This document shows, one piece after another, positions 1-64,000 of a DNA stretch of 64,000 nucleotides. The translations under genes were made by a program, and so were the position numbers. Below the pieces are notes generated by a model, which saw nothing but the letters and a program-made list of their open reading frames with translations, was not told the DNA's origin and made no database searches. Every line of letters starts with the position of its first letter. Position 1 is the stretch's first letter. This DNA comes from Syncephalis plumigaleata (taxonomy: Eukaryota; Zoopagomycota; Zoopagomycetes; Zoopagales; Piptocephalidaceae), in contig JAIXMF010000001.1 in assembly GCA_025201365.1 (NCBI GenBank), forward strand, positions 1,364,001-1,428,000, read 5' to 3'.

Positions 1-1841
1 GATGTCTTCGTCTCGCGTGGATGATTATCTATGATAGCATATCATCGTTAAGTAGACTATTACTCATGACATTGTAACCACTTACCCGATGATAGTGTAC
101 GTGTGATGGACATGGAACGTGAATGACGCACCGATGGCGTACGAGAGGGTGCCGGTGTCGTGGCAGGCGTGGATGCCGCAGTGGAAGCCACCGAAGAAGC
201 AGGCGAATACCGAGGTAGCTCCATTGCTGCAAGTGCTAGTTTCAGACTTGCTTCTACCGCGACACTAATCTCGGCCATATGTTCCGCGGATAAGCTACGC
301 GAATGAATGGCAAATCGTTCTAATATATATTATTAGGTGGTTAGCATCGCAATATCAATGTCTATCTCATCTATCCACTATCCTTAGAGGATTTTCATCG
401 TCATTCATATACTTACCCTGTATGGCAGTTAGTAGTTTTAGCGAACGACCCACCGTCAAACCAAGTGCACGTAGTCCCTCCATAGTAGCCACTTGTAGTA
501 CCTCCCAGTCTAGCATATCCTCATTGGCAAACTGTCTCGTTTGTTCCATCGATAATCCGTGTGATTGTAGCCAGTCGGCTATTTCCTCCTCCTCACTAGT
601 TAGCACGCGTTCACACTTGTCATTAACGATTGTTTCCTGTGAATCGGTGCGACCGTTAAGCGATAAACTACCAAGGGACATGGCATCGACCGGTAGACTA
701 GGCAATGCGATATCATCCGATTTCTGCAATAAACGCGGACTTTCTTTACGTTCTAATGATCGTGCATGGATGAGTATTGATTAAATGATACTGCTCTAGA
801 ATACAGTTCATTGATTTCATCACTTACCTGGTGATGGTGGTACTGCTACTGCTGTTGCTGCTTGAGATAATGGTAATGACGATGATGATCCATGTGATTG
901 CATCACGTGAACAGCCTCATTAGATCCGGTGGCACGTAGGGCAGCAGTGTAGGTTGACACCAATGGTGAAGCTGGTCCATAGCTAGACACTGGACTTACA
1001 GGTCCACTTGGTGTGGCATTGGATGCACGCTCACTGTCACTATCGCCGTCCGAGCCAACTTCCCGTAAGGCAAAGTAGAGTTTTGGCAATGCAGTGGCCT
1101 CAGGAGCTGCTGTAGTTTTGTCGGGTAAATTCGTAGACGACTGTTCCTCAACCTCATGACTGGCACTGCTACTACTAGTGGTGGCATCTTCTTTAGCATT
1201 CTTATCTTTACGATCACTGTCATTACTATGCTCGCTAATATTGTCATTATCATTATCGTCTTCGTCAATGCCACCATTATCACTATAATATTTCACATCT
1301 TCATCATCGTCATCTTCATCATCATTATCTTCTGGGATGGCGGGTGGCGAGGGCAAGGCCTTGAGTTCGAGTAATTTAAGCGTGTCCTCGTCGATGCTGA
1401 TCATACTAAGAGTGCGCGCACGTCTTGGCTTAGTGTCTGCGGTATTCTCGGCCGCAGCAGTCAGAATGTTGATGAGTTCTCGATTCTACATCATGCAAAG
1501 GCCGTCACATGCAAGTGTGCACACAACCAATCATCGTTAGTCAACAAATATGTATCAAGTTGAATGGTGGTGATGGTGGTGCAAGTATGCTATCACCACC
1601 AATACACTCGTAGCATAGTGAAAATGGATCACTTACCGATTTGTCTTCTACGTCGTTAATGTCGTGGTCCTGTGTTACCATTACCGCATTATTATCGATT
1701 GAACAGAATGATCGTCAAGTTTCGATTGTCACTTACCTTACAGAGTTGCAGCAATTCGGAACGAGTCATAAAGTCAAGTTCATCCACAGGTATCAGTGAC
1801 ATCGACTCGATGATATTCTGAGCTAAGCGTGACATTAACAT
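1..1841 (-). CDS. SAM-domain protein, N-terminal part (runs off the left edge)
   Basis: The start is ATG at 1839-1841 (MLMSRLAQNIIESM...). The first exon ends at a GTAAGT donor near 1738. A short acidic exon follows (DHDINDVEDKS, about 1638-1670). Next comes a large exon (about 829-1485) rich in Asp, Glu and Ser, then an exon at about 414-732 carrying a SAM domain (EIADWLQSHGLSMEQTRQFA ... LRALGLTVGRSLKLLTAIQ), then a Ser/Thr/Pro-rich exon (about 85-290). The last intron seen ends near 28 and the coding frame continues out of the window. SAM domains mediate homo- or hetero-oligomerisation in signalling proteins such as fungal Ste11 and Ste50. No catalytic domain lies in the visible part, so I cannot name the protein. 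The exon chain with consistent GTAAGT/ATTAG borders makes it a real gene. Confidence 0.75.
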
Positions 1842-4800
1842 GATGGATAATCTACTGAATTGCAAATGACTACAAGTGGGAAATCAACCGAGAAACAGAT
1901 GGCGTAGAAGGTATAGAAGAGAACACTGCTAATATTGAATAATTAGTAGGTTTTCAATACTCCAGATAGCCAGGAGGTTGTACGTTGTAGCAGTGAATTA
2001 TTATTATTATTGTATTGTTATGATTGTTCTCCTCGCGTGTGTATGAGTGTTTAAGCAATCAATCCTATAGTAGAGTAGTAAAGTAAGACTAGCACCTATC
2101 AACGTAAGATGCTAATACAGAAATATAAAGATAACAAACAAACAAATAGAGAGTGACGAGAGATAGATAAAAGATGGTTAAAGGTGTTTGAGGCCAGTTG
2201 TTGCGCAATAGAATGGTTTTAAAACGAAATAATGCGAAAGACGACAAAGACGAAGACAGTGATGGCAGCGCGTGTGGAAACAAGGTGAAAAGGATGGAAT
2301 GCTGCGGTCACGATAGCCACAACGTGTGTGTGCGTGTGCGTGCTTGTATGTGTTATCGCAACACTTTTCGAAAGATAGAAAGCAAAGACAAGTGGGATGT
2401 GTGTTAATGCAACTGAAAAGACATGTACGAATGCAGGCCGTGCACCACGCGTGCATATCATTCTCAATGAATGTAAGAATGGAGAACAACACACGCCTCT
2501 CTCATCTCAATTGTATCGCCAAGCGTGTCAACTCCGCCATCTAAGCAATACCGCAAATGGTCAAGCGAATGGCCTATTTGGTGAATGTATTTTGTATTAC
2601 GGGTCCATTCTATCCTTTCCTCTCCTTTCTTGTGGTTCGTGGGTTTTCCCTTGACATAGCAACAATACAAAATCGTATACTCTCATTTCCTTTTTGTGTG
2701 GACCGACTAAGCATCTCTTCGTGGGGGTGGAACACAAAGATGATCACTTGAGAGAGCAATGCTGCCAATACTGCCGAGCATGCCATAGTTCACATTGCAA
2801 TACGCGTGTTTAACACCATTGAACAACATGGGCGAGCAATACCCTGAAAACCTAACCGCCTAGCCCTATAGTTCCAGTTTGCCTAGCGGGTTCATAGAGC
2901 ACTCATGTGATGTGTGCGTAGTCTCATGTTTATTTTCACAAGTGGAACTAGTCAATACGAATGACATTAGAGTGGGAATGATGTGGCAGTAGGGCATGGA
3001 TCATAATGTTGTTGCTGATGATGTTGATGATGTTGATGATGCTGCTGATGGTGATGGTGATGGTGATGGTGACTATTCCGGTTACTCGATGCCATGCTGC
3101 AAGCCATTATGACGGGTAAACGCGTTGGGCACATGGCAGCTGTCGTGTTGCTCCCATTCATTAAACGCAATATTACACTTCTATAGAAGTTGTAGTCGTT
3201 CTAGTAATGATGTGCACTTGTGCTTATTCACTTGGAATATTTGCCTTGTATGGACTCGTGGTCATTGCCTAGTATAGAAATTATCGAGACAATTTTTTTC
3301 TCTTTTTTTACTATTGATCGACAATGATCCATTTATAAATGGCTTAAAGAAGCATTTGTTTATTGATCTCTTTATGAATACATTCACGTCTATGTCAATA
3401 ACCGATCAACTTATTCAATAATAATGATGATGATGTATAATAGCCACGCAAGCAACACGTTATAGTGTGCTGAAATGGCACACGAAAGTGAATACAGCAT
3501 GAATTGAATGTACAATAACAACAATGATAGTGATAGTGACCATGCACACGATTAACATCATCTCTTTTCTACTAGGACGACGATAATGATGATGCATCAA
3601 TTACACAATATACGTATACTCATTAAGCCTTACATTCTATCTATATGTGTTTAATCGCAATGATTGATTATCCTATTATAATCATTGACTCGCTTTACTA
3701 ATCACTATTATTAAATTATACACACACGCATATATAAACAAGTATCTATTTACTAACTGACTATTTATACCTGCATAGTCATGAGAATACTAGTCAATTG
3801 AGTAACATCTGTACGACGAATCAACTTGTACACTGCTTGTACTAGTGTGCTCTATTATTCATTAATGCAATGATATAAAGAGAAAAGAAAGATAACCCCT
3901 GAATTTGCTTTGATCAATTTCATCATCATTATCATTGTCGCCATGATTATTATTTTACGAAATATGCACCTTGTACATGGACATCTATGAATGGAAACTA
4001 TCCCAGTTGCATTGGCTACTACTTGATTAGTCGGTCCGTTGTAACTGTACACACACACGCATAGTCTATGATGTTGTCACGCCCTTAGCTATGTGCACCT
4101 CTTAGTTGACTGGCTGACGTCTACACTCCCTCGTTATTCTCGCTTTAACGAGAATGAAATGGCCTTTGGTTGCATTGAATGAATCGTCATGCCATGACTC
4201 ACGTGTTCAACTGCATTCACATCCATGAACACGGAAATGGGAGTGTCCTTTTTATAGCATCGATGAATGGTGCCCATTTACGACATGACTAGCAATATCC
4301 CAATCCATATTGTCACGCTCTATCGCTGTCACTTGTCATCATCATTACTATTATTGGCGGTGGTGGTGACTAATCAATCCTCCATCTATCCATTGACACG
4401 TTGTTAATATTAACCATTATTGACAAAAAAAGTGAACGAGCTATTGGATACTGCCACACAATTCACTAGTATATATACGTATAAATATTTGCTAGTGTAT
4501 AACGACAGTTGGATAGTAAACTGGTGTTAGGATAGGGCATTCCCCTTGGCTGCAAGTGTGTGATTCAATCAAACGTCGTCATTAACGAACAAGGAGAGTG
4601 AGAAAGAGAAAACGAGGAGAAAACCACTGTCATCGAACCTAAAAAACACCAATGGTCGATTGCACTGCGGTAGCATGAACGAGTGTGAATGAACGTGTAA
4701 ACAAGTATATCCACACTGTTAGTACTACTTACTGGTTTTTTACGTCTCTCTCGGCATTGTCAAGTGATTCTATCCTGTTCTGATCCTTACCACCATTGCT

Positions 4801-7502
4801 TCTTTCTTTCTTCTTTCCTCTTCTTTTCCTTGATTCTTTGCAATTATTAAGCGTTGCATAAGCTTCGTTCTCCTTGATCAAAGAAGATAACCAACAACAA
4901 GCATATCATTTCTATTTGTTGCTTATTAGCTAGTTTGATCTTGTTCTATTCGATCAACAACCTACAACAGATTAAGCTTGCTAATAACTACCCTACTAAT
5001 TTTATAATCATCATCATCAACAACATCATCATCATCATTATCATTGTCAAACTCATCATCGTCATCATCATCATCATAAGACTGCGTTGGCTGCTTGCTG
5101 TGCTGGTGGCTGTGCCCCTTTCGATCGTGTATTCCCTCTCCGCACCACTCGCTTTTTCCATTCTCGTACTTTGCTTTTATCTTGCTATTTTACTCTATTG
5201 ACGGTTTTTCTCTTTGAAAAAAATTGACTTTTCCTGTGTCTCACTGTGTTTATTCTCCCTCCTTCCTTTCATCTTCTACTACGTCTGTATTGTTGTCGTC
5301 AGTATATCTATCTATTTGTCATTCTATCTATTTATATATACAGAGAGAGTTGTATCAAATATAAAGGTATCAACGATAACAATAACGACAACCACCACTA
5401 CCACTACCACACACTGCTAGCACACACGCATTTCGTGACGTCCTTCAACTCCTCCTCCTCCTCCTCTTTTACATTCTTTCCTTGACTCAATCTCGCTTGC
5501 TTACTTTATAACGAAGTCAGCAGTGGTTTATCTCGTATTACTGAGTCAACACGCTGAGTTCCTTTTTATTATTCCGATTTGTTGGGTTTACCGCTTTTAT
5601 ACACGAATACGTCAGTGATAGCAGTTTCTCTTCTCTCTTCTTCCTCTTCTCTCTCTTTTTACATTCTCGTTGATATATAATCTCCGTTGTGCTGCCAAGC
5701 AGTATCCAGTGGTTGTCTGCAGACAATTATTCCGCTTTATTGTATAGCGCAACTACCACATTGTTATCGTGTTTAGTGCGCAATAGACTACCATAGACCT
5801 GTCTATTCTTATAGTGGCTTGGCTACACTCTTTCTCTCTCTCTGTCTCTGTCTCTGTCTCTAGCCCTCTGTCTCTAGCCCTCTGTCTTTCTTTATTTTAT
5901 TTATATTTATTTATTTAACTGCCTATCTATCTAGTATTGTCTAGGTAGGTGAGATTTGTTACGGTAAACGACTTTACGTAGGTGAATTCCCCTTCGTCTC
6001 CACGCCATACCCTTATCTATTTACCTTACATTGTGTACGGGTGTACGGGTGTATGTGTGTGTGTGTGTGCTTGTCCACCTGACCACCTTCATAGCAAATT
6101 ACTCTCTATTCCTTTTCACGCTTGTCACCTGACTTGTGGATCCTTGTCCTTTATACTACCGGAAAAAAGAAGTCTACTGTGGTTAGTATTGCTCTTATTA
6201 TTGTTGTTATTGTTATCATCATCATCGACTATTACAAACCGATGTTTACTTTGTCCTGAATAATTTATCGCTTAATCTCTTGCTTTCTTCTTCCCTTGCT
6301 CTCTTGCTCAGTCTATCGAATATTAATATATACTATCGTATTATTGTTATTTGCGCACTATTATATTATCGTTTCATTCCATTATCGTTTCTCATTCCTA
6401 TTCCCTTTCGGTCAACCATTTAGTTATTCTATCCTATTCACCACAGCGTTGTACGTTTCAAACTGCCATCACCTATCACTTTGATTGTATCTAGTGCCAT
6501 CCTCGCTTATTCATTCAACGAGTCGAGCACGACTTCATTGTAGGATACTCTCGTGTATGTGCGTGTACACTTGGTAAGTTGGTTGGTTGGCCCTTGTTAG
6601 CACTGATACCAACCATTCCCTTCCTAATCGATAGACAGATATATAATCAACTCATTAGTTGTTACGCTATTGAATCATCATCATCATCGCCATCATCATT
6701 TATCTCCGGTCTTCTTTTAGAAGCCATACACCCACACACTTCATACTTCATACTTCATACGTCATACGTCATTGCGCTGAACCCTTTTTTGATCTGTGGT
6801 AGGTTTACCAGCATTCCTGTACCAGCATGCACAACATTTGTAACAGTAGAGAACGAGCGAGTGTGTGTTTGTGTGTGTGTGTGTGTGCGTACAATCACGA
6901 TGGAAATACTTGATTTGATACAGTGTCCTACTACACGAATGCACGCTTATGATCATTCATTATAGTGGTGTGCATTCCACTTGATATGAATGAATGAGTT
7001 GCACGACAAATGGCAAACATTATATCATCCAATTAGATTACAATCATTTGAATGGGATGATGGGGGATTGAGTGGTAAAGTAGAGATAGGTACACACGAA
7101 GGATATTAATTGCCCTACTACGTTGTACGACATTAGCACGACGAGATTGGTTGTTTCCACCATGCTCAGCATAAATATACCCTGATGAGTTACTTTGCAA
7201 AGTAATGTCGTCATTGATAGACTGAATTGGATAGGATAATGATGAAGCGGATAAACAAAAAACAAACAATGATGACTAGACTAGTCATATGGATTGATCT
7301 TTGCCATTGTTTATTTATTCTTTTTTCTCTTACTCTTGCTCACTCTTGCTCTTTTCGCTTGCTTAGTATTGATTGTGTATGTTTATCCATGTTAATTACA
7401 TACTAATTCATCTATTGTTGCTATTATTATTTGTGGATTACAGACTACTACTACAACTATAACAACTTGTTGGACAACTATCCTATATAACCAACTCATC
7501 CC
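1842..7502. other. Long gene-poor region, pyrimidine-rich leader
   Basis: No convincing gene is visible in these 5.6 kb. The right half (about 4740-7450) is strongly C/T-rich on the plus strand, with simple repeats: CAT/ATC trinucleotides near 5010-5080, TCTCTG near 5835-5885, GT runs near 6053-6070 and 6863-6887. The same texture precedes other plus-strand genes here, so part may be promoter and 5' leader of the RhoGEF. A possible 5'UTR intron runs from a GTAAGT at 6574 to a TTACAG at 7443 (inference). Short open frames are low-complexity. A minus-strand frame at 2967-3170 contains a poly-His/Gln run but no supporting gene structure. Confidence 0.5.
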
Positions 7503-10500
7503 ATGGCTACCGTTGATGAACGTATGCTAGCCAATACTGGTGGCACTCGTCGTTCATTTCTGTTCCTTCGAGCTCCACCGCCACCTGAGTCACTCGTATT
7601 ACCAACGGATGATGATTTAGTCGAGGAAACCGACGACGATGTTACAGGTAAGTTAGCACGTGTGTATCATATCATATCATGACTAATTGTCAAACCACTG
7701 ATGTTATTTACAGCATTTGGTACTTCCACTACCAATGTTGGCAGTCAGTCAAATCTTCCAACACCGACTACTTCCAAAAACAATGGCATTGGGCCATTCG
7801 TAACCATCGTTGATCAGAATAGTAGTAGTGGCAATATCGACATTCATCGTGATGTAGGAAAGGAAAATCTAAACGCCGGACTCATCGATCCCACTTATGG
7901 CACCATACAACGTACTAACTTTATTATACGAAAACCCTCCAAACGACGTGGTGCTACGGCAGAAACAAATGAAGACTCGGGCATTAGCATTGCTTCCGTA
8001 TTTCTAGCACCTACTGGTCGAGATGATGAAGTCAAAGATGATAAAGCACTAGGTCAAATGATGGCCACCTTTGATGAAACTCATATTTCCACTACTTCCA
8101 CTACTTCCACTTCCAATACTGCTACTGCCACTACTTCTACTGCTATAGCTATCGATATTGCTGATTCTACCACGCTGAATGACACTGATATAACATCGTT
8201 TGGTCCGAGACGTATTCATCCTATCATGGATATGGTAGACTCGCCTATTAGTACGGGAACACCCTCGCTGTCTACCTCACCCACTACTGCTGGCACTACT
8301 GCTCGTACGAGTATTATCGCGGAATTTGGCCTATTAGACGATACTACCTATGACAATATAACGGGTTCAGCCGATAGTAGTACAGTAGAGGGAGATGCCT
8401 CATTCAGATCACCGGTATGGCATCGTGCCGTCGATCATCGTTTCTCTGTACCGCAACCGCGTGTCTCTTCACAGCGTACCACGCCCAAGGGAACACTACG
8501 CAACTCGATGACCACTATAGATCAGTCGGCTCATCTAACGATACAGGATCAACTACAACTACATCAGGCAGATCAAAGTGTCTATGTTACACCCGGCGAG
8601 TTGACACCACGATTATCGCGACATGGCTCGTATAACGATAAACAAGAGGATATACTTGACGAGGAGGAACCAGCATTGACATTGACGACTGAAACGACAA
8701 TCATATCCAACGAGTCTGAACTCGATGAGGGCTCATCTGTTCGCCTTAGTCAACTCACCCTTGACCAGCTGATGGAGGAGCGTCAAAAGATCGCCATGGA
8801 GATACTGGACACGGAGCGTACCTACGTCGAACGACTCACCATTCTCTTGGAGCAATTCCGTGATCCACTCGCGGCTAAGGTCGGTAAACCAGGTCAGATT
8901 CTAACCGATGCCGCTATTCAAGAGATATTCAAGCATCTTGAACCGATTCTCCACTTCCATCGTGAATTGCTACAACGATTGGAGTCACGCATCAATGTAC
9001 CCAGTTGGAATCCGGTGCAAGGCTGCTTGGGTGATATCTTTATCAGACTTGCACCCTACCTTAAAATCTACACCATGTATCTCGGCAACTGTAGTCACGC
9101 CATGGGTAGGGTCAGTGCTCATATGGGTGCTAGTCCAGCGTTTGTTCGCTTCCTCAAGGTGAGTACTATTTGATAATAACGTGTAATGAAACGTAGACCA
9201 TTAACGCATTATCATTCCATTTATTATAGGAGGTCGATATGAAACAAAGAATGCCCGGTATCACACTGCAGGCTTATTTGCTCGAGCCAATGCAACGAGT
9301 GCCACGCTACTGCCTACTACTGGAGCGACTGATGCGCAAAACGGGTATTGGTCATCCAGATCATGAACAACTAAAAGATGCACTCGAAGAAGTGGAAAAA
9401 GGTAAATCAAAACAATATATATATCTCTCGCACTATTATGTATATGTCCACTTGTAGCATTTGTACTAACGTTGATGCATTCCTATTAGTTACCAAGTTT
9501 GCTAATGAAATGTTACGTGGCCACGATGAAGCAAGACGAATCATCGATATACAACGATCATTGGCCGGATTTAGCGAGGTATGATAATAACTACAATTAC
9601 ACATTAGGATACTCGTCTAACCACTCGTTATAAATGATGTATATAGCGTTTACTCGTGCCAGGTCGCAAGTTGTTAAAACGTGGATCTGTAAGAAAGGTA
9701 TAGTTTCCTATTATTCATGTTATTGATACATACAGCTGTATTAATTATATATATTATACAAAAAGATCTGTCGTAAGAATCATCAACGACGTGAATTCTT
9801 CCTCTTTTCGGATATTCTTTTGTACGCCAGTCCCGGTATCATCGAGGACTCTTTTGTATTTCATCGTAAATTACTATTGGAACATTGTAAAGTAGTATCA
9901 GTGACCGACAATGAGAGTAAGTAATGCTTGACTCAATCATAGATTTATCATAATAATAATCATGATCGTGATTATGATCGTAGTGGTACAAAATGCCTTC
10001 CAAATACTGAGTCCCGATAAATCGTTCCAAGTCTACACGGAAAGCCCGCAGGAGAAGCGTGAATGGATCGATGCCATTAGCACTGCTATTCAAGAGTTAC
10101 AAGAGGCGCAGGGAACGTTGAAGAAGGAGAAGAAGGCTCGACCACAGCTGGACTCGTTCAAGCATCGAGTGGTGGACGAGTACAAAGCACCAGTCTGGGT
10201 GCCTGACGACGACGCGGTCTGTTGTATGATATGTGATCTAGAGTTTCGACTCTATCGTCGCAAGCATCATTGTCGTTTGTGCGGCAAGGTGGTTTGCCAT
10301 GCCTGCTCGTCACGTAATTTCCTCATTCCCGGCGAGTCTGCCGAACAGGATCGAGTGGAACGAGCCTGCGATCTATGCTTCCACGAACGATGGGGCAATG
10401 CCGACGTTGACGACGAAGAGGAAGAGGCATTGGCCGATCTATGGCGTTCTCGCACCTTGAACTTTGTACAGTCACCCGGATTAGCTGCACGTATCGGTCG

Positions 10501-11109
10501 AGTAAGTGTGAATACATGCACGCGCACACATGTGTCATAGTACTAATAATTGCACCCATCCTATGTGAACGCTGTAATAGATGAACACTATTAGTGAGTC
10601 GCCAGCCGCTAAATGCTGCGGTATATGTCGCAAAGATTTCACCGTATTTCGCTGGCGGGTAAGTAATCATCATTACTACGCATATAGTATACATGCTAAT
10701 CATAACAATTATTATTATCACTATTAGAATGTTTGTGCTTCATGTCACAAGACAGTGTGTGGCGAATGTCTATCTAAACGAGCTCAAGTCGACGCTGTCA
10801 ATCTGGCCGCAGCCAATGGTAATTCACTATGCTCCTCCGATCCTAGTGCTCGTATTTGTGATCCATGCTATATGGGTAAGTATATTCTCATATTATCTAC
10901 GAAAGTCATGAACATGTGTAACCCTAATCATTCCATTGTATTTTTTAGGTGTGGATCCCTCGTTGATTGTTCTTGAAGAAAATGGCAATGGATGGCGATT
11001 TGTCGCACCTTCCGGCAGTCAGAGAATCTACGAAATGAGAAAAGTGGTGCTCTCAGTAATAGTATTACGGTTCAAGCGTAATGATGACGATATTACCTTT
11101 CTGGATTAG
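7503..11109 (+). CDS. Rho guanine-nucleotide exchange factor with DH, PH and two FYVE-type zinc fingers (FGD-like)
   Basis: There are ten exons: 7503-7647, 7714-9158, 9230-9401, 9490-9578, 9647-9697, 9766-9916, 9984-10501, 10581-10658, 10728-10875 and 10949-11109. The N-terminal third is Ser/Thr-rich and disordered. The DH (RhoGEF) domain starts near 8770 (LMEERQKIAMEILDTERTYV) and continues through AYLLEPMQRVPRYCLLLERL, the conserved helix of DH domains. A PH domain follows (REFFLFSDILLYASPG ... QVYTESPQEKREWIDAI). Next is a classical FYVE finger with the phosphoinositide-binding motif (YRRKHHCRLCGKVVCHACSS), then a second C-x2-C finger (CCGICRKDF ... CASCHKTVCGECLS) that lacks the RHHCR patch. 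By family knowledge it would activate a Cdc42/Rac-type GTPase at PI3P or PI-rich membranes. The DH-PH-FYVE order matches animal FGD proteins. Confidence 0.9.
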
Positions 11110-12736
11110 CAATCCTCTATATATCCCTCTCTCTCTCTTCCTCCTATCTACACTGTAGATATTCATATCCTTACTATTGCATGTCAAATAGATATTCATG
11201 TATCGCACACTCATATATTTCCTGGCTAATCCAACCACATTACGTGTTTACCACTTACCCGTTTTACTCTCTCTCCCTCTCTATCACTTTCATACAAGCA
11301 TAGATTCAATCCATTCATTGAATCATGTCATTGTCATTCTCTCTCTCTCTTATCATTACTTGACACCTTCTTATAACTATCTTCACGATGTAAATGTTTT
11401 TAGTTGTTTTTATTTGTATCTTTCATTGGTTAGCATTAACATACCTACAAACATACAAGTATATACCTATATTTGTAGGTATGTTGATGCCGATTGCTTC
11501 TCTTTACCTCTCGCTTTTTTTACGTTTATCATCATACTCTCATCATCTTCATCTTCAATATTTATTCGTTTATTCAATAACTATTATATTGATATTTATA
11601 TATATATTCGGCCTTACTATATTTATCTACTCAATTATTTCTTCTTTCTTTCTTTCGTTTTATTTTTGTTGATGTTGGTGTCGTTGTCGTAGTTGTAACT
11701 ATTGCTGCTGTTTGAATCTTTATGCAAACAATATCAACATTAATTTATTATATATTCCTACTATTACATGAATCAATGTGGACTCTCCTTTTTGTTTCCA
11801 TTTGATAATGACCATTCGTTGATGTATCAGCTGCTACTACTACTGCTACTACTACTGCTGCTGCGAGTGATAATAATGATAGTGGTGGTATATTCCTCCT
11901 TTCCCCCTCTTCTTATCATCATTGGCCTAGCTTGTTTATATAAAACAACACAACGTGGCGTTTATTTTATTGCTCCTTTTTATATGCGAAACCATGCATT
12001 CTGATCTAAACATTCGCATCTATATATACGCGTATATATATCTCCATTTGAACTTTGTAAACAGCATCATTAAAGTGAAGTTTCTTTTGCAAAGAATAGG
12101 CTCACATCTACCTACACAATCATGCAACAGTCACATCGTGCTTATCGATAATGTCACGGCATGTAATATCCGTTAGAATTACTGTATTCATTTCATTATC
12201 GTAAAAAAAGAAAGGTAAGCCATTTCTATTTGTACACTTTCGCACGACACATGCTATACCGTACAAGGCGTAAAGCGCGTCCAAATTAAACGTCGCCTAT
12301 CTGGTCATGGCGTCAATGGTAGTATCAAGTTGGTGTAGCGAGAGAGAAAAAAAACAGTTTGTAACCTCACCACTTTTTCTTTCTTTGAAACAAGCCACGT
12401 GTTACTAGCGAATAATCTGGCTACTTACTACACTGCATACAAGTTCCAACTTGTTCGGGTAGTACACTACCGCTACCATAGCCACCTACACACAACAATG
12501 ATAGCAACGACAACAACCTTAAATACCATCAACGAGATACACGTTCTCGAGTGTCGTTTCCACATCTTGTGTCTTTTTCTTTCTTTCTTATCTTTTTTTA
12601 CGAAGTTTTGCGCGTATTAACGACACTCATACTGCGATTTATTATAACTTTCCACGTCTTTCTTTACGCTTGTGTCCACACCTACTAATTATCCAATAAT
12701 TAACTAATTAATTGATTTATATATATTTATATCATA
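11110..12736. other. Intergenic region, low complexity
   Basis: This is the 3' flank of the RhoGEF and upstream region of the next gene. It holds CT-rich runs (about 11115-11150, 11335-11350), AT-rich tracts and trinucleotide runs (CTA/CTG near 11831-11870). The open frames are low-complexity and hydrophobic only because of T-richness. I see no RNA gene. Confidence 0.45.
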
Positions 12737-13693
12737 ATGTCTGTATCATCCGTGTTTACTAACGCGTCATTACTACTACGCCAGTGGATGCAACCATGCT
12801 TTGGTGATGTGGCTAGCAATAATAGCACCAATACAAAATCATCAACAACATCATCATCATCTGTAATGCAATCTACTGCGTATGCATCCGAATCAACACA
12901 AGATTTACTATGTAATCATCCTAATAATGTTAGTAAACTGCCCGATCCCATCGATATCATGACCATACCACCAGTGGCACACTCGCCTATTGATCAATCA
13001 CCGCCACACTCGCCTGTATCGTCTAAACGTGCAATGTCATCGAAACCGGCGTTCGTTCTTTCACCGGCACCACCACCAAAACGTAAAATGTCCACCACGC
13101 CATATCCGACATTGATCGCTCCTACCACTGCACTGCCACCGCCACCGATTACACCGCCACCCACACCCGGTAGACTGACTCGTCCCGTTACGTATACGCC
13201 ATTAAGCCTGCCACTAAGAATGCCAGCATCATCACCATCATCATCATCGTGTGTGGCGCCATTCTCGAAAATACTCGTACCATCAAGTCCTGCATCAAGT
13301 TATCAGCCGCCATCTTCTGTGCCATCACTTGTGCATACGCCGGCACGATCGCGTTCACTCTCCTCGATGGAGAGTAGCGAGAACACTTGGTCACCAGCAT
13401 GTGCCTCCTCGCAAATGCACTCTACTTGCATACCTCGTGTATCACCTCTCTTCGTCGAGGATCCAAAGACAATACGGCAGAAACGACGAAGTACCTATAG
13501 CGGTGCTGATTCGTTATCCTACGAAAAGACCGTATCACGACGCACATCCGCCGATCTAACTGGTATGGCACGTCAAATAGGATTCATGTCGCGGGAGGAG
13601 AGTCAACTCATTGAAGGATCACTGACCCATGCAATGCTGGAAGTGATGCTCAAGTACAACGATGATCCAGCCAGCAATGCTATCGCTTGTTAG
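12737..13693 (+). CDS. Ser/Pro-rich protein of unknown function (318 aa)
   Basis: This is a single uninterrupted frame from ATG 12737 to TAG 13693, with a pyrimidine-rich, then AT-rich upstream region. The protein starts MSVSSVFTNASLLLRQWMQP and is mostly Ser, Thr and Pro, with many SP and TP sites (for example SPPHSPVSS, PPPITPPPTPGR), which suggests proline-directed phosphorylation or SH3/WW partners. The C-terminal about 70 residues are more ordered: RRTSADLTGMARQIGFMSRE, then ESQLIEGSLTHAMLEVMLKY. The RRTSAD segment resembles a basophilic kinase or 14-3-3 site (inference). I do not recognise the family. The length of the open frame and the compositional contrast with its flanks support a real gene. 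Confidence 0.65.
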   Translation: MSVSSVFTNASLLLRQWMQPCFGDVASNNSTNTKSSTTSSSSVMQSTAYASESTQDLLCNHPNNVSKLPDPIDIMTIPPVAHSPIDQSPPHSPVSSKRAMSSKPAFVLSPAPPPKRKMSTTPYPTLIAPTTALPPPPITPPPTPGRLTRPVTYTPLSLPLRMPASSPSSSSCVAPFSKILVPSSPASSYQPPSSVPSLVHTPARSRSLSSMESSENTWSPACASSQMHSTCIPRVSPLFVEDPKTIRQKRRSTYSGADSLSYEKTVSRRTSADLTGMARQIGFMSREESQLIEGSLTHAMLEVMLKYNDDPASNAIAC

Positions 13694-14094
13694 GCATGGA
13701 TAACAACATCAACGATAAGCATAATGCTTTACTTTAACTTTATTATTATTATTATGGTATAACATTACAAATAGACACGATATACATCGAGTAGATGGAT
13801 CTTAATGCAAGGAATAGCCAATTAACAGTATCTTATAATATTCCAGTTTGTATTGCATGAAGTAGATTTAATAAAAAGATTGATCAATATATTCAGATAT
13901 TATGCAATGCTTGTGGCAGTATATTCGCGGTAAACACCGGATACAAACAATGCCGGATTGCCCCTTTCCCTTTGATACGATTTTCTATGACACAATTTCA
14001 TTTTTTCCTTGTGATCACAATGACGAAATGATTAGATTTCAATTGAATAGTGACATCGTTGCTTCATTTCCTCCCACTTTTCCTCCTATTTACA
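13694..14094. other. Intergenic gap
   Basis: AT-rich spacer with an AATAAA-like element near 13870. An ATG frame starting at 13902 is not favoured, because the TANGO2 start at 14095 explains the downstream exon structure. Confidence 0.4.
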
Positions 14095-15386
14095 ATGTGT
14101 ATTTTATTCCTCTATCATACCAATTCTACAGACGAGTTTCCCTGGAAATTGTTCGTATCCATTGATATAGACGACTAATGCGTAGTATGCAGTACTAATT
14201 AATTATTGCTATCATCGATATTCCTTAGGGTACTCGCCGATAATCGAGACGAAGTAGTGGCTCGTCCAACGCAACCTGCTCATTTATGGCCGGAAACTGC
14301 ATCATCATCATCGTCGTCGTCGTCGTTGTCTAACTATGGCGTGGACCAGCTACTAGCGGCTAAGGATCTTATTGCCAATGGCACTTGGTTGGGTATGACA
14401 TTGAAGGGTCGACTATCCACTCTGACGAATCGACCTCCCGCGTCTCCCTCATCCGCTAACCACCACAAAGCAACTATGGGTAGTGTGCAGAATGTCACTG
14501 CCACCACCACTACTACTACTAATATACTACGTATCGATCACGAGGCAATCTAGTAGCTGACTATTTGCAATATCGTACGACAAGTGACACTAGGCTGCAC
14601 GATATGGACGGTCATCTCTACTTGGAATCGATTCAACGCGAGCAGGATAACTATGCCGGTTTCAATCTATTGGTGGGCAATGCTTTATTAAATCGATACT
14701 GGATCTTTAGCCATTCTCCCGACGCTAATACAAACCATAATGGTCATCCGGACAATTTGATAACGTCGTTAAGTTTGAATACACCACACGTCATATCGAA
14801 TGCTGCCTACCCGTATTTCGACCGTGATATTTGGCCAAAAATCACAGCTGGTCAAACTAATTTCGATCGAATTATCAATGTCTACAAGAAGGAATGGCAG
14901 TCGAATTCGGTAGAGATAAGTGCAACTACCACCGAATCATTCGCTCGTCAACTATTTGACATGTTAGGGTAGGATGGATGAGTGGTGAAAAGATTTGTAA
15001 CGACTTGTAAACGCTAACCACTGCTAATTAGTGATCGACAATGCTATCCACCATCAGATGAGGCGATGAAGAATCGATTGGTAAATCAGAATAATAAGCA
15101 TACCCGATGGCACGTCTTTGTGTCGCCATTAGGGAAACTGGAAGCATTCTACGCAACACGTACTAGTACCGTAATACTAGTTGACCATCAAAATAATGTT
15201 ACATTTGCTGAGAGAAACTTTGACTACATTATCGATGGTGCAAATACAATGAATGATATAGTGTTACATGAGATGGCTAATAGAGCGCGCGTATTTCAGT
15301 TTCAACTAGCGGACTATGACGCGACATCCATGCCAACCGTTAATGAAACTTACTGGCAGGATCTACCTAGTGTCAATATCCTATAG
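14095..15386 (+). CDS. TANGO2: TANGO2 / NRDE-family protein
   Basis: Exon 1 (14095-14150) encodes MCILFLYHTNSTDEFPWKL. Splicing to 14229 restores the family signature VLADNRDEVVARPTQPAHLW (the NRDE motif after an N-terminal Met-Cys). Then come GTWLGMTLKGRLSTLTN, GNLVADYLQ, NYAGFNLLVGNALL and, in the last exon, ATRTSTVILVDHQNNVTFAE, all typical of TANGO2. The reading frame appears broken near 14500, but an intron at 14480-14544 (donor GTAGTG, branch ACTAATAT, acceptor CGAG) repairs it exactly. A fourth exon starts at 15032 and the stop is TAG 15384-15386. The first donor (GTTCGT) is weak but gives the right frame. TANGO2 proteins act in lipid, acyl-CoA and possibly haem handling at mitochondria and ER; the exact reaction is unsettled. 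The stop lies about 50 bp from the edge of the segmental duplication. Confidence 0.88.
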
Positions 15387-15697
15387 GCTTTACATTAATA
15401 TACACAAATTTTAAATAATGATTAGCCTAGCTCTATCTGAAATGCAATTTGTTAGTAGATACATGTAATTATGCTAGTCATTGATACACGCTATTAGTAA
15501 TAGATACTGATTATTTACTGATACTACAAAATACGAACTACGGTATAATATTAATATGCATACAAGAAAAGATTACAAATGTATACAAGGTTGATGATGG
15601 TTGATGAATGGTGGATGAGGCGACAACACAATATAAATACTGTTTCTAATTACTAAATGATTGTCACAACAATCTACGATAGCTAGCCCGTTTCTTA

Positions 15698-18175
15698 TTA
15701 TAACAAGAATTGGTCCCGCTTTATATGATTGTTGTGGTTGCCTATATCGTAATAGAATAAAGTATCCATATTGCTGAAAGCAAGTCTGCATTCCTTGATC
15801 AATGTAGTCGACAGTTGTGCCACTACTAAAATGCTAGCCCGTCCCTCACAATGGTGAGAGCCAGTCTTGCGAATAACAGAGACAAGTATACATTGATGCT
15901 GATGACAGTCCTGTGATTGGAGTAAGGTTTAAAGGAATGGCTAATGGAACAGGAATGAGCACATGAACTAGAGTCATAGATTGCAGCATACTTACATTAA
16001 CCAGGTTGGATTTGAGCATGTCCATCGGCATGGTCTCGCCAAATCGACGCATGCCAGCTGCAGCAATGATACGACGCGACATGGGCGACATGAATGAATC
16101 GGATCCATGAACGATCGTTTGTGAGGTGGTGGACGACGACTGTTCTTGCGACTCTGTAGCATTCTTCGTAGACTCGATGGCATTGGATGGCGATGAACAG
16201 CGTCGAGTAGAAGGTGGTGTGTGTGGTGCACTGCTATGACAAGCACCGATGTGATTCACTGCTGACTCGCTCAAGGAACGCTCAGCATAACGAGACTTGT
16301 AGATGCCACCATTGGTATGCACAGAGACACGAGTGCGTTTTCGCATCACTGCTCATTCAGTCCCAGTTGAGGTGAGCTTAATCGTCGTGTATCTCGTCGT
16401 TGTCGTTGTTGCGGTGATGCTGATGCTGATAGGAATACATCATCGTCACTGTCATTGGATGTTGATGGATTTGGCATGGTGTGCGAGCGAGTTGCTAATG
16501 GCAGCACCTTACGCTTCAAGAACGAACAAGACTGAGTATTGTCCTCGATGCCGCTACGCTTACGCTTGATGCTGGGTGGACGGCAGAAACCATCGGCATC
16601 CTTTTTCGTTGTCGATTCAGATGTGGCTGAGCAGAACAGTGATGGTGTAGAGCGGAATGCGGTCTTTTGCAATGAACTGGCTAATGAGGAAGTAGTCGTA
16701 GTAGTAGTAGTAGTAGTGTCGTGTTCTCCTTCTTTAGCCGTTCCTTCATTGATTGATGCTGCTTTACTCTTGATGAAGTAATTCTCGATGTTATAGGTCG
16801 GTGATATCTAATAGAACTATGATTAATAACTAGCTGTGACAATAGCATGAAGAAGAAGAGTATTAATACATACCTTACTACTATCATTCGAGCTATTCCC
16901 ATTTCGTTTACGTTTTGATATGGGTGCTGGTGCCTTGAACGTTTCTTTGCAGGTACATTTGACTTGTTGGCCAATGAAGCATGCTTAGATGTGGATGATG
17001 ATGTCGATGTCGCTTTGGCACTAGTTGGTGGGGGAGTCTTGTTTGATACCAATGCATTAGTGACAGATTGCTTCTTGGTATTATTGGCAAGTGCGAGTGG
17101 TGACAATGGTGTACGAGGATTCGACATCATATTGCTCTTCTTATTAGAGAAGGACAGGAGTTTAGACTTGCTAGATGTCGATGTCTTTGTGCACTCATCA
17201 TTGGCAATCCATAGTGCAGATGCATTCGCTGAATGTTGCAATGCAGGTTTGGCGATGATGGAATTTGAACATTTGATGTCGTATTACCGATATCAGGAGA
17301 TGGTAATGTGCATCGGATAGGAGACAATGCTTTGTTGGTCTGTTCCTCATTGCTGATAGAAGAAGGAGAAGGAGAGGGTTCGTTATTTGCTGGCTTCTTA
17401 CTATCTTGTTGCATAGCAATAATAGGAGATGCTCAGTGAAGAATGGCAATTCAAGCAGATCTAATGACTCTTGTGTCTTCATAGTGGGTGAAGATACGAG
17501 TAGAGGACTTGATGAAGTTGCATCGACAGCCTGCTCCTTGCTCATCTGTTCCTTAGCATTGGATGATGTCTCATCGAATGGCCACATCAGCATGCCAGGA
17601 CTTGATGATGATGATGATGATGATGATGTGATGCAAGTATTGTTGAAGACAGGAGAGGTCAGCTGATCAATGATCGCATCATCAGCAGACAGCCGCTTCT
17701 TATTGCTCTTGGTTGGTGTGCAGAAAGCAGATGGTAGTTTGGGTGATGTTGATTGTCGCTGCGCTGCTGGTGTCAATGGCATTGATGTAGAAGAGAATGG
17801 AGGAGGCAGCTCGACAATGTTGTCCGCTTGACCATCGATGGACGTGTCGGCAGTTGCAATGGGAGTAGAGGAGTCGATTGATGCTTGCATGGCTAGCACG
17901 TCATCATGAGCAGGTGTCTTGATGGTATGAGACAATGTGCATGACTGCTTGATCGACTGTTGTGTTGGAGTAGATGATGATGATTTCATCGCGGTGGGCA
18001 GACTAGCCACACCATCCTTTAATGTTTGTAGCGTGTGTCTCATGGCTGTCACCGGCTTCTTCTTGAGTATGCTCATTGTCGACAAGAGCGAGATCTTGAA
18101 TCGCATACGACGAGTTGGAGCCAGACACGGCTCGCGTTGTCGTTGCGACAGCTTCTTTTGTTGCCAGGAAAACAT
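15698..18175 (-). CDS. SP/TP-rich basic protein of unknown function, copy A (frame-broken as sequenced)
   Basis: It starts MFSWQQKKLSQRQREPC at 18175. The protein is rich in Ser, Thr and Pro, with many SP/TP sites and basic patches (PISKRKRNG, SIKRKRSG, MRKRTRVSVH), suggesting a nuclear CDK-regulated protein. An intron near 16801-16872 joins NSSNDSSK to ISPTYNIENYFIKSK. The C-terminal part has RRIIAAAGMRRFGETMPMDM, then an intron after SNLVN and a last exon containing VVAQLSTTLIKECR and the stop at 15698-15700. Compared with copy B this copy has frameshifts, for example a missing base near 17432 and another near 16348, at places where copy B is intact. The two copies carry complementary indels, so either both are decaying or short-read polishing failed in the duplicate. 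I do not recognise the family. Confidence 0.6.
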
Positions 18176-19130
18176 GGTCTAGTGCGGAGTGGTTGTACTA
18201 AATGACTGGTGAATACTGCTGAACCACAAGGTGCGGCAATAATACAGAGCAGAGGATAATCATGCATCATATCAGTAAATACACACACACTTGACGATAC
18301 GCTTTCAAATCACAGACAGGCTTGTCACTTACATTGAATATGGCAATACGAGCATAATACGAGTATGCTCGACAAGTAGTAATAAAGAGGGAATGTAGTA
18401 ATAGACTAAAGCTCTAGAGTGTGTTCGGAAACTGAACCAGAATAGCGCTGGATCAAAACAATAACAAACAGTCGAGTGGCTAGTTTGCTATTGCTCACAG
18501 CGTAAGCCGTATATTAAAGCGAACAGACAAGCTTGCTATATGCTTTGGAATAATTAGAATAAATAGATCAGATACAACTTTCTGATGTGCAACGATAATA
18601 GCATACAGTAAACAAAACACAAGAAAGAATGAAAGAAAGTGAGTGAGTGAGTGAGTGAATGGGGAAGGACAGCCAAATACACAGTTATACCAGACTGATC
18701 ATTCATTAACTATAATCTGCTTCCGCATCATTGTTTTCTAGATGCCACCATCTGCTACATGTCAATAGAGTTTCTAAGCATACATGCACTTGTATGCTGC
18801 GATAGATACGGCATACACGTCATGCTGCATCTCTAAATATGCTGTTGGATAATACGCGTCGACGGTGTTTCAAGATGTAAACAAATAATGTCACGTGATA
18901 TATGCATATCCACTCGAGACATAATGATGATTCATTCATAGCAGACTAGCATATCAGGAATAAAGAGATGGCTTCATTCTAACAAGTGTCGAGATAATAG
19001 AATGATTACCATTTAGAATGGAGATTAGTGCATATTGTCCGGATGTTGTCTCTTGTATTAGCAATGAATAAAATGGAAATAATATGTGATCAATATTGTT
19101 AACATTTGAACCAGTACTTGCACATTATTT
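18176..19130. other. Upstream region of copy-A SP/TP gene
   Basis: Non-coding stretch between the terminal exon of the array gene and the SP/TP-rich gene. It contains a GAGT/GAAA simple repeat near 18625-18658 and is conserved in copy B only because of the recent duplication. Nothing else is recognised. Confidence 0.4.
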
Positions 19131-20608
19131 CTAAAGTAGAAGGAAGCAATGGCTATAATGCTTAGAATACGACATATATTTATTCAATAAATGACTGAAT
19201 GATCTTGTAGATATACTTGTTGTTGTTGTACCAAGGAATAATGACTTGAATGGCATGGACACTAAATGAGGATCTTGCACCAATACATTCTTGACTTGAA
19301 TACCTATAATATCTACTTGATGATGTCCTTGTCTTGTTCTTTAATCATGATGGATTAGTATGAGTATAATTATTGTGGATTATTACCTACCGCTTAATTC
19401 TATCGTCCAGATGATGTAGATTGTAGTGTGATTAGCGTATCGTAGATGACGATTGAAGTAATGACTTACACCCTATCATGCAGGAACATATGTGGATCAT
19501 GTGCCGTATTAGTATTAGTGCGTCATAAATTACGGTCAGAATGATTACTTACATCCTATCATACAGGAACATATGTCATATTATTATTAGTGTATCATCA
19601 TTTACGGTCAGAATGGTATCTTACCTCCTATCGTATACAAACATCCGTGGATCATGCGTCATACTGTGATTAGTACTCGTTCATTACGGCCAGAATGGTA
19701 ACTTACACCCTATCGTATACAAACATGCGTGGATCATATGTCATATTAGTATTAGTGCGTCATAAATTACGGTCAGAATGTTAACTTACAACCTATCATA
19801 CAGAAACATAGGATCATACGCCACGTTGTAATTAGTACCCCATTCATTATGGTCAGAATAGTAACTTACACCCTATGTATACAAACATACGTGGATCGTG
19901 CATCATACTGTGATTAGTACTCGTTCATTACGGCCAGAATGGTAACTTACACCCTATCGTATACAAACATACGCGGACCATGCGTCATACTGTGATTAGT
20001 ACTCGTTCATTACGGCCAGAATGGTAACTTACATCCTATCATACAGGAGCAGACATGGATCATATGTCATATTAGTATTAGTGTGTCATAGACTACGATT
20101 GGAATGGAAACTTACAAGCTGTTATACAGAAACGTATAGATTGTGGGAGATATTGTGGTTATTACACTCATTCATTACAATCAGATGGTAACTTACACTC
20201 TATCATACAGGAATATATGTCATATTATTATTAGTGCGTCATAAATTACAGCCATAACGATAACTTACTCCAACTTATAAAACGCATTCACACATGATTT
20301 TGATTTATGTTACGATTAGATAGTACTTGCTATGGTTAATAGGATAGCTTACGAAGTTGTGCTAACAAATTAATAGGCGAAATAAACATTACAATGTGAT
20401 TAGCACGTCAAAACAACCATTAATACACATAACTTACGACTATGGTAATCATCGGTGGACAATGAAACAATAGGCTACGATTAGTACATCAATTGATAGG
20501 GTCACGGCCAGACATACCACGACGACCAAGACGGGACTAGCTTCAACGGAACCAGACTGGCGAGGCGACAACGGCGACGGCAATAGCGAGAACGGCAGAG
20601 AACTTCAT
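19131..20608 (-). CDS. Micro-exon array gene A, secretion-signal-like start (frame-broken in exon 1 as sequenced)
   Basis: The start ATG (20606-20608) opens MKFSAVLAIAVAVVAS, a textbook signal-peptide core, downstream of a TATA box. Exon 1 (20518-20608) ends at GTATGT. Internal exons then follow on the minus strand, each between ...TAG and GTAAGT: lengths 2, 9, 5, then ten of exactly 3 nt (AGT, CTT, GAT, GGT, GGT, GTT, GGT, GAG, GAT, GGT), then 2 (or 9). The terminal exon runs 19131-19338. In one frame these give ...CPQLLGSLDGGVGEDG joined to RTRQGHHQVDIIG and on to a stop at 19131. That frame differs from the ATG frame by one base: the ATG frame meets TGA within exon 1. A single missing base after codon 15 would reconcile them, so this is a broken gene or a sequencing error. 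Exon calls are inferred from splice motifs only. Confidence 0.5.
19381..20460 (-). repeat. Short tandem array of intron plus 3-nt exon units (array A)
   Basis: About 13 units of roughly 80 bp. On the minus strand each unit reads GTAAGTTACCATT ... ACTAAT ... GTATACGATAG followed by 3 nt and the next GTAAGT. Neighbouring units between 19440 and 20040 are close copies of one another, so amplification was recent there. Units toward 20300-20460 are more diverged. Confidence 0.85.
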
Positions 20609-20804
20609 GTTGAGGTTGGCCTAGTGAAATGGATAGACAGATAAACAGACTAAAACGAGTAGTAGTAGCAGTAGTTAGAGTAGAAGGGAATATAAGGCAG
20701 TGGTATATACGAGTAGTAACAGTAGTAGTAGATAGTAGCTAGAGTAGAATAGAATAGAAGAGCGAGTATGAAGATGGCAAGTCGAGGGTGTCAAAATGTG
20801 CTCG

Positions 20805-20811
20805 ATTTATA
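20805..20811 (-). promoter_or_regulatory. TATA box of micro-exon gene A
   Basis: The minus strand reads GGCTATAAATCG about 200 bp upstream of the ATG at 20608, followed by a CT-rich leader. Position and sequence fit a core promoter; function is inferred. Confidence 0.5.
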
Positions 20812-21087
20812 GCCGAGATGATAGTGATGATGATAGCGGATATTCCTAGTGAGCATAATACGATGGTCATAGGCCACAGTCAGACTATCTCCATACGATA
20901 CTCTCCTCTGTACATGGATTGTACTCGGAATGATGGAACATCCATCAGACTGCACGTTTACCATGCCATCCATGTGGATATTGACCAGTAGATGTAACAT
21001 TCGCTAATGAATCATGTCTACTTCAATTGGTTTACTTTTGTCGATGACTGATAGCGACATAGCCAAGCCTTTAATCTGCTACTTATC

Positions 21088-21721
21088 GGTAGTACACCGA
21101 GCAAGCCAGCACCAATTAGATAGTGGAGTACGCGTCAGCATGTCTCTGTCAACTACCAGTACATCCAAGATATACAGGAAAGCAAAGTAGCGGGTGAACA
21201 GTACTAGTCTTTGGCATATGACTGCACCATTAGTTGTACGAGAATCAACTAGTAGCACTCGCGTAGTATTCCTCTCGCCACATGGACGTACAACAAATGT
21301 CTGCCGTGTTCACATACTAATATCATTGCTATTGATGAATGTCAAACGATGTTGATCTGTCAATCGATCATCTCCAGACTAGAAGCTATGCATATGGGAC
21401 TGTGCATATGAAAAGAGGGTTGACTGTTCGTATGTTTATTCGTGATATCGAACACCCTGATAGGTTACAAATACCTGCTCCTATTAGTGCAATGACGTGG
21501 ACATCAATCAAATGGCCATAATATATCGTATCACCATTATCATTGATAGCTATCGGTATGTTCGGTGAATGATGCACGCGTACACTTGCATCAACTGGTA
21601 TTGCTTGTTTGTATCGTACATCCAGATATATCGACTACTTTGTATTGATTGATTGTACGATGATATTATTGCAATAAGTGTATTGATTGTTGTATACATG
21701 ACTAGTGTATTATGGAATGAA

Positions 21722-21755
<34 letters not shown>

Positions 21756-22020
21756 CAATATGCGAGTGATAATTGATGGATACAATGGACAGACAAATAC
21801 CAAATGACAGGTAGTATTGGTGTGGTAGTACACCGAGCAGATGAGTACCAATTAGATGGAGGAATACATGTCCAGCTTGTTTCTGTCAATTGTCAAATGC
21901 AATCCGAATGCATAAAGCAATATCGACATGAGTTACCCGGGTCAACTATTGTATGGTTGCGTTGTCACCTTTGTTTGCAATGTATCATGTAGCATTCCTC
22001 ACCCCACATGAATGTACATC
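21088..22020. repeat. Diverged direct repeat pair (about 21088-21300 and 21820-22020)
   Basis: Both copies share GGTAGTACACCGAGCA, then ACCAATTAGAT, then a TCTGTCAA block. About 120-130 bp further on they share a TATTCCTC/CATTCCTC plus CCACATG segment. The same order and spacing in both halves indicates an old tandem duplication of about 730 bp. No coding content is seen. Confidence 0.6.
21721..21756. repeat. (AGT)n microsatellite
   Basis: About eleven AGT repeats in non-coding DNA. Confidence 0.9.
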
Positions 22021-22898
22021 GTATGAGCTATTACAATTGAATTAGACATGCATCTAATGAGTGCCAAGATAGTCATTATCATTTAACCACTTTTAGATGC
22101 ACACGATGCATATGAGTGTCGATTAAAGTGGAAATGTAAGGAAAGCTATCCACCTGTTTAAGCATCATAGCAATTAGCGATGAATGAATGAATGTCTGTC
22201 ATGTCGTGTAGCTACATGCCCTGTCAATTGTCTGAATCTACACATCATTATCATTTCAGAATTACCAGAATACTTTTCTCTATCCAACTGACTGCTTTGT
22301 TCCTATCTAATGACTGTTCTATTCCCTTATACTTCTTTTCACCTTATTCATTAACAACTTACATGAAAATAACTACACAGCAGTTGACTATATCATTGAA
22401 ATCTTCAGTGTTATTCCATATGTATATACAAACATTATCAATAAATCTATATTCTCAAAGTAAAACAGCCTTATGAATGCTTTAACTTTGTACGTAACAC
22501 GCTCTAACTTCTTTAGCTACTCATTCAGCATTGCTTATAATAAGTTAATACTACAATCATTACACTAAGAAGTAAGCACACATGCACACACATGACTGCT
22601 AATAAATAATACGGGCTCAATTAATATTGATGGAAAATGACCAAATCAGTCGTGTTTGTTTGTTTACTACTACTACTACTTGTTGTTCATTAACAAAAAT
22701 GTCCACTAATGCACAACGCGTAGAAGAGGTGATTAGGATGTGTATGTATATATATATCCCGCCAAGTGTGAATAACAGTATATGTAAGAGTATATTATGG
22801 ACCGATGTTGAAACAGTGACAACAACAACAACAACCAACAAATAACAACATCGCTTACTCATTCATTCACACATACGCGTACACACATATATATCCAT

Positions 22899-23885
22899 TT
22901 AAGCCTTAAGGGCAAACTTGCGTAGAGGGAAGTTTTGCTCGCGCTTAATGGTGCGGAGTGTCTTGGTGCTACGCTCCTTCTTGGTCAATTGACGACGGAT
23001 GGCACGTGTCTTCTTGACGCGCAAGTCAAGTGGCTTGTACTTCTTGCCCTTGTAGAGCAGAGCAACCTGAGCGCGTTGCTTTTGAGTAATGACAGTCAAG
23101 GTACGAGCAATGGCGTGCTTGACTTCGCGACTAATTGATACGGTGGTGGTGGTATAGCATATTAGAATAGATTAGTTGATGATCAATCAAAGCGGGCTGA
23201 AATAACAATAGAGCTACTAATCAATTCGTAAAGAAAAGAGATACTTACATGCGGAAGGTCTTGGCATTGTTACCAGCGGTGACCTTTTGGACACGAAGGG
23301 AAAGGAGCTCTTGCTTGAGATCATCCAACTGCTTCTCAAGAGCAGCACGGTCTTTCTGACGCAGCTCGGAGGCCTTGGAGGTCTATAAAATAGTCGCGAG
23401 TAATACAAAAATACCATAGAATAATGAATTAGTCAGGCTGTCCTATACATGTATGTTTACCAATATAAATATTATCCCTTCTACTATTAGTAGTAGCAGT
23501 AGTAGTATTAGTATGCGTATTATCTCGCAAATAATACACTTACGCTAAAGTGATTACTACTGCTAAGGATTATTGCGCCACTTTAATTCTTATTATTACT
23601 ATTAGCTGCTTAGTTATTGTACAACTATATTCATAGCCAAAAGCAACAGTATAATACTATCTATTCTCGTTCTATTTATCATATGTATACGCTCTTATAT
23701 CTCTTATATATAGACGAGTAAATACGAATCGCTTACAACTATCTATCTATCCATCTATCTACTATATCTACGCTAATTATCTCCATATCCTATCAATATA
23801 TTATAGTATTCATCCATCCATCCATCCATCCATCTGCATACTCTACCAACTCATCCTATATTGTATTTGTATAGATACATACCAT
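22899..23885 (-). CDS. RPL35: 60S ribosomal protein L35 (uL29)
   Basis: The protein reads M-TSKASELRQKDRAALEKQ, then LDDLKQELLSLRVQKVTAG, NNAKTFRIREVKHAIARTLT, VITQKQRAQ and KKYKPLDLRVKKTRAIRRQL, which is unmistakable eukaryotic L35, a subunit near the peptide exit tunnel. Exon 1 supplies only the ATG (23883-23885). Intron 1 is about 500 bp (23383-23882), by far the longest in the housekeeping genes here. Exon 2 is 23249-23382 and exon 3 is 22899-23130. The length of about 121 residues fits the family. An intron just after the start codon is common in fungal ribosomal-protein genes and often enhances expression (family knowledge). Confidence 0.96.
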
Positions 23886-24603
23886 ATTGTCGTTTCGGAT
23901 GGATAGCGAATCCTAAGGAAACGAATGTTTAGAAAAGAGAGAGGAGGAGCCAATCTTGGGGCCGAGTGGACGATGGCATCCAGCTTGCCTCTGCGCACAC
24001 CACTGTGCCAGTCAATCGACCCACTCAGTCACTCAGTCAGTCACATTCACTAATTCACAGATTAATTACTATACAGTGTTTTTCCATCCAATTAGCGCAT
24101 TTACCCTTTAACTTTTGCTCTTTATTAATAAATAATTTGTATAATTGTTAACACCATTATTGCATTGCTATTATTATTGAGTAGTTGTCATGACTCTAGC
24201 CGTTAAGGGAGATGTTAATGATCGCGATATCATCTATTACAATTAGTGATAACTATCATTTATTCATAAAAACAAATGGCTACCTGCGCACATTGGATGG
24301 AAAAAGCCTGTAATCATTTTTACTTGAGAAACAACTAATAACAATAAAGCACTAATTTTATTAATATTTGCTACTAATGTTATGGATATTGAAGGTATGC
24401 CATTGCATTGTGTTGATGGGGATAATCAAATATTTGTATTTTGTATTTTTGTATATAGAAGCAATTGGGAATGAGACATCATTATAGTAACAAGTCATTC
24501 TAATTAACTTGTTCGATATTATCCAGTCAATGATAATCAATAGCGGTGTTTACTATTGATTGAATACTAGTGTGAAGGTATTCATCATGTCACAACAAGT
24601 ATG
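23886..24603. other. Intergenic spacer
   Basis: This is the upstream region of RPL35 and the 3' flank of the RING-CH ligase. It is AT-rich; I see nothing specific in it. Confidence 0.4.
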
Positions 24604-26436
24604 TTATAGTTTAACCGCGGTTTGTTCCTGCATTTCAGAGACATCACGAATACGACGTGAGCGACGTTGCTTTAACCGTTGTCGCTTATACAAAAGCTGT
24701 ATCACATCCTGTAGTGACATACTTGTCTATTAGTATAAACGATAGAAATAGCATGCATCTTCATTACCTTTGCCACTACAAATAGACATCCACCCAGTAT
24801 ACTACGATTAAATGGATCTCGTACAGTTGATCGAACAAGACTAATTCGTCCCAACATACTAATAAATACATCATATGTAAATATAATGAATACATATATA
24901 TATATATATAATTACGTAAAACTTACCTGCCACAAAATGAAGCAATAGCTAATCAATGTACAAACAAATGAATACATTATTAATTAGTATATCATCTAAA
25001 TACAATAAACGATAAATGACACTTACCAGGGAATAGGAGTGCACCGATGACTGTACGCATAACATCATGCATGACATCGATGAATACTAGATCATCCACT
25101 AGATCATCTTCAATTTGTGCTTGTTGACGTGGTATTGGTGTGGGTTCATTCTGATGTACACCTTCAGTATTAGGTGAGGTATTTGTCAAATTAATTCCTG
25201 TCTCTGTAGTTCCTGCTCCTGTTGCTGTTGCTGTATCCTCCATAAAAGGTGTTTGATATTGCGGTGACAATTGTAAATCCCATTGTCGCTCCATAGAACC
25301 GAATATCCATTGGTAGACACCATTGTAAGCCATACTGTATTAGTATATTCTATTAGATTAGACAGGCTGATTATTAAGATATTCTACTTACCGTATCCAT
25401 GGCAATAATACGGTTGTTACAGCGGGTGTTGGAGGCCATACTGACAGGTATTGTGGCCCACCCATAATGGATAGAGGGAGTATCGGTAATACTGCATCAA
25501 GATAAGTGGTACGTGAAAAGATAAGTGCAATAGGAATCATTGGTAATCCAACCTATTAGTATAAGCACATATGTATATATTAGTAAACAAGTTAATCAAT
25601 TAGATGATCATTTCTAGCTTACCCATACTCGCCATCCCCATGGATTGGGTCCACCTAGTAATCGTTCTCCATACTCGGTACCGCATAGTGTAAGTACAGC
25701 ATACGTGCTATCATATACAAAGTAGACATTGTTAGTGATGACTATTACGTATAGAGAGAGACTAGTAATTCATCATAATGAATATTACCCAAATGTAGTG
25801 CATGTCACTAAAAGACAACAACCAAGACCAATACCACAAATATACGGAATGGTAGAACGTATCACCGTATCACATCGTGACATAATTGCTAATAGAATAG
25901 ATCTTGATTCCACTAATTGATAGACAGCTTTGCATTGTGGACAATGTACCTACATACATAAATCTATGTTAATCTAGTACTGTTATTATTTACATGCCTG
26001 TACTTACCTTCTTAAAGGGCATATCTTTTTGATTCTCTGTAATCCAACGTAGTAAGCAGGATTCATGACTAATAAGTGAACATGAACATGCTTTCACCCA
26101 ACGATCATGAATGGTAGAATCACTTCGTGGTGAAAGTAGCGTTGTTGCATCGATATCAGCTTGCTCGTCATTACCAAAGCATATCCAACATTTACGCTGT
26201 TCACCATTGATACTCGTACTATTTAATGATCTATAATCACTAGTATCACCATTGGTATGTTGCTGCTGCTGCTGCTGTTGCTGTTGCTGTCCACTCGTTG
26301 ATACCGAATAAAACGATGATGTTGATGTGGTGGCTTGTCCACTTTGACTACTTCTATCGCTACGTGGAAATGATCCCATAGTAGTTATACGCGTACGATG
26401 TCGCTCCATAAACTGTTGGAATCGAGCAGAAGCCAT
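24604..26436 (-). CDS. RING-CH (MARCH-type) membrane E3 ubiquitin ligase
   Basis: It starts MASARFQQFMERHRTRITTM, then has a Ser/Gln-rich segment with a run of about ten Gln (26265-26291 region). The RING-CH (RINGv) finger follows: RKCWICFGNDE, KACSCSLISHESCLLRWI, and in the next exon VHCPQCKAVYQL. The Cys/His spacing (C-x2-C ... C-x-C ... H-x2-C ... C-x2-C) is that of MARCH proteins and Doa10. Later exons encode hydrophobic stretches likely to span the membrane (PYICGIGLGCCLLVTCTT; GLPMIPIALIFS; LVFIDVMHDVMRTVIGALLF). The basic C-terminus (LLYKRQRLKQRRSRRIRD) is probably cytosolic. At least seven small exons have standard GTAAGT/TAG borders. The substrate is unknown. Confidence 0.85.
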
Positions 26437-27098
26437 GCTTCAGTCACTGGTAGTATACGTTGTATAAACCCTATGACTACTTGAACGTGACACTGACTCG
26501 ATTCTATTGGTGTATAGACGATAGCAACAGCTATACTGGTAATTGTAGTAGAATTTAATACTAGTCTATATATCTTACAATATAATAACTATAGAATACG
26601 AGATGACTAATAAGCTTCTTCTTCTTAATAGAAAGGATAAGACAAACGACTATAATCAGTTAGACAAGTGTGCTAAGGATAGCGGTGCTAGTGATATGCG
26701 TGTGTGTCTGTGTGTGTCTGCTAAAAGTCCATAGATTGGGGAAAGGAAAAAGGATGTGTGTTTTTCTGACAATGTGAAGTGGAATGACACGCGATATACT
26801 AGAATGAGATTAGAGAGCAGCATCATCATCATTTTAACAACACCAAGATGAACATAGAAATACGAATGATGAAATCAAAGGGGTATATCATATACTATTT
26901 ATTTACTATTCATCTTGTAGATCTAGTTATTAGAGTATAATGTGATGTATATAGGTGAGTGTAACCAGTCTACCATAATGACGTTGTCTTCTATTGTTGT
27001 TGTTCAATCAAATAGTAGTATCTCTTGTTGTCGTCGTCAACTATCCTCTTCTTTTTTCTTTTGTTCTTTTCTCCCTTACTCAATCTTATCACAACAAT
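26437..27098. other. Divergent promoter region (RING-CH ligase / PDCD5)
   Basis: About 660 bp lie between divergent starts. The right end (27035-27085) is pyrimidine-rich just before the PDCD5 ATG. No clear TATA box is seen. Confidence 0.4.
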
Positions 27099-27868
27099 AT
27101 GGATGACAGTGAATTGCAGGCTATACGTGCACGCCGACTAGCTGAACTACAGGCACAACGGGTAAACAAACTATTTAGTATATAAAGTACGACAATTAAC
27201 AATAGACTATTCACTATAGGGCAGTGGTTCTAGTGCCGGTGGACCGTCTAGTTCTTTCACTGGTGCAAGCAATCAAAGTGGAAGTGATGACGCTGAGAAG
27301 CAGAGGTAAGTACTATTATGATCTTAGTAATCTCTATGAATTAACAAGTATTCATATACTTATTATGTCTATACTAATAGTCAAGCTGAAGAAATGCGTC
27401 GTACTATGGTAATTACATTAATGAATGATATCATACTAATTATTAATACATTACTATGTTGATCATATACGTGTAATAGCTAACTCAAATACTAAACAAT
27501 GAGGCTCGTGAACGATGTAAGTAATAACCTATCATGTATATATATGTGTATATATATAGTACTCATTTATGATTATACTAGTGGCTCGTATTGCTATAGT
27601 GAAACCTGATAAAGCGCGTGCCATGGAGGATCTACTGATTCGTATGGCTCGATCTGGTCAGTTACGCGGACAAGTAACTGAGAAACAGTTGGTTGAACTG
27701 CTAGAGAACATTAATCAACAAGCGCAATCTCAGACGCAATCAAAGATTGTGGTAAGTATTCGTGCTTTATAGGATATAGAGTTGACATAGTTTATTCATT
27801 TATTAATACTATTGTAGTATAATCGACGACGTGAAGTCGATTCCGACGAGGATGACTGGGACTTGTGA
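27099..27868 (+). CDS. PDCD5: PDCD5 (TFAR19) family DNA-binding protein
   Basis: Starts MDDSELQAIRARRLAELQAQ at 27099. Six exons follow the domain: a Gly/Ser-rich linker, QAEEMRRTM, LTQILNNEARERLARIAIVK, PDKARAMEDLLIRMARSGQL, QVTEKQLVELLENINQQ, and the basic-then-acidic tail YNRRREVDSDEDDWDL with the TGA at 27866-27868. This matches PDCD5 in order and length (about 135 aa). Family knowledge: a compact triple-helix protein that binds the TRiC chaperonin and, in animals, histone acetyltransferases. It is convergent with PRP4, with stops 156 bp apart. Two of the exons are only about 30-40 nt. Confidence 0.93.
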
Positions 27869-28024
27869 TACATGAAGAATGTCAATATGCAGTTTATTGC
27901 AATAAATGTTTAGTAAGAAGCTATTTACTTACGCAAATGATTTAAGATAAAGATGAATGAATGAACACAACAGTGCTAGTAAGGATGCTAATTTAAATGA
28001 ACACTCCAGCCAATAATGATATAG

Positions 28025-31492
<3,468 letters not shown>

Positions 31493-33174
31493 TGGTTACG
31501 AGACAACCAAACGATGAATAGGATATAACAGCTATTTAGCACAACACAATATCAATAGAAAGGGAAAGAAAGAGAAAGAGCATACAAGTGAATGAGAATA
31601 GAAGCACACAGACACACAAAGGCAAGTACAATTTACGTTAATACCAAGAGTAAGGCCTGTCGATGGTATGTATGTATGTATGTATGTGCGAGCAAGCTAG
31701 TTCTATTGTAATAGCGATCACACTGATTATATGCCTTGTCAATACGTCAGTTCACAAGCTGAATAAAGACAGATGCTTTACGCTATTCTGGATACAGACA
31801 AGCTTGTCAGTAATAGGGCATAAACTAGTTTGAATATAGACGACAAGATTGTCAGATTGGAGCGAAACAATAAAAGGAGAAAGAATCAAAGTTGTCAGAA
31901 AGGAAAGAGCTAGAACAAGTGACCATGAAGAGAGAGAGAGACAGAGGAGAGAACGATGACAAGGCCAAAAACAATCATTCCATAGTAATTTACACACACA
32001 CACACGTATTCACGGAACATTCACACATACATATACCAGCATTATTCATCATAATAACATGTCAAATCAAGTTGATAACACCAATATATTGCTTGTTAAA
32101 ACAAAGGTATACTGCAGCGCGCCATCTACAACTAATTGTTTTAGCATCACATTGAGAAATGATACCATTTGTAACAGTTTGAATATATTTTGTATAGAAT
32201 AGCAGCACTACATGCCAAACATTATTGAAACCAGAAAGCATGCTGTTGATCATTCATTGAAGTTGCCGTCAATAATGAACACATCGTGGCATGAACGTCA
32301 TGTTGTCATTACATCAATGCCATGCGTAATGAAACTGCATGGTGGTCACATCAAACACAATACAGAAGCAGAAGCAGCAGCAGCAGCAGCAGCAGCAATG
32401 ACAATCACGCTGTGATCATTGCACGCACATCAATCTGAAACCATGCTGTCAATGCTAATTATAATTTACATTAGGAATCGGTTTGTTCTCAATTAACTGA
32501 TTATCTAATCGTCACGACATTTATACGCGATAAACCAGGTCTGGTCGCGCGTTTTAATCGCCATGCAATCAGAAAAATGCAAATAATTTTTCTTTTCTTT
32601 TCTTCATCAATAGCCAGCAGAAAAGGAGAAAAGGAGCCTAATCACGTGTTCCAGTGTCGCCCAATCAAGAAGGGTCACTGAGTGATTGTCGCCAATCAAA
32701 CGAAATTTCACTCTCTGTTCCGCCAATCAGAATTACCCACGCTCGTAGGCCATGGATCCTCAGTGTGGGAGTATAAAAGGTCGAGGTTATCCCTCCCTTT
32801 CGTCCTCCCTTTTTTTCCATCCCTCACTCTTTGAGCTGATTCACCACACGCACCACCACACACCACACTACACACACATTTCCCCCCATTGATTGTTCGC
32901 ACCCATTCTCTCTGCTTGTTTGTCTGGTTCTAGTGTCACTCTGCCCGTTTATCTTGCCAGTTTGACTTTGCCAGTTTTACACGGCTCATCACCATCATCA
33001 TCATCCACCACCACAGAGAATAAACACACACTCTCTCACATTCTATCGTTTCGTTGATCAGCAACAAACAAAGAAACAAACAAGCAAACAAACAACGTCC
33101 TCATCTATCACGCTCATTCTCTCTCTCATTCTCTCTCATCTATCACTTTCCTCACTGCATTTATAAACGTCACC
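31493..33174. other. Divergent intergenic region, PRP4 and TBP promoters
   Basis: 1.7 kb between divergent genes. It has a TATG tetranucleotide run (about 31664-31686), AGC/CAG repeats near 32367-32397 and the TBP core promoter listed separately. The stretch 32820-33170 is a pyrimidine- and CA-rich leader before the TBP start. No gene is seen. Confidence 0.5.
32643..32778 (+). promoter_or_regulatory. TBP promoter: E-box, three CCAAT boxes, TATA box
   Basis: In order on the plus strand: CACGTG (32643-32648), CCAATC (32661), CCAATC (32692), CCAATC (32723), then TATAAAAGG (32772). The CCAAT boxes are spaced exactly 31 bp, about three helical turns, and all point toward the gene; the TATA box lies about 45 bp after the last. 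This fits a HAP/NF-Y-driven core promoter for the TBP gene, with the ATG about 400 bp downstream. The sites are seen; factor binding is inferred. Confidence 0.75.
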
Positions 33175-34577
33175 ATGGCGACCGCCAATACTGATATTAA
33201 CTCACTCATCTACTCTGTTTCCAATCCGAATAACAATGGCGATAATACAGCCGCGTCCATCTACTCGCAGTTGAATGGTCTTGGTTTACCGGAAGGCACA
33301 CTGAACGGTATTGCCTCGGCGTCTCAAGGTTTGTCGTTGCCTCCAACTCCGGCACCCACTCAGGAACTAGCGAACGACAAATCAGCAGCGGTAATGCCAA
33401 CAGACGCATCTACCTCTGGAGCAACAACCGGTGTTACCGTTCATGGTATTGTTCCAACACTACAGTAAGTATACAAGATGGATACACTCGGCTAGCACCT
33501 TATTCAAACGTGTATGCTTTCTCTATCTCTCTCTTTTCTCTACCGTCATCCTACATATAGGAATATTGTGGCTACAGTGAACCTTGACTGCCGTTTGGAT
33601 CTCAAGACAATTGCTATGCACGCGCGTAATGCCGAGTATAATCCTAAGGTATATATATTTCCATTATCTTATGCGTAAATATGTTTCTATCGTATCACGT
33701 ACACCTAGTGTATTGTGAATACTTGACTTGAGCTATTAGTATCAAAGCACATACATATATACATACAATATGTATATGTATGTATGTGCATGTTACTTGC
33801 TCTTATGGTCTACCCATTGCGGATATTAGTGGTTGGTATAGCATTATCAACAGATCCGTTGCATCATATTATCTTTTATGGATACAATGCTAAATAGTTC
33901 TACAGCGTTTTGCTGCAGTGATTATGCGTATCCGTGAGCCAAAGACCACCGCCCTTATCTTTGCCTCGGGCAAAATGGTGGTAACCGGTGCCAAATCCGA
34001 GGACGATTCACGACTGGCTGCACGTAAATACGCCCGTATTGTTCAGAAACTTGGATTTGCAGCCAAGTTTACGGATTTCAAGATCCAGAACATTGTCGGT
34101 AGTTGTGACGTCAGATTCCCCATTCGTTTGGAAGGATTGGCCTACTCTCACGGACATTACTCCAGTGTACGTATTATTATTATTATTACTACTACTACTA
34201 GTTATAGAATACTCATGATATTGTTCTTTTGTATATACGTACATAATTACTATGTTATCTGTTCTTTACCATTGAACAGTACGAACCAGAACTATTTCCT
34301 GGTCTAATTTACCGAATGGTAAAACCAAAAATTGTATTACTTATTTTTGTGTCTGGCAAGATTGTCCTTACAGGTGCAAAGGTAAGTTGTACACTATTAA
34401 TGATTAAAGTATGTTGTTTTTTTGTATCAATTTCTTACTGTTGTTGTTGTTGTTTGTTGTGTACATGATGATGATGATGATGATTATCCTCTCTATTCCT
34501 CCATATAGGTTCGTGAGGAAATCTACCAGGCATTCGATACGATCTATCCTGTATTGGCGGAATTCCGCAAGCCGTAG
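33175..34577 (+). CDS. SPT15/TBP: TATA-binding protein
   Basis: Exon 1 (33175-33464) encodes a variable N-terminal arm ending [10 protein letters not shown]. The conserved saddle follows: [60 protein letters not shown], then the second pseudo-repeat ([74 protein letters not shown]). Stop TAG is 34575-34577. The two direct repeats and the intercalating Phe residues are present, so it should be functional. It nucleates TFIID, TFIIIB and SL1. The gene has its own strong TATA box. Five exons are joined by short introns except intron 2, which is about 260 bp. Confidence 0.97.
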
Positions 34578-35658
34578 AGTAGTTACACATCTGTGCCCGT
34601 TCAAAGTGTGCAGATGTGATTCGATGTATTATGTGTTTTGCATTCTCTTTCATCATTCACCTGCCGCGACGATCATATCACTCTATCTACTAGTGCTTAT
34701 ACAACACTAACCGTACTCTCTTTCCTTTGACTCTTTCTTTCTTTCTTTTCTTTCTTCTCTCTTTCTCTTCATTTGTTTGTCATGTCTTTGTCGTTCCTCA
34801 TTTCCCATTATTCTATTACTACTATTACTATCATCATCGAATAACCCACTACACTGTTCGTACTTCCTTGTCTGCCTAACTACTATTAACTTCTTATTTT
34901 CCTTGCCCATTTTCACTGCGTCTACTCTCGTTTTCTCTACTCTATCAAAGCACACGCATGCTTTTGATTATCCTTCTGTATTTTACACTTACTCTTTAGT
35001 GTGATCGTCCATCCCTCTATCCATCTTATATCTATCTACTATCTTATATCTATTATCTATCTACTGGCTATATATCTATATATCTATATATCTATAAGTT
35101 TACATCGACTACTACTCGTTCATCACATACTTGCAACATCATCCTCTCGAATAGCTTTTTAAAAGATCACTCCCCCACTATTATCCACCATCCTATTTGA
35201 TCATTAATGTGTTGTTACCTCTGTCTCTCGCACTCTATACTGCACAATTCATTCACTAATTGATTGTGTCAGTAATGGTGTGTTCATTTGGTATTAACAC
35301 TTGTGGATAATCTATTTGCAAAAGTATAAAGCAGCTTTTGCGTAAAAGTAAAATAAATAAAAATGCGTTTCGTACAGACTATTATTACTGCTCATTATAC
35401 ATATACATTCATATAAGACTGCCTTCTAATCGCTTGCTTCAATTTGAAACACAATTATAACTAATCGAGTAAGTCGGCATTGATGCATAAATAAATGATC
35501 AATTTTGTTTTCTTAATTTGCTCCTATAATACAAGGATAACAACTCTTCTTGTTTACTTGGTAACTACTCTTTTCATCACTTAGCACACACACACATACG
35601 TAAGCTCTGCTACTTGTTACTCTACTCTACTCTACTCTACTCTACTCTACTGTTTGTT
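34578..35658. other. Intergenic region, pyrimidine-rich
   Basis: 3' flank of TBP and promoter of the sulfite oxidase gene. It has CT-rich tracts (34725-34760, 35018-35095 TATC repeats) and a CTCTA pentamer run (35623-35650) abutting the sulfite oxidase start. Confidence 0.45.
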
Positions 35659-37329
35659 ATGGCTACTACTGAGAAACGTGGTCCGTTCAATTATGAGAAT
35701 GACCCGGAACGACCCTCACCTCATTTGATTATACGAAAGGCCGAACCGTTTAACGCGGAACCTGCACTGCCCGTACTAACTCGTAACTATATTACGCCTA
35801 TTAACGAGTTCTTTAAACGGAATCACGGTCCTATTCCTGACTTGAACGCCGATACACATAAAGTATTGATATCGGCACCGGCACTTGAAGGCGCGCCACA
35901 ACGTTCCTTCTCTATGGCTGAACTTCGTGCTATGCCACGACTTGAAATAACCGCTGCCTTACAAGTAAGTTGACAAAACAACACACGATTATTGACTGAT
36001 AATCATTTTGTTATTCGCAAGTGTGCTGGTAATCGTCGTGACGGTCTTAATAAACTAGCCAAAGTGAAGGGCGTCATTTGGGCTGCAGGCACCATTAGCA
36101 ATGCCACATGGGCTGGTGCCACTATGCGTGATGTACTAAAGGCAGCGGGTATTCCAGATGCTAATGATCCACGAGTACAAAATTGGCATGTTTCCTTTGA
36201 GGCAATCGGTGACTGTGAAGAGGATGTCGTCTATGGATCATCCATTCCTCTATGGATTGCCATGTAAGTAATCGTAGTGTATTACATTGTATATTAATAA
36301 ATTGATTAGGAGTCCACAACGTGATGTACTACTAGCCTATGAGGTGAGTTATTAGTATTAGTATTGCAATGATTGTTAATCACCATTATGTAGATGAATG
36401 GTAAAACATTGACTCGTGATCATGGCTTTCCACTTCGTGTTGTTGTACCAGGTAAGTGAAACTATTTGATTGTTAGATGATGAGTATGCTTAATCTAAAA
36501 GATTCATTCAATCTATTCAGGTATTATTGGTGCACGTTCCGTTAAATGGATATCAAAGATTACGGTACAACCACAAGAATCTGAAAGCTTTTATCAACAG
36601 CGTGATTATAAGATACTTCCACCACATGTAAGAAGTGATTTATTAAGGAGTAGATACTTGCTATTACAAATTGTCTTAACAAATATTACTATGCAATAGG
36701 TGCAAGAGAAGGATCTCAGTGAATGGTGGCCACGACTTGCAGCCATACAAGAAATGAATGTACAAAGTGTCATTTGTGAACCAGAAGAGGATGAACTAGT
36801 TCGTGGTGGTCCGATTACCATTCGAGGATACGCCATCTCAGGTAATGAATTGTATATTACTACTACAACTAGTAGTAGTTATTCAATTGATGTTAATATC
36901 TGTATATGTACATGTAGGTGGAGGAAGATCTATCGAACGTGTAGGCAAGTCATTTATTCATTGCTGTATTTACTATCATCACATGCTAACACTCTATTTA
37001 GATGTATCACTTGATGGTGGCAATACATGGGGTCAAGCTGAATTGTACAAGACACCGGCAAACCCAGATCGTCATTGGGGATGGACATTATGGTCATTTA
37101 GAGTGCCACGTATTGCAACTGATGCAGAAATCGTGTGTCGTGCTTGTAAGTAGCATGGATGTTTCTATATTCATTAGTATTTCAATCAATGACTACACTC
37201 TAATATACACGTATTTCAATAGGGGACATAGCGGGTAATACACAGCCAAATCTACCCGTTTATAATTATCGCGGTGTTATGAACAATGCGTATCATCGTA
37301 TTCGTGTTAAACCAAATGCTAAATGTTAA
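35659..37329 (+). CDS. SUOX: Sulfite oxidase, molybdopterin domain type
   Basis: It starts MATTEKRGPFNYENDPERPS. Molybdopterin domain motifs are LTRNYITPINEFFKRNHGPI, QCAGNRRDGLNKLAKVKGVI (with the Mo-ligand Cys), WAGATMRDVLKAAGI, YGSSIPL, NGKTLTRDHGFPLRVVVPG and GARSVKWISKI. The dimerisation domain follows (VSLDGGNTWGQAEL, RHWGWTLWSFRVP, WDIAGNTQPNLPVYNYRGVM). There is no cytochrome b5 haem domain and no mitochondrial presequence, so the layout resembles plant sulfite oxidase rather than the animal intermembrane-space enzyme. The reaction is oxidation of sulfite to sulfate. The C-terminus ends NAKC, not a canonical peroxisomal signal. There are about ten exons and the stop is TAA 37327-37329. 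It is convergent with TRP5, leaving under 200 bp between stops. Confidence 0.94.
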
Positions 37330-37523
37330 ACAAGTAATACGCTTTCTATTTTGCTTGTTATAGCAAATAATAAATCAATCAATCAATCAATTATTATTAC
37401 TAGAGCTATTAGAGTTGTACCATTTATTCATTTAGTATTTGTAGATGTGAATCAATCATACTAATGAATGTTATGCGTTTGTTGCTTAACAATCAATAGA
37501 ATTGCTTTTTCTTCTACCTTTCC

Positions 37524-40438
37524 TTACTCGAATCGAAGATCCCATCCAATGGCTGGACCTAGTTTGGGTAGTACTTCAGCCACCGTGTTCGTGTCCTTGT
37601 CACCACGACCACTGACACACAGTATGATATTCTGATCTTTGGGCAGTGTACGTGCTAATTCAACACAAGCATAGATGGCATGTGATGTCTCCAATGCTGG
37701 AATGATACCTAAATAAATAACAGCATATTAATATCATATTCATTCATCATGTTAATCAATAAGCAATACCTTCAAGTTCAGTCATCCATTTGAAACCTTG
37801 TAGAGCCTGTGCATCAGTGGCAGCCGTGTATTTAGCACGGTTAGAATCCTTGAGCCAAGCGTGTTCCGGTCCTACAGCAGGATAGTCAAGACCCTATATA
37901 TATATATATATGTCATTCATTAGTGTGTGTGTGCTAGCAATATAGTAATACATTCGCTACTTACAGCACTAATACTATGTGCAGGTATAATCTGACCATC
38001 TTCATTCTGAAGAACGTAGGTACGTGCACCGTGGAATACACCCGATGTACCCGCGGATAATGTGGCAGCATGATGTGGCGTATCGATACCTTCACCGGCT
38101 GCCTCGACACCCATCATGCGTACATTCGTGTCGTTGATGAACGGATGGAATAGACCGATGGCATTGCTACCCGCACCAACACACGCTACCAAGTAATCAG
38201 GTAGTTTGCCTGCCTTCTCGAGTATTTGCTCGCGTGCTTCACGACCAATGACTGATTGGAATTCACGTACCATACGCGGGAATGGATCAGAACCGATGGC
38301 CGAACCGATGAGGTAATGCGTGGTGTTAACATTGGTGACCCATTCGCGTAAGGCTTCATTGACGGCATCTTTTAATGTTTTACTTCCTGTAAATGATCAA
38401 TCATTTAGTATATACTTGATAATAATGATAATGATGATGATGAGCATACCTGATGTGACGGGTATTACCTTAGCACCCAACATTCGCATACGGAACACGT
38501 TAAGTGCTTGACGACGAACATCCTCTGCTCCCATGTAGATAGTGCAGTCAAAGCCGAACTTGGCACATACGGTAGCAGTGGCCACACCATGCTGACCGGC
38601 ACCAGTCTCTGCGATAATACGACGTTTTCCTAGTCGTTTAGCAATGAGGATCTAATCAATATATATATACAGATTAGCGAGTATTCATTCGCTCAATGGT
38701 ATAAGCTATTCTACCTGTCCGATGGCATTGTTAATCTTGTGCGATCCTGTATGATTGAGATCTTCACGCTTCAACCAGATGCTAGCACCACCAGCGAATT
38801 CCGATAGTCGATCAGCTCGATGTAATGAGCTTTCACGACCCATGTAAGCATAATGACTACGGAATTCCTCCCAGAAGGTTGGATCTTTGAGAGCATTGTC
38901 AAATGCCTAAAATGACATGCAATGTCAATACAAGTAATAGTCAATACCATCATCATCGTTAATCAATCTAGTATACAAGCAAGCTTACCTTGGCCAATTC
39001 TATATGACAGCTCACTAGCACTTCTGGAATGTAACGACCGCCAAACTCGCCAAAACGCATCATCTTATTGTCCTCCTAAGCATTAATCATTAGTATAGAG
39101 CATTAGCAAACAACAATTATAGTAACAAATAGAGACAAATCTGTCTAATCACTTACTGTAATGGGCACACTCGTTACTGATGAATTACTGCCATTTGGTG
39201 ATTGATTTGATGACGCTGCTTTGTCATCTGTCGATGATTTACGACGATCAGCTAGACCACATACTTCGGCAGCATAGGCCTCGATGGCTGCAGCCTTTTG
39301 ACTAGGTTCTATACGTTGCAATCGAATTAGAATAGTACACAGTAGCAATACAATTATCTGTCTATTGTTTCATACCTGCATTTTGTATTACACTAATCAA
39401 TTGACTACCAATGATGACACCATCGCCTAGTTGTCCCACTTGATCAAAGTGTTCCCGTTTCGACACGCCAAACCCAATGGCCAACGGGAAATCTGTATGC
39501 TCACGAATACGCTTAATGAGGTCTGGTAGATAGCTTGTCATCTGTTCGGATTGGCCGGTGACACCCATTCTCGATACGACGTAGATGAAACTATCGGCCA
39601 CCGAGGCTAGTTGTCTAATACGCTCATTCGTGCTGTTAGGAGCAACTAGGGGCACAAACGATAGACTGACAGCGCATCATCATCATCGTCATCATATTGC
39701 ATTCATAATAGTTAGCGCCTAGTACTAGTAGTATAGATTAACAAATGGTACACCTACTTGGCCGCTCGGATCTCCTTGCGAAGATGATGAGATTCTTCCG
39801 GTGGCAAATCTACAACGATAAATCCATTGACACCGGCCTCAACACTCTCCTTAACGAAGCGTACCTCACCATAACTAACAATAGGATTGTAGTATCCCAT
39901 CAGTAGTATGGGAATACGTAGTCCACGTTCACGTGCATCGCGTGCCAAGCGTAAGCACTTGGCAACGTCAATACCTTGAGCTAAAGCAATCTAAGAAGCA
40001 TGCAAGCATTAGATACACCTAATAGATGATACTAGTAGCATTCATTGAGCAATGAATACACGACAGATAGATACATACATCGCTTGATGCCTGAATGGTA
40101 GGACCATCGGCCATTGGATCACTAAATGGTAGACCTATTGTATGCAGGTGAATAAGTTATTCGATGCATAGTATATTACTACTACTACTACTATTACTAC
40201 TTACCTAGCTCAATAACATCAGCGCCACCCTTTTCAAGAGCAAGTAGAATATCCACGGTTTCCTCAATGGACGGATAGCCGGCAGTAACAAATGCAACGA
40301 ATGCCGGACGACCTTTTTACAACCATAATTGTATATAGATATCGTTTAGTATACAAGTAGCATCGAGTAGTATAGTAGTGCCTCTTGCTTACCTTCTTGC
40401 TTGCAACGAGCAAACCTATCCACCAATGCTTGTGACAT
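37524..40438 (-). CDS. TRP5: Tryptophan synthase, fused alpha-beta
   Basis: The alpha domain is N-terminal: [40 protein letters not shown] (catalytic Glu and Asp), [41 protein letters not shown] Ser-rich linker of about 50 residues (39145-39300 region) joins it to the beta domain, which has the fungal beta start FGRYIPEVL, the PLP-Lys motif [22 protein letters not shown] and a C-terminal [18 protein letters not shown]. Stop is 37524-37526. Alpha makes indole from indole-3-glycerol phosphate and beta joins it to serine. A single alpha-then-beta polypeptide is the fungal arrangement and the best taxonomic marker in the window. Several short introns interrupt both domains. Confidence 0.96.
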
Positions 40439-41275
40439 ATTTGTTGATTGCAAGTGAACGAATAGACTGACCACGTAAGTTAATAAGCGATACTTCTCTA
40501 CAAAGAAGCAAGTGAACGACAAATAGGAAGAGTGAAGAATAGACCTAGCGACACCAGTTTGGCGTGATATTTTATGGGACTAAAGATACGCTCTACATAA
40601 AAGTGCATACGTATACGTGTGAGTGTGCATGCGTAATTTGTGTATGAGTGTGAGTGTTTTCATTGGATTGTCCCACCCAAAAAAAGAAAATGAAATCTAT
40701 ACATTCATCACTAATTTATTGATGATCTTGATTTCTTTACGCTTTCCGTCAACAACATCAACATCAACGTCGTCGTCGTCATTGAGTGCTCACTTCTTAT
40801 CATGTATTCTATTATTATACTAGTTACGAGTAACAATGATAATGACATTAATATCTAGCAATGATCTCAATAAATAATCCGGTATTTATCTGGTAGGATG
40901 TGTATGCAATGTATTAGAGTGACAGCCTTTGAATGAATGTGTATATCATGCAAGTGCTCATACTCTACTACTAATGTGGCGTCAGCAGTAGCAATGGATT
41001 GCGTACGCATTGACAAACAACCGCTATTTGACTCTACACGTGTGGTATTATGTGTAACGTATGTACGCGGGTTAAGCTTGTTTGTTCGCCTATGGTTTTT
41101 TCGGTCGGATGTCGTTTTTTTCCCTTCCTCGTTCGAGTATTCCCTTCTTGTTCTTTCGTGCTTATTTGTCCGTATATCAGGCCCATCCTACTTAATGGCA
41201 TATCTCTACGAGTTTACACCAGTATAATCTTAATATTGTTAGTGTGTTCCCTATTCTTTCTTACTTACCATCAAT
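40439..41275. other. Divergent spacer between TRP5 and ABCD4
   Basis: About 840 bp, presumably both promoters. Short open frames such as 40937-41227 lack homology I recognise and look like leader sequence. Confidence 0.4.
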
Positions 41276-43359
41276 ATGGATATTATTTCTGAAAAACAAC
41301 GTCTTCTACCGTAAGTATTTATTGATATCCTCCATACACGCACACATATAGCGTGTATCATGAACTAACTGTCGTATAATTAGAACTGATCCAGTTGCTT
41401 CTGTCGATAAGTTGGAGGAGCAAGCTGCTCGTCAAAATCACGGATTTAATTTATTATTTCTACATCGCTTCTATCGTATCATTTGTATTACCTTTAATCC
41501 TAAGCAATCCACAAGCACACTCTACTTTTATTGTCTACTGTTGTTGATTGCTGGCGTAAACGAGGTTGCCGTCTACTATACTGGCAATGTGCCATCGCAA
41601 TTCTATGGTGTACTTCTCGTCAAGGATATTCACCAATTCAATATTGTCGTAGGCAAGTCGATTGGTTTTATTGTTGCCGTCACTATTGTAAGTAACAGTG
41701 ATAATAGAAGTGGTCACCATCTAATCGATCATGTCATTCATTAGAGTAAAAGTCTTGTTAACTTTGTGGCCGGTCTATTCGAGTATCATCTGCGTAATGC
41801 GTTGACTCGTCATCTGCACCAGCGTTTTCTAAACCAAACATTTCTATCCCGTGTCATCCAGCAATGAGATTGACAATGTCGATCAACGTATCACACAAGA
41901 TGTCGAAAAGTTCGCCAATACACTACGTCAAATACTCCAACTAACGATAGTGTCGCCATTCATTATCATATACTACACGGTCAAGACATGGGAGGTATCG
42001 GGCTATCTAGGACCAGTGTTGTCACTCGCCTACTTTATCCTCTTCTCGATATTTAGTCGTCTCGTTATGTCACCTGTCACTAAGGCTGTTTTCATGAAAG
42101 AACGACATGAAGGTCTATTTCGGTAGGTTTTATACGAGCAACATATCCTATAATCATTTATATGTAGATACTCACTCGTTTACTCGTTTTAGATTTATAC
42201 ATGTTCGTTTAAGAACGGCGAATGAATCGGTGGCCATGCTCAAGGGTGAAAACAAGGAACAAGAGACTGTCAACAATGCACTGGCCTCGTTGATTGAACG
42301 TCAAAAGAAAGTCGTCTACTGGGAATTACCGCTGACCATGGTCAATAATCTTAGTTCCTATCTTGGCTCGATTGTCTCTTACCTTATTATTGCCATTCCT
42401 ATCTACAGCGGTAAATACGACTATATGTCATCCCAGCAATTGACACAATTGATCAGTCACACGCGTTCATGTCCATGTATCTCATCTATCAATTCACTAC
42501 GATTGTTGAGCAAGCTGTTCGTTTTGCTGAATCGGCCGGTTTCGCTAATCGTATCGGACAGATGCTCGAGACTATTGATGCACAACAGGAAAAGAACAAT
42601 GCCATCAATGTGAATAATGTCTACATTACAGATAGTCAATTAGCGAGTGGACACCATGATGATGGTGATAATAGTGCCTCATCCTCCAAACTTGATGGTG
42701 GCATTCGATTCAACAATGTTACCGTTTGTTCACCAACAGGTCAGCTACTTGTCAATAATTTGACATTGAGTTTAGACTAGGTGACAACGTTCTCATTACA
42801 GGAGCCAATGGCACCGGTAAGACGTCGTTATTGCGCGTCATATGCGGTCTATGGCCTGCTGCCTCGGGAGAGTGCACGTTTTACGGTCAGCTTCACCAGC
42901 ATCAAGTGCAACTACTACCGCAACAGCCTTATATAGCTGTTGGTTCACTTCGTGAGCAAATTGCTTATCCAGCACCGGTACACACCGTGTCGGATGAAGC
43001 ACTTCGTAGCGCGTTGAATGCAGCTGGATTGGATCATCTCTTAGTTAAGGTTGAGTCGGCAGACACCGACTATGGAACGGAGTGGTCGCGCATCTTGTCG
43101 CCGGGTGAAGCGCAACGTCTAGCGTTTGCCCGTCTTTTGCATAGTCGTCCGAGATTCGCCGTTCTTGATGAGGCGACAAGTGCCGTGGACGAAGCAACCG
43201 AGAACGCACTCTACAGACGTGCTCTCGACTTGGTATTAGTCTAGTCTCCATTGGACATCGTGTTTCATTGCGTCAATTCCATCAGCATGACTACACTTGA
43301 ATGGTACTCGGGATGCAAACAACGAACTAGAAGGCAGCTACACGCTTCTTGATATATAA
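41276..43359 (+). pseudogene. ABCD4: ABCD4-type (lysosomal cobalamin) ABC half-transporter, frame broken several times as sequenced
   Basis: It starts MDIISEKQRLL at 41276. The match to animal ABCD4 runs along its whole length: NVPSQFYGVLLVKDIHQF, NEIDNVDQRITQDVEKFA, SPFIIIYYTVKTWEVSGYLG, YLGSIVSYLIIAIPIYSGKY, Walker A ITGANGTGKTSLLR, the ABC signature LSPGEAQRLAFARLL, Walker B FAVLDEATSAVDEATE, and SIGHRVSLRQFHQHD with the switch His. At least five single-base frame changes are needed: near 41845 (an extra T in a T-run is likely), 42453, 42778, 43237 and 43295. With these the frame ends ELEGSYTLLDI at 43359. All motifs are otherwise preserved, so either inactivation is very recent or these are assembly indels. 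ABCD4 exports vitamin B12 from lysosomes in animals (family knowledge). Confidence 0.8.
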
Positions 43360-43759
43360 ATCTATGTAGTAACTGCGCCATTCTATCACTGATATTACTA
43401 CAGAGATTGGTTATTTAACAAGTCGTCCTATTTATTGAACTTACTAAGTAAATATAGTAAATTTGATGTTGCTTAGCTTGTAATTAGCGTATAATCTTGC
43501 TGTTTGGAATGCAATTTGTTAGTAGATACATGTAATTATGCTAGTCATTGATACACGCTATTAGTAATAGTACTATTATTTACTGATACTACAAAATACG
43601 AAGTACGGTATAACATTAATATGCATACAAGAAAAGATTACAAATGTATACAAGGTTGATGATGATGGTGGATGGTGGATGGTGGACAACACAATATAAA
43701 TACTGTTCTAATTACTAAATGATTGCCACAGCAATCTATGATAGCTAGCCCGTTTCTTA

Positions 43760-46189
43760 TTATAACAAGAATTGGTCCCGCTTTGTATGATTGGTGTCTA
43801 TATCGTAATAGAATAAGTATCCATATTGTTGGAGGCATGTCTGCATTCCTTGATCAATGTAGTCGACAGTTGTGCCACTACTAAAATGCTAGCCCGTCCC
43901 TCACAATGGTGAGAGCCAGTCCGCGAATAACAGAGACAAGTATACATTGATCCTGATGACAGTCCTGTGATTGGAGTAGGGTTTAAAGGAATGGCTAATG
44001 GAACAGAAATGAGCACATGAACTAGAATCATAGAATGCATCATACTTACATTAACCAGGTTGGATTTGAGCATGTCCATCGGCATGGTCTCGCCAAATCG
44101 ACGCATGCCAGCTGCAGCAATGATACGACGCGACATGGGCGACATGAATGAATCGGATCCATGAACGATCGTTTGTGAGGTGGTGGACGACGACTGTTCT
44201 TGCGATCGTAGCATCTTCGTAGACTCGATGGCATTGGATGGCGATGAACAGCGTCGAGTAGAAGGTGGTGTGTGTGGTGCACTGCTATGACAAGCACCGA
44301 TGTGATTCACTGCTGACTCGCTCAAGGAACGCTCAGCATAACGAGGCTTGTGGATGCCACCATTGGTATGCACAGAGACACGAGTGCGTTTTCGCATCAC
44401 TTGCTCATTCAGTCCCAGTTGAGGTGAGCTTATCGTCGTGTATCTCGTCGTTGTCGTTGTTGCGGTGATGCTGATACTGATAGGAATACATCATCGTCAC
44501 TGTCATTGGATGTTGATGGATTTGGCATGGTGTGCGAGCGAGTTGCTAATGGCAGCACCTTACGCTTCAAGAACGAACAGGACTGAGTATTGTCCTCGAT
44601 GCCGCTACGCTTACGCTTGATGCTGGGTGGACGGCAGAAACCATCGGCATCCTTTTTGTTGTCGATTCAGATGTGGCTGAGCAGAATAGTGATGGTGTAG
44701 AGCGGAATGCGGTCTTTTGCAATGAATGGCTAATGAGGAAGTAGTAGTGGTAGTCGTGTTCTCCTTCTTAGCCGTTCCTTCATTGATTGATGCTGCTTTA
44801 CTCTTGATGAAGTAATTCTCGATGTTATAGGTCGGTGATATCTAATAGAACTATGATTAATAACTATTGTGACAATATCATGAAGAAGAAGAGTATTAAT
44901 ACATACCTTACTACTATCATTCGAGCTATTCCCATTTCGTTTACGTTTTGATATGGGTGCTGGTGCCTTGAACGTATTCTTTGCAGGTACATTTGACTTG
45001 TTGGCCAATGAAGCATGCTTAATGTGGATGTCGATGTTGATTTGGCACTAGTTGGTGGGGGAGTCTTGCTTGATACCAATGCATTAGTGACAGATTGCTT
45101 CTTGGTATTATTGGCAAGTGCGAGTGGTGACAATGGTGTACGAGGATTTGACATCATATTGCTCTTCTTATTAGAGAAGGACAGGAGTTTAGACTTGCTA
45201 GATGTCGATGTCTTTGTGCACTCATCATTGGCAATCCATAGTGCAGATGCATTCGCTGAATGTTGCAATGCAGGTGTTGGCGATGATGGAATTTGAACAT
45301 TTGATGTCGTATTACCGATATCAGGAGATGGTAATGTGCATCGGATAGGAGACAATGCTTTGTTGGTCTGTTCCTCATTGCTGATAGAAGAAGGAGGAAG
45401 AAGGAGAGGGTTCATTACTTGCTGGCTTTTACTATCTTGCTGCATAGCAATAATAGGAGATGCCTCAGTGAAGAATGGCAATTCAAGCAGATCTAATGTG
45501 GCTTGTGTCTTCATAATGGGTGAAGATACGAGTAGAGGCTGATGAAGTTGCATCGACAGCCTGCTTCTTGCTCATCTGCTCCTTAGCATTGGATGATGTC
45601 TCATCGAATGGCCACATCAGCATGCCAGGACTTGATGATGATGATGATGATGTGATGTAAGCATTGCTGAAGACAGGAGAAGTCAGCTGATAAATGATCG
45701 CATCATCAGCAGATAGCCGCTTCTTATTGCTCTTGGTTGGTGTGCAGAAAGCAGACGTAGTTTGGGTGATGTTGATTGTTGCTGCGCTGTGGTGTCAATG
45801 GCATTGATGAAGAAGAGAATGGAGAGACAGCTCGCAATGTTGTCCGCTTGACCATCGATGACGTGTCGGCAGTTGCAATGGGAGTAGAGGAGTCGATTGA
45901 TGCTTGCATGGCTAGCACGTCATCATGAGCAGGTGTCTTGATGGTATGAGACAATGTGCATGACTGCTTGATCGATTGTTGCGGAGTAGATGATATGATT
46001 TCATCGCGTGGGCAGACTAGCCACACCGTCCTTTAATGTTTGTAGCGTGTGTCGCATGGCTGTCACCGGCTTCTTCTTGAGTATGCTCATTGTCGACAAG
46101 AGCGAGATCTTGAATCGCATACGACGAGTTGGAGCCAGACACGGCTCGCGTTGTCGTTGCGGCAGCTTCTTTTGTTGCCAGGAAAACAT
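43760..46189 (-). pseudogene. SP/TP-rich basic protein of unknown function, copy B (frame-broken)
   Basis: Duplicate of the gene at 15698-18175, starting MFSWQQKKLPQRQREPC at 46189. Several indels break the frame in the first 500 bp of coding sequence (for example near 46010 and 45755), where copy A is open. Later parts (LPFFTEASPIIAMQQDSK and LNEQVMRKRTRVSVHT) are intact here but broken in copy A. A composite of the two copies indicates the ancestral protein had the same SP/TP-rich, basic, probably nuclear character. Function unknown. Not a viral or transposon gene. Confidence 0.6.
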
Positions 46190-47155
46190 GGTCTAGTGCG
46201 GAGTGGTTGTACTAATGACTGGTGAATACTGCTGAACCACAAGGTGCGGCAATAATACAGAGCAGAGGATAATTATGCATCATATCAGTAAACACACACA
46301 CTTGACGATACGCTTTCAAATCACAGGCAGGCTTGTCACTTACATTGAATATGGCAATACAAGCATAATACGAGTATGCTCGACAAGTAGTAATAAAGGA
46401 GGGATTGTAGTAATAGACTAAAGCTCTAGAGTGTGTTCGGAAACTGAACCAGAAAAGCGCTGGATCAAAACAATAACAAATAGTCGAGTGGCTAGTTTGC
46501 TATTGCCACAAGTGTAAGGCACGTATACTAAAGCGAACAGACAAGCTTGGCTATATGCTTTGGAATAATTAGACTAAATAGATCAGATACAACTTTCTGA
46601 TGTGCAACGATAATAGCATACAGTAAACAAAACACAAGAAAGAAAGAAAGTGAGTGAGTGGGGAAGGACAGCCAAATACACAGTTATACCAGACTGATCA
46701 TCATTAACTATAATCTGCTTCCGCATCATTGTTTCCTAGATGCCACTCATCTGCTACATGTCGATAGAGTTCTCTAAGCATACATGCACTTGTATGATGC
46801 AATAGATATGACATACACGTCATGCTGCATCTCTAAATATGCTGTTGGAAATACGCGTCGACGGTGTTTCAAGATGTAAACAAATAGTGTCACGTGATAT
46901 ATGCATATCCACTCGAGACATATGATGATTACATTCATAGCAGACTAGCATATCAGGAATAAAAGGTAGATTCATTCTAACAAGTGTCGAGATAGCTGAA
47001 TGATTGCCATTTAGAATGAGATTAGTACATATTGTCGGATGTTATCTCTTGTATTAGCAATGAATAAATGGAAATAGTATGCGGTCAATATCGTTGACAT
47101 TTGAACCAGTACTTGCACATTATATTAAAGTAGAATGAAGCAATGATTATAATGC
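46190..47155. other. Upstream region of copy-B SP/TP gene
   Basis: Counterpart of 18176-19130. No gene beyond remnants shared by the duplication; an open frame at 47156-47317 is the counterpart of the array-A terminal exon. Confidence 0.4.
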
Positions 47156-47317
47156 TCAGAATAGGACATATTTATTCAATAAATGATTGAATATCTTGTA
47201 GATATACTTGTTGTCCAAGAATAATGACTTGAATGGCATGGACACTAAAGGGTCTTGCACCAATACATTCTTGACTTGATTACCTATAATATCTACTTGA
47301 TGATGTCCTTGTCTTGT

Positions 47318-50300
47318 TCTGTAACCATAATGGATTAGTATGGCATGGTCATTTGAAGTATTACTTACCATTCCTCAAGATGTCTTAACAATTGACGTGT
47401 ATACCATTACAATTAATGCGGCATTTGTTATCGTCATACTGTCCACTTACAAGCTATCATACAATCATACGCATATCGTATTTTACATTGATTGTAATCA
47501 GTGTATAGTCTATGGTAATCGGAAAGATAGCTTACAATCTGATGTATGTCAGCATACATGGATAACATGTCACATTACAATGAGTAATGCGTATACATTG
47601 ATTGACATGCCCACTTACTTCCTATTATTATTATTATTTACAATCCACATGGATCGAGTATCACATTATCATTGAGTGATCATACACTGTCATCGGAAAT
47701 ACTAGCTTACTTGCTATTCGATATCATTGTACCGGATTGCGTATCGCACATCGATTAGTCGTACATCATGCACCATGTCTATGCCTTCTTTTGACTTACA
47801 TCCTGTGTTGTGCCATTGTGAATGAGCCATGTTACATGTTGCAATCAATGAATCATTCATCGTAGTCGAGATGATAGCTTACTTTCTATTGCCCATTATC
47901 GTATATTAGTCAACTCGTATTGCATTTAGCATAGCATAGCTTGTCATCAATCCATTGACTTGCCTCCTGTTGTATGTGATTATGCATGGATTGCATGTCG
48001 TATTGCCATTAGCACATGACCTATCACGATCCATCACTGGCTTGCCTTCTGTTAATCCGGCAATAAGTGAATCGTATGCCACATATCGTCATTAGCATGC
48101 CACATATTGCAAGTAAAAGTGCTCACTTACATGCTGTTATACGTGAGTATACACGATCCATATGGCGTACATTGCAATTAGCACGCCATAGATTGTCATT
48201 AGGAATGCCAACTTGCCTCCTGTCATTCACAATCATATGTGAATTGAATGTCGCAATGTAATTAGCGTATTGCAAATTGTCATTGAAATATCCACTTGCC
48301 CTTTATTCTACGTAATCAAATGTGTGTTGTATGTTGTCTCATGATTAGTGCACCATAGAATGCAACAGCACTATCAACTTACATCCTATCGTATGGAAGT
48401 GTACATGAATCGTGTTCACATTACAATGAGCACATCGTCTATTTTGATCGGAATACTAGTTTACCTTCTGTTCAATAGTTATACGTCAATCATATGACAT
48501 GATGATGTTGTTGTTAGCACGATATACACAGTAACAATACGTCAACTTACTTGCTATCATACGCAATCACATAGACATGGATCGTATCCCGTATTGCAAT
48601 TAGTGGGAAATACGAGCCACTAGAATGGTAGCCTACCTTCTTCTATCATACATGATCATGCATGGATCGTATGCCATACATTGCCATTAGCATGTCGTAT
48701 ACCGGGATAAGAATGCCTGCTTACCTCCTATCACGCATAATCATAGGTGAGTTGTATGTCACATTCCAATCACAATGCCCACTTACAAACTATAGAATGT
48801 GGCCATACATGAATCGTATACCATCATACTGCAATCAATCTACCATACGATAACATTCGAATGCTCACTTACTGCCTATGACACGTAAACATATACGAAT
48901 GAGATATCATACTGCTGTTAGCGACTATACTATTCCAATGAGTAGGTTGACTTTCTTACTATCTATCATCCATGATCATTTGTGAGTGTACACCACGTCA
49001 TTACGATTATTAGTTCATCGTCAAATTGCCATTAGAATGCTAGCTTACGGTCTATGATCCACACATACACACACACATGAATGGTATGGCAAATTACTAT
49101 TAGCTACCATTATCGTATTACAACACGAATGCTGACTTACTCCCTGATGTGCATAATCGTACGTGGATTGTATGCCCCATTTCAGTTAATGTCTCGTATG
49201 GTGTAACAAGAATAATAAACTTACAAACTACCACATACAACCATACGTGGATCATGTGCCATAATGCAATCAGTACACCGCATGCCGTGATTACAATGCC
49301 CACTTACAAGCTGTCATATGTAATCACACGCGAGTTGTTTACCACATTGCAATTAGATCGACGTATCAATGCTAAAAATGCTAACTTACATCCTAGTATT
49401 CATGATCATACGGGAGTTGTATGTCACACTATGATTAACGATTCATGTCTACTAGCTGACACTTTCAGCTTACAAGCTATCATGTGGCCATACGTTAATC
49501 ATTTGTCATATTCCTATTAGTACACCGCAGATTGTAATGGTGACATCAACCTACATGTTGATTCGCCTTCTCCAACTATGCCATACATCAATCATTTGTC
49601 ATACTCCGATTAGTATGCCGTAGATTGTAATCGTGACATCAACTTACACGCTGCTTCTCAGCCTTCAACTATGCCATACAACAATAGATTAGTTTCACAT
49701 GATGCTTGATCAAATCAAACGATAAAACTTACTTCTTCCGGTGTATGATTATACGAGGGCTATACATCTCATTATAATGAGTGCATGATGCATGATCATT
49801 TGGATATAAGCTTACTAGCTATAATAACAATAATACAAGCACATATCCCATTGCAATCAATATAGCGTAGATTGTAATCAGAATGATGACTTACACAGTG
49901 ATACTCAACCCGGATCTAGGACACGCAATAGTGGATTAGCTTCATAAGATGTTTGACCAAATCAAACAATAAACTTACTTCTTCCGGTATATGATTATAC
50001 GAGGGCTATACATCTCATTGTAATGAGTGCATGATACACCATCATTCGGATATCAACTCACCCACTATAATAACGATACAAGTACATATCACACTCTGAT
50101 TAGTATACCGCAGATTGTAATCAAAGTGATGACTTACTTTCTTTCATACACAATCAACGGTCAATAGTGCACCACAATGTAATTAATGTGCTGTGGAAAT
50201 TAGCTGGAATGATGACTTACCCCCTAACAGTTGTAGTTTTATGTGAATCATTCAATGACATTACCATTAGCATGTCACATCTTGTAACCAGCATGTCAGC

Positions 50301-53300
50301 TTACCCACTATCAAATGTAAGTATACATAAGCCATAGGGCATCTTGCAATTAATTCATCCAACACTATCATCGAATAATAACTTACTAACTATCATTCGT
50401 AATCACATATGGGTCGTATTCATTACGATTAACACATCACATCCTGTAGTGATAATGCTAGCTTACTTGCTGTTATATTTGATCATAGATCAATTGCATA
50501 CCAGCTTATAATTAGTTCATCCTATGCTGTAATTACTATTATGACTTACCGCCTGATATGCATAAGTGTAAATGAATTATACACCGATTACAATTAGTTG
50601 ATCGTATGCTGTAATCACCATTTTGGCTTACTTTCTGTTATATGTACTCATAAATGGATTGCACATCGATTTACAATTAGCTCACGGTATGCTGTATCCA
50701 CTATTTCGACCTACCATCTGTTATAGGTGATTATAAATGAATTGTACACCGATTAGGATTAGTTCATCGTATAATACAACCATTATTTTGGCTTACTTCC
50801 TGTTACATACGATCATAGGGGAATTGCACATCAATTTACAATTAGTTCATTGTACGATGTAACTGATATGTAAACGTACTTCCTGTTATATGTGATCATA
50901 GGCGATTCGCACACCGGCTTACAATTAGTTCAGCGTATGATGTAATCACTGTTCTGACCTACCGCCTGATATGCATAAGCGTAAGTAGATTGTACACCGA
51001 TTATGATTAGTTGATTGTACGCTGTGATCATTATGCATTCTTACTTCCCGCTATATGTAAGCATACGTGAATGGTGTATCAATTTAGAATCAGTTGATTG
51101 TATGTTATAATCGTTATTTTGGCTTACTTTCTGACATTTATAAGCACAAGTAATTGCACATTACTTTGCTATTAATTTATGGTATACTATAATCACTATT
51201 TTGGCTTACCCTCTGGCATGCATAGGCACAAATAGTAGCATATCAATTTATAATTAGCTGATTGTATGCCATAATAACAATGCTGACTTACTGCCTGTTA
51301 CAAGTCACCATAAGTGAACGGTGTGTTGATTTACAATTAGTTGATTGTGCGCTGTAGTCACTATGCTAACTTACTCTCTGTTATATGTAATCATAGGCGA
51401 GTTCCACACCAATTACGATCAGCTCATCGTATGAAGCGATCGTTATTTGGCTTACTCTCTGTTATATGTGATCATAAGTCAATGGTATCATAATTTACAA
51501 TTAGTTCATAGTATGCTATAATCACTACTCTTGCTTACTATCTGATGTGCATAAGCGTAAGTGAAGTGCACACCGATTACGATTAGTCCATCGTATAGTG
51601 GGATCGTTATATGACTTACTATCTGTTATATGCAATCATAAGTCGATGGTATGCCGATTTACAATTAGTTCGTCGTATGTTGTAGTTACTATTATGACTT
51701 ACGAGCTGATGTGCATAAGTGTAAATGAAGTGCACCCCAATTTACAATTAGTTGCTTGTACGCTATAATCACCATGCATCCTTACTCTCTGTTATATGTA
51801 AGCATACGTGAATGGTGTGTCAATTTAGAATCAGTTGACTGTATATTGCAAATAGTATGCTAACTTACCGACTGGCATTTATCATTATAGATTTGTTATT
51901 CCACATTAGAATTAGTTCATTGTGTGCTAAAGCCTATACGTTGGCTTACAGGCTATGATTTATAAATGTATATGAATCGTATATTCCACTCCAATTAGCA
52001 CACATTATACGGTAATTATAATGTTGGCTTACTATCTGTTGTACGTGATAGTACGTGGATTGTATTTCTCATTCCAATTAATGTCTCGTATGCTTCAATC
52101 GAAATAATAACTTACGGCCTATTGTATTCCATAGTCATAGGTGAGCTACATTTTGGGATTGTAGACCACATGTTAACTTACACTCTATGTCGTGTGATCA
52201 ACATACACACACGTATATGAATTGTATGTTCATTGTGATTATTGTGATTATTATTGAAATACTAGCTTACATCTTTCTACATGTGTTGTTACAAGTCAAT
52301 CATGTATCATGCTACAATTAGCATATCGTATCCTATAGTCATCATAATGACTTGCCTCCTATTATTCACAATAATAAATAAATACTATGATTAGTATGCC
52401 GTATATTGACACTAGAATGCCAACTTACAATCTATGTCGTGTAATCATCCATCATGAACCATGTCCCTCATTTCGATTAACACATCACACATATCACGAT
52501 AGGAATGTCTAGTTACCCTCTGTTACATGGATGCATACATGAATCGTCAATCAGCTTGTGATTAACCGATCGAACACTGCAATGATCATCACTTACATAC
52601 TATTACTCGTAATCATATGTGAATTGTATGCCATAGGGTAATGAGTACATCAGCTAGTAAGACTGGAATGCTAACTTCTTACAATCTATTATGTATATAC
52701 ATGTATGTGTGTGTGATGCATTGCTATTAACATGTCATGCATTAGTATGGAAATGTCCACTTACATACTAGTGTAATCATATGCAAAGAGAATGATGATG
52801 GTTGTTGTTGTTATTAGTACATTATACAATGATGCTAGACTAGCAACTTACATCCTGTTACAGGTCATCGTACACGTATCATGACATGTCAACTTGTAAT
52901 GAGCACATCATAGACTATGATCGAAATGATCACCTACATGCTGTCAGATGTGTGTGTGTGTGTGTGTGTGGAATGACAAGTGAGGCAATTGTGCCATTGC
53001 AATTAGTATGATGTATACTGCAATCGGAATACCGCCCACTTACAATCTATTACGCGTCATCATCGGTGAATCGAATGCCTCATTCCATCGAGTGTTCGCT
53101 TACCCACTAATGCATGCAATCATACGTGAATCAAATGGCTCATTGCAATGATACTAGTAGCTTACGTGTTCCTATGCATGATAATCATACGGGAATCGAT
53201 TGCCACATTCCAATGAGCGTATGGCATAGTATCATCGTGATTCACAACTCACCTCCTATCATACGAGTATTGCAATTAGTACGTTGTATGTTTATTTAGA

Positions 53301-53653
53301 CAGAATATCAACTTACGTCTGCTTCTAGAACAGTAACATATGATTTTGATATACATTCCAGTCAACACGATAGATGTCATGATCACTTGTTGTTTAACTC
53401 ACCAGCTATGATTGACAGCATCATATGTGGCATCATCATCAGTATCGCAATCCATGCCATACGATATAGACTTACCATCTATTGATTGTCATTAGAAAGA
53501 CCATTAGATAGTAGTATTACGATTAGCATGTTGACTAGTATCGATGATGACGATGATGATAGAAATACCAGGGGAATTTGATGATATGGATGCTGTATCA
53601 TTGACTATAGGCTGGCTATTGTTATTATTATTGTTATCAGCAGATAATTCCAT
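47318..53653 (-). CDS. Micro-exon array gene B: about 77 exons, most of them one codon long
   Basis: ATG at 53651-53653 opens MELSADNNNNNNSQPIVNDT. Exon 1 (53569-53653, 85 nt) ends at GTATTT. About 75 internal exons follow on the minus strand, each framed by ...AG and GTAAGT/GTAAGC (a few GTAGGT, GTGAGT or GCAAGT), separated by introns of 55-100 bp with a CTAAT-like branch site. About 63 are 3 nt, four are 6 nt, and a cluster of 21- and 27-nt exons lies at 49.55-50.01 kb. Only two (each 8 nt) are not multiples of 3. The first three internal exons (3, 3, 8 nt) bring the frame to phase 0, and all later exons up to 48385 are then open. The peptide contains EEHWIHDYIYRIEKD, SRLIIRRARKREAEEMKAQ, LWGKW, PSYNHIPEE, PSYNHTPEE, LKAEKQR, LEKANQH and FEKKQKD. 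The exon at about 48296 shifts phase and the frame then stops at a TGA at the last junction (47369/47318). The total is about 150 aa. It is a helical, charged, unrecognised protein. The 3' end model is least certain. Confidence 0.6.
47363..53475 (-). repeat. Long tandem array of intron plus micro-exon units (array B)
   Basis: About 75 head-to-tail units averaging 81 bp. Minus-strand consensus: GTAAGT, about 25 bp, ACTAATTG or similar, about 35 bp, then TATGATAG or ATATAACAG, then the exon. Units vary widely in sequence and length (about 55-100 bp) while donor, branch-like and acceptor motifs are kept. Local subfamilies exist: acceptors ATATAACAG or ATATCAG at 50.4-51.8 kb, and TATGATAG toward both ends. 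Confidence 0.85.
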
Positions 53654-54335
53654 GTTGATATTGTCCTAATGGAAGAGCAAGAGAAACAAACAAACAAACA
53701 AACGAAATGGAGTAATGAGTATAGAATATAATAAAAAGAGGGATATGATCAAACTGTATGGTAGTTCTAGGGAAGTAGCATAGGCACTTTTGATTAATTT
53801 AAACGACACTGCATTGACACCTTGCTACTTCTGCATTTCTTTACCGTGTTTCTTCTTCGTGTTCTTTTTCGTGTTTCTGTACGCTTTCTAAGTATAAGCA
53901 TATTTAGTTTGCCTTGTATTCCCTTGTGTCTTCTACACGTTTGTACTCCCATTAGCTTACGATAGTAATTACTCATAGCCTTTATTCTACTCTACTCTGC
54001 ATAGTTATCCATACTATTGTGTACACTTTTACTGCTTGTGAACTACGATTACTGCAGAGAAACACTTTCTTCCGTAACACTTGGTCTTGCCACGTTTTAC
54101 TCTTGTTTAACTAGTTTAGTCGTTATTTCTTTCTATACAACAAAGCCGTACACCCTGTTGTACTCATTGCCATTGTATTTATCGTATTTCTCTCCTACAA
54201 GTACACGCTATTTTATTCAGTTATCTCGTCATAGTCATAGTAAGTGCTTTTATCTTTCACCGTGCTAATAACCGTTATAGTGAGTATACTAACGACTATA
54301 TGCTGTGTTGTAGGCATAGCACACTTCTCGTAATC
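53654..54335. other. Divergent promoter region of micro-exon gene B and the 336-aa protein
   Basis: About 680 bp. The minus-strand leader of gene B is CT-rich (GTTTG repeats, then TTTCTCTTGC). On the plus strand a probable 5'UTR intron (GTAAGT donor at 54240, CTAAT branch, TGTAG at 54313) precedes the next gene. Confidence 0.5.
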
Positions 54336-55346
54336 ATGGCTTGTGTTTATACTGTGCACCCTTCTATATTCGTAGGTCATAGCGCTCATAACCCCGCAAG
54401 CGTGCCACTCCGCACAATTGCATCGCCGGTTCAAACGAATTCGGTTGCAGCCGCTACATTCTCCCGACAAACTTGCTGCGCGGAATACTTACTAGACAGT
54501 ATTGTTAGCGTAATGAGCAAGCGACTACACCAACGGCTCTTCAATGCAATCGTATCGTTTTTCTATTGCATTAGCGGCAGTTATCAGCAAGCAGCCCTAC
54601 AAGACTGTTGCGCCGAACATTTCCTATCAGCCATTCTTGATCCGGTGAATAAGGTGTTGTATGCGGGCGCACCATTTAAAAGCAATGAAACGAAGACGCT
54701 GATGTCACGTTTTCACGATACCACGACTATGCCGCGTAACCGAGTAGCGAGACCACCGCGTATTGCTCCACCACCAATCCAGCGCACTCTTTACGTGATA
54801 GAGGAATCGCCACTCGAATCAGATAGCATCCAGCACTCTCTCAACTCGATAGAGGCATTGCCACTCGAATCAGATAACGACCAGCACCCATCCATGCTGC
54901 CAAATACACCGGAAGAAGAGCTGATCTTTGTAATCGAGGACTACACGGATAAGGTGGCATCCAATCCGCGTAAACGACCTTTAGAGGATGAAGCTGATCT
55001 CGCTACGAGCTGCATGCCACGAACAAAGAAGGGTCGATTGCAACTCCCGGTCAATACGTGCCAATGGCCACGAACACGTAAACGCACAGCCATACGACGT
55101 CGTATGCAGCCCTCATTCAAACTGCCTGGCTTAGTACTCGTCTGTCCACCAATGGATATAGACGATGACTATATGCTTAATACACCTATTACGCCAAATG
55201 ATGCGCACCTTCCGATAATGTCATTCTCTCTGGCTCAAGAACTACCGTGGATGACCACAGCCAAACAAGATTGGACCAAGCAGCACACGTTGTCGATGCC
55301 TTCATTTGATTTAACGGAAGATGCTATCCTACTTGATACCTACTAA
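54336..55346 (+). CDS. Unknown basic, probably nuclear protein (336 aa)
   Basis: ATG 54336 (MACVYTVHPSIFVGHSAHNP), a single coding exon after a likely 5'UTR intron, ends TAA 55344-55346. An upstream in-frame ATG at 54300 would lie within the intron, so the shorter start is preferred. Two half-similar segments (CCAEYLLDSIVSV and CCAEHFLSAILDP) and a tandem acidic repeat (EESPLESDSIQHSLN, EALPLESDNDQHPS) suggest internal duplication. Basic clusters (NPRKRPLED, PRTKKGR, RTRKRTAIRRRMQ) look like nuclear localisation signals. The C-terminus is hydrophobic-acidic (MPSFDLTEDAILLDT), a composition seen in activation domains (inference). No family is recognised. It is divergent from micro-exon gene B with about 680 bp between starts. 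Confidence 0.7.
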   Translation: MACVYTVHPSIFVGHSAHNPASVPLRTIASPVQTNSVAAATFSRQTCCAEYLLDSIVSVMSKRLHQRLFNAIVSFFYCISGSYQQAALQDCCAEHFLSAILDPVNKVLYAGAPFKSNETKTLMSRFHDTTTMPRNRVARPPRIAPPPIQRTLYVIEESPLESDSIQHSLNSIEALPLESDNDQHPSMLPNTPEEELIFVIEDYTDKVASNPRKRPLEDEADLATSCMPRTKKGRLQLPVNTCQWPRTRKRTAIRRRMQPSFKLPGLVLVCPPMDIDDDYMLNTPITPNDAHLPIMSFSLAQELPWMTTAKQDWTKQHTLSMPSFDLTEDAILLDTY

Positions 55347-56186
55347 TCCAATCCAGGATCCATATACAACCACGCATCAAATGGAGTATTACCACATGGC
55401 TCCATGGACATTTACAATAGCAGCAATTCGAAATTACAACAATAACATTCAGTATCATTCAGTATTATTCAGTACCATATTTTGTTTAGCGATCAGTTTT
55501 TGTATACAAGCTTATTTGTAATTGTAGAAATGAATGCTCAGTTAGCGTACGCAATAAGATAAATAAGACACTAGTATGTAGGAGGAGTATATGTTAGAAG
55601 CATTAATGATTTATTGTAATAGAATATGTTAGCTTATATAGCTGAATTATTGTTAGATGATATTAGTAATGATATCGGGTGATATCGTAATTAATGAGAG
55701 TATTTGTTAATGAATAAAATCTCCGATGTTCAAGTTAAGTGAATAGAATGTTCCTATAGATGATGATTAGTAAAGCTCATGATACTTACAACAGTAATCT
55801 GTGTTCTAGTAAACATACTAGCATCTTCATGCTCACTATGGCAAATCTTTAGTGCTCAACAATGGCAGTGTATTCTTCAATATAATATAATTGCTTATTA
55901 ATATTTAACTAGTGTTCTTCATTATTGTCTAAATCTACACATCATCATCATTTCAGAATACTCCATCATTAATGACGCGTACACCTGTTACAACCATCAT
56001 GGCTGGTTATATTCTACTGAAATGATTGTATTGAATATAGATTGATACATAGTATTAGCAACTATTTGATATATATGTAATAAACAGAATAAACTTGTAA
56101 TCATTTAAATAAACTACGCGATGACATTAGTATACAAGTAATATGGCATTGTTTATATATTTTATGATTTTCTAATAGTAAGCTTA
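55347..56186. other. AT-rich intergenic spacer
   Basis: 3' flanks of two convergent genes. It contains the 37-bp element (55924-55960) also found at 22227-22263. No gene is seen. Confidence 0.45.
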
Positions 56187-58121
56187 TTAAAGTAAAACAG
56201 GTTGTGTTGCAAATAATGTATGCTCTGCCTTCTGGATCCACCGAAGCAATGAGTTAATGGCAATGATAGCACTTGCTTTAGAAATGAACGGACCAAATAT
56301 TGCGTATAACTCGAATGAGGCCGAAGACTATCACAGTACATACTATTAGTAATGATTAATACTCTCTAAATACTTTTTACAATTACCCATGCTAGCAATG
56401 TCTCTGTAGCCGTTGTACGATAATGGAACATGGACGGTGCTGATCTGCCGCGTAGTAAATCCGCTGCCTGTTGGTACAATCGAAATAGCCTAGACAATGA
56501 ATCATGCGTATTAGCGTAGGTTATTTTTGGGGGGGGTATAGCGGGAATAATAGCTTCTTACCGTTGCTTCTCCTCCTCGCTACTCTCGATTGCATCTGCA
56601 ATGGCGATCTGTTTACTTTGTGTCGAGCGAAACATGCAATGACGCAATCCCGGGATGCCCACATCCGCTAATACATTTGTTAGTCATTCTATTGCAGCTG
56701 CACCCCTACTACTAACCAATTGAAAACTGCGCCTCTTCTTTACTAATGGCAAGCAACTTTTCGAAGTAGCCCGACACTTCTAATGACTAAGCAAAGTGGT
56801 TGCATTAGTATAAGTGTTGCAATATCCCATACTCTTCTTTTTTCCCTTACCTCCTTCAACCGTGACTGATAGTGTGATAATGCGAAGAACGCATCTTTAT
56901 CATGTGACACTGCTACAAAACATATTTGTGGCGCCAAGTAAGATATGTACGCACTGACAAACGCAGTACGATTAAGCCTAGGCAGACAAAGTGGCGTCCA
57001 AGTTTCTCCCGATCCATAATTAGTCGATGTCGTGACCATATTGGTAAGGATATGAAGATCTACAGACGCATACACACATATATATATATGTAAATAAATA
57101 ATGAGAATATTACTGTTGTCATCTACATACCAAATGGATGTAATGGATGCTTTCGTGGATGTGCATAACTAACCATACAATTATTAATAAATAATGCGGC
57201 ATATCCAGCCTCCTAATTATGCATCAACATTAGAATTCATACGATTATATGTCAATGCGATATTGTAGACAATACCTTCACATGAGCTGTCCTGAATGCT
57301 TGTGTTACGGCACTCCTTAGGGAAGCATCGAGTCGAGCAGTGCGAACCGACTTGACCTCAGTAATTGGTTGCATTGACATCGCATCGACTATTGAATCGA
57401 ATAGTTTCTCTGTACCTATCAGTTTTATATTGCATCGTATTAGCTACTGTAATAGCAATGCTCAGTTTGTTTCCTACCAGCAAGTAAACGACGTAGATCG
57501 AAATTAACACGCTTATTAAATAGTCGTGCCAGTTGAGGTGCAGTTAGAATGCTCAATAATTGATTGTATAAATGTAATAGTTGTCCACGTAACTAACCCC
57601 ACTCATATTCGTTTAGTTAATGCTCGCGAATAAATAATGCACCCAGCTTCAATTGCCTACCTGACTTTCCGATTCACCTGATGTTGACACAGTAAGCAGA
57701 TAGAGCGGGTATCGATTTAGAAACACAAAACGATGACGTCCAGCATTGATACATCTATTGCACAATGCTTTATAGTCTAATTCTATTACAATCTATTCGA
57801 CATATCCACGTACCGTATTTGATCGCCACTACTTTCAAATGATGAAATAATGGCCTGTGCCACACCTAAATAACTGGAGATGACAAATTCATCGCCATAT
57901 CTACTTGTAATACTTGTGTTATAAGGTGCGGTCAGTGTATATACTGCCACTTACCGCGAGTAGACGGGTTTCCCTGCACTGCTAAAGATAAAGAAATGCT
58001 TCCGGTCTTTTGGCCAGTTCGTTGTCATCGTCAAACGCTTCTCCTCAACACCACGCTTATGCGGTAGTTTTACGCCATTAGCCGTAATGGCCACGTTATC
58101 TGATGACGGAGTGTCCTTCAT
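56187..58121 (-). CDS. MON1: MON1, subunit of the Mon1-Ccz1 Rab7 exchange factor
   Basis: The predicted start is MKDTPSSDNVAITANGVKLP (ATG 58119-58121). Diagnostic motifs: WPKDRKHFFIFSSAGKPVYS, RYGDEFVISSYLGVAQAIIS, HRFVFLNRYPLYLLTVSTS, LRGQLLHLYNQLLSILTAPQ, VNFDLRRLLAGTEKLFDSIV, a middle ANCMVSYAHPRKHPLHPF-like exon (NNCMVSYAHPRKH), and the C-terminal FELYAIFGPFISKASAIIAI plus NSLLRWIQKAEHTLF. The stop is TAA 56187-56189. About eleven exons are linked by short introns. Length is about 485 aa, slightly short of yeast (644) because the disordered N-terminus is missing or lies further upstream. Mon1-Ccz1 activates Rab7/Ypt7 on late endosomes and autophagosomes (family knowledge). Confidence 0.92.
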
Positions 58122-58396
58122 CGTTGACCAGTAAGTGAACTACAGGAATAGGATAGATTGATAAGGTAAACACGATAGAATGGAATAGAGAAGTGGAATT
58201 CCCCATCCCATCTGTAACTAGAAACATATTATTCATGTTTATATTTAGTGGTGAATAATGGGCACAGTCCAATGTGTTAATCCGAATCACGCTTAATCCA
58301 ATTCGCCCAATTCTGTTGGATTTCTTTTTCTTTTTTTTTTACAGCAATTTATTGTTTTTGTCGTTTCATTTCTTTACGAATAGATACTGAATCAGA
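58122..58396. promoter_or_regulatory. Compact bidirectional promoter (MON1 / MRD1)
   Basis: Only about 275 bp separate the divergent coding starts. It contains a T-rich run (58320-58340) 60-80 bp before the MRD1 start. No TATA box is obvious. Confidence 0.45.
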
Positions 58397-61300
58397 ATGT
58401 AAGTAACGATACATATACTTGCTAGATAAATAGCTATTAACCATGGATACAGGTCGCGTATTATAGTCAAAGACCTGCCGCGTTATCTGAACGAAGACCG
58501 TCTTCGAGAGCACTTTGCCAGTATAGGAGAAGTCACCGATGTTCGACTAATGCGAACAGCGTAAGTATTTCGATGAATTTGTAGGAAGCAACCGACTAAT
58601 ATAGCATGCATAGTAAGGGTGTTTCTCGACGATTCGCATATATTGGCTATAAAGCAGAGCATGAAGCACAAAAAGCGATATCTCACTTTAACGGCACATT
58701 TATCGATACTTCTCGCATTGTTGTTGAGCAGGCTAAAGCGGTAAGTGACCAACTAGTTCATCAGTTCATAATGTATACAAGCACTATATTAATAACTAAC
58801 TATTTCTTTATATCTTCTTAGCGCAATGATCCAACACTAGCTGCACCATTAGGACTTCACTCGGCGAAAAGTGAGAGTAATGTGCGAGGGCAAACAGACG
58901 ATACAGCAACTACAAATGATCATTCGCATAAACGTCTCAATAACAAGCAATCGACAAAGTCTGATGATGTCAAGACAGACGAACGACTACAAGAGTTTCT
59001 CCAAGTGATGCAACCACGTATTAAATCCAAAGCATGGGCCAATGAAGACGGAAGAATAGTCGATGCACGTCCCAGTACTGTTCAGCAGCAGCAGCAGAAA
59101 AAGAAAACAACCGATGTTATTGAAGTGGCTAACAAGAAACCAGGAGGCAATGGCATGATTGTTAAAAAGATACACACCAAATTCGATGATGATGATGATG
59201 CTAGCGATAATGAAGAAGGAGCAAGAAGTGGTCATCATGCTGCTAATACTAATACAGCTTCTCATCATCATGACAATGACGATGATGCCATGATGATATT
59301 ACCTGCTCAGAACTCGATGGCACATAATGCATCAGTATCTAATCTGGACTACTTACGCTCCAAGATGGTATTACAAACTGATTTGGAAATGGTAAGTTAT
59401 ACTAGTGTATTAATCAGCGATTAAATCATTGATTAATGAACTTGACTATTTAGGATGTAGCAGCATCGAATGAAGTACACGACACCACAGAGTCAACAGA
59501 GAAAGTAAATGAGACGACGAGTAATCTAAGTCGACTCGATATCATTGATACTACGGCAAATGATTATCATACACCTGAAGCGCAGATTATGGATACTGGT
59601 CGCTTGTTCCTACGTAATCTTGCCTATACATGCACAGAAGATGATTTACGCCCGATATTTGCTCCATTTGGACCATTGGCCGAAGTGCAACTGCCTATAG
59701 ATCGAGAAACGAAAAAGTCCAAGGGATTTGCCTATATCACTTATGTGATGCCGGAACATGCTGTCAAAGCATATCAAGCAATGGATAGACAATCGTTACA
59801 AGGTCGTATACTGCATGTTCTACCGGCCAAGGAGAAACCACGTCCAGCAGCCTCTGATGAAACACTCTCGGTGAAGAAAGCACGCGAGAAGAAGCGTAAA
59901 GCACAAGCTGGCAATGATTTCAATTGGAATACGCTTTACATGAATGTAAGTGATAGTGCTATCCGAATGCAGCGATTTACTTATTTATCTGTTATATATA
60001 GAGCGATGCAGTGATGGATGCTATTGCAGATAAATTGGGAGTGGCCAAAGCAGAAATACTCGATCCAAGTGCAGAGAACATGGCCGTACGAATGGCATTG
60101 GCCGAAACGCAGATTATCAATGATACCAAGGGTTATTTAGAACAGGTGAGAGCAATAAGAATCTAATAATGAATATTACAATGGTATTACTAGATTATTG
60201 ACATGATTATACTACGATAATAGCATGGTATTTGTTTAGATGCATTTGAAAAGAAAGAACGTAGCGAGACAGTTATTCTAGTAAAGAATATACCACATGG
60301 CACAACAGAAGAACAGATGCACGGTCTATTTAGTAAATATGGTGAATTAGGTCGAGTAAGTTAATCACTTTATATATAATCAAATAGATAATGCATATGA
60401 TTAACCGTAAACGCATGTACTATTAGATTATTGTGCCGCCAGCTCAAACAATCGCCATTGTTGAATATTTGGAACCGACAGAGGCACGAGCTGCATTCAA
60501 ACAACTAGCATATAGTCGTTACAAGTCATCATTGTTGTATTTGGAGAAGGCACCATTAGGCATCTTCACGCATGGTTATCACGAATCGAAACAGGCCGCA
60601 GTCATGCAAGCACAATCAACACAACGTAAAGCGGATGTGGAAGCCTTGCTTGAGTCGAATCAAACCACCGAGGATCACTATGACAATGATATTGGCACAT
60701 CTACTCTGTTCATTAAGAATCTCAACTTTGACACTACAGAGGCCACACTTCGTGATGTCTTTGCACCGGTGGGTCAACTAAGGAAGGTGACCATACGAAG
60801 GAAGAAGGATCCAAAACGACCTGGTCAGCTATTGTCTATGGGATTCGGATTTATCGAGTTTGCAGGCGAGGATACCGCGAATCGAGCATTGAAATCATTA
60901 CAAGGATTTGTGGTGGATGGACATGCACTTCAGCTAAAGATTTCGTCGCAATCTAACATGGACGAGATTAGCGGATCATCCACGAAGAACAAGGCCAGCA
61001 CTGGTACTAAATTAATCGTACGCAATATTCCATTCGAGGCAACGCGTAAGGATATTATGGAATTGTTCAGGTAAGTAGTAATACAAGAGGAGATACAGCT
61101 AGCAAGTGATTAATGATTTCCTTCTATCAATGGCGATTAGTGCTTATGGTCAGTTGAAAACGGTGCGCTTACCCAAGAAATATGCTGGTGGTCATCGTGG
61201 TTTTGCCTTTATCGAGTTCTTGGGTCAACAGGAAGCGAAGAATGCCATGAAACATCTTACGAATACGCATTTATACGGGCGTCATTTGGTCATTGAAACA

Positions 61301-61535
61301 GCTGAAGACATTGCAGATCTGGATGTTATGCGTAAACGTGTCGATGAACAATACGAAAAACATATCCTTTATTACACTTGACTAGATAGATTGATAGATA
61401 GATATATAGATAATCGCTTAACTCTTATGATTACTGACTAGTGCAGCTGCTTCTGCGAGTAAGCGTCGTAGATTAGACATGGACGGTATTCTATCGATGG
61501 GTGGCGAGGATGCGGCCATGTCAGACGAGGATTAA
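58397..61535 (+). CDS. MRD1: MRD1 / RBM19, five-RRM ribosome biogenesis factor
   Basis: The start codon is split: AT (58397-58398), intron 58399-58452, then G at 58453, giving [20 protein letters not shown]. Exons: 58453-58560, 58614-58740, 58822-59391, 59454-59945, 60002-60145, 60224-60355, 60427-61070, 61141-61361 and 61435-61535. Five RRMs are visible: RRM1 (IIVKDLP ... RRFAYIGY), RRM2 ([11 protein letters not shown] ... KGFAYITYV), RRM3 ([10 protein letters not shown]), RRM4 ([11 protein letters not shown] ... GFGFIEF) and RRM5 ([11 protein letters not shown] ... [10 protein letters not shown]). An acidic His-rich linker separates RRM1 and RRM2. The C-terminus [20 protein letters not shown] follows an AT-AC intron. 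Mrd1 is a snoRNA-, U3- and pre-rRNA-binding factor needed for early 18S rRNA processing in the nucleolus. Confidence 0.95.
61362..61434 (+). other. U12-type AT-AC intron in MRD1
   Basis: The 73-bp intron begins ATATCCTTT, a perfect minor-spliceosome donor, has CGCTTAACTC as branch site (near TTCCTTAACTC), and ends GATTAC 13 nt after the branch A. Removing it joins EQYEK to [13 protein letters not shown] in frame. No GT donor that restores the frame as well exists nearby. Confidence 0.88.
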
Positions 61536-61797
61536 TCAACCAGCTAATCAACAGTATTAATAGACTAATTTAATAAATTAATGATTTTTGTATGGTAAAT
61601 AATCATCATCACATTAGTATCACATTAATGGTGGTAATTACTTTTCACACAGTCCAGAACATTTCTATTGCTATTATCGTTATTACTATTCAGTATCGTT
61701 GCCATTATCTTATTTCTTGCTAGCAGAACGCACTAGATTGCTTTGCATATTATTATTATTATTATTATTATTCACGCTTGTGGTGTACGCTATCGCC

Positions 61798-63903
61798 ATG
61801 TCGTTTCAGCGGCGTACTCGGCTATGTGATGCTTGCCAGGCCAATATCACTAATATAGTACGTATCAAGTGTGCCACCTGCGATGACGCCGAGTACTGTG
61901 TCGAATGTTTCGCTCAAGGCAAGGAAACTGGCAATCACAAAGCGAATCACGACTATCGAGTCATGGTAAGTGTGGAGGGAGACGACTAGGAACAACGTGG
62001 TCATTACTAGGCCGCGATACAAGGTTAATGGAGTAGTCATGCGACTGATCTAACCAGCATACTCACTCTAGGATCGACTCACCTTTTCGATTCTTGAGAA
62101 TGACTGGGGCGCCGACGAAGAACTGCTATTTATGGAGGGTCTAAAGACCTGCGGTATGGGTAATTGGGCCTCGATCGGCGACCATATAGGCACGAAGACC
62201 AAGGAACAGTGTGAATCTCACTATTTAAACGTGTTCGTTAACTCGCCTAACTGGCCCTTACCCGTAAGTGGTATAGTACTACTACTACTGCTGCTACTAC
62301 TGCTATAATGAATGTCATCGGGTAGTATTTGCTAATCATAGAAATGCTGCTCATGATAGACATCGCTAGTGGATGGAGACACATCCATGGATACGAATGC
62401 ATCGAAAAAACGCGTTCATGCACCATCTCGAGATGATGGTAAGTGTGTAATAATAACAATGTCGTAGATATATCATGCTAATAGAGATTAATCGTTATTA
62501 TTATTACTTGCTAGCTACTACGATGAAAGTAAGTGCTCTGATAGAGTAGTAATAGTAGCAGTGTATGTATGTAATGGATAGATTAACGAAATGATACAAT
62601 TAGAGTCAACCGTCCAATCATGAGATTGTAGGATACATGCCGGGTCGATTAGAATTCGAACAGGAATACGAGAATGAAGCGGAAAACTCGATCAAGGATC
62701 TCGTATTCTATGAAGATGATGCCGATGAAGATATGGGTAAGTAGAAGAAACAATTTCTATACTAGTTTGATATGCTTGATACTAATGACATAGGATAGAA
62801 TTGAAAATAACACTGTTACACATATATAATGCAAAGTTGGATCGAAGAGAAGCAAAGAAGAAGCTAATTTTCGAGCGTGGCCTACTGGAATATCGTAAAG
62901 TACGTAATATAGCATGGTATCTGTTGTAGTAAACGTGTATACTAATCATGATCATGTCTATGATTAGAATCAAGCCAATGAGAGAAAACTCGCCAAAGAG
63001 GATCGTGATCTACTCAACCGATGTAAAGTATTTGCTAAAATGATGACTAAAGAGGATTTCGATGAATTTGTCAATGGATTAATTAGTGAGTGACATGCGT
63101 AATAGTTGATTAGTTGATCGATCAGTATTGACTAATAATGAACTATATAGACGAGAGACGTATTCGACGTCGTATTGCCGAATTGCAAGAGTATCGTCAA
63201 AATGGTATTCGTACAGAAAGTGCAGCAGCAGCTTATGAACGACAAAAGGAACAGCGTGTAAGTGACACATTGATTGTATGGAATAACGAGGATTGCCCTA
63301 GCTAACCATTGATGTACACATGTATATTTTATAGTTATCGGCAACAAAGTTTATGATGGCTCGAGATACGTACGCCTACACTGATCGTACATCTCGACCA
63401 AGTGCACGTCACACTAGAGAGGTAGGAAGCTACGCACCAGTATTACGAATACTATCCAGACTAACCTACGAACAAACACTGCTTGTACTTCTTTATGCAA
63501 TAGTCTACACCACCACCTGTTACATCACAGAAGAGTATGGGTCGTAAACCAGGTAATTTAATCATTAATCAATTGATGTCAAATGCTTTACTATATAGAA
63601 CTAATCACTGAACTTGATTTATACGCGTTGTTGTTATATATAGCCAATCCATTGGATATCACGGAAGCTGATGGTATTCATTTATTGTCAATCGACGAGC
63701 AAGAGTTGTGTTCCGCTTTACGTATTCTGCCCAAACCGTATCTGGTCATTAAGGAGACCATTCTCAATGAGTATACACGTCGTGGCACGTTACGACGTCG
63801 ACAAGCACGAGAGCTTATAAAAATCGATGTCAATAAGACAAGTCGTATTTATGATTTCTTTATGAAAATGGGCTGGATTCGCGCACCCATTAAGGATCCA
63901 TAA
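61798..63903 (+). CDS. ADA2: ADA2, SAGA/ADA transcriptional adaptor
   Basis: It starts [20 protein letters not shown] with a ZZ zinc finger (C-x2-C ... [14 protein letters not shown]). The SANT domain is [37 protein letters not shown]. The central ADA2 block is [20 protein letters not shown]. Then come [20 protein letters not shown] and the C-terminal SWIRM domain: [49 protein letters not shown]. Exons include a 14-nt one (62515-62528) and a 22-nt one (63531-63552); the phase works only if both are included. The stop is TAA 63901-63903. ADA2 binds Gcn5 and stimulates nucleosomal histone acetylation in SAGA. The exon between about 63335 and 63420 has the least certain donor (GTAGGA). Confidence 0.94.
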
Positions 63904-63944
63904 TCATGGCATTACTATTTACATTGCTCGTCGTATGTTGTATA

Positions 63945-63950
63945 AATAAA
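63945..63950 (+). terminator. Polyadenylation signal of ADA2
   Basis: AATAAA about 40 bp after the ADA2 stop, followed by an AT-rich flank. Confidence 0.6.
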
Positions 63951-64000
63951 AGCGAACTATAAACACTATAATAATAATAATCATGATGACCATACCATTC

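Follow-up and report, generated by a model that had tools for sequence, protein, structure and literature searches.

Tandem arrays of predicted single-codon exons in a gene family of the fungus Syncephalis plumigaleata

We describe a locus in the genome of Syncephalis plumigaleata (Zoopagales) that is, very probably, a long member of a gene family of this fungus, in which tandem arrays of single codons would be spliced into one reading frame. A preliminary description of the locus had proposed a new gene architecture, consisting of a long array of single-codon exons. The exon array is confirmed, and the phenomenon proves far more extensive than first described, whilst the interpretation as an architecture is supported by sequence at the level of the family; as a shared trait, that is, but not as the property of a lone odd locus. 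That support comes mainly from intronless paralogues with joined exons, from exon lengths in multiples of three, and from a zone ahead of the acceptor from which AG is excluded.

Gene model of the focal locus

A series of introns separated by 3-nt gaps is directly visible on the minus strand of the window (the whole 64-kb stretch of DNA that was analysed), both on reading the sequence and from a list of YAG-NNN-GT sites; the reported series, with mostly 3-nt exons, is thereby confirmed, and the earlier counts of 63 single-codon exons and of 85+3+3+8 = 99 nt at the start are exact. Our final model runs from 53653 to 47369 and comprises 76 exons plus a terminal exon (77 in all), the 76 being made up of 63 exons of 3 nt, four of 6 nt, three of 21 nt, two of 8 nt, two of 27 nt, one of 85 nt and one of 15 nt (Table 1). 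When joined, these provide 148 codons without a stop and then a TGA split across the last junction; the member would thus encode a charged protein of 148 residues, the end of which reads ..DNKGSIRRKIKKFLHLEE before the stop.

The single open frame that had been claimed for the locus holds over these 148 codons, but the last part had been misread, in that an 8-nt exon (48307-48300; AATAAAGG) shifts the frame for a second time. This exon is conserved in both long paralogues; the first shift is that of the 8-nt exon 4, which completes the 99 nt and brings the gene to phase 0. In the automatic parses some stretches were left unsplit, such that the frame was not open, and in the final model eight exons were placed manually at AG..GT sites, where they take the place of two long ‘exons’ and split one long intron; the open frame rests on these hand-set splits.

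Exon 1 sits where the family has its signal-peptide exon, yet carries no hydrophobic signal, and its start is common to the long paralogues L092 and L093 and to the public proteins P0010 and P0011. The first donor is weak (GTATTT, where most parsed family members have GTATGT). Further along, exons 45-50 would encode PSYNHIPEE / IRVEYHC / L / PSYNHTPEE / LKAEKQR / LEKANQH, of which the two 27-nt exons are uncertain because the parser returned exons of 6 nt for the corresponding block of L092.

The window holds a second family member, probably a pseudogene because its exon 1 is frameshifted, and a segmental duplicate, one edge of which coincides with the last base of the focal array’s penultimate exon. 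Rfam and tRNA searches of the 64-kb window returned no match, and none of three predicted proteins scored above the curated cut-off in Pfam.

Table 1. Positions of the focal gene’s predicted parts and of other features of the window.
Feature	Position	Strand	Description
Exon 1, 85 nt	53569..53653	-	predicted to encode MELSADNNNNNNSQPIVNDTASISSNSP plus one G; phase 1
Exons 2-4 (3, 3, 8 nt)	53317..53478	-	with the G of exon 1, predicted to encode DAEAD
Exons 5-44 (37 of 3 nt, three of 6 nt)	50062..53255	-	predicted to encode EEHWIHDYIYRIEKDSAIPSRLIIRRARKREAEEMKAQLWGKW
Exons 45-50 (five of 21-27 nt, one of 3 nt)	49555..50005	-	tandem-duplicated block
Exons 51-75 (23 of 3 nt, one of 6 nt, one of 8 nt)	47451..49476	-	
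Penultimate exon, 15 nt	47369..47383	-	last TG plus first A of terminal exon would form TGA
Terminal exon	47171..47318	-	family-type 3' UTR (AACAAGACAAGGACATCATCAAGTAG...); reaches AATAAA at 47176-47171
Second family member	19313..20608	-	signal-peptide type; ten 3-nt exons in model
Segmental duplicate of 15438-19391	43505..47369		94.1% over 3970 aligned positions

A family of array genes

A strict one-unit pattern finds 1709 matches across the source genome (32.6 Mb in 383 contigs), against 44 for the reversed pattern. Set to a 3-nt gap, the strict unit occurs 851 times genome-wide (reversed-pattern control, 2), and with a 4-nt gap just once (control, 6). Allowing up to 3 mismatches, heads of the family (ATGAAGTTCTCTGCC...) lie at 168 places in the genome and its terminal exon at 127, whilst a conserved early intron is found at 54; for each of these the reversed-pattern control gave 0. 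These head and tail totals are not counts of array genes, because a number of heads lack introns and some contigs appear to be haplotype duplicates. Of the 168 heads, closer inspection covered 26 modelled genes, 21 loci without introns and a small number of others. A protein search matched eight proteins, seven of them from S. plumigaleata, and relatives of the signal-peptide exon were found in S. pseudoplumigaleata and amongst metagenome proteins.

Genes were modelled with a gene finder in which exon length was free; the weights of its consensus signals (donor, branch point, acceptor) were set by hand. In 25 genes modelled in this way, 337 of the 445 exons after exon 1 are exactly 3 nt long, so this length is not an artefact of the parser. 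Intron length has a mode of 80 nt and a median of 79 nt (367 of 462 fall within 76-84 nt), and the commonest distance from branch point to acceptor is 43 nt.

In its standard form the gene opens with a 94-nt exon that encodes MKFSAVIAIAVAVVALTSLVAVEA..RR plus one G and ends in phase 1; there follow one 3-nt exon, at least one exon of 9 or 12 nt, one of 2 or 5 nt that moves the gene from phase 1 to phase 0, and a run of 3-nt exons, although variants of this order occur. Some members are short, such as L052, with eight one-codon exons in its main array. The penultimate exon (9, 12 or 15 nt) carries an in-frame TAA or TGA, and the terminal exon is 3' UTR. TATA-like boxes lie upstream of L010, L012, L063, L064 and L066. 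Amongst 12 hand-chosen members (7 array, 5 intronless), 14 positions, including M K .. VEA .. P .. RR, are invariant. We assigned these putative signal peptides by eye and take the RR at their end to be a Kex2-like site. The mature peptides predicted beyond it are highly variable, as in APQLGAVTGLGGKGGK (L010), APDEEQCCKGVMCQC (L050) and AEGPCIKISNRCCYENSDKPGTLFCDDR (L062), and the majority of the members examined resemble secreted peptides of small size and high variability, some of them (L050 and L062, for example) cysteine-rich.

Sequence evidence for splicing and coding of the arrays

That the family introns are spliced is strongly supported by the sequence around and between them. An AG ahead of the true acceptor could serve as a premature acceptor; in the zone from branch point to acceptor, 514 units contain 9 AG dinucleotides where 758 would be expected, whilst GA in the same zone and units is at 816 against an expected 755. 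Similarly, on comparing the focal gene with L092 and L093 over 44 well-aligned units, divergence is 1.8% and 3.0% at splice-site positions, versus 6.7% and 7.2% in the introns.

Intronless members of the family provide a third line of evidence. We compared the predicted spliced exons of 26 genes, a set that excludes the focal gene, with 21 intronless loci; L073, together with its near-copy L074, was found to share 36 identical nt with the predicted spliced form of L038, across seven exon junctions and through exons that include ones of 3, 3, 6, 3, 3 and 3 nt. This match falls in the early, phase-1 part of the gene; for the phase-0 array, no comparable intronless match was found among the pairs of 26 genes and 21 loci, and the family frame is not maintained in L073. 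At the other end of the gene, the last bases of the penultimate exon, TAAGCA or TAAGCG, are fused to the terminal exon in the intronless L066, L073, L083 and L084. As judged from these junctions, the small exons belong together contiguously, irrespective of whether the intronless copies are processed or ancestral.

Turning to the gaps, the spacing from AG to GT in a branch-point context is a multiple of three in 594 of 603 cases at the fetched loci, counted after the removal of overlapping loci and repeated contexts. No TAA, TAG or TGA occurs among the 851 strict units; 145 of these begin with T, and all 26 of the form TRR are TGG. With a looser pattern, the fetched loci yield one TGA in 524 units (9.3 stops would be expected from base frequencies), which sits in L036 after a 2-nt exon. 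When adjacent units are read out of frame, 38 and 9 stops appear in 346 pairs.

The preliminary description had drawn on the absence of stops to argue for coding. Stops are indeed avoided, but the argument is weaker than was claimed, since 3-nt exons avoid CAG too (0 CAG versus 12 CAA, where the window's ordinary open frames have 45 versus 65; p=0.0036). TAG is perhaps avoided as a second acceptor, because CAG is absent as well, and TAA or TGA may be avoided as makers of a second donor; stop avoidance may, in part, be splice-site interference. Stop avoidance alone, considered as proof of translation, was downgraded for this reason. To sidestep such interference, stops were instead counted inside 26 distinct exons of 9-27 nt, giving 0/62 in frame, versus 7/62 and 1/88 in the other frames.

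Among the 26 models of the signal-peptide type, the penultimate exon supplies the stop in 14; seven others stop earlier (L061 one exon before the penultimate) and five run on, including L028, L036 and L055, where no stop was found. Several of the failing models have visible lesions, in exon 1, in a 2-nt unit or through a lost acceptor, and we attribute the 12 failures to lesions or unresolved exons. Taken as a whole, exon length, open frames, the intronless paralogues and a two-unit difference between near-identical genes (described below) support a coding role in protein for the arrays of the family.

Paralogues and array evolution

The focal gene belongs to a subfamily that starts MELSADNNNNNNSQPIVNDTAS and is without a signal peptide. 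P0010 and P0011, from other contigs, closely match this start and the DAEADE..WIDYIY that follows, residues which in the focal gene lie mostly on separate exons. Of the two long paralogues, L092 is 92-93% identical to the focal gene in its main blocks (with roughly 2 kb of additional sequence midway) and L093 84-86%. The public model of the focal locus is apparently P0009 (BDF22DRAFT_652225), which has many of the same single codons and skips others; like P0002, it contains runs of family single codons. We considered P0002 and P0009 as cDNA evidence, but rejected them on account of irregular exon skipping and ends foreign to the family; both were probably made ab initio.

It is possible, although we lean against it, that the family is real and the focal gene a pseudogene in decay, a view compatible with the family-level explanation. 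The missing signal peptide and the weak first donor would fit such decay, as would the clear lesions in other members and, in particular, the divergence of exons to the same extent as introns. Over all 44 aligned units, exon and intron differences number 10/151 versus 206/3060 for one paralogue (Fisher p 0.56) and 10/151 versus 221/3067 for the other (p 0.47), such that there is no signal in the focal gene of slower exon than intron divergence; in a wider alignment with L092, exons of 3 to 8 nt are 10.0% diverged versus 6.9% for introns. The focal gene is, perhaps, decaying or diversifying, since divergence proceeds at the same pace in its exons and introns. Against decay stand a frame of 148 codons open through 76 exons, the conserved splice sites, and an exon length that is kept in 44/44 aligned units in each of the two paralogues. 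The 25 units closest to the penultimate exon, with 2/83 and 3/83 exon differences in the two paralogues against introns that are 7.0% and 5.8% diverged (p 0.07 and 0.29), point the same way. An apparently faster replacement of triplets than of introns (27.5% versus 14.6% for L093) was dropped, as the units of the middle part are not orthologous; there, flanking introns of L093 are mostly 25-50% diverged from the focal gene.

Within arrays, a unit resembles its neighbours more closely than it does random units (0.531 versus 0.439), and at the fetched loci the flanking triplets differ from unit to unit. L051 and L060 are 98.2% identical and their sole internal gap, of 162 nt, equals two units and keeps the frame; between L038 and L039 there is an 83-nt gap among smaller ones. 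Neighbour likeness and whole-unit differences together indicate tandem duplication inside arrays. This bears on the suggestion that a mobile intron (an ‘introner’) was inserted repeatedly and cut an older frame into codons, with the architecture as a by-product; being concerned with origin and not with splicing, it is compatible with our preferred explanation. We think it unlikely. Units are alike across genes and intronless family members do exist, as such an invasion would have it, but both signs of tandem duplication speak against it, as does the clustering of unit matches, among the matches listed, in arrays that mostly have family heads or tails. Nor does the tree provide a direction: in 44 rows of exon 1 plus 3' UTR (L074, L086 and L089 having been left out as near-copies), array and intronless members are mixed, with 14 changes versus 14.3 when shuffled, and an ancestral intronless state is not separated from a derived one.

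Discussion

Synthesis of these observations leads us to a model in which the repeating unit of the arrays would be an intron of about 79 nt plus one codon. The spliceosome would remove the small introns by intron definition and, since neighbouring sites are 3 nt apart and hardly usable at once, would do so sequentially, joining the single codons into one open frame. From the phase 1 left by exon 1, a 2-, 5- or 8-nt exon would take the gene to phase 0, and each 3-nt exon beyond would then be a whole codon, such that nearly every residue would have an exon to itself. In most members examined the product would be a signal peptide ending in RR followed by a short, highly variable mature peptide. 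We suggest that arrays may lengthen and shorten as units of intron and codon are duplicated in tandem; as the unit is one codon long, gain or loss of units would add or remove residues with the frame kept.

A very different reading, that the array is removed whole, with exon 1 joined to a distal exon and the intron-like repeats and 3-nt gaps constituting an intronic satellite, could appeal to the difficulty of recognising single 3-nt exons, to the tandem-repeat nature of the units and to stop avoidance that is partly explicable as splice interference, but is very improbable, as a non-coding array would have no reason for its other gaps to be 6, 9, 12 or 15 nt, nor for exons of 2 or 5 nt that balance phase 1, and the intronless paralogues show joined small exons, not exon 1 beside the terminal exon.

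Under the splicing of single codons into one frame, which we prefer, the nearest known kinds of gene would be the micro-exon genes (MEGs) of schistosomes and the bicycle genes of aphids, both of which differ clearly. As set out in part of one account (PMC10526429), MEGs have 10-20 exons of 6-81 bp (3-81 bp is also given), most of them 15 bp, and introns of 0.1-5 kb. In common with these, the Syncephalis genes would be secreted, variable multigene families of a parasite, with many tiny exons that are mostly multiples of three (the 594 of 603 gaps at the fetched loci); unlike MEGs, as described there, they are fungal, their internal exons are mostly of one codon, with up to 63 such exons per model, and their introns are repeats of ~79 nt. 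In size, too, the family stands apart, the commonest exon being of 3 nt and the median intron of 79 nt. A further trait of MEGs is the alternative splicing of their central exons into isoforms. Bicycle genes, in the portion of the work available (PMC9168663), have unusually small internal exons, almost all in phase 2, and the ‘megacycle’ gene has >100 microexons and about 2000 aa. They resemble the present family in being fast-evolving putative effectors with many microexons largely of one phase; they are unlike it, as far as that portion goes, in that Syncephalis genes are in phase 1 before the 2- or 5-nt exon and in phase 0 after it, with predicted precursors of about 40-150 aa.

Other comparisons concern the introns, or very small exons in general. 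Introners disperse into many genes, and some of their families have target-site duplications or inverted repeats, according to sections of PMC9860276; the likeness to these, and to fungal stwintrons, lies in similar spliceosomal introns that have multiplied, and the apparent difference, on the same partial account, in head-to-tail arrays within one family or subfamily in the genes examined, with variable codons between. An isolated microexon of 3 bp is described for Drosophila homothorax (in part of PMC7392893), and passages of PMC11121469 describe a microexon in Trichoderma Xlr2, state that functional microexons were previously undescribed in filamentous fungi, and note that fungal microexons had earlier been tested only in S. 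pombe. These cases, in what the sources give, agree with ours in that very small exons can be spliced, including in fungi, but are single exons there where Syncephalis has arrays. Amongst titles and the starts of abstracts in the open-licence literature, arrays of one-codon exons were reported in none of the matches listed.

According to part of PMC6784888, Syncephalis species are mycoparasites. The family’s peptides are, plausibly, effectors or toxins, and we speculate that the secreted products may act on host fungi. A bolder idea is that one-codon arrays are a device for evolvability and diversity, in which growth residue by residue, along with the skipping of any subset of exons (which would be tolerated because every 3-nt unit keeps the frame), yields a combinatorial library of secreted peptides against host fungi; we regard this as doubtful.

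Single-codon exons are near the lower limit thought possible for splicing, and here they would occur by the dozen in a row, and in many genes; the arrays of Syncephalis would allow a direct test of how sites 3 nt apart are joined, presumably one after another, in a recursive-like manner and by intron definition. As public models scramble such genes, similar families could hide in other early-diverging fungi. The arrays may, moreover, represent a new route of protein evolution, in which tandem duplication of an intron plus one codon would insert or delete single residues without a frameshift.

Genomic setting and variation within the family

Both array genes of the window are adjoined by a copy of a segmental duplication, one boundary of which coincides with the final base of the penultimate exon in the array of mostly 3-nt exons considered here; pairwise alignment within the window gives 94.1% identity between the two copies over 3970 aligned positions. 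Similar serine-rich open frames are present in each copy.

Features of the window and family
Feature	Window positions	Loci
Segmental duplication, copy one	15438-19391	
Segmental duplication, copy two	43505-47369	
Intronless family members		L063, L064, L066, L072-L089

When compared with the gene of that array, one of its long paralogues (L092) carries some 2 kb of extra sequence in the middle part of the array, possibly a mobile element. In the gene model of a further member (L053), 11 consecutive exons of 9 or 12 nt are followed by 3-nt exons.

Several of the intronless members have their own open frames together with the family 3' UTR, and in a tree of 44 rows, built from exon-1 plus 3'-UTR sequence and poorly supported, intronless and array genes are intermixed.

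Relatives in other species

The signal-peptide exon has relatives (P0021-P0023 and P0025-P0028), one of them from S. pseudoplumigaleata (P0027) and the others metagenome or environmental proteins. In some of these, the exon-1 part runs on into sequence resembling intron 1, which suggests that the gene structure of the S. plumigaleata family also occurs in other species.
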